Below, one piece after another: positions 1 to 56,675 of a stretch of DNA of 56,675 bases; the stretch's first letter is position 1, and each line of letters opens with the position of its first letter. Position numbers and translations under genes: made by a program. The stretch lies in the NCBI GenBank assembly GCA_027320425.1, contig DAHVLJ010000012.1, positions 1-56,675 of the forward strand, written 5' to 3'. A model generated the notes under the pieces. That model was not told where the DNA came from and searched no databases. It worked only from the letters and a program-made list of their open reading frames with translations. The DNA is from Nitrososphaerota archaeon (GTDB lineage Archaea; Thermoproteota; Nitrososphaeria; Nitrososphaerales; Gagatemarchaeaceae).

Positions 1-675
1 CCTCGACTGCGGCGACTTCTCCTGGTACCTGGCGTATTTCGTGTCCAGAACGTTCTTGATCTTCTCAGCCCTCTTCCACCCTATCCCCTGGACCTGCGCG
101 ATCTCCCCTGAGGTCAACCCCAAGACCCTCCGGGGGCTCCCGTATCTCGAAAGCAGCCGCTCTGCAAGCTTTCTCCCCACCCCTGGAAGCGAAGAGACCA
201 GATAGAGCTGCTGCTGCGGGACACTCTTCGCCTTCGGCGGAATCTCCGAGGGCATCCTCGCAAGCGGCTTCGCCCTGGCGTGGTTCAGCAGTTCCGCTAT
301 CGCGAGGGCGGTCTCCCTCTGATTGGCCGTATAGAGTACTCTCAGCCCGTAGGCGAGGGTGACGTTGGCTATGGCTCCGTAGAATGACTTCAGGTTCTTG
401 GCCAGGGACTCGACCTCCTTCGAATCCCCTTCCACCAGGAGGTATGGCTTCGAATATGCGGCGGAGATCTTTGCCGCCTGGTAGAAGAGCCGGGAATCGT
501 AGACAGATGAGACCAGGTCTCTTATCGACTTCCTTTCGACCGCGATCTCCGGATTGAGCACGTAGTCGGCGACAGGAAGCTTACTGAAGTACACCCTTAC
601 GTTGAGCCTGGCCAACTCATCGGGGACCCCACTCGCCTTCTCCCTTTCATCGGCGACCACCCTAGTGGGTATCAC
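1..675 (-). CDS. xpf: XPF/ERCC4-family structure-specific endonuclease (3' end beyond window)
   Basis: The open frame runs off the left edge after 225 codons. Residues 1-125 read as an ERCC4 nuclease domain with the active-site string ERKSIRD at 47-53. Residues about 155-225 hold tandem helix-hairpin-helix motifs (SLPGVGRKLAERLL, VQGIGWKRAEKI). This is the short archaeal XPF without a helicase part, which cuts 3'-flap and fork structures and normally works with PCNA; only the last few residues should be missing. The GTG start overlaps the stop of ecfT in a GTGA arrangement, so it is probably the last gene of the transporter operon and translationally coupled to it. Confidence 0.88.
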   Translation of the reverse strand, partial: MIPTRVVADEREKASGVPDELARLNVRVYFSKLPVADYVLNPEIAVERKSIRDLVSSVYDSRLFYQAAKISAAYSKPYLLVEGDSKEVESLAKNLKSFYGAIANVTLAYGLRVLYTANQRETALAIAELLNHARAKPLARMPSEIPPKAKSVPQQQLYLVSSLPGVGRKLAERLLSRYGSPRRVLGLTSGEIAQVQGIGWKRAEKIKNVLDTKYARYQEKSPQSR

Positions 676-1418
676 GGGAACTGGACAGGCAGGACGTAAT
701 AAAAGGAATAGGCGGCCAACGCGAACAGCAGGATCGCAGCCACGGTGACCGCCTTGTCGGCGGCGCTCGCTCTGTACTGCACCAGGCTGGTAGGCCGGGG
801 GACCACGCCGTATGCCCGCGACTCCATCGCTTCAGCCAGCTCTCCGCTCCTTACCACAGAGTTGACGACCAGCGGAATCAGGACCGGCACCATGTTCCTG
901 ACCCTTCGAAAGACGTTCCCCTTGTCGAGCTCGAGGCCCCTGGACTTCTGGGCGTCCATTATCTGGATGGTGTCCAGCATCATCACGGGGATGAAACGGA
1001 CCGCGGTCACAAAGGCGAAGACCACGTCCCTTGGCAGCCTGAACGTCTTCATGACCTGCTCCAGTTCGTCTGGGGACGTGGTTATGAAAAACAGGCTTGT
1101 CGACACCACTATGGCGACGAACCTGGCCGCATAGAGGACCGATGACTCTAGGTTCCTGGTGAAAAGGAAGTTGATGAGGAATATGAACACCGAGAAAGTC
1201 CCGGTCAGGAGCATGGTCCTAGCGACCCTCCTGAGCACCGTCGCCACCGCCGCCACCGCCACCAAGAAAACGATCACCCCCAGGAGCTCGTAGACGGAGC
1301 GCACCATGAGCGTCGACGCGAACATGAGGACGGAGTTGAGGAGCTTGACCCGCGGGTCCAGCCTGTGATACACCGAGTTGCCTCTGCGGAAGATGAAGCC
1401 TCCGCTAAGCCACATCAA
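672..1418 (-). CDS. ecfT: ECF transporter transmembrane component EcfT (CbiQ family)
   Basis: A 248-residue polytopic membrane protein with about five or six hydrophobic segments. It carries the second EcfT coupling motif as EAMESRAYG near residue 196, which docks into the ATPase grooves. EcfT links the two ATPases to the substrate-binding S component in energy-coupling-factor vitamin importers. ATGA overlaps join it to the ATPase gene upstream and a GTGA overlap joins it to xpf downstream. The likely substrate, riboflavin, is inferred from the neighbouring S component and RbkR, not from this protein. Confidence 0.88.
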   Translation of the reverse strand: MMWLSGGFIFRRGNSVYHRLDPRVKLLNSVLMFASTLMVRSVYELLGVIVFLVAVAAVATVLRRVARTMLLTGTFSVFIFLINFLFTRNLESSVLYAARFVAIVVSTSLFFITTSPDELEQVMKTFRLPRDVVFAFVTAVRFIPVMMLDTIQIMDAQKSRGLELDKGNVFRRVRNMVPVLIPLVVNSVVRSGELAEAMESRAYGVVPRPTSLVQYRASAADKAVTVAAILLFALAAYSFYYVLPVQFP

Positions 1419-2224
1419 AGCTCCGATCCCTCCACCCAGCGCCGTGCTTCGAGGGGGTCGATGAAAGGCCCGGCCGGCCTGCGCTTCAGCCCTTGGTAGA
1501 ACTCGACCATCTCAGGCTGTACGACCCTGGCAGAGGCGAGGAGCCTCTCGTCCTGCATTATGGCGGCAGCGGGCCCATCTCCTACCACCCTCCCTCCCTT
1601 CATCACGACCACCCGCGGCTGAACCGGCCAGAGGAACTCGATGTCGTGGGAGACGACCACCACCGTCTTCCCTGTGGACCTGAGCATTCCGATGGTCCCC
1701 GCGAGCTTCTCCTTCTGTATCGAATCCTGGCCGACCGTCGGCTCGTCGAGAATCACAACGTCCGGGTCCCAGGCGAGGATGCACGCGAGAGTGAGCCTCT
1801 TCTTCTCTCCACCGCTCAGCACGAGGGGCGAGGACTTCCGATATTCCTCCAGCTCGAAGAGCTCGAGCCCCCAGGACACCCTGTTCGCGATGAGCTCCTG
1901 GGTGAACCCGAAGTTGCGGAGCGCGAATGACATCTCTTCCTCGACGCTCTCTGAGAAGAGCTGGTGGTCAGGGTTCTGGAACGCCACTCCCACGCGCCTT
2001 GAAAGCTGGGCGGTGCTCGTGGACTTCGTGTCCTCGCCGTCCACGAGGACTCTGCCGGAGCTCGGCTTCAGCAGGCCCGTGACATGCTTGACCAGGGTCG
2101 TCTTCCCCGCTCCGTTCTCGCCGACTAGCGCCACGATCTCCCCGGACCCTATTGTCAGGCTGACCTCGTCAAGCGCCTTCACCCCGCTCTGGTGCACGAA
2201 AGAGACGTCTTCGAACTCGATCAT
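1415..2224 (-). CDS. ecfA: ECF transporter ATPase subunit
   Basis: ABC ATPase of 269 residues: Walker A GENGAGKTT (35-43), Q-loop in FQNPDHQ (82-88), signature LSGGEKKR (136-143), Walker B VVILDE (156-161) and the switch His in VSHD. CbiO/EcfA-type sequences with FQNPD after the Q-loop drive ECF vitamin importers at the inner face of the membrane. The stop overlaps the ecfT start and the start overlaps the stop of the second ATPase (ATGA at each junction), as expected for subunits made in fixed ratio. Confidence 0.9.
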   Translation of the reverse strand: MIEFEDVSFVHQSGVKALDEVSLTIGSGEIVALVGENGAGKTTLVKHVTGLLKPSSGRVLVDGEDTKSTSTAQLSRRVGVAFQNPDHQLFSESVEEEMSFALRNFGFTQELIANRVSWGLELFELEEYRKSSPLVLSGGEKKRLTLACILAWDPDVVILDEPTVGQDSIQKEKLAGTIGMLRSTGKTVVVVSHDIEFLWPVQPRVVVMKGGRVVGDGPAAAIMQDERLLASARVVQPEMVEFYQGLKRRPAGPFIDPLEARRWVEGSEL

Positions 2225-3066
2225 CGCGCCCTCTTCTCCGAAAGGGCCGCGAGGTCGGCCGGCCTCATCAGCCCATCTGCCGTCGCCAGCCCATCGCGCG
2301 CAAGCATCTTCTGCAGCCTGGTGACGGCGGGGGTGGCGACGCCATACTTCTCTGACCCTTCGCCGAGCAGGACGTCCTTGGGTGCCCCCTCCATGACCTT
2401 CCTCCCTTCGCTCATCACCACGAGCCTGTCCGCGACCCTCACCAGGAGGTCCAGCCTGTGCTCGACGATGACGAAAGTCGTCCCCAGTTCTCTTCTCAGC
2501 TTCGCGACCAGGTCCACCAGCTCCCCCGCCGTCTTCGGGTCCAGAAGCGAGGTGGGTTCGTCGAGTATCACGAGCCTCGGTCTCATGGCCAAAACCCCCG
2601 CGAGCGCCACTCTCTGCTTCTGCCCGTCCGAAAGCTCGTGCGGCGCCCTCAGAGCGAGGTCCCCTATCCCGAGGAGACGGAGAGCGTCATCGACGCGTTC
2701 GCGCATCTCCTCACGCGGGGTCCCTATGTTCTCGAGCCCGAAGGCGACGTCCCTTTCGACGCTGAACATGAATATCTGGTTCTCAGGGTTCTGGAAGAGG
2801 AATCCGACCTTCTGCGCCAGCTCGCGCATGTCAGAGCCCTTCACGCTGGCTCCGGCGACCAAGACGTCCCCTGAATACTCCCCTCCGTACATGTGAGGGA
2901 TGAGGCCGTTTACCGCCCTCAGCAGCGTGCTCTTGCCGCATCCAGAAGGGCCAGCGAGGACAACTATCTCCCCCTCCGGGATGGCGAGGTCGAATCCGGA
3001 GACCGCCATGCGGGGGGCCTCGGGGTATCTGAAACTCAGGCCCCGTATCTCCAGGATGTCTGACAA
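2221..3066 (-). CDS. ecfA: ECF transporter ATPase subunit (second paralogue)
   Basis: ABC ATPase of 281 residues with Walker A GPSGCGKST (39-47), Q-loop FQNPENQ, signature LSDGQKQR (145-152) and Walker B LVILDE (165-170). It is the partner of the ATPase encoded just downstream; in group-type ECF transporters the two form a heterodimer under EcfT. It starts 14 bases after the stop of the S-component gene. Which ATPase corresponds to EcfA1 or EcfA2 was not settled from sequence alone. Confidence 0.9.
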   Translation of the reverse strand: MSDILEIRGLSFRYPEAPRMAVSGFDLAIPEGEIVVLAGPSGCGKSTLLRAVNGLIPHMYGGEYSGDVLVAGASVKGSDMRELAQKVGFLFQNPENQIFMFSVERDVAFGLENIGTPREEMRERVDDALRLLGIGDLALRAPHELSDGQKQRVALAGVLAMRPRLVILDEPTSLLDPKTAGELVDLVAKLRRELGTTFVIVEHRLDLLVRVADRLVVMSEGRKVMEGAPKDVLLGEGSEKYGVATPAVTRLQKMLARDGLATADGLMRPADLAALSEKRAR

Positions 3067-3080
3067 TCGCTTCCCCTGGG

Positions 3081-3647
3081 TCAGGACCGCGCAGCGACGC
3101 TCTCAGGGGGCGCGATCCTCGATTCTACCGCCCTGCGGATCCCGAGAGCGACTGGCACCACATACAGCGCCACTGACGCGTTGAAGAGCGCGATCGGTAC
3201 CAGGAACCCTAGTACCGCACCCTGGGGGATGCTGAACCCGATGGGATATGGTTGCGGGAGGACAAGGTAGTTCACGACCGTCATGACCACGGTCCTAGCG
3301 ACAGCTCCCAGGACGACCGCCGCGACGCCCAGCACGGCTGTTCCTCTTCCTTTGGCCAGCTTCATGGCCGCGAGCACGCCGGCGAACATCGAAAGTTCTG
3401 CGATAACGTTGTAGACCGGCCCGGTGGGAAGCGGGCCTGGATTGATCGCCTCAAGGGCGAGGGCGTTCAGCAGTGCGACCGCCGTCCCCCCGCTCAACCC
3501 CAAGAGCAGGAGCGCCAGGAGTATGGGAATCTCCCATACCCCATACAACAGGAACGTGGCGTATGGAGCGGGGACCGTGACGCCACCCAGCACTACCGCG
3601 AGCGCGGTCAGCAGGGCTACAAGGCTGACCCACCTCGACCGGTGCAT
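3081..3647 (-). CDS. ECF transporter S component, probable riboflavin type
   Basis: A 188-residue integral membrane protein with about six hydrophobic helices, the usual size and shape of an ECF substrate-binding subunit. Short segments such as RTVVMTVVNYLVLP followed by YPIGF resemble the RibU-like group of the family, but this match is from memory and is weak alone. The stronger clue is context: it is the first gene of the ECF operon and is divergent from rbkR, the archaeal riboflavin regulator/kinase, with a shared promoter region holding a palindrome. Riboflavin uptake is therefore an inference; another vitamin is possible. Confidence 0.7.
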   Translation of the reverse strand: MHRSRWVSLVALLTALAVVLGGVTVPAPYATFLLYGVWEIPILLALLLLGLSGGTAVALLNALALEAINPGPLPTGPVYNVIAELSMFAGVLAAMKLAKGRGTAVLGVAAVVLGAVARTVVMTVVNYLVLPQPYPIGFSIPQGAVLGFLVPIALFNASVALYVVPVALGIRRAVESRIAPPESVAARS

Positions 3648-3667
3648 GTTTCGCCGAAGCCGGGGAT

Positions 3668-3706
3668 ATGTTTATAATATTTTAGTAACTACAAATCAGA
3701 TTGTAG
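3668..3706. promoter_or_regulatory. Divergent promoter with candidate RbkR operator
   Basis: The AT-rich core at about 3669-3685 (TTTATAATATTTTAG on the plus strand) can serve as TATA box for both rbkR and the leftward ECF operon. At 3689-3706 lies a perfect inverted repeat, CTACAA-N6-TTGTAG, ending one base before the rbkR ATG at 3707. A dyad between TATA box and start codon fits a repressor site, and RbkR regulators are known to bind operators of riboflavin genes. That RbkR binds here is inferred. Confidence 0.7.
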
Positions 3707-4393
3707 ATGCCTGCCAAGGCCCAAGCCGAAAGGACTCGCTTCCTGGAGACTCTGGTTGAGTTGGTGAAGCACGGTGCTGCTGGCGCCTACGCCGACGTGT
3801 CCTCTTCCCGGCTCGGCGACGCCCTGGGGCTCACGCAGCAGGCAGCTTCCAGGAGGCTTGTCGAACTCGAAGACGCCGGCTATGTCGCGCGCGTGCATTC
3901 GGGACGCTCCCTCAAGGTCCGCATCACCCCGTCCGGGATGAAGGCGCTGTCGTCGTTCTACGGGGAGCTCAAGTCGGCTTTCGAGAGCCAGCCCACCCGG
4001 CTCACCTTCACAGGTACGGTCTTCAGCGGAATGGGCAAAGGAAAGTATTACGTCGGCCTCCCTGAGTACCAGAGGAGGTTCAAGGCTGCCCTGGGGTACA
4101 AGCCTTTCCCCGGCACCCTCAACGTGAAGTTCGAAGACGAGAAGCAAGTCTCACAGCTTCGAACTCTCAGAGGGATGGGCGGAGTCAGGATCGGCGGATT
4201 CAGCGAGGGCGAGGAGACGTTCAGCGCACTGACGTGCTTTGACGGGACCCTGGCCGACTTGAAGGTGACCCTCCTTCTCATCGACGTCACGCATTACAAC
4301 GAGAGCGTGGCGGAGCTCATCTCCCCTGACTTCCTCAGAGGGAAGTTGAAGATCAGAGACGGAGACTCCATCACGTTCTTCATCGAAGCATGA
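3707..4393 (+). CDS. rbkR: CTP-dependent riboflavin kinase with N-terminal winged-helix regulator domain (RbkR)
   Basis: 228 residues in two parts. Residues 1-90 form a winged helix-turn-helix (LGDALGLTQQAASRRLVELEDAGY). Residues about 100-228 form the archaeal RibK barrel, with GTVFSGMGKGKYYVGL, the nearby YQRRF, and FPGTLNVKF. RibK makes FMN from riboflavin using CTP. The two-domain form, RbkR, also represses riboflavin synthesis and uptake genes. It is divergent from the ECF transporter, and a palindrome just before its own start suggests autoregulation. Length is typical of the bifunctional type. Confidence 0.92.
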   Translation: MPAKAQAERTRFLETLVELVKHGAAGAYADVSSSRLGDALGLTQQAASRRLVELEDAGYVARVHSGRSLKVRITPSGMKALSSFYGELKSAFESQPTRLTFTGTVFSGMGKGKYYVGLPEYQRRFKAALGYKPFPGTLNVKFEDEKQVSQLRTLRGMGGVRIGGFSEGEETFSALTCFDGTLADLKVTLLLIDVTHYNESVAELISPDFLRGKLKIRDGDSITFFIEA

Positions 4394-4461
4394 CCGGGTG
4401 GTCCCTGCGCCGAACGAAGTCCGATTGGCTTATCTAGAATCACCCGTCCGAGAGGGCCGAC

Positions 4462-4992
4462 ATGCCAAAGCAAGAGACCCTGATTCTCGTCGACGACGAC
4501 GACAACCAGATAGGCACGGACACCAGGGAGAACTGCCACGCGGGAAGGGGGAAAAGGCACAGGGCGTACACCGCCCTAATCTTCCATGACGGGAAGCTGC
4601 TCCTCCAGCGTAGAAGCTCGAAGAAGCTGCTCTGGCCGGGTGCTTGGGATGTTTCATTCACCAGCCACGTCTATCCTGGCGAGACATACCAGGGGGCCGC
4701 CTCGAGGAGAGCGGTCGAAGAGCTGAACGCGAAGGTCGGAGCGCTGACTGACGTCCATTCATTCGTCTATTTCGCCCCGCAAGGCGCGAACGCGGAGAAC
4801 GAGTTTTGCCGCGTCCTGGTCGGGGACTTTGATGGGAAGATCACACCCAACAGAGAAGAGATGATGGAGGTGAAGTGGGCTAAAGTCGGCGATGTCGCGT
4901 CCGACCTGAAGGCTCACCCAGACTCCTACACGCCCTGGTTCATCCTCTCGTTCGAGGGGTTTCTGAAGAGCCCGGTCTCGAAGCGCTACTAG
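4462..4992 (+). CDS. Type I isopentenyl-diphosphate isomerase-like NUDIX protein
   Basis: 176 residues, collinear with type I IPP isomerase: metal-ligand His at H26, H33 and H69, the NUDIX-like GETYQGAASRRAVEEL, acidic pair E112/E114 in ENEFCRV, and the C-terminal YTPWF. The enzyme interconverts IPP and DMAPP for isoprenoid lipids. The catalytic Cys that precedes the third His in E. coli (C67) is Thr here (T67, SFTSH), so isomerase activity is uncertain and a NUDIX hydrolase role is possible. A TATA-like GCTTATCTA lies about 27 bases before the ATG, so the gene has its own promoter. Confidence 0.75.
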   Translation: MPKQETLILVDDDDNQIGTDTRENCHAGRGKRHRAYTALIFHDGKLLLQRRSSKKLLWPGAWDVSFTSHVYPGETYQGAASRRAVEELNAKVGALTDVHSFVYFAPQGANAENEFCRVLVGDFDGKITPNREEMMEVKWAKVGDVASDLKAHPDSYTPWFILSFEGFLKSPVSKRY

Positions 4993-5996
4993 TCTAGCTT
5001 CTTCAGCGCGCCGACGAGTTCCCCCAGCCTGACAAGGGTGGCTTCCATCGCTTCCTCTTCGCCGACGCCGGTTGAGAACGAGGCGGCTGTCGAATGTCCC
5101 CCGCCATGACCGCCGAGCTTTCGTGCCATCTCCTCCGCGACCTGTGTCCCGAGCTTTACCCCCGTCGTTTCAAGGAACCTTTGGGTCGCCCTGAGACTTA
5201 CCCTCGTCTCGCCGTCAGACTCGCCTGATACCACGGCGACGTCAGCGCCCAGATAGATCAAGGACCTGGCCACGTGGGCCTGGAACGACCCCACGAGCGT
5301 GGAAGCGACCAACCAGTCTCCCGCTTTGTAGATCACCGTCCTCTGAGCACCTTTCAGCTTCGCCAGAACCTCCCCGTAATCTGGTTCGCTCCGCAGCTCT
5401 TTCCTTGCTGCCGGCAGGTCTGCCCCGAGGTCCAGCAGGGCGGCTGCGGCGCGGACCCCTCCCGGGCTCGCTATGGCGAGGTGAGAAGAGTCGAAAAGCA
5501 GTGCCTCGAGGAGCGCCTGGGAAGCCTGCGCGTCAGGGACCATCCCCTTCGCCCTGTAAAGCGCGTAGACCACTTCGGCGGCCGATGTCGCCGATTCGTC
5601 GACTATCGCTCTGTCGTATATCTTGACGTCCCTCATAGGGTGGTGGTCGACCAGGACCCTGAACCCTTCCGCCTTCTCAAGCCTCCCCTTCCACTCGTTG
5701 AGGAGCTCTATGTCACCGACATCTACCGCCACGAAAAGGTCGTACTTCTCCCCGGTGTCCCCTTCACTCGTCTCTTGTGGGAACTTGGAGCTGAGCTTCT
5801 TGGTAAGCACCGTCATGCCGCCTGGGGTTATCACGTCGACCTTGCATCCGGGAGCGAGACTCCTCAGAAGCTTGGAGACGGCATAAGCCGACAGATAGGT
5901 GTCGGCATCCGCGTTCCTGTGACAGATTACTGCGACCCTGCCAAGCTTCCGCGTCTCTATGAACGGGAATTCCTTCAGGTCTTTTTCAAAGGACAA
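4989..5996 (-). CDS. DHH/DHHA1 phosphoesterase (RecJ/NrnA-like)
   Basis: 335 residues. The N-terminal DHH domain has HRNADAD (26-32), an acidic metal site in VAVDVGD (89-95) and the DHH signature (117-119). The C-terminal DHHA1 part has GGHGGGHSTAASFS near 295-308. Such proteins are manganese-dependent phosphodiesterases acting on single-stranded nucleic acid ends, nanoRNA or cyclic dinucleotides; the substrate cannot be told here. It is the last gene of the exosome-prefoldin string, 13 bases after pfdB, which hints at an RNA-related role. It overlaps the convergent isomerase-like gene by four bases. Confidence 0.8.
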   Translation of the reverse strand: MSFEKDLKEFPFIETRKLGRVAVICHRNADADTYLSAYAVSKLLRSLAPGCKVDVITPGGMTVLTKKLSSKFPQETSEGDTGEKYDLFVAVDVGDIELLNEWKGRLEKAEGFRVLVDHHPMRDVKIYDRAIVDESATSAAEVVYALYRAKGMVPDAQASQALLEALLFDSSHLAIASPGGVRAAAALLDLGADLPAARKELRSEPDYGEVLAKLKGAQRTVIYKAGDWLVASTLVGSFQAHVARSLIYLGADVAVVSGESDGETRVSLRATQRFLETTGVKLGTQVAEEMARKLGGHGGGHSTAASFSTGVGEEEAMEATLVRLGELVGALKKLD

Positions 5997-6009
5997 CGGT
6001 CGCCACGGG

Positions 6010-6396
6010 CTACGCGTCGCCTGGAGGCTGCACCTGAGGCTGGGCCGGTCTGGCCTTCACCGACTCGTCGATCTTAGTCTGCAGGTCCTTCAGCGTCTCC
6101 TTGAACCTCGTCTCCTGCTTTGCCAGGACCATCTTCCTGGTGTTTGCCAGTTCCTTCTTCTCCCCCAGCTCCTTGACTACGTCTTCCTTCTTCACCTTCA
6201 CCAAGAGGTTCCCCGCGAACTTGTACACGGCTTCCGAATCAGAAGCCTTGCCGAGCTCTTCGAGCGCCTTCTCGGTCTCGCCGAGCTCCATCTCCACCTG
6301 CTGTTTCTGAGCGAGCACCGCCTGCAGGTTCTGCTGAGTCTGCTCGTATCTGGCGAGCTGTTCCCGGAGTATCGGAGGTAGCTCAGGCTGGCTCAT
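6010..6396 (-). CDS. pfdB: Prefoldin subunit beta
   Basis: 128 residues, mostly two long coiled coils (about 8-50 and 65-110) separated by short beta strands, the hallmark of prefoldin beta (LARYEQTQQNLQAVLAQKQQVE at the start, exceeding the usual family conservation in the hairpin). Prefoldin is a cytosolic hexamer of two alpha and four beta subunits that passes unfolded proteins to the thermosome. The position after L37Ae and a Pcc1-like gene is the conserved archaeal order. The Pro/Gln-rich tail is unremarkable. Confidence 0.88.
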   Translation of the reverse strand: MSQPELPPILREQLARYEQTQQNLQAVLAQKQQVEMELGETEKALEELGKASDSEAVYKFAGNLLVKVKKEDVVKELGEKKELANTRKMVLAKQETRFKETLKDLQTKIDESVKARPAQPQVQPPGDA

Positions 6397-6419
6397 TTTC
6401 GACTTCGCGACCTCGGTCT

Positions 6420-6617
6420 CTACTTAAAGCCTTTCGACGTCCACGTCATCTTACGAATCGTTTCCAGCAAGTCCCTCGCCTTTGCGTCGACTTCCGCCGG
6501 CAGCTCGCCTCCTATCCGCACTTCGCAGACCCCTTCCCTGAACTTGGTCGACGGGAAACCCTTCTTGATCTTCGCCGCGGTGTCCTCGTCTGCCCTGAAG
6601 GATATCTTCAGCGCCAC
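6420..6617 (-). CDS. Pcc1-like small protein (KEOPS subunit candidate)
   Basis: About 65 residues if it starts at the GTG at 6617 (VALKISFRADED), or 82 if it starts at an ATG at 6668 that would overlap the L37Ae gene by 38 bases. The GTG start gives a product beginning with the first beta strand, as in Pcc1. Pattern and place between L37Ae and prefoldin beta match Pcc1, the dimerising subunit of the KEOPS complex for t6A tRNA modification. Similarity by eye is modest, so the name is tentative. Confidence 0.6.
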   Translation of the reverse strand: MALKISFRADEDTAAKIKKGFPSTKFREGVCEVRIGGELPAEVDAKARDLLETIRKMTWTSKGFK

Positions 6618-6630
6618 TGACTCGATGGGC

Positions 6631-6858
6631 CTATCTTGACTTCGCCTGGGCGAGGTCAAACGCTCCACCAGCGACGGTGTAGCCGCACGACTTGCACTTC
6701 CATATGCCGGATGACGTCCTGCTCAGCCTCTTGCTTGAACAAGATGGGCACTCTCTCGCCTGCTTCAGCGTCCTGAACACCCTGGCGTAGCGCTTCCTGA
6801 GGGTGCCGCCGTATTTGGCGCCCAGCCCCTTGATGTTCTCCCTCGCCTTTGGCGTTAC
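6631..6858 (-). CDS. rpl37ae: Ribosomal protein L37Ae (eL43)
   Basis: The frame encodes about 75 residues with KGLGAKYGGTLRKRYARVF, then a four-cysteine zinc ribbon, CPSC and CKSC, and the family ending GYTVAGGAF. This is eL43 of the large ribosomal subunit. No ATG, GTG or TTG lies in frame near the expected start: the frame enters from the end of rrp42 and the first plausible codon is GTA at 6858-6856, inside the rrp42 stop region. Either a non-standard start is used or a base is wrong. The gene lies between rrp42 and the Pcc1-like gene as in other archaea. Confidence 0.85.
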   Translation of the reverse strand, partial: VTPKARENIKGLGAKYGGTLRKRYARVFRTLKQARECPSCSSKRLSRTSSGIWKCKSCGYTVAGGAFDLAQAKSR

Positions 6859-7667
6859 TTCGTCGCCTCGATTATCTTGGCGCGTATCGCCTTGCCGACC
6901 CTGATCGAGGTGTCGGCGGCCTGCAGGACCTGGGCCGGGGTGATGGTGCTCGCTTCGCCCTTCTGGCTAGCGCAGACGTTCCCCCCGTCCTCGGTGGTTA
7001 TGGTTATCCTCATGTCCATGGAGGCTTCCTCCTCTGCGCCCGGATCGACGACGACCTTGTCGCCTATCCTAGCGAACGTAAGGGAGACAGGAGTCTTCTC
7101 GACCGGGACTTGTATCAGCTCGTTGGTCGCCTCGGCTTTCTCGTCCTTGATGACATACTTCTTCATCTTGGCGGTCCTGAGCGCGGCGACTACGGCATAG
7201 CTCGTGGCGTCGAATAGGTTCCCGTCGACGTTCATGACGTTGCAGTCGACGAAAATCGCTATGACCGACTTGCCTGAAACAAGGTTGAGCTTCCCAAGGT
7301 CGACCATCTTGGACTCGCGAATGCCCCTGTCCACCACCCTCGCCAGTTCGATTGCGTCCTCGCTTGGAGGTCCCGCCTCAGCGTAAGGTGACGACAACGG
7401 CAGTATCTCCGCGTTGACCATCAGTATCCCTTTGTCGGGGGTGTCGGGGAATGGGGTTCCCGTAGCTATCTTTACGCCAGCTATCACCTGGGTGTTCCCG
7501 AGGAACACTCTCGCCGAACCGTTCGCCTTCGGGATGACACCTGTCTCGATCTTCAGCTCACGGTGCTGGTCCAGCGACCTTCCGTCGACGCGTTTCCCGC
7601 TTGCGAGCAGCTGCACCATCTGCGCCTTGCGGATGGTCTCTACGACGTAATTCTTCTTCATCGACAT
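6855..7667 (-). CDS. rrp42: Exosome complex subunit Rrp42
   Basis: 270 residues of the RNase PH fold. Rrp42 is the catalytically inactive partner that alternates with Rrp41 in the hexameric ring of the archaeal exosome and helps bind RNA. Features include the start VVETIRKAQMVQLLASGKRVDGR and the block GLRxx-like region LPLSSPYAEAGPPSEDAIELARV. It begins one base after the rrp41 stop and ends inside the L37Ae reading frame, so the string is surely cotranscribed. Confidence 0.93.
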   Translation of the reverse strand: MSMKKNYVVETIRKAQMVQLLASGKRVDGRSLDQHRELKIETGVIPKANGSARVFLGNTQVIAGVKIATGTPFPDTPDKGILMVNAEILPLSSPYAEAGPPSEDAIELARVVDRGIRESKMVDLGKLNLVSGKSVIAIFVDCNVMNVDGNLFDATSYAVVAALRTAKMKKYVIKDEKAEATNELIQVPVEKTPVSLTFARIGDKVVVDPGAEEEASMDMRITITTEDGGNVCASQKGEASTITPAQVLQAADTSIRVGKAIRAKIIEATK

Positions 7668-8438
7668 CTACTCTGCAACCTCCTCTACTTGGGTGGTCTT
7701 CGCTTCGCCTCCGAAGAACCTGGTGTTCAGCGCCGCCCTCTGCAACGCGTTTACCTGCTTCCCCTTCGCTATCGCGAGTTCGAACGCCTTCTGGAACTGC
7801 TCCCTCGAGTAGATTCCGTCGACCTGCAGCAGGCTCACCAGCCCAAGGTTCGGCATGATCGCTACTGGCATGTCGCCGCTCCCTTCCTTGTCTTCGGTGT
7901 CGTCAAGGTCGGCCACCACTTGGTTGTTGATGATGCCGCACGAACACCCGACCACCAGGTCCCTCATGTTGATTCCCGCGTCCGCGAGAGCCAGGGAGGC
8001 AGCCGTGATGCCTGCTACCCTTGACCCACCGTCCGACTGCAAGACCTCCACCCAGACTTCGATTGCGGTCCTAGGGTAGTCTTCTACGATGACAGCAGGC
8101 ACAAGCGCCTCTCGTATCACCTTGGAAATCTCGATCTCTCTCCTTGAGGGCGCCGGATTCTTCCTCTCATCCACGGAGAAGGGGGCCATGTGGTACCTGC
8201 ACCTCAAGAGGGCCCTGTCCGGGAGGACCTGGTGCTTCGGGTGAACTTCCTTCGGGCCGTAGACCGCGGCCATTATCTTGTTCTTCCCCCACTCAATGTA
8301 AGCCGAGCCGTCCGCGTTCTTCATGAGCCCTACCTGGATGCTGATCGGCCTAAGCTCGTCCCACTTGCGGCCGTCGAGCCTCTTACCAGACTCGTCGATC
8401 AGCTTGGTCTTCCCTTCACCCACTTCCTGTCCCTCCAA
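7668..8438 (-). CDS. rrp41: Exosome complex exonuclease Rrp41
   Basis: 256 residues of RNase PH type, the phosphorolytic active subunit of the exosome, which degrades RNA 3' to 5' and can add A-rich tails. Visible landmarks are RLDGRKWDELRPI near 20-32, MAPFSVDERKNPAPSRREIE near 85-104, and the active-site strand ADAGINMRDLVVG followed by DLDDTEDKEGSGDMPVAIMP with the acidic catalytic residue in GSGDMP. Its start overlaps the end of rrp4 by 23 bases. Confidence 0.94.
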   Translation of the reverse strand: MEGQEVGEGKTKLIDESGKRLDGRKWDELRPISIQVGLMKNADGSAYIEWGKNKIMAAVYGPKEVHPKHQVLPDRALLRCRYHMAPFSVDERKNPAPSRREIEISKVIREALVPAVIVEDYPRTAIEVWVEVLQSDGGSRVAGITAASLALADAGINMRDLVVGCSCGIINNQVVADLDDTEDKEGSGDMPVAIMPNLGLVSLLQVDGIYSREQFQKAFELAIAKGKQVNALQRAALNTRFFGGEAKTTQVEEVAE

Positions 8439-9096
8439 CCAGCGCTTCCACGCGCGTCATAAGGTCAGGCGCCTGCGTCTCTTCTTCTATCATCTTGATG
8501 GCGTTCGCCGACTTCGATATCCCCTCGGGACTGCCATTGATGACGACCACACCGTTCTGGCCCACCCTGATGTCACATCCTGTCTTCTCACTGATCAAGT
8601 TGATCATCGCACCTCTTTTCCCGATTAATCGGGGCACCTTTGTTGGCGATATCTTAACGATTTCCCCCGAGTCGACCCTTCCATAGCCTTCCCCCCTGAT
8701 GCTCAGCTGGGGGTCCCTGGACCTCTCATAAGATTCGATTCTGCACCCTATGATGTCGCCCACCGCGAACTTGCTCGACAGGTCGTGGGTCGAAGGGGAG
8801 AACTCCCTCCCGAACACGAACGAGGCGGGGAGGAATCCGTCGAAGCAGGAGTTGATGTCTATGACCCACCCGAAACCGTTGATGTCCACCACCTTCCCGA
8901 TGACTTCGTCTTCCGCCCTCGGGAGGTACGGACCTGTGAGGGGGTTAAGCTTGACCCCGTCTCCCCCCACTTCGGCCAGCCCCACTCTCAGGGCGACGTA
9001 CTCGTCTCCGCGCTTCTCGATGTAAGGGCCATACCTATGGTTCCCCTTCGCAATCACGTCCCCCGGTATCACCTGCTTCCTTTCTATCATTGGCAA
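8416..9096 (-). CDS. rrp4: Exosome RNA-binding subunit Rrp4
   Basis: 226 residues: an N-terminal domain (VIPGDVIAKGNHRYGPYIEK), a central S1 domain (about 60-135) and a KH domain (about 140-205) with VPRLIGKRGAMINLI, where the usual GxxG loop reads GKRG. Three such caps sit on the exosome ring and feed RNA into the pore. A TTG at 9096 or an ATG two codons later at 9090 may be the start. It begins two bases after the SBDS stop. Confidence 0.93.
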   Translation of the reverse strand: MPMIERKQVIPGDVIAKGNHRYGPYIEKRGDEYVALRVGLAEVGGDGVKLNPLTGPYLPRAEDEVIGKVVDINGFGWVIDINSCFDGFLPASFVFGREFSPSTHDLSSKFAVGDIIGCRIESYERSRDPQLSIRGEGYGRVDSGEIVKISPTKVPRLIGKRGAMINLISEKTGCDIRVGQNGVVVINGSPEGISKSANAIKMIEEETQAPDLMTRVEALVGGTGSG

Positions 9097-9098
9097 TT

Positions 9099-9839
9099 CT
9101 ATTTCACCACTGTGACCTGAGCGGCCCCTCTCGTCGTTGAGCCGAGTCGGTCCAGCAGGCCGGGCTGTCCGCCAGCCGGTATTTCTACTATTGCGGAGAG
9201 CGTCCCGTCAGCCAGCCAGTCCTCCTTCACTATCTGGCCGAAGTTCTTCAGCACGCCTATCGTCTGACCCGTGTACTGCGCAGAGACCTTTACCTGCAGT
9301 CTGATCCTTTCTGACTTCATGGGGAGTATGATCCTCAGCGCCTCCACCACGGTCTTCATCTGTTCGTTCGAGTCCTGGAACGGGTCCACGGACACCCTCG
9401 CCTCCTGCATCGCCTGGTCTATCCTGAGCGGCGGGTGGGGCAGAAGGGTCCTCGGGTCTACGAAATTCTTGGAGATCGCGGCTATTATCGCCTTCCTCTT
9501 CTCATCGGTGAGCTTCTTCCTTTGTTCCTGCGTGAGGTTCAGCTCGCCCTTCTTCAGTATCTCCAGGGCGGCTTTCGCGTGGTCGTCGGTCCCGAAGTGC
9601 AACTTCAGCTTCTCGCTGCTGGCCCTGAGGCCTTTCCTCGAGTCCGAAAACACTTCGTCGACTGCGATGACGGCTGATGGTTCAACGTTCCTTCCCTGCT
9701 TGTACGCCAGAGCAGAGTCAGGGTTGACAAGTATCTCGAAGTGCTCTCCTGAAATCGCAAGCTTCACAGTCGTGAACTTCGAAGACTCATGGGTCCTGGG
9801 CTTAAAATCGCCGCCCCCGTGTCCGAATGACCCGCTCAT
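9099..9839 (-). CDS. sdo1: Ribosome maturation protein SBDS
   Basis: The ATG at 9839 gives 246 residues starting MSGSFGHGGGDF; a longer frame upstream overlaps the proteasome gene and is not needed. The three-part SBDS layout is visible: N-terminal FYSH domain (to about 95), helical middle (LTQEQRKKLTDEKRKAI), and C-terminal ferredoxin-like domain. SBDS releases the anti-association factor aIF6 from the large ribosomal subunit. It sits 14 bases after psmA, the conserved archaeal order with the exosome genes. Confidence 0.92.
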   Translation of the reverse strand: MSGSFGHGGGDFKPRTHESSKFTTVKLAISGEHFEILVNPDSALAYKQGRNVEPSAVIAVDEVFSDSRKGLRASSEKLKLHFGTDDHAKAALEILKKGELNLTQEQRKKLTDEKRKAIIAAISKNFVDPRTLLPHPPLRIDQAMQEARVSVDPFQDSNEQMKTVVEALRIILPMKSERIRLQVKVSAQYTGQTIGVLKNFGQIVKEDWLADGTLSAIVEIPAGGQPGLLDRLGSTTRGAAQVTVVK

Positions 9840-9853
9840 GCGAGCTTTCGCTT

Positions 9854-10600
9854 CTAGGAGCTCTTGGCCGGCGGTTTGTCGGTCTTGGTCTTGGCACCGG
9901 ACGCGCCCTTGCTTATCTCTTGGTCTGCCAGGCGCCTCCACTTCTTTGTCTCGGCTTCAACCACCGCGACCTTGATGTGGGCGGTCCCGGTCTTGTCCTC
10001 GCTGACCAGATAGATGCATTCGATGGCAAGCGTGACGGCGTCATTCAGGCTGAGGTCTGCTGAGTAGTTCTTCTCCAGGTAGTCGTTGACCTGGTCGCTC
10101 CCTTGCCCTATCGCGATCGCATGGAAGCCAGAGTATGTCCCTGTCGGGTCCGCCAGGTACACCACAGGACCTGCGTCGTCTACTCCTGCTATGATGAGGG
10201 ACACTCCGAAGGGCCTTACGCCTGCATACTGGGTGTATTGCTGGTTCATGTCGGCGATGCGCTTCGCGATGGCTTCGACGTCGACCGGCTCGTCGTAGAT
10301 GAGCCTGTTGCTCTGCGCCAGCACTCTGGCGCTGTCGACCTGAATTCTCGCGTCTGGGATGTACCCAGCGCCGACCGCTCCAACGTGGTCGTCTATCTGG
10401 AACATCTTGACGACCGACTCGGTGCTCTGGAGCTTCTTCTGCTTCTCCTCCACGGCCAATACCACTCCTTCGTTGGTCCTTATGCCGACCGCAAGGTTCC
10501 CCCTTCTCACTGTCTCAAGGGCGTACTCAACCTGATACAACCTGCCGTCGGGCGAAAATATGGTGATCGCCCTGTCGTATCCTGCCGAAGGTGCAAACAT
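9854..10600 (-). CDS. psmA: 20S proteasome alpha subunit
   Basis: 248 residues with the gate-forming N terminus YDRAITIFSPDGRLYQVEYA, which is the alpha-type signature, and the alpha fold following. Seven alpha subunits form each outer ring and control entry to the proteolytic chamber. It is the first gene of the SBDS-exosome string; a TATA-like GTTTAAATG (minus strand, about 10643-10651) lies upstream. No beta subunit or PAN ATPase gene is in the window. The lysine-rich C-terminal tail is longer than minimal. Confidence 0.95.
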   Translation of the reverse strand: MFAPSAGYDRAITIFSPDGRLYQVEYALETVRRGNLAVGIRTNEGVVLAVEEKQKKLQSTESVVKMFQIDDHVGAVGAGYIPDARIQVDSARVLAQSNRLIYDEPVDVEAIAKRIADMNQQYTQYAGVRPFGVSLIIAGVDDAGPVVYLADPTGTYSGFHAIAIGQGSDQVNDYLEKNYSADLSLNDAVTLAIECIYLVSEDKTGTAHIKVAVVEAETKKWRRLADQEISKGASGAKTKTDKPPAKSS

Positions 10601-10712
10601 TTTCTTTGCCTTGCTCCTTTTTCGCCAACGAATTCCTTAGGCATTTAAACTGTTCTGACGGTCAGCGACTCTCCGCGAAAGTTCTTATCACGAAAGCGAA
10701 GGCGATTCGCCA

Positions 10713-11300
10713 TTGCCCAAGGTCTTGGTGGTGAACAACTACCCGACGCAGGAGCGGGTCACCCGGCTCGAGGGTTCCATCGAAGGAAACGGAGCTGCAG
10801 TGAAGTCGATGGACTGGTCAGAGGTCTCTGCTTCGAAGTTCGACTCGTTTGACGGCGTCGCGCTGAGCGGCTCTCCTGACATGATGACTGAAGAGAAGAC
10901 CCGGTCCAAATTCGCCAAAGAGTCCCAGGCGATACTGGACGCTCACGTCCCCATCCTCGGGGTCTGCTTCGGCCACCAGCTGATGGCCCACGCTTTCGGC
11001 GCTCCTGTCGTGAGGGACAAACGGCACGTCCAGGAGATGGTCAAGACCAGCGTCCTCGGGGAGGACCCGCTTTTCGAAGACCTGCCCAAGTCCCTGACCC
11101 TGTTGGAGTCAAGGTATGAAGTGGTGGGGGCCATCCCTGAAGGGTTCTCGCTGCTTGCCAGGAGCGCTACTACAGAGATAGCCGCCATGAAGCACGGAAA
11201 CCGTCCACTCTATGGTGTCCAGTTCCACCCCGAGAGGTTCACCATCGCGAACCCAGAAGGGAACAAGATCATCGGCAACTTCGTCAGTCTGCTGAGGTAG
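10713..11300 (+). CDS. Class I glutamine amidotransferase-like protein
   Basis: 195 residues from a TTG start, with TATA-like TTCTTATC about 27 bases upstream. The GATase class I triad is complete: nucleophile C85 in GVCFGHQ, H172 and E174 in FHPE. This domain releases ammonia from glutamine for a partner synthetase. Length fits a stand-alone subunit such as the archaeal GMP synthase A subunit, but the sequence is not clearly GuaAa and no synthetase partner lies nearby, so the acceptor is unknown. It is followed seven bases later by the JAMM gene. Confidence 0.75.
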   Translation: MPKVLVVNNYPTQERVTRLEGSIEGNGAAVKSMDWSEVSASKFDSFDGVALSGSPDMMTEEKTRSKFAKESQAILDAHVPILGVCFGHQLMAHAFGAPVVRDKRHVQEMVKTSVLGEDPLFEDLPKSLTLLESRYEVVGAIPEGFSLLARSATTEIAAMKHGNRPLYGVQFHPERFTIANPEGNKIIGNFVSLLR

Positions 11301-11307
11301 ATGTCTC

Positions 11308-11691
11308 ATGCCGGTCCAGAAAGTGATATTCCACAAGCAAGTCGTGGACAGCCTGTTCAGCTACTCCGCTATGGCCTACCCCAACGAGGGGATCCTCCTC
11401 ATGAGAGGGAAGTCGAAGAAGGGAGTGGTCGAGGTCACCGGAGTGGTCATCCCGCCGCTCGCCAGCCACGGGGCTGCCTTCTCGTCATTCAGCTGGTGGA
11501 TGCTCCCGGTCGACTTCTCGTACGTGGGGGTGGCGCACTCCCATCCATCGGGGAACAACAGCCCCTCCCACCAAGACCTCCTTCATGCGACAGGGAGGCT
11601 CATGGTCATCATGGGGTACCCGTACGCCACGGTTGACAACCTGGGGGTCTACGATCACAACGGGAACAGGATACCCTTCGAAGTGAAGTGA
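11308..11691 (+). CDS. JAMM/MPN+ metalloprotease (Rpn11-like)
   Basis: 127 residues, a single MPN domain. The full JAMM zinc motif is present: E27 in NEGIL, then H77, H79, S87 and D90 in HSHPSGNNSPSHQD, matching HxH-x7-S-xx-D. Stand-alone archaeal JAMM proteins cut ubiquitin-like SAMP modifiers off target proteins. It probably forms an operon with the amidotransferase gene and lies close to the proteasome and exosome string, though on the other strand. The modifier it acts on is not encoded nearby. Confidence 0.85.
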   Translation: MPVQKVIFHKQVVDSLFSYSAMAYPNEGILLMRGKSKKGVVEVTGVVIPPLASHGAAFSSFSWWMLPVDFSYVGVAHSHPSGNNSPSHQDLLHATGRLMVIMGYPYATVDNLGVYDHNGNRIPFEVK

Positions 11692-11706
11692 AAGGCCCGT
11701 TTCACA

Positions 11707-11733
11707 TGAGACGTTAAGGCTTATATCGTCTCA
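11707..11733. promoter_or_regulatory. Inverted repeat flanking a TATA box
   Basis: TGAGACG (11707-11713) and its exact complement CGTCTCA (11727-11733) bracket the TATA-like TTAAGGCTTATAT. The arm centres are 20 bases apart, about two helical turns. A further GTCTCAT half-site overlaps the start codon of the next gene (about 11747-11753). This looks like an operator that would block TBP or polymerase binding at the promoter of the 59-residue protein gene. Confidence 0.6.
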
Positions 11734-11750
11734 CTGAGTGGTCTTGTCTC

Positions 11751-11930
11751 ATGTCACAATACACGAAAGGGCAAAGCTGGGGAGCCCTGAAGAAGGCGTG
11801 GCGTGGCTACAAGGTGGCCAAGGTCCAGAAGAACGCAGAGGACATGAAGAAGTACGCCGAACGCATCCGGACCCTTCAGAGCGAGCTCGGGCTCGTACAG
11901 GCGAAGTTCCCTGAGCTAGGTCTCAACTAG
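11751..11930 (+). CDS. Small basic coiled-coil protein of unknown function (59 residues)
   Basis: A 59-codon gene beginning MSQYTKGQSWGALKKAW and ending in a helical, charge-rich stretch with heptad-like spacing (MKKYAERIRTLQSELGLVQ). It has a clear TATA box about 28 bases before the ATG and is bracketed by an inverted repeat, so it is likely a real, regulated, near-leaderless gene. No family is recognised. The Lys/Arg-rich N-terminal half could bind nucleic acid, which is a guess. Confidence 0.65.
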   Translation: MSQYTKGQSWGALKKAWRGYKVAKVQKNAEDMKKYAERIRTLQSELGLVQAKFPELGLN

Positions 11931-11949
11931 ACCCAGCTCTCCCTCCCTT

Positions 11950-12327
11950 TTACCTCACGAGATCAGCGTGGTTAGTGATTATCTGGTTCCTGAGGTCCTG
12001 TGCCTGTTGGAGCGTGAAATCTGGCTCTGCTGAGACGAGCACCAGTTTGTCGCCGAGGTAGAACGTCATGATGTTCAGCCTCTCTCTCTTGTTGAAAGTG
12101 AACTGGTTCTTGCCGAAATAACGGTCCCAAGTCTTGTCGTTGTTGATCTGGATTGTTATCCCGGCAATGAGCCTGATGTCCTCGCTCTGAGGCTCAAGGG
12201 ATGGTATCCCCTTCTTCATCCCTCCGGCTATCTGCCTCCCCGAACCGTCGAGGATCTGCGCGGAACGAACCCTCCTGTCGAACTTGAACATCTCGGTGAT
12301 GATCTTGTCCCATTGGACTGCTAGCAT
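11950..12327 (-). CDS. Thaumarchaeal conserved protein (DUF6659-like)
   Basis: 125 residues with the block RVRSAQILDGSGRQIAGGMKKG, then an alternating strand/helix pattern reminiscent of roadblock or longin folds, and the ending FYLGDKLVLVSAEPDF. From memory this matches the DUF6659 group, common in Nitrososphaerota and without known function. No signal peptide or membrane segment. A TATA-like CTTATATCTC lies 28 bases upstream (minus strand, 12352-12361). It is divergent from the doxX gene. Confidence 0.7.
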   Translation of the reverse strand: MLAVQWDKIITEMFKFDRRVRSAQILDGSGRQIAGGMKKGIPSLEPQSEDIRLIAGITIQINNDKTWDRYFGKNQFTFNKRERLNIMTFYLGDKLVLVSAEPDFTLQQAQDLRNQIITNHADLVR

Positions 12328-12450
12328 TACGACCTGCCCAGTGGGAGGCGGTGAGATATAAGTGACACCCCCACCGGCCGGAACTTCGTCCCTGGCGACG
12401 GTGATCTTCAGTAAGTTTTTTGTACCAGTAAATTTCGGCTACCTCTGGAA

Positions 12451-12861
12451 TTGGCAATCGTCAGCGCTGACCTGGTCTCCCTGATCCTGAGGGTGGCGGT
12501 AGGAGCAGCTCTCATCGCTCACGGTGTCCCTAAGGTGAAAGGTGGATGGGGCGCTCAGTCTGGCCAGTGGGTAGGGACAATGGGGGTCCCGCCGTTCGCC
12601 GCGAGGCTTGTGACCCTTCTGGAGTTCTTCGGAGGCATCTTCCTCATCGTTGGCTTTCTGGTGCCGCTTGTCGCGGCTCTATTCGTCATCCAGTTCGCCG
12701 CCATCATCTTGATGAAGTCGTCCAAGATGAAAGCGAACTTCATGGGGGCAGGAGGGAAGCCCGGGTTCGAGATCGACTTCACCTATCTCTTGCTGGCACT
12801 GGCGATACTCCTCATCGGGTCCGGTGCGTTCTCGGTCGACGCGCTAATCGGCATCGTATAG
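12451..12861 (+). CDS. DoxX-family membrane protein
   Basis: 136 residues from a TTG start with four hydrophobic helices and the DoxX pattern RVAVGAALIAHGVPKV near the start and LVTLLEFFGGIFLIVGFLVP in the middle. DoxX proteins are small membrane proteins; members include subunits of thiosulfate:quinone oxidoreductase and redox-stress complexes, but most are uncharacterised, so a precise role cannot be given. Confidence 0.82.
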   Translation: MAIVSADLVSLILRVAVGAALIAHGVPKVKGGWGAQSGQWVGTMGVPPFAARLVTLLEFFGGIFLIVGFLVPLVAALFVIQFAAIILMKSSKMKANFMGAGGKPGFEIDFTYLLLALAILLIGSGAFSVDALIGIV

Positions 12862-12904
12862 CGCCGTCGGCGAACGCCGATTTTGTCGAATCATCGTTAC
12901 GGAC

Positions 12905-13393
12905 TTGTTGACAGTGTTTGACTCAGCCTCTGAAGTGGCGCATCGCCCCGTATCAAAGACAACTATGGTCCTAGAAGTAGCAACCATCCTGCTTGGCGCG
13001 TGCGTGGGCGCGGTAGTCGTGATCTACGCTGCGGCAAGTGGCTATTTCGGACACAGGAACACGAAGGCCGCCGCTCCAGTGACTTCCATAGAGACTTACC
13101 CGTCGACGACTGAGCGGGCATCTGATGTCTCTGCCGCGGAAACGTCTGCCGTGGCTGCGCCTGCTGCATCATCTGCACCAGAGCCAGCACCTGCACCTCA
13201 AGCAGCACCTTCGGGGCTGTACGAAACAGTCCAGCCCGCACCTGCGCCCGTAACCTTCTCGGCGCCGTCGTCCGTCTCCATCGGGGCACCCACGTTGGCG
13301 AAGAAGCCGACGCGGACCTACAGAAGGAGAACCGCTCCGGTGAGGAGCGCAACCGGCGTGAAGAAGACCCTGGCCAAGCCCAAGAAGCGCTAA
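12905..13393 (+). CDS. Single-pass membrane protein with Ala/Pro-rich and basic tail
   Basis: 162 residues from TTG (12905), or about 142 from the ATG at 12965. One strong transmembrane helix (VATILLGACVGAVVVIYAAA) is followed by a low-complexity Ala/Pro/Ser region (about 60-125) and a very basic C terminus rich in Lys and Arg (about 130-162). No family recognised. The layout suggests a membrane anchor with a disordered spacer and a basic end that might contact nucleic acid or the envelope. Base composition matches its neighbours. Confidence 0.65.
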   Translation: MLTVFDSASEVAHRPVSKTTMVLEVATILLGACVGAVVVIYAAASGYFGHRNTKAAAPVTSIETYPSTTERASDVSAAETSAVAAPAASSAPEPAPAPQAAPSGLYETVQPAPAPVTFSAPSSVSIGAPTLAKKPTRTYRRRTAPVRSATGVKKTLAKPKKR

Positions 13394-13411
13394 GCGAGAA
13401 GACGAAAAGAA

Positions 13412-13437
13412 GAGCGTGGGTTCATAAACCCACACTC
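13412..13437. terminator. Hairpin between the membrane-protein gene and nfo
   Basis: GAG-C-GTGGGTT, loop CATA, AACCCAC-A-CTC: an eleven-pair stem with one C/A mismatch, followed by CTCTTTT and then ATTTT. It may end transcription of the upstream gene. It also overlaps the AT-rich place where an nfo promoter would lie, so it could instead be an operator. Confidence 0.5.
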
Positions 13438-13455
13438 TGCCTCTTTTGACGCATT

Positions 13456-14307
13456 TTGACTGAAGAACCTATGGTCGGGCTGCACGTATCAGCCGCAGGT
13501 TCCCCTGAGTTCGCTTTCGACAGAGCCAAGGAGATAGGCGCCAACACGTTCCAGATCTTCACGAGGAACCCTAACCAGTGGAAGTTCAAACCGATCCCCG
13601 ACGAGACGGTCGCCGCCTTCAGGGAGAAGAGAAAGGAAGCAGGTTTCAGGCGCATCGTGGACCATATGCCCTATCTCCCCAACCTCGCATCCTCTGAGAA
13701 GGCAACCATGAAAATCAGCAGATTCACCCTCGAGGAAGAGCTCAAGCGGTGCGACGCCCTGGGGATCGACTATCTCGTGGTGCACCTCGGGAGCCACCTC
13801 GGCAAAGGGGCAGCCGTGGGTATCGCCAACATCGCCGCAGCGTGCAACCAGGCGATCGCAGCCAGCCAGGGGAACGCGTCTATCCTCCTCGAAAACATGG
13901 CGGGACAGAAGAACTGCGTCGGAGCGAGGTTCGAGGAGATACGGGCCATACTTGACAAGGTAGCCGACAGCAAGCGCGTCGGCGTGTGCCTTGACTCTTG
14001 TCATGTCTACGCCGCGGGGTTCGACCTGGCTAGCGAGGAAGCCGTAGACGACACGATGGGCCTGTTCGACCAGCTTGTCGGACTGGAAAGTCTGAAGGTC
14101 GTGCACCTGAACGACTCAAAGGGGCCCCTGGGGGGGAGGCTTGACAGGCACGAGAACATTGGAGAGGGGAAGATCGGACGCAAGGGCATCAGGGCCTTTC
14201 TTCACTATCGGGGGGTTGACGAGAGGCCGGTCATCATGGAGACCCCCTATGAAGACTACAAGACCATGGAAAAGAGCATCAGGCTCGTCCGCACCCTGAT
14301 GCAATAG
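13456..14307 (+). CDS. nfo: Endonuclease IV (AP endonuclease)
   Basis: 283 residues of the AP2EC TIM barrel, the usual length. Family landmarks: GLHVSAAGS at the start, NTFQIFTRNPNQW, LVVHLGSHLG, the metal-site strings DSCHVYAAG and HLNDSKGPLG, and HENIGEGKIG. The enzyme cuts DNA 5' to abasic sites in base excision repair using three zinc ions. It begins with TTG. The Tag glycosylase at 17750-18331, which creates abasic sites, lies a few kilobases away but is not in the same operon. Confidence 0.95.
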   Translation: MTEEPMVGLHVSAAGSPEFAFDRAKEIGANTFQIFTRNPNQWKFKPIPDETVAAFREKRKEAGFRRIVDHMPYLPNLASSEKATMKISRFTLEEELKRCDALGIDYLVVHLGSHLGKGAAVGIANIAAACNQAIAASQGNASILLENMAGQKNCVGARFEEIRAILDKVADSKRVGVCLDSCHVYAAGFDLASEEAVDDTMGLFDQLVGLESLKVVHLNDSKGPLGGRLDRHENIGEGKIGRKGIRAFLHYRGVDERPVIMETPYEDYKTMEKSIRLVRTLMQ

Positions 14308-14349
14308 CGCGATTCGGTCAAATACGGGAGTAAACCCGATGGCTGGCGC

Positions 14350-14457
14350 GGGCCCGTAGCTTAGATCCAGATGCGGAGAGAAATCAGGTAGAGCATCGGG
14401 CTTTTAACCCGAGGGTCAGCGAATGCCCCTAAACGGGTTCGATTCCCGTCGGGCCCG
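14350..14457 (+). tRNA. trnK: tRNA-Lys(TTT) with two non-canonical introns
   Basis: Acceptor GGGCCCG (14350-14356) pairs with CGGGCCC (14450-14456); discriminator G, no encoded CCA. Anticodon stem TCGGG/CCCGA surrounds loop CTTTTAA with anticodon TTT at 14403-14405. T-arm ACGGG-TTCGATT-CCCGT is at 14433-14449. Two insertions break the cloverleaf: about 18 bases in the D-loop (about 14366-14383) and about 15 bases between variable loop and T-stem (about 14418-14432); exact borders can slide by a few bases. Removing both gives a normal tRNA-Lys. A TATA-like TCAAATAC lies about 30 bases upstream. Confidence 0.9.
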
Positions 14458-14720
14458 CGGACTTGAGCCAACCTTCGGCGTTAATGGAGAACCCGTGATG
14501 GTGTGCGGAATGTTCAAAACACTGAACCGTCTCGACATCAAGCCGTGATGCGCCAGGCGCGGATTTCCTCGGCCCGAATGGCGCGCGCAACCGGCAACGT
14601 TGAAGATAGCACTAGCAATGTCTTCCCGATCATGCGCCGCACGGTACTGGATGGCGTGCTGGATCTCGGGCCATCGAATGGTGGGGGCGACATTGGCTTC
14701 GGAACGAACGGGGCGTCCCC
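14458..14720. other. Stretch without a supported gene after tRNA-Lys
   Basis: 263 bases between the tRNA and the flavoprotein gene. Short open frames exist on both strands, but none has a recognisable family, promoter or neighbour-like start. Its wording looks somewhat unlike the flanks, and the 3' end of a tRNA gene is a common integration site, so it may hold decayed foreign DNA. No direct repeat of the tRNA end was seen. Confidence 0.4.
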
Positions 14721-15221
14721 GTGACTGCGAGAAGGGTACGTCCTCCACGCCGCGTTCGACCAGAGTTCCCAGCCGAATGGCACGTGCCAAATGACCCGAA
14801 GAAGTGGATCACCTGGGACCATGCTAACGGAAAGCTGGAGAAGGAGGAGGTCTACTGGGTGTCAACCACGCGCCCGGATGGAAGGCCCCACGCCGCGCCG
14901 GTCTGGGGGGCATGGACGGACTGCACCTTCCACTTCGAAACCGATCCACGGTCGGTCAAAGGCGTCAATCTCTCTAGGAACCCGAACGTTATCATACACT
15001 TACAGGACGGAAGCGATACAGTGATTGTTGAGGGAATCGCCTCGATTGAGCGGTCTGCTTCGGTGCTGAAGAAACTGCAGACGGTCTACTTACAGAAGTA
15101 TGAGTATACGCCCTCTTGGTCCGAAGGGTCTGGCCAGGTTGTGTATCGGGTTGTCCCTAAGGTGGCTCACGCATGGAAGAACCCACGGATGCATAGAAGC
15201 CTGGTCAAGTTCGTTTTCTGA
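14721..15221 (+). CDS. Pyridoxamine-phosphate-oxidase-like split-barrel flavoprotein
   Basis: 166 residues from a GTG start. The core EEVYWVSTTRPDGRPHAAPVWGAWTD followed by later NPNVIIHLQDGSDTVIVEGIA is the pattern of FMN- or F420-binding split-barrel proteins (PPOX-like), where the DGRPHAAPVW segment lines the cofactor site. Substrate unknown; such proteins reduce or bind F420, FMN or haem-related molecules. A second, only distantly similar member is encoded at 15808-16308. Confidence 0.75.
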   Translation: MTARRVRPPRRVRPEFPAEWHVPNDPKKWITWDHANGKLEKEEVYWVSTTRPDGRPHAAPVWGAWTDCTFHFETDPRSVKGVNLSRNPNVIIHLQDGSDTVIVEGIASIERSASVLKKLQTVYLQKYEYTPSWSEGSGQVVYRVVPKVAHAWKNPRMHRSLVKFVF

Positions 15222-15327
15222 GCCTCCGGTCTATCCTTCCGTCTAGGAGGATGGAGTCCTTCCTGCCCCCACTGTCATCCTCCCGTTGGAGCGGAAAGAT
15301 GCGACGGTCGCGGAGGTTGGCTGCCTG

Positions 15328-15747
15328 TCAGGGCGCCGAGCGATCGACAGCGGCGTCTGCCCTTACGACCCACGCCACCAACCCTTCGACCTTGACGACC
15401 CGGATCTTCTCTCCGACTCGGATGAGCCCTTCGCTCTTCGCAGACCACAGCTCCGACCTCACCAGAACTACCCCCTTGGTATCCCTGTCGACATCTTCCA
15501 CTACCTCACCGACTTCCCCGTCTATTCCCCATTTCGCCGTTACCGGATGGATCTCCTCTCCTATCTTGACAGCGAACGTCACTATCCCTCCTCCCAAGCA
15601 GATAGCACCAAGGACTTCGAAGAAGATGGATCCCCTGAGCGCCCCTTCGGCCATGCCGACCAGCCCCAGAACGAAGAACGCCCCTATGACCACGATTCCC
15701 CCGGGACCCCACCTCCGAAAATCGAACGCCGGGACCTCCTTCGACAT
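15328..15747 (-). CDS. NfeD-like membrane protein
   Basis: About 139 residues from the ATG at 15747; an upstream GTG at 15771 would sit almost on the TATA-like GCTTAG. Two hydrophobic helices (about 15-65) precede a C-terminal OB-fold of NfeD type (GIDGEVGEVVEDVD ... VRVGEKIRVVKVEG-like). NfeD proteins act with stomatin-family proteins in membrane quality control; no stomatin gene is present here, so this is a short, orphan form. Confidence 0.7.
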   Translation of the reverse strand: MSKEVPAFDFRRWGPGGIVVIGAFFVLGLVGMAEGALRGSIFFEVLGAICLGGGIVTFAVKIGEEIHPVTAKWGIDGEVGEVVEDVDRDTKGVVLVRSELWSAKSEGLIRVGEKIRVVKVEGLVAWVVRADAAVDRSAP

Positions 15748-15807
15748 GTGCTTGTCTCGCCGTGGAGTCACTACTAAGCTGTTTTCAGTTCTTACCTGCA
15801 GTATGCT

Positions 15808-16308
15808 TCAGGACATGATCGCGTCACGCATGTCTTCTGACTCGGCGACCAGCTTACCATAGTCCCACGAGGTGAAATATGCGGGGGTGATTTCGAACAC
15901 GACGTACCCGCCTTTCTTCACCTTGTCAAGCGCGAACTCGATGAGCGGTTTGTCCTTCTTCACGTACCTTCGTAATATCTTCGAAGCAATCGAATACGAT
16001 TTCGCTTTTGAAACGACAAGCTTCGCCGTTCCCTTCCCCTTCACCCCCTTGTAGGGCCATCTGTCGCTGTCCACGTCAAAATAGACAGACTTGTTCCTCC
16101 TGATGTTGGCGGCCTTCTTCAAGGCCGGCTCCGTGTAGAAGTACAGCTTGGTCGTCGCCGAGTCGAAATGATACCAAACCGGATGGATCATCGGGCTCCC
16201 GTCGGAGTTCAGGGTCCCCAGGAGGAGCGTAGACCTGCTGCTTTCAAGGAACCTCCTGGCGTCATGCTCTGACATGCCGATGCCTTCTTGTCCTTCGTAG
16301 CTCTTCAT
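15808..16308 (-). CDS. Split-barrel (PPOX-like) flavin/F420-binding protein
   Basis: 166 residues from the ATG at 16308, chosen because a TATA-like AAGTATCG lies about 25 bases upstream; a longer frame exists. The core LLLGTLNSDGSPMIHPVWYHFD and the following TKLYFYTEPALKKAANIRRN fit the pyridoxamine-phosphate-oxidase-like fold, where the loop after DGSP contacts the cofactor phosphate. The C-terminal VVFEITPAYFTSWDYGK is typical of F420/FMN-dependent members. Substrate unknown. Confidence 0.78.
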   Translation of the reverse strand: MKSYEGQEGIGMSEHDARRFLESSRSTLLLGTLNSDGSPMIHPVWYHFDSATTKLYFYTEPALKKAANIRRNKSVYFDVDSDRWPYKGVKGKGTAKLVVSKAKSYSIASKILRRYVKKDKPLIEFALDKVKKGGYVVFEITPAYFTSWDYGKLVAESEDMRDAIMS

Positions 16309-16406
16309 GTCCCACCGCCCGGCCAACGGCGATACTTCAACTCGACCGCCCCACCATCGCGTCGCCACGTTCACGTATCGTAGCCGTCGCTTGCCGCCTG
16401 ACCCCT

Positions 16407-16792
16407 GTGACCACGAGCGCCATCGACGTCCGTGAGACGATCGCAGAAATCACTGTCAGCGACCTGACGACCTCCGGGGACTGGTACCCCGCCTGTTCGG
16501 CAAAGGGCCCGACCTCGAACCCTTCGAAGGGAACGCTGAGTACAAAATCGGCGGGCGCTGGGTCCAGATAGTCAAGGGGGCTGTCCGACCGTCTAGCTGG
16601 ACCATCCTGTTCGAGGTCTGGGACCTCGCTCATGAGAGATCGCGCCTGATGAAGGGGGATATCCGTGCTCCAGAAGTCAAGACCGTCCCGAACGTGATCT
16701 CCTGGTTTGACATCAGTGACCCCGAGGGGAAAGCGATGCGCTGGTTACAGGTCCTCACGACAGACAAGAAGGTCGTGGGCGACAGAGCCTAG
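16407..16792 (+). pseudogene. Frameshifted VOC (glyoxalase/bleomycin-resistance) family gene
   Basis: Starting at GTG 16407 one frame reads ...AEITVSDLTTSGDWY; the next frame continues with PRLFGKGPDLEPFEG, GGRWVQIVKG, WTILFEVWDL and the closing WFDISDPEGKAMRWLQ, ending at TAG 16790-16792. Together they form one 128-residue VOC protein if a single C is added to the C4 run at about 16487-16490. Either a one-base deletion has broken the gene or the C run is miscalled. VOC proteins bind metals or sequester small molecules; the role here is unknown. Confidence 0.75.
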
Positions 16793-16862
16793 CCGCGCAA
16801 AGAAGCTCAACGGCAATGGCACTCCCATCATGCATAAGTCGCCCCGCCCCGGACCCCGAACG

Positions 16863-17753
16863 ATGACGGGACGAAGCGCGCCGAATGTCAGAGGGCTGTT
16901 CACCGCGCTGATCACCCCCTTTGACTCGAAGGGGAGGGTAGACGAAGGGCAGCTCGCCCGACTCGTGAAGTTCCAGGTCTCGAAAGGGGTTGACGGCATC
17001 TATCCTTGCGGAAGTACGGGCCTTGGGCCGATGCTGAACACGGATGAAAGGAAACAGGTCGCTGAAACCGTCATCGACGCCGCAGGAGGGAAGGTCCCCG
17101 TGGTGGTGCAGGTAGGAAGCGCCGACACGGCGTCTACGGTAAAGCTGGCCAAGCACGCGGAGGCTCACGGCGCGTACGCCGTCGCCAGCCTGACGCCCTA
17201 CTATTACAAGCCAGGCGAGAGCGCCACGATCAAGCACTTCCAGGCTCTCTCTGAGGCTGTCGACGTGCCCGTGTTCGCCTACAACATACCGCATCTCACC
17301 GGAAACAACCTCACCCCGAGCGCCGTGGCAGAGCTTTCGAAGGTCGGTGTTTCAGGGATAAAGGAATCATCCCGCGACTTCCTCCAACTTCTGGATCTGA
17401 TCTCAGCCGCCCCGGACGGCTTCGTGGTGATGAACGGGGTCGAGGAATACGGCCTCTTCGCCCTGCTGTCCGGCGCCGACGGCCTCGTCAGCGGGGGGGC
17501 CAGCGCGTTCCCTGAGATAATGGAGAATCTGGTGTCAGCAGGCGAGAAGGCAGACCGGGCAGCCGCGCTGTCGGCCCAGAAGAGGGCTCAGCAGGCGAAG
17601 GCGCTGGTCAGATCGAGCCCGATCCCGTACTACTACGCGATACTGAAAGCCAGGGGCATCGACTGTGGGGACCCTAGGCCTCCCTTCCAGCCGGTGGGCA
17701 AGGCAGACGCGGCGAAGGCCCACTCTGCTCTCCGACGGCTAGGCATGGGCTAG
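16863..17753 (+). CDS. DapA/N-acetylneuraminate lyase family aldolase
   Basis: 296 residues from the ATG at 16863, which lies about 27 bases after TATA-like GCATAAGTC; upstream in-frame codons overlap the VOC remnant. TIM-barrel aldolase marks: GLFTALITPFD, GSTGLGPML (the GTTGE-equivalent loop), catalytic Tyr in VFAYNIP and Schiff-base Lys in VSGIKESS. Members condense or split pyruvate with aldehydes (dihydrodipicolinate, sialic acid, 2-keto-3-deoxygluconate). The substrate is unclear: GSTG in place of GTTGE argues against classical DapA, and no lysine genes are nearby. Confidence 0.85.
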   Translation: MTGRSAPNVRGLFTALITPFDSKGRVDEGQLARLVKFQVSKGVDGIYPCGSTGLGPMLNTDERKQVAETVIDAAGGKVPVVVQVGSADTASTVKLAKHAEAHGAYAVASLTPYYYKPGESATIKHFQALSEAVDVPVFAYNIPHLTGNNLTPSAVAELSKVGVSGIKESSRDFLQLLDLISAAPDGFVVMNGVEEYGLFALLSGADGLVSGGASAFPEIMENLVSAGEKADRAAALSAQKRAQQAKALVRSSPIPYYYAILKARGIDCGDPRPPFQPVGKADAAKAHSALRRLGMG

Positions 17754-18331
17754 CTTCTGGCGGCCAGCTCTTTGTGCCGGAAACACCCGGTCACATGGTC
17801 GTTGACCATCCCGGTCGCCTGCATGTGGGCGTAGCAGATTGTGGGCCCCACGAACCGAAACCCGCGCTCTATCAGGTCCCTGCTCATCGCCTCCGCGACA
17901 GGCGTGACCGCGGGTATCTCCTTCAGCGTGCGCCAGCGGTTGACCTTGGGCTTCCCGCCTACGAACTTCCAGATGTAAGAATCGAAGCTGCCGAACTCTC
18001 TCTGTACGGCGAGAAAGGATTTTGCGTTCTGGATGGCGGAGTTGATCTTCAGCCTGTTCCTGATTATCCCAGCGTCGCCAAGCAGGCTTTCCACCTTCTT
18101 CTGGTCGAACCTTGCGACCCTGGCTGGGTCGAACCCGGAGAAGGCAGCCCTGAAATTCTCTCTCTTCCGAAGGATCGTCCACCAGCTCAGCCCTGCCTGC
18201 GCCCCCTCGAGGACGAGGAACTCGAAGAGGGTCCGGTCGTCATGGACGGGGACTCCCCACTCCTTGTCGTGGTAGTCCCGGAAGAGCGGGACGTCCAGCG
18301 ACGACCAGCCGCACCGCGTGACCTCCTTCAC
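17750..18331 (-). CDS. tag: DNA-3-methyladenine glycosylase I
   Basis: 193 residues collinear with bacterial Tag. The zinc-binding ends are present: RCGW near residue 6 with YHDKEWGVPVHDD, and C-terminal ICYAHMQATGMVNDHVTGCFRH. The helix block FEFLVLEGAQAGLSWWTILRKRENF carries substrate-pocket residues. Tag removes 3-methyladenine from alkylated DNA. It overlaps the end of the convergent aldolase gene by four bases. Tag is mainly bacterial, so an ancient transfer is possible. Confidence 0.94.
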   Translation of the reverse strand: MKEVTRCGWSSLDVPLFRDYHDKEWGVPVHDDRTLFEFLVLEGAQAGLSWWTILRKRENFRAAFSGFDPARVARFDQKKVESLLGDAGIIRNRLKINSAIQNAKSFLAVQREFGSFDSYIWKFVGGKPKVNRWRTLKEIPAVTPVAEAMSRDLIERGFRFVGPTICYAHMQATGMVNDHVTGCFRHKELAARS

Positions 18332-18414
18332 GCCTCATGTCCCGCGACGATGGTAAATCAACTGTATCTTGGACGTCCTAACGCGTAAGTAGACCGTTCC
18401 TTCCCCTTCACCTA

Positions 18415-18552
18415 ATGCCAGTCTGCCCAAAGTGCGGCAAGCTCATCAGTTCGAAGAAGTACAAGCGGCACATCGAACGATGTGGTGAGACCCACAAACA
18501 CGCAGCGGGCCCCCTCCCGGCGAGCGGGGACAACTTCTTCTCGCGTGTTTGA
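18415..18552 (+). CDS. 45-residue C2HC zinc-finger protein
   Basis: A short gene beginning MPVCPKCGKLISSKKYKRHI. C4, C7, H19 and C23 form a compact CxxC-x11-H-x3-C zinc site. The remaining tail is basic to neutral and probably flexible. No named family is recognised; such miniproteins in archaea usually bind nucleic acid or proteins. It ends 35 bases before tRNA-Asp. Confidence 0.65.
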   Translation: MPVCPKCGKLISSKKYKRHIERCGETHKHAAGPLPASGDNFFSRV

Positions 18553-18587
18553 AACTTAAAACCACCCCCAGGCTTGGGCCGCCAAGC

Positions 18588-18693
18588 GCCCTGGTCGTAT
18601 AGAGGTCAGTATGCTGCCCTGTCATCGGCTACGCCGACAGAGCGGCAGCGACCCGGGTTCGAAATCGCTGTGACGAAAGTCCCGGCCAGGGCG
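18588..18693 (+). tRNA. trnD: tRNA-Asp(GTC) with two introns
   Basis: Acceptor GCCCTGG (18588-18594) pairs with CCAGGGC (18686-18692); discriminator G, no CCA encoded. Anticodon stem CTGCC (18614-18618) pairs with GGCAG (18644-18648) and the anticodon GTC is at 18621-18623. An 18-base intron at the canonical site 37/38 (18625-18642) contains its own hairpin TCGGC-TAC-GCCGA. A second, 16-base intron interrupts the T-loop (about 18664-18679, position 59/60); its removal gives stem CCGGG/CCCGG with loop TTCGAAT. TATA-like ACTTAAAACC lies about 30 bases upstream. Confidence 0.92.
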
Positions 18694-18909
18694 CCATCTC
18701 TGCCCGCTTCTCGACGAGGTTACGATGGCGGAAGTCGGCATCAGTCTACTGCGCATAGCGGTACCGCTGCCGAACTTGGCGGCCGACCCTCGTCTCGTGT
18801 CCTTGACGCCATCGACCCTCTGACTACCCTGCTGAACGCCCAGAGCTCCCCCGTCGCGAGCCTCCGCCTGCCGCACAAGCCCGACCTCCTCCAGTACGGC
18901 TGACGTGGG

Positions 18910-20172
18910 TCAGCTTTGCCCGGGCGAGCTTGTAGCGTACCCTTCCGAGCGCGCTATCTCGTCATAGTCTTTCTGAATCCGCGGGCCGAGTAGGAACAAA
19001 CCCACGAACACACATGAGGTGAATGCCGCGATGGCATACCACCCCAGCGCAGGGGCGAACGCCAGGGCTTCGAAGCTTGCAGGGCCAAGGAAAGCCGCTG
19101 TCGACCTCCCGGTGTTCGAGGCGGCATAGAAGTATCCCTGGTATGTCCCCCTGTTCCCTGCCTTGGAAAACAGGGCAGCGATGGTCTGGGACGGGACGGT
19201 CAACAGGATCTCCCCGAGGGTGATGACCACCATCACCCCTTCGTACTCGAGGAAGCTGGTAGAGATGCCCGCCATTATGAAGCTCAGGACCAAAAGCACA
19301 GGCGAGATGAGAAGTGGGAGCATCAGGCTCTTCGACCTCTTGAAGAGGCCTATGACCGGGAGCTGGAGCAGCACGATGACGAGTCCGTTCGTCGCGAAAA
19401 GATATCCGATCTGGGTGTTTGTGAACTTGAGGAAGTCGCTCACGTAAAGGGACACCGGCTGTATCTCGTACCCAACCGAGACATAGAGGCAAGCTGTGAG
19501 TGCCAGGAACGTTATGAAGTTCCTGTCAGCGCTCCACTTCAGGGCCCTCTTCACCTGCCCCCGGACGCCTCCCTTATGCCTGATGCCTCCCTTGATCATG
19601 AACACGGTCAGGACGATGACCGGTATCACCATGGCCGCGCTGAGGAAGAACACGGTCGAATAGCCGAAGACATCGGTGATCGGTCCTCCGACGGCTGGGC
19701 CGATCGCGAACCCTAGGTTCCCTCCGATGGTCAGCAGATTGTACCCCGGTCTGAGCTGGCTTTGCGGTTGCTCGGCTATGATAGAGCCGGTCGCTGGGTT
19801 GGAGAACCCTCTGAGGAAACTGAACAAGGGATAGGCGACGAAAAAGAGCGCGACTCCCGCGCTATCGAGGACCATGTAGCCCAGGACCGCGGACGTGAAG
19901 ATCGAAGTGGCGTATCCTGCGAGCATCACTCTTTTGGGGCCCACGGCGTCTGTCAGCCTCCCTCCTACCAGCTGGCTCCCAAGGTTCAGGGCCCCCGATG
20001 CGAAGTAGACCGTCCCTATCGTCGCCAGGCTCACTCCCCTCGAATCCAGAAGGTAGATCGCAAAGAAAGGCATGGCCATGGAGAAGCCGAACGAGTTGAG
20101 CGTCCGGATTACGAAGAGCACCCACGACTCTTTAGAGAGGCCGTCGAGCCCGTATCTGCTTAGAATTCCCAA
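18910..20172 (-). CDS. MFS transporter
   Basis: About 420 residues from the TTG at 20172; the longer open frame upstream overlaps the zinc-ribbon gene. Twelve hydrophobic helices are apparent, with the MFS loop 2-3 motif as GGRLTDAVGPKRVM and the repeat-like signature of drug:H+ antiporters in the N-terminal half. Substrate unknown. It lies 35 bases after the stop of the 48-residue zinc-ribbon gene, so the two may be cotranscribed. Confidence 0.83.
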   Translation of the reverse strand: MGILSRYGLDGLSKESWVLFVIRTLNSFGFSMAMPFFAIYLLDSRGVSLATIGTVYFASGALNLGSQLVGGRLTDAVGPKRVMLAGYATSIFTSAVLGYMVLDSAGVALFFVAYPLFSFLRGFSNPATGSIIAEQPQSQLRPGYNLLTIGGNLGFAIGPAVGGPITDVFGYSTVFFLSAAMVIPVIVLTVFMIKGGIRHKGGVRGQVKRALKWSADRNFITFLALTACLYVSVGYEIQPVSLYVSDFLKFTNTQIGYLFATNGLVIVLLQLPVIGLFKRSKSLMLPLLISPVLLVLSFIMAGISTSFLEYEGVMVVITLGEILLTVPSQTIAALFSKAGNRGTYQGYFYAASNTGRSTAAFLGPASFEALAFAPALGWYAIAAFTSCVFVGLFLLGPRIQKDYDEIARSEGYATSSPGQS

Positions 20173-20207
20173 GGATTTCTTTCTCGAAAGACAGTTCGCG
20201 GCCGGGA

Positions 20208-20354
20208 CTACCTGAAGCCCAAGCCAGCCGAATCCATCAATTTCACGCATTCGGCGCACTTGAGTCCCCTCGGGGTCCTGTACAGCCTGGTCTTGGCGCC
20301 GCACTGGGGACACTCGGCGGTCTGAGCTCGGGCCTGCACGGGGGTCTCTGGCAT
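20208..20354 (-). CDS. 48-residue zinc-ribbon protein
   Basis: The ATG at 20354 is preceded by GGAGGG. The product has CPQC (15-18) and CAEC (33-36), a two-knuckle zinc ribbon, with TRLYRTPRGLK between. It is similar in style to other small archaeal zinc ribbons tied to transcription or translation. It precedes an MFS transporter gene on the same strand. Function unknown. Confidence 0.65.
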   Translation of the reverse strand: MPETPVQARAQTAECPQCGAKTRLYRTPRGLKCAECVKLMDSAGLGFR

Positions 20355-20481
20355 TACCCAAACCCTCCTTTCCGGGGGCTTCTTATCTCTGCTGAGGGCG
20401 GGCGGGGAAGCTCGTGGCCGACCTCCCAGTCTTAAATACAGGGAGGCAGGTCCGAACGTAGTTTTCTTCCGTGGCCGGTTC

Positions 20482-21726
20482 TTGCATGAAAGTGATTTCA
20501 GATTGAGCAGTTTCGAAGAGTTCCGTCTCAACCCCGCGGTGAAGAAAGGGGTAATGGCGGCGGGTTTCATCCGCCCCTTTCCCATCCAGTCGGAGGCGAT
20601 CGGTCCGCTGCTGGAGGGGAAGAACCTCATCGGGCAGGCGAAAGCAGGTTCTGGGAAGACGCTCGCCTTCGGGATTCCCATCGTGCAGGCAGTGAACGAC
20701 CGAGAGCCACGGGTCCAGGGCCTCATCCTCGCCCCCACAAGAGAACTCGCCGTCCAGATAACCCTCGAGCTCCAGAAGATAGGGTCTTACACATCCGTAA
20801 GGGTAGTCACAATCTACGGCGGCCAGTCCATGAACGTCCAGCTCGACGCCCTGAGGCGCGGGGCTCACATCGTCGTCGGCACCCCCGGGAGGACCATCGA
20901 CCACATCAAACGCGGGACGCTCAGGCTCGACTCGGTGAGGTTCGTGGTATTAGACGAGGCCGACGTGATGCTCGACATGGGGTTCATCGACGACGTGGAC
21001 TACATCCTCGACAAGACCCCTGGCACGAGACAGATGGCGCTCTTCTCGGCCACGATGCCCCGCTCGATAGTGCAACTTGCCCAGAGGTACATGGCGGAAC
21101 CGGTCAGGGTGATGGTGGACGCGAACGAGCCCTCCGCCGAGACGCTCGAACAGTTCTATGCGCGCGTAGAGCGCGACGAGAAGCTCCCTCTCCTGCTCGA
21201 CATCCTCGCGAAGGAGAATAGGAAGAGCGCTGTGGTCTTCTGCAGGACCAGGTACGGCACCATCAGGCTCGCAAGGGAGCTGGAGAGGAGATTCCACAAC
21301 GTCGTCTCCCTGCACGGAGACCTCTCTCAGAATCAAAGAGACCACTCGATGGGGCTGTTCCGTTCAGGGCGGGCAGATGTCCTCGTTGCCACCGACGTCG
21401 CCAGCAGAGGGATAGACGTCAGGCAGGTGGATTGCGTGATAAACTTCGACGTCCCCGAAGACCCGACCGTCTACTTCCACAGGGTTGGGAGGACTGCGCG
21501 CGCCGGCGACCTCGGCAGGTCGTATACATTCGTCAGCCCGGACGAAAACCACGACTTCACCAGGATAGTGGCGCTTGCGAAGGCGCCGATCAATCCGCTC
21601 AGGGAGCAGGACACGAAAGAGCCGCGGCGCTCTTCGACGCTCTCCTCAAGAGGTCCCCGGCCATGGCGGCACGGTGGCAGGGATGACCGCCGTGGGAACC
21701 CCAGGCGCTGGCGCCGATATCGTTAA
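20482..21726 (+). CDS. DEAD-box RNA helicase
   Basis: 414 residues from TTG. All core motifs are seen: Q-motif region RPFPIQ (31-36), motif I AKAGSGKT (53-60), PTRELA, TPGR, DEAD in VVLDEADVML, SAT, the C-terminal VATDVASRGID and HRVGRTARAGD. Motif I has AKAGSGKT where AxTGSGKT is usual. The RG-rich basic tail (RRGNPRRWRR) probably binds RNA. Such helicases remodel rRNA, mRNA or exosome substrates. A TATA-like CTTAAATAC lies about 45 bases upstream. Confidence 0.93.
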   Translation: MHESDFRLSSFEEFRLNPAVKKGVMAAGFIRPFPIQSEAIGPLLEGKNLIGQAKAGSGKTLAFGIPIVQAVNDREPRVQGLILAPTRELAVQITLELQKIGSYTSVRVVTIYGGQSMNVQLDALRRGAHIVVGTPGRTIDHIKRGTLRLDSVRFVVLDEADVMLDMGFIDDVDYILDKTPGTRQMALFSATMPRSIVQLAQRYMAEPVRVMVDANEPSAETLEQFYARVERDEKLPLLLDILAKENRKSAVVFCRTRYGTIRLARELERRFHNVVSLHGDLSQNQRDHSMGLFRSGRADVLVATDVASRGIDVRQVDCVINFDVPEDPTVYFHRVGRTARAGDLGRSYTFVSPDENHDFTRIVALAKAPINPLREQDTKEPRRSSTLSSRGPRPWRHGGRDDRRGNPRRWRRYR

Positions 21727-21759
21727 TATCATCAAAAGGTCGGCGTCCACTGAATCCGG

Positions 21760-22065
21760 ATGGGAAAGCGCAAGGTACTCAGCGAGTCCAATCTGAAGGA
21801 ACTCGTGATGCCCCAGCAGGGGGAGATACTCGGCAGGGCCATCAAGATGACTGGAGGAGACCAGGTGATCGTGAAGTGCGCAGACGGGAACACCAGAAAC
21901 TGCAGGATCCGCGGCAAACTGAAGCGGAGGATGTGGATCAGGGAAGGGGACGTCGTCCTCGTCGCCCCCTGGGACTTCGACAACAGCAAGGCCGACATAA
22001 TCTGGAGATACATAGCCGCCCACGCGGAGTGGCTCGAGTCCAACGGGTACCTGAAGGGAATCTAG
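21760..22065 (+). CDS. eif1A: Translation initiation factor aIF-1A
   Basis: 101 residues forming an S1-like OB fold with MPQQGEILGRAIKMTGGDQV and CRIRGKLKRRMWIREGDVVL, then WDFDNSKADIIWRY, all standard for eIF1A. The factor promotes assembly of the 30S initiation complex and start-site selection. TATA-like TTAATATC lies about 35 bases before the ATG. Length matches the family. Confidence 0.96.
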   Translation: MGKRKVLSESNLKELVMPQQGEILGRAIKMTGGDQVIVKCADGNTRNCRIRGKLKRRMWIREGDVVLVAPWDFDNSKADIIWRYIAAHAEWLESNGYLKGI

Positions 22066-22101
22066 GCAAGAGACATAACGCGCTCCGGCGGCCGAGGCCC
22101 C

Positions 22102-23421
22102 ATGGGCGAACAGTCTGACGTCGACATCCTCATCGTCGGGGCTGGCGTCCTCGGCCTGAACGTGGCTTACTGGCTCTCCACACGGTTCGAGTGCACAATC
22201 GCCGTCGCCGACCTCGCCGACGGCGCGGCGAGGCACACTTCTTCGCGAAACACAGGCGTGGTCCACAGGCCATACTACTTGGACCCGCAGAAGAAGCGGG
22301 TGTTCGCGCAGACTTCGCTAGTCTCACATGCGCTTTGGGAGAGCCTGGCGAAGGCTGCCGGGCTCCCCTGGAAGAGGGCCGGGACGCTGAACATCGGCGT
22401 CGAGGAATCTGAGGTCAAGGTCCTAGAACAGTATCGGAAGTGGGGGCTACGGAACGGGATGGAAGAGTCAGAGCTCGAGCTCATGGACGGGAGCGGTGTG
22501 CGAAATAGGGAGCCTGAAGTGAGGGCGATGGCGGGGCTGCTCTCCAGGACCGACGTCTCGGTCGACTTCGGCGCCTATTCCCGCCACATCTGGAGCCGCC
22601 TCGCGGCCATGACGAGGTTCCTGGGCGGTCGGAGGGTCGTCTCGGTGACAAGGAGGAAAGAAAGCACCGCGGTCAGTCTTGTCAGCAGCGAGGGAAGGGA
22701 GTCTGTCACGTGCGGGTATCTCATCAACGCGGCCGGGGGCGGGGCTCTCCGGCTGGCACAGAGCCTAGGCTTCGCCAGGGAGCACGCGACGCTGAACTTT
22801 CGAGGCGAGTATTGGGCGGTCGACGAGCCTTTCGCTTCAAGGGTGAACACCAACATCTACAGGCCCCCGAAGTTCCCTCAATACCCGTTCCTCGATCCTC
22901 ACTTCGTAGTCAGGGCGGACGGGTCAAGGCAGATCGGTCCCAACGCAGTGGTCGTTCCCGGTCCCTACGTCTACCGGGGGTTCGGTCTCTCCCAGGCCGC
23001 TTCATTCTTCGACAGGCCCGTGCTGCCGAAGGCCAGGCTCTTCGCCAACAGGGACTTCGTGACGATGGCAGCTGCAGAGTGGAGGAGCTCCGTCTCGAAG
23101 GGCGCCATGTGCCAGAGGGTGAGGAGCTTCGTTCCAGGGCTGAACCCGGGGATGCTGACCCGGCGGGGAATCTTCGGGGTGAGGAGCTCTGTAGTCGACC
23201 GGAGAGGCTTCGTCCCTGAGGCGCTGATCTTTAGGGACGAAGCGTCAGCGCACATCACTAACTTCAACTCCCCGGGCGCCACTGGAGCGCCTGCATTCTC
23301 TGCCTTCGTCATCGAAGGGCTGATTCGTGACGGCCTTCTGCCGCGGTTCCGAGAGCGGACTGGCGGCCAGAAAATCCCCGGATGGGACTATCGCTCGGTG
23401 ATAAGCCGCCTGGACATCTGA
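22102..23421 (+). CDS. FAD-dependent oxidoreductase of the DAO/LhgO type
   Basis: 439 residues. The N-terminal dinucleotide fold reads DILIVGAGVLGLNVAYWLS, followed by SSRNTGVVHRPYY, which resembles the flavin-adjacent segment of L-2-hydroxyglutarate oxidase. A second FAD contact INAAGGGALRLA lies mid-protein. The substrate could be an L-2-hydroxyacid, glycine-like amine or glycerol phosphate; the LhgO guess rests on that single segment. It stands 36 bases after aIF-1A but is not functionally linked to it. Confidence 0.75.
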   Translation: MGEQSDVDILIVGAGVLGLNVAYWLSTRFECTIAVADLADGAARHTSSRNTGVVHRPYYLDPQKKRVFAQTSLVSHALWESLAKAAGLPWKRAGTLNIGVEESEVKVLEQYRKWGLRNGMEESELELMDGSGVRNREPEVRAMAGLLSRTDVSVDFGAYSRHIWSRLAAMTRFLGGRRVVSVTRRKESTAVSLVSSEGRESVTCGYLINAAGGGALRLAQSLGFAREHATLNFRGEYWAVDEPFASRVNTNIYRPPKFPQYPFLDPHFVVRADGSRQIGPNAVVVPGPYVYRGFGLSQAASFFDRPVLPKARLFANRDFVTMAAAEWRSSVSKGAMCQRVRSFVPGLNPGMLTRRGIFGVRSSVVDRRGFVPEALIFRDEASAHITNFNSPGATGAPAFSAFVIEGLIRDGLLPRFRERTGGQKIPGWDYRSVISRLDI

Positions 23422-23507
23422 CGCGCCCTCCCGGGTCGGACGCTTCGCTGCCCACGCCTCATCCGTCCAGGGCGCTTGTCTACGCCTGCGCCAGATCCAG
23501 ATATGTT

Positions 23508-24692
23508 TCAGCGGTATCTCTTCCGGAACGAGAAGTAGGTCGCCAGGTCATAGATGACCTTCACCCCTCCTCCGGCGAAGGGTATCGCCGATATCGCGCC
23601 CAGCCCAAGGATTCCTGCGGCCACAGGTCCCGCGAAGAACGAGCCTGTGCTTCTCAGGGTGTTGGTCACGGCGTAGGCCTGGACCCTCTCTTCTTTCTGG
23701 AACATCTCGGTCATCAGGGCCTGCCTTGTCGGCACGTCCATCTGTGACAGGCTCTGGCGGAGGAAAAGAAGGGAAACGGCTGGAAGCAGAGCCCCCGCCA
23801 GCCCCATCATGATCAGGAGCGCGTTGGAAACGAGGTGGGTGTAGACCATCGTCCTGAGATTCCCGAGCCTCCGCGCGATGCTGGCCGCCGCGTAAACAGA
23901 ACCGGCGGAGATGAGCGCGGCCACAAAGAAGATTGATCCCAGCGCCTCCAGCTGGAGGCCATATGTGACGTTGAACCAGATCGACAGGAGGTAGGTCGTG
24001 ACGAAGACTCCGCCGAAGGCGTCCATCAGGAAGAGCCCCGACAGCCTCGCCGTGTCCTTCCTCGCCTGAGGGCTGAGGTTCGCCAGGCCCGGTCTTGTCG
24101 ACCTCCCCGACTCGATGGCGTCAAGCCGACTGTAGATCAAGAAAAGGGCAGCTCCGACCAGGGCGAAGCCGACGAACACTACACGGAATGAGTCCAGGCT
24201 GTTCCCAAGGAGCCCGGGTCCGGCCGAAGCGAGCTGTCCGACTGCCGCCGCCGAATAGCCGATGAAGTTGTACCTTGCGAACGCGTTCACAGAAGTCTGA
24301 GTCCCTGCCAGCTCTGGGAGCGTGCCTGCTTCTATTGACTGGAACGGCCCCGCTTCCGTCCCAGTGCTGCTTATGTTGCCGATGAAGCACGCGGCAAGTA
24401 TCAGCGCCGGGGACGCGTTGGATGCGAGGATGACCCCTGAAGCAACCATGAGGAGGCTGAACCCCTGGAGGAGCCTCTTCCTCCCCGACCAGTCTAGGTA
24501 TGTGACGGCGATGTTGGACGCGGCGTTCCCAGCGAGTATCGCCACCAGAGCCAGGCCCTGGAAGAAGATCCCGTATCCGGCGATCCTCAGATAGAACGGG
24601 ATGACGATGCTCAGGAGCCCGGATACGAAGACGCGTATCCCCTTCGCGACGTAGACTGGGGTCGGCCCTCGGCTGACCCGGCCCGCGCTCAA
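23508..24692 (-). CDS. MFS transporter in an operon with a ChrB-like protein
   Basis: 394 residues with about twelve hydrophobic helices and a weakly conserved MFS loop 2-3 (YLDWSGRKRLLQGF). The start overlaps the stop of the ChrB-like gene (ATGA), and that gene overlaps a methyltransferase in the same way. Substrate unknown; the ChrB-domain neighbour hints at efflux of chromate or a related oxyanion, but this transporter is not ChrA. It is convergent with the oxidoreductase gene. Confidence 0.8.
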   Translation of the reverse strand: MSAGRVSRGPTPVYVAKGIRVFVSGLLSIVIPFYLRIAGYGIFFQGLALVAILAGNAASNIAVTYLDWSGRKRLLQGFSLLMVASGVILASNASPALILAACFIGNISSTGTEAGPFQSIEAGTLPELAGTQTSVNAFARYNFIGYSAAAVGQLASAGPGLLGNSLDSFRVVFVGFALVGAALFLIYSRLDAIESGRSTRPGLANLSPQARKDTARLSGLFLMDAFGGVFVTTYLLSIWFNVTYGLQLEALGSIFFVAALISAGSVYAAASIARRLGNLRTMVYTHLVSNALLIMMGLAGALLPAVSLLFLRQSLSQMDVPTRQALMTEMFQKEERVQAYAVTNTLRSTGSFFAGPVAAGILGLGAISAIPFAGGGVKVIYDLATYFSFRKRYR

Positions 24693-25162
24693 ATCCCTGG
24701 CTTTGCGTGCTCCAGCTTCACGGTACCGTCAAGGCGCCCCTTGCAATACCTGTAGAGGGCGTCATAGAAGGGGAACTGCAGCCGCATGTTCTCATGGTCG
24801 TCCTTCGCCAGAGCCCTGAAGCCAGCCGCTGCCGCTTCCAGGCCGACAGACTCCGGCGGCGAGTCCGGTATCTTGGCGTCTGCCCCTCTCACTATCTTGG
24901 CCAGCTCAAGCAGCGCGGGGTCAGTGAGCTTGTACTTCCTGACGACCGCGTCGAAGCTGACGAACTCCTTCCCCGCCTCCCTGTAGTGCGTCAGTTCCGT
25001 TCCAGAAACGTCGAACGGCGTCGCCCCTGTCTCCTTTGCCACCCCGGCAACTTTCTCCAACGGTACGAAAATGAACTCGGCGTCCGGGTCGACGAACCTC
25101 TTGATGAGCCAAGGGCACGCTATCCTGTCCACCTTCGCCCTTTCGCGCGTTACCCACTTCAT
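24689..25162 (-). CDS. ChrB C-terminal-domain protein (chromate-resistance family)
   Basis: 157 residues starting KWVTRERAKVDRIACPWLIKRFVDP, with FIFVPLEKV, GATPFDVSG and a late ELAKIVRGADA. This is the pattern of the C-terminal domain of ChrB, found with chromate transporters and as a stand-alone protein. The ChrB N-terminal regulator domain is absent. Its biochemical activity is not established in the family as far as I know. It is joined by ATGA overlaps to the methyltransferase and MFS genes. Confidence 0.8.
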   Translation of the reverse strand: MKWVTRERAKVDRIACPWLIKRFVDPDAEFIFVPLEKVAGVAKETGATPFDVSGTELTHYREAGKEFVSFDAVVRKYKLTDPALLELAKIVRGADAKIPDSPPESVGLEAAAAGFRALAKDDHENMRLQFPFYDALYRYCKGRLDGTVKLEHAKPGI

Positions 25163-25902
25163 CGCGCCGAATCCTCCAGGGACGGGCCTGATAAACTGAC
25201 ACCGCCCCTCTTCCTTCCCCAGTATGCGAACGCCACCCCGGCCGTGAGCCTCGCGGTCTCGACGGTCTCGAACCCGTTCCGCTCCATCGCGAGGGGGACC
25301 TCCTCATCCCATCGCGTCTCCTCGATCACCCAGGGGAGGTTCCTGAACGTGGACGCTTCCTCCCTCCGAGCCGCCGCGAGCGCCCACCCTACCGCCCGAA
25401 GCCCCCCTCGCATGTATGCCTGGAGGAAGGGCGAGGCGACACCCCGGGGCATGGCAAAGTCGTAGAGAACGGCGTTCGCGCCTGGCTTGGACACCCTCGC
25501 TACCTCTCGGGCGAACTTCCAGGGGTCGATGTACTTCGGCACGTAGCAGCTGACCACGTCGTCGAACGACTCGTCAGCGAAGGGGAGCGACTCTGCGTCA
25601 GCGTTGGCGAGGAGGTCCACGTTCGAACTGCGTTTCCCCGCTCCGACCTTCGTCATCTCGGGTGACAGGTCGATCCCTACGAACCTGTGCCTCGTCCTTG
25701 CCATCATGTCTTCGAGGACGAGGGTCCCACACCCCAGGTCGAGGACCGACTTCCGGCGGCCGTCTCCTAACCTCCGTGCCACCCACATCTTCCACCGCCT
25801 GTCCTGATACATCGTCGCAAGGTCGAGCGTCCGCTCGTACGACTTCGCCAGTCCCGCGAAGATCTCGATCGAGGTGCCTTTCAGCCGCCCTTGAACGGCC
25901 AT
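25159..25902 (-). CDS. SAM-dependent methyltransferase (UbiE-like)
   Basis: 247 residues. Motif I is VLDLGCGTLVLEDMM, the acidic SAM ribose contact is in VGIDLSPEM, and a post-motif SFDDVVSCYVPKYIDP follows; a late VARVSKPGANAVLYDF is typical of class I type-11 enzymes. Overall size and motifs suggest a small-molecule or quinone-type methyltransferase; no quinone biosynthesis genes are visible except an uncertain UbiA-like membrane protein divergent from it. It is the first gene of the three-gene operon with the ChrB-like protein and MFS transporter. Confidence 0.8.
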   Translation of the reverse strand: MAVQGRLKGTSIEIFAGLAKSYERTLDLATMYQDRRWKMWVARRLGDGRRKSVLDLGCGTLVLEDMMARTRHRFVGIDLSPEMTKVGAGKRSSNVDLLANADAESLPFADESFDDVVSCYVPKYIDPWKFAREVARVSKPGANAVLYDFAMPRGVASPFLQAYMRGGLRAVGWALAAARREEASTFRNLPWVIEETRWDEEVPLAMERNGFETVETARLTAGVAFAYWGRKRGGVSLSGPSLEDSAR

Positions 25903-25991
25903 CGGTCCGGGCGTGCTCCTGCCGACTTATCTCTTTGATTCCCGCGCGCGCTCGTCGGGAAACGGTCATTAGACGAAGGGGTCTGGTGGTC

Positions 25992-26702
25992 ATGCCGATG
26001 TCAGGCGAGGTTTCAGAGACCCGTGAACGCGAGTGGTGGGTCCCACCATTCGGCCCTAGGAGGTTCAGGCTTCTTGTCGGCCTCAGCTTCTATCCGTACT
26101 CCCTGATGAACGCCAGCTATGTCGTGATAGGCTCCCTCCTTGCGGCGGCGGTCAACTACGACAGGATGGCCGGGATGGCGTTGGCGTACCTCCTCGCGGT
26201 CGGGGTGTCCGCGCATTCCCTCGACGCCATGGCGCCGAACAAGCCGTGGGGGGACTTCCTGACGCGCAGGCAGCTCGGAGGACTGGCTGCAGTCGCCCTT
26301 GTCCTCGCGCTGGGTATCGGCCTCTACTATGCGCTACTCTTCGCTCCCCTGATGCTCCCGCTGGGGGCGGCAGAGCTTTTCTTCCTCCTGGCCTACAACC
26401 TAGAACTCTTCGGCGGGAGGTTCCACACGGATTTCTGGTTCGCGACTTCCTGGGGCTTTCTTCCTGTGCTCGTAGGCTACGTTCTTCAGACCGACTCGCT
26501 CTCGCTTGCCTCCCTCTGCGGCGGTCTCTTCGGCTTCTTCACGGCATACGTCGAGATCAGCGCGTCAAGGCCGTACAAGGCGTTGAAGAGGGAAGGGCGG
26601 GACCTGCAAGCTGCGTCCCGTTTTGAGAGCGTCCTGAAGGCCGTGGTCGCGACGGTCCTGGCGACGGCCCTGATGCTCCTCTTGCTTTCGTTCCAGAAGT
26701 GA
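25992..26702 (+). CDS. Multi-pass membrane protein, possibly UbiA-superfamily-like
   Basis: 236 residues from the ATG at 25992 (a second ATG follows two codons later). Seven or so hydrophobic helices. A conserved-looking polar segment AHSLDAMAPNKPWGDF between helices resembles uncharacterised UbiA-like membrane proteins with a His/Asp motif, but the two Asp-rich motifs of true prenyltransferases are not present. Function is therefore open. It is divergent from the methyltransferase gene. Confidence 0.55.
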   Translation: MPMSGEVSETREREWWVPPFGPRRFRLLVGLSFYPYSLMNASYVVIGSLLAAAVNYDRMAGMALAYLLAVGVSAHSLDAMAPNKPWGDFLTRRQLGGLAAVALVLALGIGLYYALLFAPLMLPLGAAELFFLLAYNLELFGGRFHTDFWFATSWGFLPVLVGYVLQTDSLSLASLCGGLFGFFTAYVEISASRPYKALKREGRDLQAASRFESVLKAVVATVLATALMLLLLSFQK

Positions 26703-26712
26703 GTCTTCGCCG

Positions 26713-28203
26713 TCAGGCGACCTGGAGAAACGCGTATGCCGACTGCTGGACCCCTCCTTCCGTCAGCGTTACAGCTACGACATAGCTCCCAGGCTTGATC
26801 GATTGTGCGAGGGTCAGGTGCACCGTCAGGACGTAGGGCGTCCCCCCCGGAGGAACCTCGGCCACGCTCGGAACGAGCTGGATGAGCTTCGGGACCGAGG
26901 TGAAAGACTCAGTGTCGGACATGTTCACTTCCAACGCAGATGACCACGTCCCGGTGACCCTGAACTGCAATGTCGCGTTCTGCCCCGGCGACATCGTAAG
27001 GGAACCGCTCTCCTCCGAGGCGATCTGGAATGCGGGCCTGTAGTTCGCGCTGATGAAGCCGAGGTAGTTCCCCGAAAGGGAGGTGAACCAGACCCCCCCG
27101 CTCCCGAGCGCGATGGACTCGTCGTTCTGAATGCCGGCGGCGGTAGCTGCGGGAGGGTTCGACTCGCTTATCTCGGTCAGCGTCCAGCTGGCGCTGTCGA
27201 TGAACGCTATCTTGTTGGCGTAGTGCTCGTTGAACCAGACGCGGCTGCCGTTCGCCAGGATCTCGAGAGGGAGCGTCGTCGACCACGGGACGGTAGACGT
27301 CGGATAAGACGTCCACTGACCGGTCGCGAAGTCGTAGCTCAGGACGTTCGAAGGCAGGTGCTGGGCGACCCACATCCTGCCGTCGACGAAAGTGACCATC
27401 GTAGGCAGGGTCAGCGCGTAGTTCCCTCCGACTATCTCGGGGGTGATGCTCGAAGTCACGTTGGAAGGGTCGAATGAATAGATGTGCCCTGAGCAGATGC
27501 ACCCCTTGGTGGTCGTGTTCTCGGCCTGATTGATGGTGTCGAGGAGCGCGTAGGACGAGTTCACGAAAGTGAGCTGGATGGGCTGGTCGTTGCCGAGCCC
27601 CTTCAGCTGGATGATGGATAGCGTGAGGTTCGGAGATATCCTCCCTAGCGCCGCCGGCGTGTTCTCTGAGGTGAACCACAGGTTCCCGTCGGGGCCGACG
27701 GCGAGCCAGTACGGGAACCGCGCGTTGGACGTCGTGTTGACCCTAACGGTTGACCCGTCAGCCGGGTTTACTCCGAAGATGGCGTTGTTGTATTCGTCTG
27801 CGGCCCAGACTCGCCCCTGCCACAGTGCGATGCCGGACGTCGTCGCCCCGGGTATGCAGTCTGGGGGCTTGGGGGTGGCGTATCCTGGCCACGCGTACTC
27901 TACCAGCGTCCCATTCCCCGGGAAGAAATGGGCGACGCCAGGGACCTCTTCCTCCGCAAACCAGACTGACCCGTCGGGGGCCGTCGTCACCGCGCTTGGC
28001 CACCTGTCTTGGCTCGGGAGCCTGTACTCGGTCACCCCTCCGAATGACGTTCCCGAGAGGGTGGTCCGGGACATGGCGCCTGGCGTTACGGACGCGCATC
28101 CAGGCGACGGAGCGGAGAAGAACTCGTAGTATGACGCCCCAGCGACCACCACCAGGGCTATCACGACAACAGCTGCGACTACCTTTGACGTCACCATGGG
28201 CAT
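26713..28203 (-). CDS. Exported Vgb-like beta-propeller protein
   Basis: 496 residues. An N-terminal membrane helix (about 5-28) acts as signal or anchor. Repeats of the type PDGSVWFAEE, PDGNLWFTSE, DGRMWVAQH and GGVWFTSL spaced about 50 residues apart predict a six- or seven-bladed propeller of the streptogramin-lyase (Vgb) class. The last 110 residues look like an immunoglobulin-type domain (MSPGQNATLQFRVTGTW). It probably lies on the outside of the cell. True Vgb lyase activity is not implied, since most homologues lack evidence of it. Confidence 0.72.
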   Translation of the reverse strand: MPMVTSKVVAAVVVIALVVVAGASYYEFFSAPSPGCASVTPGAMSRTTLSGTSFGGVTEYRLPSQDRWPSAVTTAPDGSVWFAEEEVPGVAHFFPGNGTLVEYAWPGYATPKPPDCIPGATTSGIALWQGRVWAADEYNNAIFGVNPADGSTVRVNTTSNARFPYWLAVGPDGNLWFTSENTPAALGRISPNLTLSIIQLKGLGNDQPIQLTFVNSSYALLDTINQAENTTTKGCICSGHIYSFDPSNVTSSITPEIVGGNYALTLPTMVTFVDGRMWVAQHLPSNVLSYDFATGQWTSYPTSTVPWSTTLPLEILANGSRVWFNEHYANKIAFIDSASWTLTEISESNPPAATAAGIQNDESIALGSGGVWFTSLSGNYLGFISANYRPAFQIASEESGSLTMSPGQNATLQFRVTGTWSSALEVNMSDTESFTSVPKLIQLVPSVAEVPPGGTPYVLTVHLTLAQSIKPGSYVVAVTLTEGGVQQSAYAFLQVA

Positions 28204-28213
28204 GCGGCTCCGC

Positions 28214-29449
28214 TCAGGAGTACGCTTCGAAGCCCTTTCCCAGGACGCCCAGGGCGAGCTTCTGTTCCATGATCTCGTTAGCCCCTTCGTAGATCATGGT
28301 GACCCTGGTGTCGGCAAGGTGCCTGCCCGGCCTGTTCTCAAGAGAATAGCCGTTCGCCCCGAATATCTGGACCGCCCTGTTCGCCGCGTCGAACGACGCG
28401 TTGGCAGCGAAGTATTTCGCGCGCGAGCATGCGAGGTCAGTGACGTCCCGCAGCTCGTTGTTCTTCGGGTCCTCTTCATACTTCTGCTTGATGAACGCCG
28501 CCTTCAGCAGGAGGAGCTTTGCGGCTTCTAGGTTGGTCGACATGAGCCCGATGTGCCTCTGGATCAATTGGTGCCTTCCGATCTGCTTCCCGTGCTGCAC
28601 CCTCACTCCGGCATATCTCACCGACTCGTCAAGACAGTCCTGGATGACCCCGACGCACCCCGCGGCGACGCTCAGCCTCCCGTTCATCAGCCCAGAGAGC
28701 GCCACGGACATCCCCTTCCCCTGCGGCCCTAGGACGTCTTCCTTGTTGACTTCCACTTTGTCCAGGTAGAGCGTGGAAGTGTCCGCGGTCGGCAGACCCA
28801 GCTTGTGCTGGATGAGCTCGGCTTTGAACCCCGGCGTCTGCGTGTCCACGATGAACCCGCACATGCCTTCCCTCTTCCCTTTCGGGTAGGCAAACACGAG
28901 CACATACCTCGCCGTGGAGCCGAGCGAGATCCACATCTTCTGCCCTGTGATGTAGTACTTCCCACCCTTCTCTTCGAAATACGTCTTGAGAGAAGCAGGG
29001 TCGCTCCCTGCGCTAGGTTCCGTGAGCCCGAAGGCGAGGAGGGCGTCCCCTCTCGTCGCCGGCGGGAGTATCCTCTCTTTCTGCTCTTCGTTCCCCCAGT
29101 GCTGTACCGTCATCTCGCCGAGCGCGAGATGGACAGAGAAGAACGTCCTGAGCCCCGTCCCTTCCCTCCCGATCCTCTCGACGGCTAGCGCATATGTGAC
29201 CATGTCGGCGCCCTGACCGTCGCCGTACTTCCTGGAGACCGGGAGCCCGAGGAGGTGCGCCCCGGCGAAAAAGGGCTTGACCTGGTCGTTTATCTTATGG
29301 TCCAGATAGAATCTGTCTTCGATCGGCCGGAACGCTTTGCATGCCCTGTCCACCTGTTCCAGGATGAGGGTCTGCTCCTCCGACACGTCGAAGTTCATCT
29401 TGGACAGGTTCATGAATTCGTCCTGCTCCGGCATGGTTACGCCTTCCAC
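28214..29449 (-). CDS. acd: Acyl-CoA dehydrogenase
   Basis: 411 residues, standard three-domain ACAD. FAD/substrate loops FGLTEPSAGSDPAS and KMWISLGSTA are clear, the C-terminal helix has FGANGYSLENRPGRHLADTR, and the catalytic base is the Glu of IYEGANEI near residue 391. It oxidises an acyl-CoA to the 2-enoyl-CoA; chain specificity cannot be read off. It overlaps the small mutase subunit gene by 13 bases, so the likely substrate is a product of the mutase such as butyryl-CoA or isobutyryl-CoA (inference). Confidence 0.92.
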   Translation of the reverse strand: MEGVTMPEQDEFMNLSKMNFDVSEEQTLILEQVDRACKAFRPIEDRFYLDHKINDQVKPFFAGAHLLGLPVSRKYGDGQGADMVTYALAVERIGREGTGLRTFFSVHLALGEMTVQHWGNEEQKERILPPATRGDALLAFGLTEPSAGSDPASLKTYFEEKGGKYYITGQKMWISLGSTARYVLVFAYPKGKREGMCGFIVDTQTPGFKAELIQHKLGLPTADTSTLYLDKVEVNKEDVLGPQGKGMSVALSGLMNGRLSVAAGCVGVIQDCLDESVRYAGVRVQHGKQIGRHQLIQRHIGLMSTNLEAAKLLLLKAAFIKQKYEEDPKNNELRDVTDLACSRAKYFAANASFDAANRAVQIFGANGYSLENRPGRHLADTRVTMIYEGANEIMEQKLALGVLGKGFEAYS

Positions 29450-29862
29450 CTCTCCTTGCTGACGCGGGCTCTTACGTGTTCCACGATCTCTTCGAACGAG
29501 CTCCCTGGACCGTATAAGCCGGTTATCCCTAACTTCAGGAGCTTGGGCTTGTCCTCCTCAGGGATGATCCCGCCTCCGACGACGACAATGTCGTTTCCGC
29601 CCAGCTTGTCAAGGAGCCTCTTCACCCGTGGGAACGCTGTCATGTGTGCCCCGTTGAGGAGTGAAAGAGCTACGACGTCAACGTCCTCGTCTATGGCCAT
29701 CTGGGCGACCTGGTCAGGCGAAGGGAGGAGCCCGCTATAGATCACTTCCATCCCTGAGTCTCTGAACGCCCTTGCGAGGACAAGCACGCCCCTGTCATGG
29801 CCGTCGAGCCCTGGCTTGGCGACCAGCACCCTGATCCTCCTCTGGACTGCCTCTTTCTTCAA
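29437..29862 (-). CDS. B12-binding small subunit of acyl-CoA mutase
   Basis: About 141 residues from the TTG at 29862; another TTG at 29928 would add 22 residues. It is a free-standing cobalamin domain with the lower-ligand motif GLDGHDRG near residues 19-26, then SLLNGAHM and VVVGGGIIPEED. In archaea the mutase is split into a large catalytic chain and this small chain. The large chain ends 77 bases upstream and carries isobutyryl-CoA-mutase-type pocket residues. Confidence 0.9.
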   Translation of the reverse strand: MKKEAVQRRIRVLVAKPGLDGHDRGVLVLARAFRDSGMEVIYSGLLPSPDQVAQMAIDEDVDVVALSLLNGAHMTAFPRVKRLLDKLGGNDIVVVGGGIIPEEDKPKLLKLGITGLYGPGSSFEEIVEHVRARVSKERWKA

Positions 29863-29938
29863 GCTCGAACGAGAGCGAGCCCGGGCGGCTTCAAAACCTT
29901 TGCTGGCTGGAGACGGCCGGTGCCGCAAGAAGCGCCTT

Positions 29939-31696
29939 CTACAGGAGCATGGGCTCTTTGTAGCCCCCCCAGACCTTTCGGCCGACGCCCATTATCTCGC
30001 CGAGCGTCGCGTACTGGGCGACCGCGTCCAGCATGGGGTAGATCGAGTTCGCGTCCTCGCTTTCGAATGCCTTCTCCATCTTGGCCAGGGCGGACTTCAC
30101 TTTTGTTCCGTCTCTCGCCTTCTTCACTGCGGCGAGCCGCTTTAGCTGGCTTTTCTGAGCCCTGAAGTCTATCTTCAGGGTCTCGATCGGCTCTTTCTCG
30201 ACCTTCGCATACTTGTTCACCCCCACCACCGAGTCTTCGTCCTCCTCGACCCGCTTGGAGAGCCGGTAGGAGTTCTCCGCGATCTCCCTCTGAAGGTATC
30301 CGGACTTTATCGCCTTCAGCAGACCGCCGGACGACTCGATTCTGTCGAAGTACTTGTATGCCTCTTCTTCCATCTGGTCGGTCAGCCACTCGACGTAGTA
30401 AGATCCGCCGAGCGGGTCGATGACGTTGGCTGTCCCCGTCTCCTCGGCGATTATCTGCTGGGTCCTCAGAGCGACCTCGACCGCCTGTTCCGTGGGCAGG
30501 GCCCAGGCTTCGTCGTACGAATTCGTGTGCAGGGACTGGGTTCCTCCCAAGACCGCGGCGAGGGCTTCGATCGCTGTCCTCACCACGTTGTTCAACGGCT
30601 GCTGCCACGTGAGAGATGCCCCCGAGGTCTGGGTGTGGAACCGCATGAGGAGGCTCCTCTTGTCTTTCACCCCGTACTTCTCTCTGAGGACCGTTGCCCA
30701 TATCCTCCTCGCCGCCCTGAACTTCGCTATCTCTTCGAAGAAGTCCATAGTGGAGTTGAAGAAGAAGCTGAGCCTCGGCGCGAACTGTTCTGCCTTCAGT
30801 CCCGCTTCCATGCCGAGCTCCACGTATCCGAAGCCGTCGGCGAGCGTGAAAGCGAGCTCCTGTATGGCGCTCGACCCTGCCTCTCTGATGTGGTATCCGC
30901 TTATGCTGATGTAGTTCCACAGCGGCATCTCCTTGGTCGAGAACACCATGAGGTCCCTGACGAGCCTGAGGTGCGCCTCTGGCGGGTATGCCCATTCCTT
31001 CTGGGCTATGTACTCCTTCAGCATGTCGGCCTGGACCGTCCCCCTGAGCTTCGAGATGGGGATCCCCCGCCTCTTCGCGACTCCGGCGTACATGCACGTC
31101 AGTACGGTCGCCGGCGCGTTGATTGTCATCGAGGTGCTCACTTTGTCAAGCGGGATGCCGTCGAAGATCACTTCCATGTCCTTCAAGGAAGATACGTTAA
31201 CCCCGCACCTCCCGACCTCTCCGTGAGCCCGCTCGTGGTCGCAGTCGTAGCCGTACAGGGTGGGCATGTCGAAGGCCACGCTGAGCCCCGTCTCTCCGTG
31301 CTCCAGGAGGAGCTTCAGCCTCCTGTTGGTGTCCTCGGGGGTCCCGAACCCTGAGAACATCCTCATTGTCCACTTCCTCCCCCTGTACATGTCCGGGTAG
31401 ACCCCCCTGAGATAGGGGAAGACCCCGGGATACCCCTGAGCCGAATACTCTGCGTTGGAGACGTCCTCGGGGGTGTAGATCTGCTTCAGCGGGATCCCAG
31501 AGGCGGTCTGATAGTCTCTCTCTTCCTCAGAAGACAGAGCCCTCCAGTCTCTGTAGACGGTGTCCTGCCACTGTTTGAGGCCCCTTCTCACCTGTTCCAG
31601 AGCCCTGCCATCATAGAGCGTCCCTTTCTTCGCCCTCGACTCGACGGTCGACTTCGCCTTCTTCTTCCAGTAGGGATCGCGGCCCGTCCTCAGCAT
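29939..31696 (-). CDS. Acyl-CoA mutase large subunit, isobutyryl-CoA mutase-like active site
   Basis: 585 residues of the methylmalonyl-CoA mutase catalytic barrel (TMRMFSGFGTPEDTN, STSMTINAPATV, ISISGYHIREAG, QFAPRLSFFF). Two pocket residues set specificity: where methylmalonyl-CoA mutase has Tyr89 and Arg207 this protein has Phe114 and Gln232 (YIAQKEWAYPP). Phe/Gln is the isobutyryl-CoA mutase pair; the Asp that marks 2-hydroxyisobutyryl-CoA mutase is Ala141 here. Q222, Y268 and H269 match conserved cobalamin-radical site residues. It probably interconverts isobutyryl- and butyryl-CoA rather than methylmalonyl-/succinyl-CoA. It is divergent from meaB. Confidence 0.9.
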   Translation of the reverse strand: MLRTGRDPYWKKKAKSTVESRAKKGTLYDGRALEQVRRGLKQWQDTVYRDWRALSSEEERDYQTASGIPLKQIYTPEDVSNAEYSAQGYPGVFPYLRGVYPDMYRGRKWTMRMFSGFGTPEDTNRRLKLLLEHGETGLSVAFDMPTLYGYDCDHERAHGEVGRCGVNVSSLKDMEVIFDGIPLDKVSTSMTINAPATVLTCMYAGVAKRRGIPISKLRGTVQADMLKEYIAQKEWAYPPEAHLRLVRDLMVFSTKEMPLWNYISISGYHIREAGSSAIQELAFTLADGFGYVELGMEAGLKAEQFAPRLSFFFNSTMDFFEEIAKFRAARRIWATVLREKYGVKDKRSLLMRFHTQTSGASLTWQQPLNNVVRTAIEALAAVLGGTQSLHTNSYDEAWALPTEQAVEVALRTQQIIAEETGTANVIDPLGGSYYVEWLTDQMEEEAYKYFDRIESSGGLLKAIKSGYLQREIAENSYRLSKRVEEDEDSVVGVNKYAKVEKEPIETLKIDFRAQKSQLKRLAAVKKARDGTKVKSALAKMEKAFESEDANSIYPMLDAVAQYATLGEIMGVGRKVWGGYKEPMLL

Positions 31697-31739
31697 TGGA
31701 GCCCGGCTGCTTCCCCTGAAAGATAAAGAATCCCTTCCA

Positions 31740-31770
31740 ACCGATAAAAGGGGCGCCCCTGACGCCTCTC
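31740..31770 (+). promoter_or_regulatory. Promoter of the MeaB-type GTPase gene
   Basis: TATA-like CGATAAAAG at about 31741-31749 lies about 25 bases before the ATG. It is followed at once by the perfect palindrome GGGGCGCCCC (31749-31758) in the position where transcription would begin. A separate AT-rich element at about 31720-31730 would serve the divergent mutase gene. Confidence 0.45.
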
Positions 31771-32685
31771 ATGGCATTGCAGCTCGCGAAGCTCGCGTCA
31801 GGCATCAGGAAGGGAGACAGGGCAGCGCTCGCCAAAGGGATCACGCTCGCGGAGAACGACCCGGGGAGGGCCGCTGCGCTCCTCAGACGCTTCGGTCCGC
31901 CCGGGAGGGCCTTCGTCCTCGGCGTGACGGGCCCACCCGGGACAGGAAAGAGCAGCCTCGTGGACGCGCTCATCGGCTCCTACAGGAAGGAAGGGCTGAA
32001 GGTCGGCGTGATCGCCGTCGACCCGACCAGCCCTCTGACAGGGGGCGCGCTGCTCGGAGACCGCGTCCGCATGATGTCCCACTCCGCTGACAGGAAGGTC
32101 TTCATCAGGAGCATGGCTTCCAGAGGATGGTCTGGAGGACTCTCCAGAGCGGCGACTCAGACGATAAGGCTCATGGACGCCGCGGGTTTCGACATGGTCA
32201 TACTCGAGACCGTCGGGATCGGGCAGTCAGACATAGAGGTCGTGGGGGTTTCGCACGCCGTCTTGGTGGTGCTCATGCCGGGGCTCGGGGACGACATCCA
32301 GGTGTCCAAGGCGGGGCTCATGGAGATAGGAGACGTCTACGTCGTGAACAAGTCAGATCTCGAAGGAGCCGACCCGATGGTGGTCAGCATACTGTCGCTC
32401 TTCAGGGGCGCGAAGCGCTCGCCCCCGGTCCTGAAGGCCTCTGCCCTTACTGGGGAAGGGATCGAAAAGCTCGTGGGCGCGGTCGACGCCGTCAGGGCCA
32501 AGCTAGGCTCAGGAGACAGGTCTGTGAAGCTGAGGAGCGTCCGCGGCATGATAGTCGAAACGGCGAGGGGGGCGGCCATGGCGAGGTTCGCATCGGTCTC
32601 TGAGAAGGGGGCCGACAGGCTCGCGGAAAGGGTCCTCGACGGAGACATGACGGTCGAGGCCGCGGCTGCGAAGCTCTCGTCTTAG
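31771..32685 (+). CDS. meaB: MeaB/ArgK-type G-protein chaperone of the B12 mutase
   Basis: 304 residues. SIMIBI GTPase motifs: Walker A GPPGTGKSS (54-62), VIAVDPTSPLTGGALLGDRVRM (switch region), ETVGIGQSD (Walker B/switch II) and VVNKSD (base recognition). MeaB-type proteins guard adenosylcobalamin mutases, editing and reloading the cofactor. It is transcribed away from the mutase large subunit gene, from a shared intergenic region. Confidence 0.95.
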   Translation: MALQLAKLASGIRKGDRAALAKGITLAENDPGRAAALLRRFGPPGRAFVLGVTGPPGTGKSSLVDALIGSYRKEGLKVGVIAVDPTSPLTGGALLGDRVRMMSHSADRKVFIRSMASRGWSGGLSRAATQTIRLMDAAGFDMVILETVGIGQSDIEVVGVSHAVLVVLMPGLGDDIQVSKAGLMEIGDVYVVNKSDLEGADPMVVSILSLFRGAKRSPPVLKASALTGEGIEKLVGAVDAVRAKLGSGDRSVKLRSVRGMIVETARGAAMARFASVSEKGADRLAERVLDGDMTVEAAAAKLSS

Positions 32686-33806
32686 CCGCTTCTCTTCCCG
32701 AGGGGCTGGTACTTCAGCCCGGATGGGCCGATGTAGACCGAGTCCGGTCTGATGAGCTTGTTCTCCTCCGTCTGTTCGTTGTAGTGCGCCATCCAACCGA
32801 AGATCCTGCTCGCCGCGAATATCGGGGTGTAAAGCGGGACTTCGATGCCGAGCAGATAGAAGATGGGCGCGGCGTAATAGTCGAGGTTGGGCGGGATCTT
32901 CTTCTTCTCCCACATCTCCCTTTCCACGGCGTCGCAAAGCTCGTAGAGCCGCGGGTCTCCGCTTTCGTCTGCCATCTGTTTCAGATACACCTTGCAGAGC
33001 CTCGCCCTGGGGTCGAACGCCTTGTACACTCTGTGCCCGAAGCCCATGAGCTTCTTGCCTTCCCTGAACTTCCTGTCAAGGTATGCTCCCGCGTTCGCGG
33101 CGTCTTTGACCTCCAGCAGCATCTCCATCGCCGCTTCGTTTGCCCCGCCGTGCAGAGGGCCCTTCAGCGACGAAAGCCCGGCCGAGGCAGCTGCGTAGGG
33201 ATCGGCCAGAGTCGACGCCACCACCCTCACCGTGAACGACGACGCGTTCAGGTCGTGCTCCATGTAGAAGATCAGAACCCGCTCGAACACCCATCTCTCG
33301 AAGTCGCTCGCCTCTCTCTTCGTCAGCATCTGGAGCAGGTTCGACGCGAAACCCCGCTCGTCCCTCGGCAGCCTCGGCCTCTCACCGAGCGGGACCCTGT
33401 GGCTGTTGGCCGCGAGCACTGACATCTTCGCCTCTATTGACGCCTCCTCGTCGCCAGGCGCTTCCTCCCTGTCGATGCTCCCAAGGGAAGACACTGCCGT
33501 CCTGATGACGTCGATGGGATGGGCGCGCCTGCCCAGTCCCTTCATTATGGCGAACACCCTCGCGTCCACTCTCGCCCGGCTGGCGAGACCCTCGGAGAAC
33601 TCCCCGAGCTGTCCCCTGGTCGGGAGGCGTCCGTTCAGGACGAGATACGCTGTCTCCTCGAAAGTGGCATTCGCCGCGAGTTCTGAGATGGGATACCCGC
33701 GGTAGACGAGGGACCCGTCTGACCCGCTCTTCGATATCTTGGTGTCCGCGACGGACAACCCGGCCAGTCCCTTGGGGGCGCGTAGGATCCCCTGCCCTTC
33801 GCTCAT
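32682..33806 (-). CDS. prpC: Citrate/2-methylcitrate synthase
   Basis: 374 residues, the short archaeal/Gram-positive form of the family. Active-site segments LKGPLHGGANEAAMEML, MGFGHRVYKAFDPRA (two catalytic His) and the late YYAAPIFYLLGI are present. It joins oxaloacetate to acetyl-CoA or propionyl-CoA. The start overlaps the end of the methylisocitrate lyase gene (ATGA), which argues that this copy is the methylcitrate synthase of propionyl-CoA oxidation; citrate synthase activity is also likely. No prpD gene is in view. Confidence 0.88.
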   Translation of the reverse strand: MSEGQGILRAPKGLAGLSVADTKISKSGSDGSLVYRGYPISELAANATFEETAYLVLNGRLPTRGQLGEFSEGLASRARVDARVFAIMKGLGRRAHPIDVIRTAVSSLGSIDREEAPGDEEASIEAKMSVLAANSHRVPLGERPRLPRDERGFASNLLQMLTKREASDFERWVFERVLIFYMEHDLNASSFTVRVVASTLADPYAAASAGLSSLKGPLHGGANEAAMEMLLEVKDAANAGAYLDRKFREGKKLMGFGHRVYKAFDPRARLCKVYLKQMADESGDPRLYELCDAVEREMWEKKKIPPNLDYYAAPIFYLLGIEVPLYTPIFAASRIFGWMAHYNEQTEENKLIRPDSVYIGPSGLKYQPLGKRSG

Positions 33807-34693
33807 CCGGTCCCCTCCAGCAGTTTCTTTGCCGCTTTCAACGCCTTCCCATCCGCTTCTTCATACTTGTAATAGTCGATAAGGTCGTAGAACTCCTTCC
33901 GCGTCATCAGGGAGCCGACCATCCCCTTCTGGGTTCCTTCCTCCTTCAACCTCTTGAACGTCTCCTTGACGGTCTTCATCATGGCCCTGAAAGCGGTGAC
34001 CGGGAAGATGACGAGGTTGTATCCCATCTCCTCGAACTCCCCAGCGGAGATGTAAGGGGTCTTCCCGAATTCCGTCATGTTCGCCATCAGGGGGAGCTTT
34101 ACCTTCTTCCTGAACTCGACGAACTCTTCGCGGCTCTCCAGCGCCTCCGGGAACAAGACATCCGCTCCGGCCCGGGCGTACGACTTCGCCCTTTCGAGCG
34201 CCCCGTCCAGCCCTTCCACCGACCTCGCGTCGGTCCTGGCGATGACGAGCAGCTCCTTCTTCGCCGCTTCCTTGGCGGATACAAGCTTCTTCACCATCTC
34301 GTCGGGTCCGACCAGCTCCTTCCCCTCCAGGTGCCCGCACTTCTTCGGGAGGACCTGGTCTTCGATGTGCAGGGCTGCGGCTCCGGAAGCCTTCAACTCA
34401 TGGACCGTCCTGGCGACGTTGAGCGCCTCACCGAAGCCTGTGTCTGCGTCTACGATCAGCGGGACGTCTACCTGCGAGGTGATCTGCCTGGTCGCCTCTG
34501 ATACCTCTCCCAGGGTCGTGATACCCAAGTCAGGGAGCGCGAGCAGGCTAGAAAACCCTGCGCCAGAAAAATAGAGTGCCTTGAACCCGGCCTTCTCCGC
34601 GAGCTTGGCTACCGCCGGACTGAACACTCCGGGGGCGACCAGTATCTCCTTTCCTCCGAGCATCTTCCTAAGGGCGTCAGCCTTACCAGACAA
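33803..34693 (-). CDS. prpB: 2-Methylisocitrate lyase
   Basis: 296 residues from a TTG, closely following PrpB: ALYFSGAGFSSLLALPDLGITTL, metal-site DADTGFG (82-88), HIEDQ, catalytic-loop KKCGH (117-121), ARTDA and the C-terminal TRKEFYDLIDYYKYEE. PrpB splits 2-methylisocitrate into pyruvate and succinate. Isocitrate lyases are longer and have a different loop, and PEP mutases lack the KKCGH catalytic cysteine context, so PrpB is the best fit. Operon with the citrate synthase-like gene downstream. Confidence 0.9.
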   Translation of the reverse strand: MSGKADALRKMLGGKEILVAPGVFSPAVAKLAEKAGFKALYFSGAGFSSLLALPDLGITTLGEVSEATRQITSQVDVPLIVDADTGFGEALNVARTVHELKASGAAALHIEDQVLPKKCGHLEGKELVGPDEMVKKLVSAKEAAKKELLVIARTDARSVEGLDGALERAKSYARAGADVLFPEALESREEFVEFRKKVKLPLMANMTEFGKTPYISAGEFEEMGYNLVIFPVTAFRAMMKTVKETFKRLKEEGTQKGMVGSLMTRKEFYDLIDYYKYEEADGKALKAAKKLLEGTG

Positions 34694-34775
34694 GTCTGCC
34701 CATGTCCGCCGCCAGGGGCTCGTGTTTTAGGTTTGTCCCCATCAGCGTTAAATCGCCCACCCGGGCCGTCCGCCC

Positions 34776-35501
34776 GTGCTCGGCAGCGTCACCCACGGGG
34801 CACCGCATGACGTCGTCTTCGTCCACGGCGCCGGGGGAAACAGCCTGCTCTGGGGCCGGACCCTTCATTTCCTATCGGGGGACTCTACGGCAGTGGCCGT
34901 CAACCTGCCGGGACACCCTGAGGGGGAGATCACATGCAAGACCGTCGTGGAATACGCGGAAGCGCTCCGTTCGCTGATAGCCGAAAGCGGTCTCCGCTCT
35001 CCTGCGGTCTGCGGCCACTCGATGGGAGGCGCGGTGGCGCTGACCTTGGCCATACGCCACCCCGACGCGCTGGGGGGGCTGATACTCGCAAGCACCGGTG
35101 CCAGGCTTGGGGTGGACACGAAGCTCATAGAGGGGCTCTCTGACAATCCCATGCGGGCCATCGAGAACATCATTACCCCCTGGAGCTTCAACTCCATCGA
35201 CCTTGGTCTGGGGCGCGAAGCCAGGACGGCCCTCTCGGTCTCCAACCTCCCTGTCTTCCTGAACGACTATCTCGCTTGCCAGGGTTTCGATGTCAGGGGC
35301 GACCTGGCGTCGATTGCCGCCAAGACGCTCGTGGTGTGCGGTGACAAGGACAGGATGACACCTCCGAAGTGGTCCCACTATCTCGCCGCCAACATCCCGG
35401 GTTCGGAGCTGTATTTTGTGAAGGACTCCGGGCACATGCTCCCCCTGGAGAAGCCGGAGGCGCTGGCGAGGGTCGTCCAGGCGTTCCTTGCTGGTCTCTG
35501 A
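34776..35501 (+). CDS. Alpha/beta hydrolase
   Basis: 241 residues from a GTG, TATA-like GCGTTAAATCG about 25 bases upstream. Catalytic triad: Ser in GHSMGG, Asp in CGDKDRMTPP and His in DSGHMLPLE; oxyanion loop VFVHGAGGN. Such hydrolases act on esters, lactones or C-C bonds of ring-cleavage products. The substrate is unknown; the carbon-metabolism genes on its left are on the other strand and give no firm clue. Confidence 0.85.
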   Translation: MLGSVTHGAPHDVVFVHGAGGNSLLWGRTLHFLSGDSTAVAVNLPGHPEGEITCKTVVEYAEALRSLIAESGLRSPAVCGHSMGGAVALTLAIRHPDALGGLILASTGARLGVDTKLIEGLSDNPMRAIENIITPWSFNSIDLGLGREARTALSVSNLPVFLNDYLACQGFDVRGDLASIAAKTLVVCGDKDRMTPPKWSHYLAANIPGSELYFVKDSGHMLPLEKPEALARVVQAFLAGL

Positions 35502-35503
35502 CG

Positions 35504-36262
35504 CTAGTCGGTGAACTCTTCGCCACCCCGCGCTATGCGGGTCATCTCTCCGATGAGGGCTATCATCCCCTCCTGGGTGGTGGAAGAGACCGGGTAGAGG
35601 TCCGCGCCGAAGGAGAGCCTTCGGATGCTCCTGAACAGCTCCGAATACAGAGAATACTGTTCCCCGTCCTTTGTCCCAGCGAGGGCGTCTTCGAAGAGCT
35701 TGGTGTCTCTGCTCCACTCGGATATCCGTTTGACCCCGTCCCTGGCTATGTCTCTCTTCGTGAGCACGGTGATCTTCGGCACGTTGAGCCGCAGCCCCAC
35801 CGAAGCCGACAGCAGAGCGAGCGAAAGGAAGTTGGACGGGGTATTGGCAAGGAGCGGGTCGAGGAGGAAGAGTAGCAGCTTCGAATCGGCCTTCGTCTCC
35901 CTTACGATGAACTCGCCGCTCTCCCTGAACGCGAACAGCTCGGTCTGCCCCGGCGTGTCAACGATAACGTTCTCCGCCTTGTAGGAGTCGATCTCGTCCT
36001 GAACCTCGCCTATCTTAGTCGCCGTGAGGTCAGCTGCGAGGATCAGAGCGCCGTTCGGACCTAGGCCGTAGTCCTCCATGACGTCTTGAAGCTGGATCTT
36101 TTCCCTGATGTCAACGTCAGGCTCGTAAGGGAGGTCCACCACACCGGGGTCGAGGTTGACGGCTATCGCGTCCTCCCCCCTGTTGACGTACCAGTTCTTC
36201 AGCGCGTTCGTAAGGAGGGACTTCCCCGACCCGGCTGTCCCGGTGACGAATGTCAAGTCCAT
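35504..36262 (-). CDS. GPN-loop GTPase
   Basis: 252 residues. Walker A is GTAGSGKS (8-15), the hallmark Gly-Pro-Asn insertion is in GLGPNGA near 67-73, DTPGQTELF is Walker B/switch II and TKRD the base-recognition motif. GPN GTPases are homodimers in archaea; the eukaryotic relatives help assemble RNA polymerase. An ATGA overlap couples it to the upstream CinA-like gene. Confidence 0.92.
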   Translation of the reverse strand: MDLTFVTGTAGSGKSLLTNALKNWYVNRGEDAIAVNLDPGVVDLPYEPDVDIREKIQLQDVMEDYGLGPNGALILAADLTATKIGEVQDEIDSYKAENVIVDTPGQTELFAFRESGEFIVRETKADSKLLLFLLDPLLANTPSNFLSLALLSASVGLRLNVPKITVLTKRDIARDGVKRISEWSRDTKLFEDALAGTKDGEQYSLYSELFRSIRRLSFGADLYPVSSTTQEGMIALIGEMTRIARGGEEFTD

Positions 36263-37086
36263 CAGATGTCTTCCCCCTTCAATCCGCTAACCACTGCTGC
36301 TCTCCCGCCCATCCCCGCCACCGCGTATGACATCTCTCTTGCTATCGCCATCCCCTCGGCGTCCACTTTCTCCCGATCCGTCCCGGCCACAGCGACGTCG
36401 AGCTCAATCCTTGAGACCCCGCCTCTCATCCCTCTAGGGTGTGACTTGATGTATGCCTCGGGGTGCCTTTTGAGCTCGCTAGAGAGCGTCGGGGCCAGGG
36501 ATGATTCGAGGACCCCTTCGAGCTTCATCCTGACATAACACCTGTGAACGTCGCCTACCTTCGACCTTATCTCTGGCTCTACCGACTCTCTGAACATCCT
36601 CCGCATCTCAGATGGGACCCCGGGGAGGCAGAAGATCACGGTCCCCCTGACGCTAAGCCTCACCCCAGGCGCCGTCCCTGTTTCGTTTCTGAGCGGAGTG
36701 GCGCCCGAAGGGAGAATGGACATCTTGAGCCTGGCTTTGGTGAGCTCCACAGCGGCCATCCCACGCTTCGCGTAATACTCTTTGATCAAAGCAAGAGCGA
36801 GTTTGTTCCTCCGCAGCCCCAGGCCGAGCGCGCCCCCGATCCCTCGGAGCGTCATATCGTCAGGTGTAGGTCCTAGCCCCCCGACGACCACGAGGAATTC
36901 AGGGGACCGCTTCAGCACACCCTGGAGGGCTCCGCCGATCTCGCCCAGGTCGTCGTCCACGGTCGTGATCTCTTTGATCATCGAGCCCATGAGGGCGAGC
37001 CTCTTACCTACCCAGAAGGCATTCGAGTTCATCGTCCTCCCGATCAGGAGCTCTTTGCCGACAGTCAGCATTTCGACCCTTACCAA
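36262..37086 (-). CDS. CinA-like molybdopterin-binding-domain protein
   Basis: 274 residues from TTG, MoaB/MogA-like fold with VEMLTVGKELLIGRTMNSNA at the start and VVVGGLGPTPDD for the ligand loop; PGVPSEMRRMF is the CinA COG1058 mark. The C-terminal NMN-deamidase domain of full bacterial CinA is absent. Related proteins hydrolyse ADP-ribose or pyridine nucleotides, so nucleotide repair is possible. Coupled by ATGA overlap to the GPN GTPase. Confidence 0.85.
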   Translation of the reverse strand: MVRVEMLTVGKELLIGRTMNSNAFWVGKRLALMGSMIKEITTVDDDLGEIGGALQGVLKRSPEFLVVVGGLGPTPDDMTLRGIGGALGLGLRRNKLALALIKEYYAKRGMAAVELTKARLKMSILPSGATPLRNETGTAPGVRLSVRGTVIFCLPGVPSEMRRMFRESVEPEIRSKVGDVHRCYVRMKLEGVLESSLAPTLSSELKRHPEAYIKSHPRGMRGGVSRIELDVAVAGTDREKVDAEGMAIAREMSYAVAGMGGRAAVVSGLKGEDI

Positions 37087-37138
37087 CGTCCTAGGCTTTT
37101 CAGACAGGCCTTAAAACGAGTCTCGGGCTCGCGACCAT

Positions 37139-37576
37139 GTGCCAGGATACCAGGGCATCGTGCTGGGCGCGGGGACCGTAGTTCACAGGCGAGGGAAGAT
37201 GCTCGTGGTGAAGAGGGCGAGGGACCCGAACGTGGGGATGTGGGCGTTCCCCGGCGGGAGGGTCGAAGTGGGGGAGTCCCCCATGGATGCCGCTCTCAGA
37301 GAGACGAGAGAAGAGGTGGGGCTGGTGGTGGAGAGCGAAGGGCTGTTCGACGTCGTGACCTACTTCGGCAAGGGACGAAAGAAGCTCCCGGGTCTCCCCC
37401 ATGGGAGCCAGGTGGTGGTCGTTGACTACCTTGCAAAACCTACCCGCGGAAGGGTGGTCTTGAACGAGGAGTCCTCAGACTATCGGTGGGTCACGCCGAG
37501 TGAGCTCGAGACTCTCTACACGACCCCTCAGATGCGGGCGTGCGCGAGAAAGTTCGCAGAAATGAAGATCTACTGA
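37139..37576 (+). CDS. NUDIX hydrolase
   Basis: 145 residues from GTG. The NUDIX box is complete: GGRVEVGESPMDAALRETREEVGL, shown in part as GESPMDAALRETREEVGL. FPGGRVE and the N-terminal AGTVVHRRGKMLVVKRA fit the ADP-ribose/dNTP-type group. It is expected to split a nucleoside diphosphate linked to another group; the substrate is unknown. It is divergent from the CinA-like gene. Confidence 0.88.
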   Translation: MPGYQGIVLGAGTVVHRRGKMLVVKRARDPNVGMWAFPGGRVEVGESPMDAALRETREEVGLVVESEGLFDVVTYFGKGRKKLPGLPHGSQVVVVDYLAKPTRGRVVLNEESSDYRWVTPSELETLYTTPQMRACARKFAEMKIY

Positions 37577-37622
37577 CATTCGTAGGCTCCGCTGGGCGTT
37601 CGGCCCACGAGCTCTGACCCGT

Positions 37623-37856
37623 CTACTTCTCTTTGTTACCGCTGAGCCACCATTCGAGGTAGTCTGCCTGCTGGCGCGACCGCTTTCGCCTCTCGTCGTC
37701 CTCGGGCGTCTTGGACTTCCACCTCGCGTCGGAGAGCTGGTCTCTTGTGAGAAAGGCTCCGCAGCTCTTGCAACCGAACCTCTTGGTCGGAGCGTCGTAC
37801 AGCATTATCCCAGTGTGACATTCGGGGCACATCTGATCCAAAGGTTTCGGACCCAC
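37623..37856 (-). CDS. Zinc-ribbon protein (77 residues)
   Basis: CPEC (10-13) and CKSC (29-32) form a zinc ribbon near the N terminus; the second half is a charged helix (DERRKRSRQQADYLEWWL). No known family. Its promoter region overlaps that of the divergent PRPP synthetase gene, so the two may be coregulated. Confidence 0.68.
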   Translation of the reverse strand: MGPKPLDQMCPECHTGIMLYDAPTKRFGCKSCGAFLTRDQLSDARWKSKTPEDDERRKRSRQQADYLEWWLSGNKEK

Positions 37857-37949
37857 CGTCCGCGGCGTCCCCTTAACGGTTTCTGTCCACTGGCCGCCGG
37901 CCGCAACTCGTTATATACCGTTGAGAGCGGAGCAAAACTCGAGCATCAA

Positions 37950-38840
37950 GTGGCCGAAAAGCTGGTCCTGGCGGGCCCGGCTTCTGAGGAGCTGGGACGG
38001 TCTGTCGCTGAAAAGCTCGGCCTCCCAATGCTCAACGGAGAGTTCAGGGTCTTCCCCGATGGGGAGTCGAAGTTCACCCTCAATGACAAGGTCTCCGGCA
38101 GGAGCATCTATCTTGTACAGTCCACCTATCAGCCCGTAGACCAGCACCTGTTCCAGCTGCTTCTGGCGTCTCATCACCTGAGCGAGGAGGGTGCCAAGGT
38201 CACGGCCGTGGTCCCTTATCTCGCCTACGCAAGGCAGGACAAGGAATTCCTCCCTGGAGAGGGAGTCTCACTGGGCATCGTGGCCCACCTGATGAGATCT
38301 GTCGGAGTGAGGAGGCTGGTCACGGTGGACATCCACTCTGCCGAGGGGCTGGCGCTCTTCTCGATCCCCACATACAGCGTCTCGGCCATCCCCAGCATCG
38401 TAGAATACGCCAGGGAGAACCTGCATCTGAAGGACGCCGTCGTGATCTCCCCTGACTTCGGGGGGTCCAAGAGGACTGAAGCGTTCGCCCAGCTTTACGG
38501 TGCTCCGTTCCTCAAACTTTCCAAGACCAGGGATCGGACAAGCGGCGAGGTGACCATCAAGGAGTCCAAGCTCGAGGTGGAGGGAAAGGAAGTCGTGATC
38601 GTGGACGACATCATCAGCACCGGCGGGACAGTGAAGGCCGCGGCAGAGACGGTCATGAAACAGGGCGCGCGACGGGCCATAGCGCTGTGCGTCCACGGCC
38701 TGTTCGTAGGCAATGCTCTCGACGCGATGGAAAGGGCGTCAGTGGATGCCGTAGTCTCTACCAACACCGTCCCGGGGAAGAACAGCCTCGTAGACGTGTC
38801 GGGGGCGATCGCTTCGCACCTTAGGACACTTGAAGAATAA
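37950..38840 (+). CDS. prs: Ribose-phosphate pyrophosphokinase
   Basis: 296 residues from the GTG at 37950, chosen because GTTATATACC at 37909-37918 is a strong TATA box and the protein then begins at the usual place (VAEKLVLAGPAS). FRVFPDGES, PYLAYARQDKEF and the PRPP loop VVIVDDIISTGGT identify PRPP synthetase, which makes PRPP for nucleotide, His and Trp synthesis. Its end overlaps the Trm-G10 gene by 11 bases. Confidence 0.94.
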   Translation: MAEKLVLAGPASEELGRSVAEKLGLPMLNGEFRVFPDGESKFTLNDKVSGRSIYLVQSTYQPVDQHLFQLLLASHHLSEEGAKVTAVVPYLAYARQDKEFLPGEGVSLGIVAHLMRSVGVRRLVTVDIHSAEGLALFSIPTYSVSAIPSIVEYARENLHLKDAVVISPDFGGSKRTEAFAQLYGAPFLKLSKTRDRTSGEVTIKESKLEVEGKEVVIVDDIISTGGTVKAAAETVMKQGARRAIALCVHGLFVGNALDAMERASVDAVVSTNTVPGKNSLVDVSGAIASHLRTLEE

Positions 38841-39786
38841 AGCGCTCGCGCTGCTGTCAGGCGAAGGTACGACGATACCAGCGGCGGAGGCGCGATCTCT
38901 TTTCGCCGCCTACGACGAGGAGTCGAAGTTCAGCTCACCGGTGCCGAGGCTCCTTCTCGCCGACTCCCGCGCTGACCCATTCCTGATCGGAAGCAGGATC
39001 GCGTTCTCTCGAAGGGTAGGCGTGGCTGTCGCAGGTCCAGAAGAGGCGGCACCCATGATGGAGGGCAAGAGGGTCAGGTTCAGGGCGTTCGACCTCGTCG
39101 ATGGCCTCCCTCCTCCTGACCCGGAGAAGTACCTTAGAGGGATAGACGCGCAGGTCGACCTGAGGAACCCCGAGGTAGAGCTGACCCTCGTCCGGGCAGG
39201 CGAGGAGTACCTGGCGGTCACCTCTCCTGGGACGATGGTGCAGGGGTGGTCTCTGAGGAGACCACGGAAGCGCGCCTTCTTCCATCCTGCCGCTATCTTC
39301 CCCAAGCTCTCCCGTGCGCTGGTGAACATGACCGGGTGCAAGTCAGGAGAGGTGTTCCTGGACCCCTTCGCAGGGACCGGGAGCATCACCATCGAAGCTT
39401 CGATGGTGGGGGCGAGGGTGGTTGCGCTGGACCAGGCCGGGTCGATGGTCAAAGGGTGCATCTCCAACATGAAGCACTTCGGTCAGGAGTGGCTCGGCGT
39501 AGTCCGCGGTGACTCGACGTACATGCCGTTGGCCCGTCTGGACGCCGTAGCCACCGACGTCCCATACGGGAGAGCTTCGAGCACCAGAGGACTGAAGACC
39601 AGGGAGCTCCTAGACCGCTTCCTCCCCGCGGTGAAAGCGTCCATGAGGCCGGGTTCAAGCCTTGTTCTCATGCATCAGAAGGAGGTCGGCGTAGACCAGG
39701 TCCGCGGCTTCGACCTGCTCGAAGAGCATCACCTTCACGTTCATAAGCTCCTGACGAGGACAATATCGGTTCTCAGGAGAAAGTAG
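38830..39786 (+). CDS. tRNA guanosine-10 N2-methyltransferase (Trm-G10/Trm11 family)
   Basis: 318 residues from a TTG inside the end of prs. A degenerate THUMP-like N-terminal half precedes the Rossmann methyltransferase with DPFAGTG (178-184) and the base-binding TDVPYG (242-247), where DPPYG is usual. Archaeal Trm-G10 makes m2G/m22G at tRNA position 10. It forms a cluster with RNase Z two bases downstream, and with ThpR and the CCA enzyme a little further on, all for tRNA maturation. Confidence 0.85.
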   Translation: MKNKALALLSGEGTTIPAAEARSLFAAYDEESKFSSPVPRLLLADSRADPFLIGSRIAFSRRVGVAVAGPEEAAPMMEGKRVRFRAFDLVDGLPPPDPEKYLRGIDAQVDLRNPEVELTLVRAGEEYLAVTSPGTMVQGWSLRRPRKRAFFHPAAIFPKLSRALVNMTGCKSGEVFLDPFAGTGSITIEASMVGARVVALDQAGSMVKGCISNMKHFGQEWLGVVRGDSTYMPLARLDAVATDVPYGRASSTRGLKTRELLDRFLPAVKASMRPGSSLVLMHQKEVGVDQVRGFDLLEEHHLHVHKLLTRTISVLRRK

Positions 39787-39788
39787 TC

Positions 39789-40712
39789 TTGGCTGCTAAG
39801 GTCAGAGTGACGTTCCTCGGCACGAGCTCGGCTGCTCCCACCAGAGACAGAGGTCTCCCGGCGATCGTCGTCAGGAGAGAGGGCCACGTCATACTGATGG
39901 ACTGCGGCGAGGGAGTCCAGCGGCAGATACTGGAGGAGTCGGTGGGACTGGGGAAGGACCTGACAGTGCTCGTCACCCACCTTCACGGAGACCATGTCAG
40001 CGGCCTCCTCGGACTTCTGCAGACCATGAGCATGGCGGGGCGGAAGAAGCCTGTGGACATGGTCGCCCCTGCAAAGCTCCTGAAGTGGCTGGACGTTACG
40101 TCTGATCTCCTCAACGTCGGCCTGACGTTCCCCATCAGGTTCGTCCCAGCCAGGCCCGGGGTGGTCCTCAGGTACCGTGACTTCAGGATAAGGGCGGCGA
40201 GGGCGACGCACTCCGTCGACGCCTTTTCGTACGTCGTCGAAGAGGGCCCCCGGTCAGGGGTGTTCCATCCTGACCGCGCCCGGGCGCTGCGGGTACCCGA
40301 AGGAAAGCTGTGGTCGACCCTCCAGAAGGGTCGAAGCGTCAAAGTCGGCGACAGGAGGGTGTCGCCGTCAGAAGTGACCGGGCCGAGGCGCCGGGGCGTC
40401 AAGATAGGCTATTCGGGAGACACACGCCCCTCTCCGTCCCTCGTCCGGTTCTTCAGGGGGTGCGACCTCCTCATCTTCGACTCGACCTTCAGGGCTTCGG
40501 ACGCCGCCAAGGCTAAGGAGCGTAAGCACAGCACGAGCGTCGAAGCAGCGGCGGTCGCGAAAAGGGCGAAGGTGAGAAAGCTCGCCCTGACCCACTTCAG
40601 CGCGCGTTACGTCGAGACGGGTCCTCTCGTCAGAGAAGCCCGCAAAGTCTTCCCCGAAACCGTGGCGGCGTTTGACGGGCTTACGCTCGAAGTCAGTCCT
40701 TCGCCTGGATAG
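39789..40712 (+). CDS. rnz: Ribonuclease Z
   Basis: 307 residues from TTG, metallo-beta-lactamase fold. THLHGDH (63-69) gives the zinc site, preceded by FLGTSSAAPTRDRGLPAI and DCGEGVQRQI; further ligands lie in IGYSGDTRP and LTHFSARY. RNase Z cuts the 3' trailer of tRNA precursors, which matters because the tRNAs here lack encoded CCA; the CCA enzyme gene lies nearby. Overlaps the convergent UPF0201 gene by 20 bases. Confidence 0.95.
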   Translation: MAAKVRVTFLGTSSAAPTRDRGLPAIVVRREGHVILMDCGEGVQRQILEESVGLGKDLTVLVTHLHGDHVSGLLGLLQTMSMAGRKKPVDMVAPAKLLKWLDVTSDLLNVGLTFPIRFVPARPGVVLRYRDFRIRAARATHSVDAFSYVVEEGPRSGVFHPDRARALRVPEGKLWSTLQKGRSVKVGDRRVSPSEVTGPRRRGVKIGYSGDTRPSPSLVRFFRGCDLLIFDSTFRASDAAKAKERKHSTSVEAAAVAKRAKVRKLALTHFSARYVETGPLVREARKVFPETVAAFDGLTLEVSPSPG

Positions 40713-41106
40713 GAGTCAGCCAGTCGATGGCGGCGCTCAGTCTCCGCGAAGACAGCGTGAGATAGACAGGGCCCAGGGGGGACTCGCCTTCGGCCGAGCA
40801 TACGGCCACCACTCCTGCCGCCGCAGCCTGCCTGTTGAGCATGAGCGAAGTGGAGAGCCCTGAGCTGTTGACAAGCAGCTGGCGCCGGGCGGCGGAGCGG
40901 ACGCGCCTGTCTCTGAGCTGGTCTCTGACGTGCTCTACGGCCTTCATCTCGGTGGTCACGAGCCTCGCCGAGCGGCTTCCGATCGAGACCGCGCCTGCGT
41001 CCATCCCGGCGATGTTCCCGATCGCGGCCGCCACTTTGAGCGGGTCCTCTGAGGGGGACACCGTGGCTTCCAGTACCATCCTCACCTCAAGGTCAGGACG
41101 TGACAA
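40693..41106 (-). CDS. UPF0201/COG1325 RNA-binding protein
   Basis: 137 residues from TTG. A VRMVLEATVSPSEDPLKVAAAI start and a later RRQLLVNSSGLSTSLMLNRQAAAAG match the archaeal family described as ribosomal-L5-like exosome-associated RNA-binding proteins. It overlaps the UPF0200 gene by 14 bases, a common archaeal pairing. Molecular function unproven. Confidence 0.78.
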   Translation of the reverse strand: MSRPDLEVRMVLEATVSPSEDPLKVAAAIGNIAGMDAGAVSIGSRSARLVTTEMKAVEHVRDQLRDRRVRSAARRQLLVNSSGLSTSLMLNRQAAAAGVVAVCSAEGESPLGPVYLTLSSRRLSAAIDWLTPIQAKD

Positions 41107-41650
41107 CGCTCTCCCAGTGCCCGACGACCTTCAGCAGATCTGAAGCGAGACCTTCTGGAGTGGCGCGCTGGTTCGAAACCGTCTCATCGGCGAGCGCGAT
41201 CGATTCGCCTATTCCGACATCCAGTTCCCTCCTGTCCCTCGCCGCGAACATCTCGTAGCTCAGAGGGTCGTCGCTCCTCCCTCTCTCTTTGAGAAGCTCG
41301 AAGCGCCTGGAAGGCGATGCATGGACGGCGACCAGAAGCACCTTGGCCTGTTTCCTGAACGCGCCGACCTCATCCATCGACCTGATTCCGTCCACTACGA
41401 CCTTCTCCGCCCCGGTCCTCTTGATCTCGTCAAGGCAGAGCTCCGCCACCGCTGCTGGGCCACGCTCCTTTCTGAGGGCCCTCATGACGTCGCCTGTGTT
41501 CTTTGCGCTCGGCTCCAGTCCTCGCCTGGTGGTCTCCGCGCGGATCACGTCCCCCATGACCACCCGCTTCCACCCTACCTTCACGAGGGCAGAGGTGGCC
41601 GTCGACTTGCCGGCCCCGGGCATCCCCGTTATGGCTACTATGAGGGTCAA
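41093..41650 (-). CDS. UPF0200 nucleotide kinase-like protein
   Basis: 185 residues from the TTG at 41650; the TATA-like CTTTAAATTCG at 41678-41688 lies about 30 bases upstream, so a longer ATG form is unlikely. P-loop GMPGAGKST (about 8-16) and the lid-like KERGRSDDP fit the adenylate/dephospho-CoA kinase class of the archaeal UPF0200 family. Substrate unknown. It shares the AT-rich promoter core with the divergent thpR. Confidence 0.82.
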   Translation of the reverse strand: MTLIVAITGMPGAGKSTATSALVKVGWKRVVMGDVIRAETTRRGLEPSAKNTGDVMRALRKERGPAAVAELCLDEIKRTGAEKVVVDGIRSMDEVGAFRKQAKVLLVAVHASPSRRFELLKERGRSDDPLSYEMFAARDRRELDVGIGESIALADETVSNQRATPEGLASDLLKVVGHWESVVTS

Positions 41651-41705
41651 CCTGTTCACCCTTCGCCCGACCGATATCGAATTTAAAGCAACCATGGCCT
41701 ACGGA

Positions 41706-42260
41706 ATGACGTTGCGCGCCTTTGTCGCTATGGAACTCCCGCCTCTGGTCCTGGACTCGTTGTCGTCGTTCCTAGGCCAGGTCTCCTCCGTCGGAGCGGA
41801 CCTGAAGGTAGTCGAGAGGGAGAACCTGCACTTCACCGTGAAGTTCCTCGGAGAGATAACCGACGCCGAGGCTCGGGAGGCCGACTCGAGGCTCAGGCGG
41901 CTTCGCCTACCGGCAATCCGCGTGGAGGTCAAAGGTGTGGGGGCGTTCCCAGAACTCTCCCGCCCCAGGGTTGTCTGGGCGGGAGCGGCGCGGGGACGGG
42001 AGGGGCTCGTCGCGGCCGCACAGGCCATCGTAGATTCGCTCGCTGGAATCGGCGAACGTGACGAGAGGCCCTTCCAGCCCCATGTCACCGTGGCGCGGGT
42101 CCGCTCGGCAGCGAACATCAGAGGGTTGCAGGAGCTGGTCCGGGACAACTCTGACCGCGTTTTCGGGGAGGCAGGCATCAACGAGTTCAAGCTGAAGTCG
42201 AGCCGGCTCACCCCGTCCGGGCCCATATACAGCGACGCAGGAGCGTATCCGCTGACTTGA
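41706..42260 (+). CDS. thpR: RNA 2',3'-cyclic phosphodiesterase / 2'-5' ligase family (ThpR)
   Basis: 184 residues from the ATG at 41706; ATG 41694 lies too close to the TATA-like ATTTAAAG (41681-41688). The two HxT motifs are LHFT (41-44) and PHVT near 125. 2H-family enzymes open 2',3'-cyclic phosphates on RNA ends, probably from tRNA splicing; this suits a genome whose tRNAs carry several introns. A TTGA overlap couples it to the CCA enzyme gene. Confidence 0.9.
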   Translation: MTLRAFVAMELPPLVLDSLSSFLGQVSSVGADLKVVERENLHFTVKFLGEITDAEAREADSRLRRLRLPAIRVEVKGVGAFPELSRPRVVWAGAARGREGLVAAAQAIVDSLAGIGERDERPFQPHVTVARVRSAANIRGLQELVRDNSDRVFGEAGINEFKLKSSRLTPSGPIYSDAGAYPLT

Positions 42261-43576
42261 CGAACACAGAAGACGTGATCGCCAGAGCCGCGCGGCTGGT
42301 CACCCCGACGCCGGCAGAAACGGCGAAGGTCGTCGGGGTCGCGGAGTCGACTTTGGCTAAGACGATGAAAGCGGCTTCACGCTATCCAGAGACCAGGGGG
42401 GCTCTCCTAGGCGGGTCCTTCGCGAAAGGGACCTGGGTCCCAAAGCACGTCGACCTGGACATATTCGTGAAGTTCGACCCGGCGACCCCTCCCGAAGTTT
42501 TCGAGAAGGCGGGCCTTCAGATAGGAGCGAAGGCGACCCGGGGGTTCCCCAGGGGGAAGATGTACGCCCAGCACCCATACACGGAAGCCACGGTGGACGG
42601 CATCAAGGTCAACATCGTCCCATGCTTCGACGTAAAGAAAGGAGAGTGGAAGAGCGCGGCGGACAGGTCCCCGTTCCACGTGGACCTGGTGAGAAGGCTC
42701 CCGGAAGAGCAAAAGACTCAGGTGAGACTTCTGAAGACGTTCATGAACGCGGTCGGGGTATACGGGGCAGAGATCCAGAGAAGGGGGTTCAGCGGGTACG
42801 CGGCGGAGGTCCTTGTCATGAAACTTGGAGGGTTCCGCGAGGTCCTGGCGTGGTTCGCCGAATACAAGCTACCCGAGTCCAGGCCGTTCACCCTCCCCGA
42901 TCCTGTCGATGAAGGCAGAGACCTCGGCATAGCCGTGTCCGGAGAGAGCCTCGGTCGGATGGTGTTCGCCTGCAGAGGGTTTCTAAGTGACCCGGCCCTG
43001 GCCTCCTTTCAGAAGATGACAGGGAAGACTCGGGTCGCTCTGATGGGGGACGTCATCGCGGTGGTGTTCTCGCATGTCACGCTCAGCGAAGACACGCTCT
43101 GGGGGGAGCTCAGGAGGACGACCAAGCACGTCGTCAGGAACCTGGAGTTGAGGGGGTTCGTCATCGCCAGGTCCATGGCCGCGTCAGACAACAGGGGGAA
43201 GAGCGCGATACTGATGATCCCCGAGTTCGACTCCCTTCCCGCGCTGGAGCAGAGGATCGGACCGACCGTCGACAGGAAGAAAGACTTGGAGTCGTTCTTG
43301 TCCTCCAACGCCAAGGTGTCCCGCCTCGTATGGGTAGACGACGACGCCCGCGCGAGGATGCTCGTGCCCAGAGAACATACGGAGCTTGCAGCCGCCATCT
43401 CGGACCTCGTCGGAGGGAGGGCTGGGTCTGTCGGCGCATCGAGGGAGCTCGAAGCTGGGATGAAGAAGAGCGCGAGAGTGCTGTCAGGAAAGCCGCTGAA
43501 GCGGGCCGCGGCGGCCTCGAGATGGTTGCAAGATGGAATCAGGGAGATCTCCACCGACGCCTTCGGAACGAGCTAG
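42257..43576 (+). CDS. cca: CCA-adding enzyme (archaeal class I)
   Basis: 439 residues from TTG. GGSFAKGT (52-59) and D66/D68 in DLDIFV, with a third acidic region in VNIVPCFDV, form the nucleotidyltransferase active site. Class I archaeal enzymes add CCA to tRNA 3' ends; all three tRNA genes in the window lack encoded CCA. It is coupled to thpR and is overlapped at its end by the kinase gene. Confidence 0.95.
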   Translation: MTNTEDVIARAARLVTPTPAETAKVVGVAESTLAKTMKAASRYPETRGALLGGSFAKGTWVPKHVDLDIFVKFDPATPPEVFEKAGLQIGAKATRGFPRGKMYAQHPYTEATVDGIKVNIVPCFDVKKGEWKSAADRSPFHVDLVRRLPEEQKTQVRLLKTFMNAVGVYGAEIQRRGFSGYAAEVLVMKLGGFREVLAWFAEYKLPESRPFTLPDPVDEGRDLGIAVSGESLGRMVFACRGFLSDPALASFQKMTGKTRVALMGDVIAVVFSHVTLSEDTLWGELRRTTKHVVRNLELRGFVIARSMAASDNRGKSAILMIPEFDSLPALEQRIGPTVDRKKDLESFLSSNAKVSRLVWVDDDARARMLVPREHTELAAAISDLVGGRAGSVGASRELEAGMKKSARVLSGKPLKRAAAASRWLQDGIREISTDAFGTS

Positions 43577-44327
43577 CCTAGGCCTGCTCACCAAGACGCC
43601 GTACATCCAGGTTCTGACCTACCCCAGGATATCTTTGAAGGAGGCGAGGTCGAGGATCAAACAGCTCCGCCGCCTAGGCGTCGACGAGGTGGTCTTCGAA
43701 GGCAAGTCGAAACTTGGAAGGTTGGGCATCCTGGGCATAGGGACCGTAGGCGTCGTAGTGAAGGCAAGGAAAGGGGGCGAGATGTACGCACTGAAGGTCA
43801 GGAGGACGGATGCTAACCGCCCCAGCATGGAAGAAGAGTTCAAGCTCACCGGGTTGGTGAACAAGATGGGGGTAGGGCCCAGGGCCGTGGCCTGCACCAA
43901 AGACTTCATGCTGATGGAGTTGCTCGAGACTCAGGAGCTCGCCGACTGGCTGCGCGGCCTCGGCGGCCAAGGGAAAAGAGACGAAGTCCGATCGGTGGTC
44001 CATTCGCTGTTGAACCAGTGCAGGACGCTGGACATAATGGGGGTAGACCACGGGCAGCTCAGCGACCTCAGGAAGCACGCGGTCATGGCCGGCGGACGGG
44101 TGTGGATAATCGACTTCGAGTCGGGAAGCCGAGCCAGAAGGCCGAAGAACGTGACCACGGCGGCCCAGCATATTCTCATCGGAGGCGCGCTCTCCCCTGC
44201 GCTTAGGAGGGCCCTGGGGGTGAGAGACACCGACGCCATCAAGGGACTCCTTTCCAGGTACAAGGTCGGACTCGACGACTACTCCTATTCGAAGATCCTT
44301 GAACACCTGAAGATACCCGCTGGGTGA
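43533..44327 (+). CDS. Predicted serine/threonine protein kinase (COG2112-like)
   Basis: Up to 264 residues from the ATG at 43533, inside the end of cca; no better start is evident, although the conserved part begins near TPYIQVLTYPR. The kinase core has LGIGTVGVVVKA (glycine loop), YALKVRR (Lys), GVDHGQLSDLRKH as catalytic-loop equivalent and IIDFESGS in place of DFG. This resembles the small archaeal RIO-like kinases of COG2112. The targets are unknown. Confidence 0.75.
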   Translation: MESGRSPPTPSERASLGLLTKTPYIQVLTYPRISLKEARSRIKQLRRLGVDEVVFEGKSKLGRLGILGIGTVGVVVKARKGGEMYALKVRRTDANRPSMEEEFKLTGLVNKMGVGPRAVACTKDFMLMELLETQELADWLRGLGGQGKRDEVRSVVHSLLNQCRTLDIMGVDHGQLSDLRKHAVMAGGRVWIIDFESGSRARRPKNVTTAAQHILIGGALSPALRRALGVRDTDAIKGLLSRYKVGLDDYSYSKILEHLKIPAG

Positions 44328-44381
44328 CCGGCATCGAGCCGACGAACCTTTAAACCGACTCCGGCGTCGGCCCGCACTTGC

Positions 44382-44479
44382 GGGGCCGTAGTGTAGCTTG
44401 GTCCAGCATACCAGTGTGAATAAGATTCACGGTGAGCCTGGGGCGCTGGCGATCGTGGGTTCAAATCCCACCGGCCCCA
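44382..44479 (+). tRNA. trnP: tRNA-Pro(GGG) with a non-canonical intron
   Basis: Acceptor GGGGCCG (44382-44388) pairs with CGGCCCC (44472-44478); discriminator A, no CCA encoded. T-arm GTGGG-TTCAAAT-CCCAC. The anticodon stem is broken by a 22-base insertion (about 44415-44436) between tRNA positions 30 and 31; removing it gives stem CCAGC/GCTGG and loop CTGGGGC with anticodon GGG (44440-44442) and the G37 usual in tRNA-Pro. The insertion folds on itself as GTGAA-TAAGA-TTCAC. TATA-like CTTTAAACC lies about 30 bases upstream. Confidence 0.9.
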
Positions 44480-44554
44480 TTTCCTGTTGAGCTCTTCGAG
44501 GGCAGTTCGAGCCGCTCTCAATCAGTTAAAAGAGACCAGATAACTAAACCGGCC

Positions 44555-45043
44555 GTGGCGAAGAAGACCGTACATCACCTGGACTTTGACGCGCTCGTGC
44601 ACGTCAACGAGGCCGTGGTAGCCTTGTCCAGTGAGGCCCACTCCTACTCCGAGTCCGACGGCAAGAAGATGTCAGCGCTCGTCAAGGAGGTCGAAGGCAG
44701 GGCGGACAACGCGGCCCCAGACGAGGCCATCCCAGACAAGGCGGCGCTCTTGATGTTCAAGGTGGCGAGCGGACAGTACTTCCACGCAGGGAACAAGAGG
44801 ACGTCCCTCGTCTCAGGCGCGGCGTTCCTCGCGAAGAACGGCTATTCGTTGAAGCTTAACGACCTCGCGCTGGTAGACGTGGTCGACAGGGCAGGGATGG
44901 GCGCCGCCACTCTGGACGACGTCTACGCGGCGGTTCGAGGTCTCCTCACCAAAGGGAAGGCTGACCGGAAGGGGTGGGAGGGTGTGGTGGACTCCTTGAT
45001 TTCGCAGAACCAGGACTTCCTTACCGGCCTCGCCGCCAAGTAG
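44555..45043 (+). CDS. Doc/Fic-family protein lacking the catalytic histidine
   Basis: 162 residues from the GTG at 44555; CAGTTAAAAG lies about 28 bases upstream as TATA box. The segment QYFHAGNKRTSL (74-85) followed by AAFLAKNGY aligns with the Doc motif HxFxDGNKRT, but the catalytic His is Gln74 and the acidic residue is Ala78; GNKR is intact. Doc toxins phosphorylate EF-Tu. No antitoxin of Phd or other type is adjacent. It may be an inactive or repurposed relative. Confidence 0.75.
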   Translation: MAKKTVHHLDFDALVHVNEAVVALSSEAHSYSESDGKKMSALVKEVEGRADNAAPDEAIPDKAALLMFKVASGQYFHAGNKRTSLVSGAAFLAKNGYSLKLNDLALVDVVDRAGMGAATLDDVYAAVRGLLTKGKADRKGWEGVVDSLISQNQDFLTGLAAK

Positions 45044-45174
45044 CCGCGGGCGATGGCCGCTCGTTTTATCGGCGCCGATGCCGGATCGGTCCGACGAATC
45101 CTGGAAGAATCCGCCCGATGAGAAGTTTCATGCGGGCAGGGCGCCTGTCTGCCTTGGATTCCCTTCAAGAAGCG

Positions 45175-47823
45175 CTAAGCCGTAACCGACAGTGTCTTCT
45201 GCGTGAGGGCCGCGTGTGCGGCAGCGAGCCTCGCCACCGGGACCCTGAACGCGGAGCAGCTGACGTAGTTCAGCCCGGCTTCTGCGAAGAAGGAGATGCT
45301 CTTCGGGTCTCCACCGTGTTCCCCGCAGATGCCGATCTCGAGGCCCCCTTTGCTCTTCCTCCCCTCTACCACCGCCATCCTGACCAGCCTTCCTACGCCC
45401 TGGACGTCTACCGAGTCGAATGGGCTTTCGTGAAGAAGCCCGGTCTCGATGTACCAGGGGATGAACTTCGCTTCGACGTCGTCCCTGCTGAACCCGAATG
45501 TGGTCTGGGTAAGGTCGTTCGTCCCGAATGAGAAGAAGTCAGAATCCTTCGCGATCTCCCCCGCGGTCAGGGCCGCCCTCGGAGTCTCGATCATCGTCCC
45601 CACCTGATACTCGAAGGTAGCTCCTAGCTCCTTGAAGAGCGAGTCTGCCGCCGCGTCGACCACCCCCTTCAGGTATCGGAACTCCCCGGCAAGCGCGACC
45701 AGCGGTATCATGATCTTCACCTTCGCCCTTTCTTTCCCCTCCTCGCGCAACTCAATCGCCGCCTGAAGGATGGCCTTGGCCTGCATCTCATAGATCTCCG
45801 GATATGTGACCGCCAGCCTGCACCCCCTGTGCCCCAACATGGGGTTGTGCTCGGCGAGCTGTCTGACCCGTGCGAGGACCACTTCCGCCTTCTCGATCTC
45901 GGCCGGGGTCGCGCCCTGCTCTTTCATCGACTGGATGTCGAGCATGAGCTCTTCGGGGGGCGGGAGGAACTCGTGGAGCGGAAGGTCGAGCAGCCTGACG
46001 ACGACAGGCCTCCCTCCCATGGCTTCGAATATGCCCTTGAAGTCAGAAAGCTGGAACGGGAAGAGCCTGTACAGGTGTTCTCTCCTGGCTGCGGCGTCCT
46101 TGCTCATGATCATTTCCCTCACTATGGGGAGCCTGTTCGGCGCGTTGAACATCCTCTCCGTCCTGCAGAGCCCGATGCCTTCAGCTCCGAACTCCCTCGC
46201 CTTCCGAGCCGCTTCGGGAGTGTCTGCGTTCGCCCAGACGCCGATCCTCCTTACCTCGTCCGCGGTCTTCAGGAGCGCGGTCAGCTCCGGGGTCGGCTCT
46301 GGCTCGACCATCTTCACCTCCCCCCTGTAGATCTTTCCCGTGGTGCCGTCTATCGTCACCACCTCTCCTTTGGAGACCTTCTCTCCCGAGACCGTGGTGA
46401 ACGTCTCCTTCTCCATGTCAATCTCGATCTCGCTGCAGCCCACCACCGCAGGCTTCCCCATGCCTCTGGCCACGACAGCGGCGTGCGACGTCATCCCTCC
46501 CCTCATCGTCAGCACCCCCTGGGCGGCGATCATCCCCTTGATGTCCTCAGGCGTGGTCTCCGGGCGGACCAAGATGATCTTCTCGCTCTGGCCGACCTTC
46601 GCTGCCTCGTCTGTGTCGAAGACCACGGCACCCGAAGCGGCTCCAGGCGAGGCGTCGAGGCCCTTCGCGAGAGGCTTGTCCCTGACGTCGGGGTCGAGCC
46701 TCCTGTGGAGAAGAGACTCGAGCGCCTCTGGTTCCACCCTCGCGATGGACTCCTCAGAAGTAATCAGCCCCTCCTTCGACATGTCTACGGCTATCTTGAC
46801 GGCGGCCTGCGCCGTCCTCTTGCCGTTCCTAGTCTGGAGCATGAAGAGCTTGCCGTCTTCTACAGTGAACTCGAAGTCTTGCATGTCCTTGAAGTATGAC
46901 TCGAGCTTCTTCGCGACATCTTCGAGCTGGCTCCTGACCTGCGGGTCCATCTTGTCGATCCCGATGGGGGTCCTCATCCCGGCGACCACGTCCTCCCCTT
47001 GCGAATTGGGAAGATACTCGCCGAACATCCCGTCCTCTCCCGTGGAAGGGTTCCTGGTGAAACCCACCCCCGACCCTGAGGTCCCGCCGAAGTTCCCGAA
47101 GACCATGGATTGTATGTTGACCGCAGTCCCCAGCGACTCGCTGATCTTGTAGAACTTCCTGTACTCCTTCGCCCTTTCGTTGTTCCACGAGTTCAGCACC
47201 GCTTCCACAGCCATCTCAAGCTGGAGGTACGGGTCTTGGGGGAAGTCCTTACCTGTCTCCGCCCTCACGATGTCCTTGAACTCCCTCACCACCCCTCTCA
47301 GGTCTTCCGGGGTCAGTTCGATGTCCATCTTCACCCCTGACTTGCGCTTCCTCTCTTCAAGCACCTTCTCGAAGGGACCGGGGTCGGCCCCCATCGCTAT
47401 CTTCCCGAACATCTGTATCAGCCTCCTATAGGAGTCGTAGGCGAACCGCTCGTTCCTTGTGATGGCGGCCATGCGTTCCGTCGTCTCGTCGTTCAGCCCA
47501 AGGTTCAGGACGGTGTCCATCATCCCGGGCATCGAGAAGGGGGCTCCAGACCTGACAGAGAAAAGGAGGGGTCGGTCTTGACCGCCGAACTTCTTGCCCG
47601 TTAGCCGCTCTACTTCGGCGATCTTGACACGGACCTGGTCCAGGACCCCGGCGGGGATCTTTCCCCCTGATGCATAGTATTGCTTACAGACCTCGGTGGT
47701 GATCACGAACCCAGGCGGGACAGGCAGACCGAGGGAAGTCATCTCCACCAGTCCGTACCCCTTCCCGCCAAGCAGGTACTTGTCCCCCCCGCGCGCCTCC
47801 TGGAAGAGCATGACACGTTCCAT
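45175..47823 (-). CDS. ppdK: Pyruvate, phosphate dikinase
   Basis: 882 residues from the ATG at 47823; a longer frame would pass the TATA-like CAAATATATCACC (about 47856-47868). Domains in order: ATP-grasp (FSVRSGAPFSMPGMMDTVLNLGLN), swivelling phosphohistidine domain with GGMTSHAAVVARGMGKPAVVG, and PEP/pyruvate barrel with FGTNDLTQTTFGFSRDD and ICGEHGGDP. PPDK interconverts pyruvate and PEP, feeding gluconeogenesis or glycolysis. Length matches the family; no regulatory protein is linked. Confidence 0.96.
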   Translation of the reverse strand: MERVMLFQEARGGDKYLLGGKGYGLVEMTSLGLPVPPGFVITTEVCKQYYASGGKIPAGVLDQVRVKIAEVERLTGKKFGGQDRPLLFSVRSGAPFSMPGMMDTVLNLGLNDETTERMAAITRNERFAYDSYRRLIQMFGKIAMGADPGPFEKVLEERKRKSGVKMDIELTPEDLRGVVREFKDIVRAETGKDFPQDPYLQLEMAVEAVLNSWNNERAKEYRKFYKISESLGTAVNIQSMVFGNFGGTSGSGVGFTRNPSTGEDGMFGEYLPNSQGEDVVAGMRTPIGIDKMDPQVRSQLEDVAKKLESYFKDMQDFEFTVEDGKLFMLQTRNGKRTAQAAVKIAVDMSKEGLITSEESIARVEPEALESLLHRRLDPDVRDKPLAKGLDASPGAASGAVVFDTDEAAKVGQSEKIILVRPETTPEDIKGMIAAQGVLTMRGGMTSHAAVVARGMGKPAVVGCSEIEIDMEKETFTTVSGEKVSKGEVVTIDGTTGKIYRGEVKMVEPEPTPELTALLKTADEVRRIGVWANADTPEAARKAREFGAEGIGLCRTERMFNAPNRLPIVREMIMSKDAAARREHLYRLFPFQLSDFKGIFEAMGGRPVVVRLLDLPLHEFLPPPEELMLDIQSMKEQGATPAEIEKAEVVLARVRQLAEHNPMLGHRGCRLAVTYPEIYEMQAKAILQAAIELREEGKERAKVKIMIPLVALAGEFRYLKGVVDAAADSLFKELGATFEYQVGTMIETPRAALTAGEIAKDSDFFSFGTNDLTQTTFGFSRDDVEAKFIPWYIETGLLHESPFDSVDVQGVGRLVRMAVVEGRKSKGGLEIGICGEHGGDPKSISFFAEAGLNYVSCSAFRVPVARLAAAHAALTQKTLSVTA

Positions 47824-47946
47824 GGTAGGTACGAATCCCAAGACGAGCCTCGGCCTTGGTGATATATTTGCGAACAAGGGAACTTTTACACTAACATGAG
47901 AACCCGAGAAGGACGTCGCCGACCGGGGTTTGCCCGGAGATAGGCG

Positions 47947-48426
47947 CTATGACGCTCTTTTGGGAACCCGCTTCAGGGCCCTCTCATCGAGCCGATAGTA
48001 GTACCACTCAGAGAGCCTTCTTGCCCCGAGCCTCTCGTAGAACTCCAACGCCTTCTCGTTCCATGCGAGCACCGACCACTCCATGCGTCCGCATCCCTCG
48101 CTGACCGCTTCGTCTACGCACCGCCTGAAAAGGGCGAAGCCTACCCCTGATTTCCTGTGGTCCTCGAGCACAAACAGGTCCTCCAGGTAGAGAGTGGGCT
48201 TCGCGAGGAACGAAGAGTACGTGTAGAAGTAGAGAGCATACCCGACGAGCTTTCTCCCGTCCTCGGCGACGAACAGATTGACCCTCTTCTTCACGAAGAC
48301 GTCTTCGAGGATCCGTTTCGTCCCGGCTTTGGACGGAGGCCGCAGCTTTTCGAACTTGGCCAGCGACCGCAGGAGCGAGACGAACTGTTCGGCGTCCGCC
48401 CTCCTGCCCTCCCTTATCTCGACCAT
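47947..48426 (-). CDS. GNAT-family N-acetyltransferase
   Basis: 159 residues. Acetyl-CoA loop region YLEDLFVLEDHRKSGVGFALFRRC has the RxxGxG-like motif, and AWNEKALEFYERLGARRLSEW is the characteristic end. The group resembles diamine/thialysine acetyltransferases. The acceptor is not known. Confidence 0.85.
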   Translation of the reverse strand: MVEIREGRRADAEQFVSLLRSLAKFEKLRPPSKAGTKRILEDVFVKKRVNLFVAEDGRKLVGYALYFYTYSSFLAKPTLYLEDLFVLEDHRKSGVGFALFRRCVDEAVSEGCGRMEWSVLAWNEKALEFYERLGARRLSEWYYYRLDERALKRVPKRAS

Positions 48427-48495
48427 CGTCGCGCGGCTATGCGTGCCTCTGGTTAAACGAATCGAGCGGACTGAAAACCGGGAAGAGCCCGGACA

Positions 48496-48876
48496 TCAGC
48501 TGTGCTGGTCCAGGTCTCTCATCATCTGGTCGAACTGTTCCTTCGTGATTTCTCCCCTGGCGTATCTCTGACGCAATATGTCCTTCGCGTCGCCGCCGTA
48601 GCCGTAGCGATAGGAGTACCGGTGCCCCCATCCTCCTCCCCATCCCCAGAACGCCCATCTGAAGATGAAGAAGATGAACGCGATGGAGAAGATGAACCCG
48701 AACGGGAAGAATCCCCAACCGAAGTAGGGGTAGTATCCCATACCAGGCGTGTAGGTGTAGGGGTGAAAGAAGGCCATCGCGGCGAACATGAGCACCGCGA
48801 GCGCGGCCAGAGTGACGACCACCCACGCGAAGACGTTCCTTCCGTGCGAGCGGCCGTTGTCGTACGTTGTCTGCAT
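48496..48876 (-). CDS. Membrane protein with C-terminal SHOCT domain
   Basis: 126 residues: two transmembrane helices (about 14-35 and 55-75) separated by an aromatic Tyr/Pro/Gly-rich loop, then a glycine/tyrosine-rich linker and a SHOCT helix pair (DAKDILRQRYARGEITKEQFDQMMRDL). SHOCT domains are short oligomerisation modules on membrane proteins. It is divergent from a PadR regulator with AT-rich DNA between, so PadR may control it. Confidence 0.78.
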   Translation of the reverse strand: MQTTYDNGRSHGRNVFAWVVVTLAALAVLMFAAMAFFHPYTYTPGMGYYPYFGWGFFPFGFIFSIAFIFFIFRWAFWGWGGGWGHRYSYRYGYGGDAKDILRQRYARGEITKEQFDQMMRDLDQHS

Positions 48877-48984
48877 GCGTTTCGTGCCTCCTTTCCACCC
48901 TCGCTTCCGGTCTTCTTAAGTATATTGTTTTTCCGATATGCATTCGCACAATTCCTATAAACCTCGTTCGGCCCTCTATGAGGC
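48877..48984. promoter_or_regulatory. Divergent promoter region between SHOCT and PadR genes
   Basis: CTATAAACC at about 48955-48963 suits padR. CTTAAGTATATTG (48914-48927) read leftward suits the SHOCT gene. Between them an imperfect dyad ATTGT...ACAAT and an ATGCAT palindrome offer a possible PadR operator. No binding evidence can be drawn from sequence alone. Confidence 0.45.
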
Positions 48985-49437
48985 ATGTGGCCATTCAGGT
49001 TCGCAATGCGGAACAAGAGGGGTCTCCCCAACCTGGTGGTCTACCAGCTCTCCTCGTCTCCCAAGAACGGAGTCGAGCTCATGGACGGGGTGGAAGCCAT
49101 GACGCGCGGGTGGTGGCGTCCGACCCCTGGCTCGATCTATCCGCTCCTGAAGGAGATGTCAGAGCAGGGGATCGTGAAGAAGAGGGACGACGGGAAGTAC
49201 GAGCTGACGGAGAAAGGAAGGTCGCAGTTCGGCGGCACCGCGGAACACCATCGTCCTCACTGGCCCAGAAACTCCGATGACATGATCACGCAGATGAACA
49301 GCTTCGTGTCTTACATGGAGGATCTCAAGAGCTCCGCGCCCGAGGACCTGAAGCAACACGCGGGCGCGCTGAGCGACCTTTCAAAGAGAATCTCCGCACT
49401 GACAGGCAAATCGGAGGAAGAAGAAGGAGAAAGCTAG
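48985..49437 (+). CDS. PadR-family transcriptional regulator
   Basis: 150 residues. Winged helix-turn-helix with LVVYQLSSSPKNGVELMDGVEA, GSIYPLLKEMSEQGIVKKRDDGKYELTEKG, the PadR signature. The C-terminal half is helical and probably dimerises. PadR proteins sense small molecules; the divergent SHOCT membrane gene is a likely target. Confidence 0.88.
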   Translation: MWPFRFAMRNKRGLPNLVVYQLSSSPKNGVELMDGVEAMTRGWWRPTPGSIYPLLKEMSEQGIVKKRDDGKYELTEKGRSQFGGTAEHHRPHWPRNSDDMITQMNSFVSYMEDLKSSAPEDLKQHAGALSDLSKRISALTGKSEEEEGES

Positions 49438-49826
49438 CCGCTCTCCCGTCTTCCCTCTCTCCTTTCGATCTCCTTCTCCAGCTCTCCGACCTTCTCCTCC
49501 CCCGCCCTGATCACCTGGCCGAGGAAGGGGCCGAACAGGAAAAGGAGCGCGGTGATCACCGTCCCTACCGACACGAACGCGAGAACAGACGAGAAGATCT
49601 TCCCTGCGGCGTCGTTGACTACGAGGTTGCTCGGAGGGCCCTGACCGGTAGCGATGAAGCTCGTGAAATAGAAGGCGTCGAGGTAGCTCCACCCTTCGAT
49701 CTGGTGCATCCCGACCATCCCGGCGACCTCGACGGCGACTATCAGGGCTAACGAGTAGACCGCTCTCTTCCAGAACGCCCTCGGCATCCGGCTCCTCTTC
49801 GGCTTGCCCTGTGGCGCCTGGCTCAT
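49434..49826 (-). CDS. Two-helix ion-channel-like membrane protein
   Basis: 130 residues with two transmembrane helices (about 22-42 and 75-97) and between them a pore-helix-like segment WSYLDAFYFTSFIATGQGPPS, in the position of the K+ channel TVGYG filter but reading ATGQG. A short coiled coil rich in Glu/Arg ends the protein. Ion-channel-2 (2TM) family is the best match; with this filter, selectivity is unclear. It overlaps the end of padR by four bases. Confidence 0.68.
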   Translation of the reverse strand: MSQAPQGKPKRSRMPRAFWKRAVYSLALIVAVEVAGMVGMHQIEGWSYLDAFYFTSFIATGQGPPSNLVVNDAAGKIFSSVLAFVSVGTVITALLFLFGPFLGQVIRAGEEKVGELEKEIERREGRRESG

Positions 49827-49899
49827 GCGTTCCCTCCCTTCTCTCTTCCGGGGAACGTTTTAAACGACTAACCAGCGCCGACTCAAGAGCTGCAGCAAG

Positions 49900-50418
49900 T
49901 TGGAAAGAGAGGTTCAGGACGGCCTCAAGCAGGCGATGAGGATCTACCCGCAGGGGGTCACGGTCGTAACAACAGACTCCCACGGACCGAAGGGGCTGAC
50001 GGTGAGCTCGTTCACCAGCGTGTCGCTGGACCCCCCACTGGTGCTCGTCTCGATAGCGAAGGGGTCCGCGATGCACGACGTGCTCAGGAACGCCGAGGCA
50101 TACGCCGTAAACTTCCTTGCAGACGACCAGAAGTCGGTCTCTGACAGGTTTGCAGGGAGGACTCAGGCCACGGAGAGATTCGAGGGGATCAAGTTCGCGA
50201 AGGGGACCACGGGGTCTCCCGTTATCGCGGGGGCCAGAGCCGCTCTGGAGTGCAGGGCATGGGCAGCGTACGACGGGGGGGACCACTCGATACTCGTTGG
50301 GAATGTCGTCTCCGCCAAGACGATGAACTCGAAGAAACCGCTGGTCTACTACGCCCAGCAGTACACGACGACAGAGCAGATGGAGTACCCGGCGCCGCCT
50401 TCAGACATCGTCTGGTAG
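49900..50418 (+). CDS. hpaC: Flavin reductase (HpaC-like)
   Basis: 172 residues from TTG; TATA-like GTTTTAAACG lies about 40 bases upstream. Split-barrel flavin reductase family: RIYPQGVTVVTTDSHG, GLTVSSFTSVSLDPPLV and RNAEAYAVNFLADDQ are diagnostic. It supplies reduced FAD/FMN to the HpaB monooxygenase, whose gene lies about 2.5 kb away and convergent. Named by family and context. Confidence 0.85.
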   Translation: MEREVQDGLKQAMRIYPQGVTVVTTDSHGPKGLTVSSFTSVSLDPPLVLVSIAKGSAMHDVLRNAEAYAVNFLADDQKSVSDRFAGRTQATERFEGIKFAKGTTGSPVIAGARAALECRAWAAYDGGDHSILVGNVVSAKTMNSKKPLVYYAQQYTTTEQMEYPAPPSDIVW

Positions 50419-51426
50419 CTACTTGGCCGCCAGTAGGTAGTCGGGCCTGTCCTTGATCTTGGGCGAGGCGACAGAGGCGAACCTTCCGGTCCGAGGGGAT
50501 TTCACGCGCATCGCCTCGTTGAACCAGCTCGCCGGCGTGGGCGCCCCCCAGAAAGTCTGCCTTTGGGGGTCGTTGAGCTTCCATCTTATGGGGACCCAGT
50601 CTGGGTCCGCGCTGATGTAGTCTCCAGTGTAGAGCTCGACCCTGTTCCCGTCAGGGTCCCTTAGGTAGAGGAAGAAGGCGTTGGAGACACCATGGCGGCC
50701 TGGGCCTCTCTCCATGCTCTTGAGGTACCCGCTGGAAGCAAGGAGGTCAGCCGCGTCCATTATCGAGCTTCTGTCGGAGACTGTGAACCCTGCATGATGG
50801 ACCCGCGGGCCCTTCCCCGTGGTCAGCGCGATGTCGTGGCACGTGTGCTTCCTCCGTAGCCATGCTGCCCAGAGCGCAGGCTTGCTCCCTTCCGTCTCGG
50901 TGACCTCGGTGCACCCGAACCCGAGTGAGTCAACGTACCATCTGAACGCCGAGGCGGCGTCTGGGAGCATTATGTTGAAGTGGTCCAGCCGCATCACCTT
51001 GGCGCCTCTGTAGTTCTGGTACTTCTGGAGCATCCACTCCTCCTTCTCCATCTTCGTGTAGAACTCGACCGGGAAGCCGAACTGGTCCTCGACCAAGAGA
51101 GCCTTCCCCTGGCCCTTCTCTTCGCCGGGCTCGACCCAGCGGGTTGTCCCTCCGTGGGCCTTCGCAACGGCCTCGATCGCCTTCAGGCCCTTCTCCTCAG
51201 CTACCCTGAACGCGAAATGTCCCACTCCTGGCGAGGCCGATTTTGTGAGGACAAGTGAGTGGTGCGTCCTGTCCTCGAGCCCCCTCAGATACAGATGCGA
51301 CCTATCTGCCTCGGTCACTACGAACCCGAGGGTGTCGACATAGAACCTCTTCGCTTCGTCCATGTCTGTGACGAGGAACTCTATGTGTCCCGCCTTGACT
51401 ATGTCGAACCCCCGTTCCAACGCCAT
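50419..51426 (-). CDS. hpaD: Homoprotocatechuate 2,3-dioxygenase (HpaD, VOC type)
   Basis: 335 residues, two VOC modules. Metal ligands in the second module are H149 (RLDHFNIML), a His of VHHAGF (210/211) and E264 (NRVELYTGD); H197 (TCHDIAL) fits the acid-base His. The C-terminal DPQRQTFWGAPTPASW is typical of 3,4-dihydroxyphenylacetate dioxygenases such as HPCD/MndD. It cleaves the ring between carbons 2 and 3. It follows hpaB with a one-base gap. Confidence 0.92.
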   Translation of the reverse strand: MALERGFDIVKAGHIEFLVTDMDEAKRFYVDTLGFVVTEADRSHLYLRGLEDRTHHSLVLTKSASPGVGHFAFRVAEEKGLKAIEAVAKAHGGTTRWVEPGEEKGQGKALLVEDQFGFPVEFYTKMEKEEWMLQKYQNYRGAKVMRLDHFNIMLPDAASAFRWYVDSLGFGCTEVTETEGSKPALWAAWLRRKHTCHDIALTTGKGPRVHHAGFTVSDRSSIMDAADLLASSGYLKSMERGPGRHGVSNAFFLYLRDPDGNRVELYTGDYISADPDWVPIRWKLNDPQRQTFWGAPTPASWFNEAMRVKSPRTGRFASVASPKIKDRPDYLLAAK

Positions 51427-51427
51427 C

Positions 51428-52873
51428 TCAGTCCTTGCGGTGCAGGAGCTCCTTCACCCTCTCCTTGTAGGGCTCTTTGTTGTACCAGGAGTAATAGGCG
51501 CTGGCCATCCTTACCGGGTCCCCGAAGAAGAATCGCTCATACAGGTCCTGCCTCCCGCCGAAAGAACTCCCTGCCGCATCCCACGCGAGCTTGAACAGTC
51601 CGACCCGCTCCTCTCCTCCCAGCAGCTTCGCCTGATAGTACTTCTCGACGTCTGCCCTGGCCGGGGAGTTCAATATCTCCTCAGGCGGGATGGCCATCAG
51701 CCCGCTCGCGCCTATCTGCTTGATAGCGGCAGAGAACGAAGGTGCGACCCGCGGCCAGAGGTTTCTCGCCGAGTTGATTGGGACGTAGTCGGGGGTCAGG
51801 ATTCCCCATCTGTTCACCTTCGCGTTCGCTTCGCTCGCGGCGAGAAACGCCTTCATCGTCTCCGCGGTGAGGAGTACGTCGGCGATCTTCTCCTGCACCT
51901 GTGGGAACTGGTCAGCGCCGATTGTCTCCGCTATCATGGTCAGCACCCCCGCTATGAACTCGGCCTTGACGCACTCCCTTACTATCGCCTGGTGCGCCAT
52001 GAACACGACGGCGTCAGTCGCTTCGTTGACCCTGTTGGCCTTCTCTGGGTCTTCCAGGATGAAGACCCTCTCCCAAGGGACGACGACATCGTCGAAGACC
52101 ACCACCGCGTCTTGCTCGTCGAACCTCGAAGCGAGCGGGTGGTCGTAACCGGAGTCGTCCGAGAACGACTCTCTGCAGATGAACTTCAGCCCCTTTGCGC
52201 TTACCGGGAGCGAGAACGCGATGGAGTACGGTATGTCGTCCTGCCCGGACCTGATGACCGTCGACGGGAACACCATTATCTCGTCTGCGATGGGGAGCGT
52301 AGCGAGCATCCGTGCGCCGCGGATCGTCACCCCCTCAGAGGACTTCTCCACGACCCTGGCTGCGATGAACGGGTCCGTCTGCTTCGAGGGTCCGACGCTC
52401 CTGTTGGTCTGGGGGTTGATCAGTGTGTGGGTGAGGACCAGGTCGTTCTCTCTGACGTACTCATAGTAGGACTGGACGTTGCCGGCGTAGTCTCTCCCTT
52501 CATGGCCAAAGAACTCGTTGGCGGCTGCCATCGCCATGAGCGAGCTGTTCAGGTAGTCAGCCGTCCTTCCCATGAACCCCCCTGAGTATTCGGCCCACGC
52601 TCTCATCATCCGCGTCCTCTGTACGAGCTCCTCGCGGGTCTTGGGCTGGATGTAACTCGCCCCGACGCGGTCTCCGCTCTTCGGAGACGCATATGTCATG
52701 AACTCCATCCCTGGCTTCAGCTGCATCTCGTAGAGCGCGGCGATCGACCTCGCCACGCCCTTGAAGGCGGGATGGCCCGATACCGAGCCCGTTAGCTTCG
52801 TGTCTCCGTACCAGATCTCCCGGGGGGTCGAGTCGAGCCTCGCGAGGAAGTCCTTCCCGCTCCTTGCCCCCAT
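51428..52873 (-). CDS. hpaB: 4-Hydroxyphenylacetate 3-monooxygenase, oxygenase component
   Basis: 481 residues collinear with Thermus HpaB: GRTADYLNSSLMAMAAA, ADEIMVFPST, VPWERVFILEDPE, QIGASGLMAIP, and the end DLYERFFFGDPVRMAS with YNKEPYKERV. The enzyme uses reduced flavin to hydroxylate 4-hydroxyphenylacetate to homoprotocatechuate, HpaD's substrate. The 4-hydroxybutyryl-CoA dehydratase relatives share the fold but have iron-sulfur cysteines not seen here. First gene of a two-gene operon; a truncated second copy lies at 54654-55112. Confidence 0.94.
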   Translation of the reverse strand: MGARSGKDFLARLDSTPREIWYGDTKLTGSVSGHPAFKGVARSIAALYEMQLKPGMEFMTYASPKSGDRVGASYIQPKTREELVQRTRMMRAWAEYSGGFMGRTADYLNSSLMAMAAANEFFGHEGRDYAGNVQSYYEYVRENDLVLTHTLINPQTNRSVGPSKQTDPFIAARVVEKSSEGVTIRGARMLATLPIADEIMVFPSTVIRSGQDDIPYSIAFSLPVSAKGLKFICRESFSDDSGYDHPLASRFDEQDAVVVFDDVVVPWERVFILEDPEKANRVNEATDAVVFMAHQAIVRECVKAEFIAGVLTMIAETIGADQFPQVQEKIADVLLTAETMKAFLAASEANAKVNRWGILTPDYVPINSARNLWPRVAPSFSAAIKQIGASGLMAIPPEEILNSPARADVEKYYQAKLLGGEERVGLFKLAWDAAGSSFGGRQDLYERFFFGDPVRMASAYYSWYNKEPYKERVKELLHRKD

Positions 52874-52970
52874 GTTTCTACTCCCCGCGTCTCCTGCTTA
52901 CGATAATTGAATCTTTGCGGAGCCGTCGTTAGATTAAATCGGCAACCCGCGGAGCCCGGGCGCTGCTCGA
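52874..52970. promoter_or_regulatory. Divergent promoter of hpaB and the transporter gene
   Basis: ATTGAATCTTTGCGG at about 52904-52918 recurs almost unchanged (ATTGAATCTTTACGG, about 55142-55156) before the hpaB remnant, so it is likely a conserved control element; the ATTCAATTAT read leftward could be the hpaB TATA box. TTAGATTAAATCGG at about 52930-52943 would serve the rightward gene. Confidence 0.5.
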
Positions 52971-53612
52971 ATGGTCCAGGTGTTCTCGCTTCTCGTCGCC
53001 GCTGCCGCGGTAGGCGTGCTCCACATGTCCGCGCCCGACCACTGGGTCACTCTGTGCATCTTGGGCCAGAGGTCGTCGTGGTCAAGAGCCAGGACGCTCT
53101 GGTTTGGGGCCGCGACCGCGGTGGGCCATGTCACGCTTTCGCTTGCGCTTGGGCTGCTGATCGTGGCGGCGGGCATGTACTTCTCGAGGACCCTTTCCGA
53201 CCTTCTCACGGTAGGGACGGGGGCGGTCATGGTCGTCGGTGGTCTCATCTATGGGTTCAGGGTCCTGTTGAGAGACGAACCTGAAGACTATGAGCGGGAG
53301 GCGTCCGAGGAAGCCGCGAAGCTCAAGGCCTCCGGAAGGGGTTTGGGTTTCTTCGCCGTCCTTGGAGGCGCCCTTTCGCCTGACCTGAGCGTACTTCCTG
53401 TCTTCCTTCTGGCCTCGCAGGTCTCAGTGGGGATGGTGGCAGACACCGCTCTGACCTTTGCGACCGCTTCAGTGTTCACGCTCCTCCTGCTCGTCCTCGC
53501 CGGCTCCGAAGGTTTGGCGAAGCTGCTCTCGAAGGCCCCGGCGAAGTACAACGACTCCCTGGTAGGCTTCGTCATCGCTGCGGTGGGCGCATACATACTG
53601 CTCTTCGGTTAG
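52971..53612 (+). CDS. NicO/RcnA-like membrane transporter
   Basis: 213 residues with six hydrophobic helices. VLHMSAPDHWVTL in helix 1 and AVGHVTLSLALG in helix 3 fit the HxxxPDH and GH patterns of nickel/cobalt or related heavy-metal exporters. A charged loop (DEPEDYEREASEEAAKL) lies mid-protein. The substrate is unproven. It occupies the slot that an MFS gene fills in the second copy of this locus. Confidence 0.65.
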   Translation: MVQVFSLLVAAAAVGVLHMSAPDHWVTLCILGQRSSWSRARTLWFGAATAVGHVTLSLALGLLIVAAGMYFSRTLSDLLTVGTGAVMVVGGLIYGFRVLLRDEPEDYEREASEEAAKLKASGRGLGFFAVLGGALSPDLSVLPVFLLASQVSVGMVADTALTFATASVFTLLLLVLAGSEGLAKLLSKAPAKYNDSLVGFVIAAVGAYILLFG

Positions 53613-53616
53613 AAGA

Positions 53617-54516
53617 CTAGCGCACCTTCACCGGGTTGGCGAGGGTGCCGATCCCCTCGACTTCCAGGGAGAGCACGCCGTCCTTCATCGGGAGGGTGTA
53701 TTCTGTCGGGTCAAGGTCTCCCAGGGCCGACTTCGTCCAACCGACGCTGCCGCATGAGACCACGTCTCCCGGTTCGAGCGTAAGGAACCCTGACAGATAC
53801 GACGCGATCTTCGCCGGTCCGAAAAGGTACTCTGACGTCGAACCCTCCTGCACCATGAAGCCGTCGAACTTCGTCGTCATCCTGAGGTTTGAGACGTCCA
53901 GCTCGTCGGGAGTCACAAGCCACGGCCCCATCGGGCAGAACGTGTCGTGGTTCTTAGAGCGGAAGAGGGGTCCGCGCATCAACGACTTCCTGATCGCTCC
54001 TGTGCTCCTGTCTCTCCTGTACGCCTCGTATGCGTCGTCCCTCGAATCCGAGGGCGCGGTCACGTCGTTCAGCACGGTGTATCCAGCGATGCCATCGGAA
54101 GCCTCGCGCTCGGAAGCGCTCGTCAGCTTCTTCCCCACGATCGCGGCCAGCTCGACCTCGGGCCTCACACCGGTCCTAGGGGCAAGTATCTCGTCCCCTG
54201 GTCCTATCACGGCGCTTGGGACCTTCATGTCGACGCGTGGCCTGTCCAGATGGACGTCTTCTCCTCCGAGCATGGCCTGAGTGTTGACTATGGTCGCGAG
54301 GATCTTTCCCGGCCTGGGGACGGGCGCTAGGAGGCCCACGGAAGAAACGTCGTATGATGCGCCCTCCAACCGAACGTCAGTGAGATCGACCTCCTGGCGC
54401 AAGAGCTCTGAGATGCTCTCAGCCGCTTTCACCGTATGGACGGCCTCGCCCTTCACCACCCCGACCCTCGGCCCACGATGACCCTCGCCCCGCGGAGTGA
54501 ACACGCAGAAACGCAA
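53617..54516 (-). CDS. Fumarylacetoacetate hydrolase-family enzyme (HpaG-like)
   Basis: 299 residues from TTG. FAH-fold active site: RPEVELAAIVGK for metal-binding Glu, GYTVLNDVTA, KNHDTFCPMGPWLVT and the end GDVVSCGSVGWT. In the homoprotocatechuate pathway HpaG decarboxylates and isomerises the ring-cleavage product; fumarylpyruvate-type hydrolase activity is an alternative. A TATA-like GGTAAAAAGGG lies 25-30 bases upstream. The 5' end with its promoter is duplicated at about 56453-56578. Confidence 0.85.
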   Translation of the reverse strand: MRFCVFTPRGEGHRGPRVGVVKGEAVHTVKAAESISELLRQEVDLTDVRLEGASYDVSSVGLLAPVPRPGKILATIVNTQAMLGGEDVHLDRPRVDMKVPSAVIGPGDEILAPRTGVRPEVELAAIVGKKLTSASEREASDGIAGYTVLNDVTAPSDSRDDAYEAYRRDRSTGAIRKSLMRGPLFRSKNHDTFCPMGPWLVTPDELDVSNLRMTTKFDGFMVQEGSTSEYLFGPAKIASYLSGFLTLEPGDVVSCGSVGWTKSALGDLDPTEYTLPMKDGVLSLEVEGIGTLANPVKVR

Positions 54517-54532
54517 CGGGAGGTGCGAGCTG

Positions 54533-54552
54533 CCAACCCTTTTTACCCTTTG
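54533..54552. promoter_or_regulatory. Shared promoter core, first copy (FAH / X remnant)
   Basis: CCAACCCTTTTTACCCTTTG at this site is nearly the same as CCAACCTTTTTACCTTTG at 56561-56578. It lies between FAH on the left and gene X on the right in both copies, at the distance expected for a two-way TATA element. Confidence 0.6.
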
Positions 54553-54571
54553 GCATCTGCCGGGTCCAACG

Positions 54572-54676
54572 TCGCTCGACCACCCTCTCGTTCCGGGGGA
54601 CGCATCCGCCGTGGAGAAGGGGCCATGGCGCTACGGCGCTGGCAATCCTGGGTTCAAAATCCCAGCGGCCCTATAG
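54572..54676 (+). pseudogene. Remnant of gene X (first copy)
   Basis: The frame LDHPLVPGDASAVEKGPWRYGAG matches the start of the gene at 56596 (LDHPLAPGRTSAIEEGPWHYGAD). Here the start codon has been lost (CGTCG in place of GGTG) and a TAG stop follows at 54674-54676, 33 codons on. The family is unknown. It abuts the tail of the hpaB remnant on the opposite strand, probably the join of a deletion. Confidence 0.7.
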
Positions 54677-55112
54677 ATACTCCTCGCTGAGAATCGATGC
54701 ATCCGCCATCTTCGCCTGGTAAAACCTGTCGAAGTCCCTTCCGCTTCCTGAAGAAGTCCTTGCCGCCATAGCCACGGTCGAGCTGTTGAGGCTGTCTGCG
54801 GTCCTCCCCGTCTTGTCGTCGGAGTAGCTCGCCCAAGCCATCATCGTGGCCGTCCGCTTGGCCAGGTCGTCCGCGGTACTGGGATGCATGAAGCTCGTCC
54901 CGACCGGCTCGTGGGGCGCAGGGGGCTCGTATATCATGACCTCCTTCAGCTCGGGCCGCAGCTTCATGTCGTAGAGTGCGGCGATGGACATGGCCATCCC
55001 TTGTACGCCGGATGACTGGATGTCTCGCCGGTGATCTTCTGGCTGCCGTACCACGCTTCGCGCGGGTCGTGTCGAGCCTCTGGAGGAACTGCTTCCCGCT
55101 CTTGGCTCCCAT
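54654..55112 (-). pseudogene. hpaB remnant (second copy)
   Basis: From the ATG at 55112 it reads MGAKSGKQFLQRLDTTR, matching intact hpaB from residue 1. Frame changes occur near codon 17 (about 55061) and near codon 37 (about 55000); the following frame continues MSIAALYDMKLRPE, KRTATMMAWASYS and GRTADSLNSSTVAMAA. After about residue 115 the middle is deleted and RFYQAKM, equivalent to KYYQAKL near residue 412 of the intact protein, comes next before a stop. Clearly a non-functional duplicate. Confidence 0.88.
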
Positions 55113-55198
55113 CCCTTCAAGTCTCTACCGGCGGCGTTCTGATTGAATCTTTACGGCTCACCGGTGGAACCCTTAAGCGCATAACATCGGAGCGCCTT

Positions 55199-56452
55199 TT
55201 GAAACGCCGATTGTCGAACACAGCCCCTGACGCCCAGGCGGCTCCCTCGCCTCGGTCCGGGGGAAGGACGCTCCTGATACTCTCGCTCTACCAGATGCTC
55301 TCCAACAACCGTTCGAGCCTCTTCACCGTGTTCTTCGTCCTCTACGTCGTCGAGAAGGACGGGGTCTCGGTGGCCGCCGCGCTCACCGCATTCTCTGCGG
55401 CATACGTGGCCTCGAGCCTGACGGGGCCCTTTGCCGGGAGGCTCTCCGACCGGATGGGGCGGAGGCGACTGCTCCTAATCGTTTCAGAGGCGGCTTCTCT
55501 CCCCTTCTTCGTCCTCATCCCGTTCCTCGGGGGCTTCATCGCCATCAGCGCCTTCTTCCTGCTGGGAGAAACCGTCCTGTCTATAGGGAACACCGCCCTT
55601 GCGGCCTTTGTCGCGGACATCACGACGTCCGGGGAGCGCGGACGGGGGTACGGCTTCCTCAGCCAGGTGGGGGCCCTGGGCTCCATAGTCGGGGTGGTCG
55701 CTGCCGGGCTGGTCTCCGAGTACATCAGCATCGACGCCATCTTCTACCTCGTAGGCTTCTTCATCACGGCAGACCTCTTGATGCTGGTCTTCGCCCTCCC
55801 GGAGAGCACGGTGAAGCCCTCCCTGTCCCGCCGCCCCCTCAGGGAGATGAAGGGGGTGATTGTCTTCTCCTTCGCCACCTCCATCAGGGCCATTGGGACG
55901 GGGGCGGTCACGGCCTTCATCGGGGCCTATGCTTACTTCTTGGGCGCCAACTACCTCGAGGTCAGCCTGATAGCGGTCGCCGGGATGGGGACTACCGCCC
56001 TCTTGGCGACGAAGCTCGGGAGCAAGGTCGACGCCATGGGGGAGATACGCGGCTACATCTATGGGACCGTGACCGTGGGGGTCGCGCTGGTTATCTACGT
56101 CGCTTCGGGCGCGTGGCCGGAGCTCGTTCCCGCGCGAATCATATACTCCATGGGTTTCGCGCTCCTGAGCCCCGCGATGCTCAGCTGGGTGAGCAAGATC
56201 GCTCCGGAAGGGCGGACGGCCGAGTACCTCGGCGTCTTCTCGTTGATCAACTCCACGCTCTGGAGCTTCGGCCCCCTCCCCGGAGGCATTATCCAGGGGT
56301 GGCTGGGAAACACCGGCCTGTTCGCCTTCGCCATAGTCACCACCGCCGCCTCCGTCGTAGCCGTGTATGCCCTGTATTGGCGATCGGGGCCCGTCCTCAG
56401 CCCCAGGCCAGACGTCGGGGGCGGTGGCGACTCGGTTATTGAGGCTCCCTGA
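55199..56452 (+). CDS. MFS transporter in the hpa duplication
   Basis: About 417 residues from the TTG at 55199 (LKRRLSNTAPDAQ); CTTAAGCGCATA about 25 bases upstream is a fair TATA box, and an earlier ATG frame runs through the hpaB remnant. Twelve hydrophobic helices; loop 2-3 motif GRLSDRMGRRRLLL. By position next to hpaB it may import 4-hydroxyphenylacetate or a related aromatic acid, which is inference. Confidence 0.82.
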   Translation: MKRRLSNTAPDAQAAPSPRSGGRTLLILSLYQMLSNNRSSLFTVFFVLYVVEKDGVSVAAALTAFSAAYVASSLTGPFAGRLSDRMGRRRLLLIVSEAASLPFFVLIPFLGGFIAISAFFLLGETVLSIGNTALAAFVADITTSGERGRGYGFLSQVGALGSIVGVVAAGLVSEYISIDAIFYLVGFFITADLLMLVFALPESTVKPSLSRRPLREMKGVIVFSFATSIRAIGTGAVTAFIGAYAYFLGANYLEVSLIAVAGMGTTALLATKLGSKVDAMGEIRGYIYGTVTVGVALVIYVASGAWPELVPARIIYSMGFALLSPAMLSWVSKIAPEGRTAEYLGVFSLINSTLWSFGPLPGGIIQGWLGNTGLFAFAIVTTAASVVAVYALYWRSGPVLSPRPDVGGGGDSVIEAP

Positions 56453-56545
56453 GTCCTCGTTCTCGAAGACCGTCCCATCCGCCATCAGCCCTGCCCTCTG
56501 GCTCCGACTGCCCTCCGTGGGGAGAGAGAATGTACAGAACTTCAT
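56453..56545 (-). pseudogene. FAH-family gene remnant (second copy)
   Basis: The ATG at 56545 starts MKFCTFSLPTEGSRSQRAGLMADG, matching MRFCVFTPRGEGHRGPRVGVVKGE of the intact FAH protein; after about 28 residues similarity ends against the MFS gene end. The TATA-like AGGTAAAAAGG upstream is kept. Confidence 0.8.
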
Positions 56546-56560
56546 GGGCCCTCGCGCCGA

Positions 56561-56578
56561 CCAACCTTTTTACCTTTG
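56561..56578. promoter_or_regulatory. Shared promoter core, second copy (FAH remnant / X)
   Basis: CCAACCTTTTTACCTTTG lies about 25 bases before the GTG of gene X and a similar distance before the FAH remnant on the other strand, as in the first copy at 54533-54552. Confidence 0.6.
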
Positions 56579-56595
56579 ACTACCGCAGCATCCAG

Positions 56596-56675
56596 GTGCT
56601 CGACCATCCCCTCGCCCCTGGTCGTACTTCCGCCATAGAAGAGGGCCCTTGGCACTACGGCGCCGACTACATCGC
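56596..56675 (+). CDS. Start of unknown gene X (cut by window edge)
   Basis: A frame from the GTG at 56596 (reading LDHPLAPGRTSAIEEGPWHYGADYI) is open to the right edge. The same protein start is found as a remnant at 54572-54676, and the promoter is shared with the FAH remnant. No family recognised from 26 residues; its place suggests a ring-cleavage pathway step such as an isomerase, hydratase, dehydrogenase or aldolase. Confidence 0.6.
   Translation, partial: MLDHPLAPGRTSAIEEGPWHYGADYI

Follow-up and report, generated by a model that had tools for sequence, protein, structure and literature searches.

A probable foreign second module and a chimeric border gene in the hpa cluster of a Nitrososphaerota archaeon

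Xenologous gene displacement in situ and the mosaic operon are known concepts. The locus reported here is likewise a mosaic cluster of mixed origin with a chimeric border gene, and a sibling genome (G012) is a clean example. However, the population that we analyzed added a foreign block in tandem instead of replacing its own. Two described systems also come close, as far as the relevant parts of PMC5361080 describe them. Homology-facilitated illegitimate recombination (HFIR) occurs in transformable bacteria (Acinetobacter, Streptococcus pneumoniae, and Pseudomonas stutzeri). There, one end of the incoming DNA is joined by homology and the other by a few shared bases, and foreign genes are added beside resident ones; our locus shares the first and last of these features, and may share the second. 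Our case differs in that it is read from a genomic fossil in a genus of uncultivated archaea, with the homologous side formed between species whose genes are about 65 to 80% alike. In the T6SS clusters of Vibrio cholerae, orphan immunity-gene arrays arise by modular displacement. As in our locus, a relative's homologous block is inserted beside the resident one, orphaned remnants are left, and clean replacement (here in G012) is found alongside insertion. However, our locus is a metabolic transporter slot and not a set of effector/immunity genes, and it is the incoming block that decays, not the resident.

We analyzed a stretch of 56,675 nucleotides, which we call the window. To our knowledge, these archaea have not been cultivated. 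The window carries a cluster that resembles the hpa clusters for 4-hydroxyphenylacetate (homoprotocatechuate meta-cleavage): HpaB and HpaD exceed their curated cut-offs, and an HpaC-like reductase and an FAH-family gene adjoin. It differs in that the HpaC, HpaE, and HpaG models stay below cut-off (HpaG-C, 99.4 against 276.4; HpaE, 440.7 against 638.35), which makes them family matches below equivalog level, and in that it includes an ADC-family gene, here called X. The archaeon probably degrades 4-hydroxyphenylacetate.

An earlier note had reported that the order hpaB(-), transporter(+), FAH(-), X(+) occurs twice, and had read this as a tandem duplication followed by reciprocal decay. The order and its coordinates were confirmed. 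Ahead of copy 1 lie an HpaC-like flavin reductase gene (49900..50418, plus strand; PF01613, E 2.2e-45; best HpaC model NF042921, 142.9 bits, below the cut-off of 200), 81% identical to G001 and 65% to G029, and hpaD for 3,4-dihydroxyphenylacetate 2,3-dioxygenase (50419..51426, minus strand; TIGR02295, 394.1 bits, cut-off 321.4), with 85% and 79% identity to the same genomes. Copy 1 itself begins with an intact hpaB (51428..52873, minus strand; TIGR02309, 590 bits, cut-off 480.2; 84% to G001, 77% to G029). Its transporter slot holds a gene for a NicO-like membrane protein (52971..53612, plus strand; 58% to G001, 65% to G023). The protein matched no family in Pfam or NCBIfam, and its HX4DH motif (HMSAPDH) presumably points to NicO. 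The FAH-family gene (HpaG-like; 53617..54516, minus strand; PF01557, E 3.5e-43; 74% to G001) is also intact and matched HpaG models, all below cut-off. X, as the note had said, is broken: only its first ~23 codons are present (54572..54643, plus strand), and TCG replaces the GTG start found in copy 2. After these codons it runs into a tRNA 3' fragment, which the note had overlooked. The alignment of this X gave 78% to G001 (117 columns), whereas the other ten relatives shown gave 65 to 69%, except for 57% in G014. In the 3' flank, which is represented in the near-identical genome G019, the ALDH gene after X is 91% identical to G001. Copy 1 and its flanks on both sides follow G001 in sequence and are the resident genes.

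Copy 2 is in a very different state. Its hpaB is a pseudogene of donor origin (54672..55112, minus strand) with 88.1% identity to G029, 86.1% to G012, and 70.9% to copy 1. It consists of a 3' piece (about 54699-54744) fused to a 5' piece (54744-55112), with ~840 bp deleted at an 8-bp repeat, and it has also lost its 3' end and acquired two one-base frameshifts. A donor-type hpaB/MFS intergenic region (55113..55198) leads into an intact MFS transporter gene, also of donor origin (55199..56452, plus strand; PF07690, E 8.2e-33), which is 93% identical to G029 and 96% to G012 over 262 residues. FAH is reduced to a remnant (56451..56548, minus strand) that lacks 768 bp of the G029 sequence, flanked in G029 by 13-bp direct repeats; its aligned part is 89% identical to G029 and 62% to copy 1. 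X follows with its first 26 codons (56596..56675, plus strand), a donor-like front cut off where the contig ends at 56675. The claim that the promoter elements are conserved held: motif AAAGATTCAAT upstream of hpaB and core CTTTTTACC between FAH and X are present in both copies, and in copy 2 the stretches that contain them sit upstream of MFS and X. Among 19 compared upstream regions, AAAGATTCAAT was exact in 7 (both copies, G006, G012, G022, G023, and G029), and near-exact in G001, G008, G015, and G024; the remaining 8 lacked it. The damage is complementary and leaves one working set, with full-length X available only through contig C2 of G019.

The two transporter genes represent alternative alleles at a single slot. 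We searched 30 genomes of the same genus, besides the window's own, and 21 had an hpaB match. The hpaB-FAH slot held MFS in 9, a NicO-like gene in 3, both modules in 1 (G019), and neither in 5, and 3 were ambiguous. In a maximum-likelihood tree of 21 hpaB 5' sequences, copy 1 grouped with G001 (88) and copy 2 with G029 plus G012 (98). The tree omits G004, G009, G010, and G019. The pseudogene was compared for identity with 17 sequences, without eight loci dropped by a motif filter (G007, G003, G014, G002, G025, G010a, G034, and G044), seven of which are in the tree. Furthermore, dS between the copy-2 MFS gene and G029 or G012 was 0.24 or 0.20, whereas the corresponding values for copy-1 hpaB were 0.88 and 1.06. 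These comparisons indicate that copy 2 did not arise by duplication of copy 1 but is a xenologous block that came from a relative of G029 (MAG LSA3.bin14). We also searched for a carrier with the MFS sequence. Seven of 221 candidate stretches in genome contigs were relatives, none of the 28 pattern-matching stretches in viral contigs was, and none of 134 matching plasmid records covered 80% of the query, all being below 60% identity.

The right border of the block lies in X. The earlier note took copy-2 X to be seemingly intact; within the window this amounts to 26 codons, and a full gene is seen only across G019, where the final 127 bases of contig C1 recur without a mismatch at the end of contig C2. 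Read through this overlap, X is a complete ORF of 248 codons (Pfam ADC) with a foreign front and a resident rear. Donor-type markers made up 14/15 before the break and 31/94 after it, which 0 of 2000 permutations reached; with another marker set they were 18/24 and 34/122 (0 of 1000). Control permutations gave 295/1000 for G022 X and 664/1000 for G023 X. The chimeric X is thus the homologous-recombination junction characteristic of HFIR. Its breakpoint is not sharp, at C2 position 110|113 (codon 21-22) or ORF position 150|151 (codon 50-51) depending on the marker set; the agreement between the two junctions is therefore no closer than about 90 bp. The C1-C2 join rests on the exact contig overlap and not on reads, and another successor is possible; the C2 stretch is absent from the window's own bin. 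The contigs of the window and of G019 stop at an identical base and may not be independent assemblies.

The left border is a junction of resident X with the tRNA 3' part (54635..54673, plus strand) at GGCGC (54635-54639), which belongs to both sequences as microhomology; subsequent deletions may have altered the junction. Resident X was cut by the join itself and did not disappear through the gradual decay of a duplicate. The tRNA piece is a weak Infernal match (19.2 bits, gathering 29). Its T stem, CTGGG/CCCAG, is of donor-clade type, as in G018, G021, G022, and G024, whereas the resident tRNA at 44382-44479 has GTGGG/CCCAC. Compared with donor-clade tRNAs, it shows 3 differences (one substitution, one additional A, and the 3'-end base), and compared with the resident tRNA, 5. 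Allowing up to 3 mismatches, a search of its own genome found only the piece itself. Across the genus the form was matched in 7 of 31 genomes, exactly in G018, G021, G022, and G024, with 2 mismatches in G000 and G019, and with 3 in G002. G018 and G021 have no hpaB match, and no full-length copy of the donor-type tRNA was found in G029. In G024 and G022, this tRNA lies about 9 kb and 20 kb from hpaB, which calls for either an extensive subsequent deletion or a template switch.

We regard the foreign origin of the second module and the chimeric nature of X as highly probable. For the mechanism, a single insertion event seems somewhat favored. DNA from a relative of G029 with an MFS-type hpa cluster would have entered an ancestor with a NicO-type cluster. 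At one end, homologous recombination inside X would have installed a foreign promoter and the first ~22 to 50 codons in front of the resident remainder. At the other end, the join would have lacked real homology and used GGCGC(TG), common to codons 22-24 of resident X and the donor tRNA gene. Such borders would be the expected trace of HFIR, or of one-ended break repair closed by microhomology. Redundant imported parts (the tRNA-to-hpaB stretch, most of hpaB, and most of FAH) would then have been lost, with two deletions at short direct repeats, while MFS and the front of X were retained. As an outcome, the lineage would have kept its hpaBCD and FAH, gained MFS beside the NicO-like gene, and swapped the promoter and front of X. 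That there was one event, and how large the original insert was, we infer.

The same borders could have come about if a foreign circle had integrated through one crossover within X (Campbell type) and the stretch between the resulting left hybrid X and the tRNA had then been deleted. This would account for the resident and donor X fronts on either side of the insert and for the breaks in X at the two borders lying so close to each other within the gene. However, the donor molecule must have been circular and the deletion must by chance have begun at the crossover, and no 3' part of donor X is left. Moreover, the annotated genes beside the block include no integrase, replication, or conjugation gene, and MFS was on no viral contig. 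We consider this course rather unlikely.

The remaining alternatives are far less credible. Slots of either type are found throughout the genus, as they would be if its ancestor had duplicated the module (NicO type and MFS type) and differential loss had left both in the window lineage alone. But dS from the copy-2 MFS to G022 or G024 was 0.54-0.57, against 0.24 to G029, which places this gene within the MFS-type clade. This refutes an ancient duplication, which would also leave the donor-type tRNA piece and the chimeric X unexplained; both modules were seen in none of the 21 other hpaB genomes of the genus except G019 (3 ambiguous). We therefore judge it very improbable.

Archaeal att sites often start near the anticodon loop, and the tRNA piece at 54635-54673 begins there, which might suggest that a mobile element integrated site-specifically at a tRNA gene. 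This was rejected as scarcely plausible: the other border was formed by homologous crossover within X and not at a tRNA, the insert is 10 kb from the resident tRNA, and no integrase is among the genes between them. An assembly chimera of two co-occurring species might be suspected from the low depth of the metagenome bins (5x for NODE_16) and from the contig end inside X. Yet the X/tRNA/pseudogene junction shares only GGCGC, far less than an assembly overlap, and it recurs in two bins that differ at 18 of 56,675 bases. The block had also already decayed, so it is not DNA of a living donor. We therefore reject this explanation too, as highly unlikely.

The weakest reading is that of the earlier note: a recent tandem duplication within the lineage would fit the identical gene order and orientation in tandem and the complementary damage, but the copies are homologous at a distance (64-74% alike by blastn: 67%/442 nt, 64%/202 nt, and 74%/50 nt), copy 2 belongs to another clade (88% to G029 versus 71% to copy 1) with a tree forcing the copies as sisters being rejected (delta lnL 52; AU p 1.9e-6), X is a donor/resident chimera, and G029 and G012 agree with G022 and G024 in the hpaB-MFS stretch, which speaks against their having obtained it from the window lineage, so that we give the duplication almost no credence.

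Within the imported block, decay and constraint contrast. Changes by codon position were 11/12/5 in the hpaB pseudogene and 14/3/25 in MFS (Fisher p 0.0006), and dN/dS of MFS, estimated pairwise by one method, was 0.14 to G029 and 0.09 to G012. The last 16,745 bases of the window differ from G019 at 10 positions, 4 of them inside the 441-base pseudogene. Neutral decay of all imported parts except MFS and the front of X is the best reading.

G012 seems to have acquired this same block through clean replacement. At its hpaB break (303|315), G029-like markers were 68/71 versus 37/214, and at its X break (328|333), 59/64 versus 9/89; each was reached by 0 of 1000 permutations, and the G022 controls gave 766/1000 and 295/1000. 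G012 thus has the two sharp borders of xenologous displacement by double crossover, across a presumed join of contigs C64 and C47.

The available portions of the literature that we searched (HFIR in archaea, aromatics in Thaumarchaeota, Gagatemarchaeaceae, Haloferax recombination and MMEJ, xenologs, and mosaic operons) do not describe this locus, and the accessible text of a Gagatemarchaeaceae paper (PMC10640624) has 0 occurrences of "aromatic" and "hydroxyphenyl." The process is of a known sort and is here unusually legible. Paired similar modules are readily taken for a duplication; in this case, relatives reveal a different species as the source of the second. Preserved in this fossil is evidence that is normally lost: both borders, a chimeric gene, a scrap of donor-type tRNA, and a kept transporter against neutral remnants. 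Together with G012, it offers a testable case of recombination between species and transporter exchange in archaea. Tentatively, the hpaB-FAH slot may be a hot spot of cassette exchange in the genus, with transporter blocks passing between species with genes ~65-80% alike in sequence. Homology within hpaB and X would then anchor the exchange, which would have been clean in G012 and half-illegitimate in the window population. If true, this would mean efficient uptake and divergence-tolerant recombination in uncultivated archaea, perhaps natural transformation.

The hpa cluster in the window (49.9-54.5 kb) encodes an HpaC-like reductase, HpaD, HpaB (51428-52873, minus strand), a NicO-like membrane protein (52971-53612, plus strand), an FAH-family protein (53617-54516, minus strand), and the front of a gene that we call X (from 54572, plus strand). 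HpaB and HpaD scored above the cut-offs of curated profile models, and matches to the HpaC, HpaG and, in the near-identical genome G019, HpaE models fell below theirs. In relatives, X encodes a ~248-residue protein assigned to acetoacetate decarboxylase family PF06314. From 54.67 kb to the contig end, the genes hpaB, transporter, FAH, and X recur in that order. This second copy has hpaB and FAH as remnants (~54672-55112 and 56451-56548, both minus strand), an intact MFS transporter gene (55199-56452, plus strand), and a second X front (from 56596, plus strand). The module does occur twice, as the earlier note had claimed, but the copy-2 X that it called seemingly intact has 26 codons in the window and then meets the contig end. 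The copy-1 X fragment has TCG at the start-codon position (54572-54574), and its front is not translatable the way that of copy 2 is. The window is a single contig in full, from a bin of 907 kb that is 54% complete; the sampling sites were presumably acid mine drainage, going by sample names.

We compared both copies with the hpa neighborhoods of same-genus relatives. The PPDK-to-hpaB genes preceding the second copy were nearest to those of G001 among the genomes compared (identities of 85% for hpaD, 84% for hpaB, and 81% for HpaC), and copy-1 HpaB was only 77-78% identical to HpaB of G029 and G012. For the copy-2 MFS protein, identity was 93% with its G029 counterpart and, over 262 residues, 96% with the one in G012. 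DNA of the hpaB remnant was 88.1% identical to G029, 86.1% to G012, and 81.8% to G022, against 70.9% for copy 1; the FAH remnant matched G029 at 89% and copy 1 at 62%. For copy-1 hpaB, dS was 0.88 to G029 and 1.06 to G012. An ancient duplication does not fit, because the copy-2 MFS gene is nearer to G029 (dS of 0.24; 0.20 to G012) than to G022 or G024 (0.54-0.57). In a tree of 21 hpaB 5' sequences, copy 1 grouped with G001 (support of 88) and copy 2 with G029 and G012 (98). The tandem duplication proposed earlier is rejected by the same sequences, in that forcing the copies to be sisters cost 52 log units (AU P = 1.9e-6).

Aligned over all 56,675 bases of the window, G019 (YF1.bin121) differed at 18 positions; its contig C1 ends at the identical base. 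The reverse-complemented end of its contig C2 opens with an exact match to the last 127 bases of C1. We read this as an assembly-graph k-mer overlap, and therefore C1 probably continues into C2. Across this join, X is a 248-codon open frame followed by an aldehyde dehydrogenase gene, 91% identical to that of G001 and in the same gene order. X carried donor-type markers (the presumed donor being a relative of G029) at 14/15 informative sites before C2 position 110 and 31/94 after it (0/2000 permutations). Another marker set gave a best break at ORF position 150 (18/24 versus 34/122; 0/1000 permutations). The X genes of G022 and G023, used as controls, had no break (295/1000 and 664/1000 permutations). 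The two best breaks place the crossover between codons 21 and 51. Taken jointly, a foreign origin of copy 2 and a chimeric X are very likely. In G029 itself, the X frame (L053 from 6143) is 416 aa long, and past residue ~227 it has an unrelated tail, as a frameshift close to its 3' end would produce.

At the left border, the copy-1 X, nearest to G001, breaks off at codon 23-24; at GGCGC the sequence changes over to the 3' portion of a tRNA gene. The T stem of this piece (CTGGG/CCCAG) matches a tRNA in G018, G021, G022, and G024, and not the resident tRNA (44382-44479). In the donor-clade genomes G022 and G024, the tRNA is on the same side of hpaB in matching orientation, ~20 and ~9 kb away. 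The resident gene (plus strand) is 98 bases long with an intron-like insert; ARAGORN called it tRNA-Ile(AAT), which is doubtful in an archaeon. Full-length counterparts (88-94%) were found in 13 of 29 other genus genomes (G019 aside).

Compared with the G029 sequence, FAH in the block is missing 768 bp that lie between two 13-bp repeats, and hpaB is missing ~840 bp at an 8-bp repeat. By codon position, the hpaB remnant had 11/12/5 changes on the window branch and MFS had 14/3/25 (Fisher P = 0.0006), as would be expected for a dead remnant and a live gene. Over the last 16,745 bases, 4 of 10 differences from G019 were inside the 441-base hpaB remnant, two of them adjacent. The block retains MFS and the X front, each with its upstream region, which would explain why "promoters" look conserved in both copies.

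Over most of the neighborhood, G012 (WH2.bin77) shared 92-95% identity with G015. However, from hpaB ~310 through MFS and FAH to X ~330, it was G029-like (mostly 92-97%). This tract spans two contigs, whose join is inferred. Its borders were sharp (0/1000 permutations at each; G022 controls, 766/1000 and 295/1000). PPDK of G012 is interrupted by 1236 bp following residue 463 (L044:3318-4553), as in G006 (L049:17499-18734) and G004 (L050:18425-19660); it is uninterrupted in the window, G001, and G015, the last a close relative of G012. The two inserts scanned (G012 and G006) have a LAGLIDADG domain, and that of G006 a sub-threshold intein-splicing match. The insert is probably an intein. G010, on contigs C88 (L039) and C93 (L040), has a full hpaB (69%), a second one truncated at a contig end (77%), and an hpaB fragment at C88:808-1081. 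This may be a further example of multiple or decayed hpa copies, or it may reflect contamination of the bin (4%).

In the simplest account, a long donor fragment, from tRNA to X, would have entered, and the bulk of the interval would have been lost afterwards. No carrier of the block was found in the viral or plasmid collections. Circular integration followed by deletion is unlikely. We lean toward a single event, joined by homology on one side and by microhomology on the other. Haloferax volcanii is reported to use microhomology-mediated end joining (PMC7521656). Among published patterns, the nearest that we found concerns V. cholerae, where orphan immunity genes accumulate; homology-facilitated illegitimate recombination is proposed there, and clean replacement is considered commoner (PMC5361080). 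The sharply bordered tract in G012 indicates that a block of the same kind entered there by clean replacement, whereas in the window population it was an addition.
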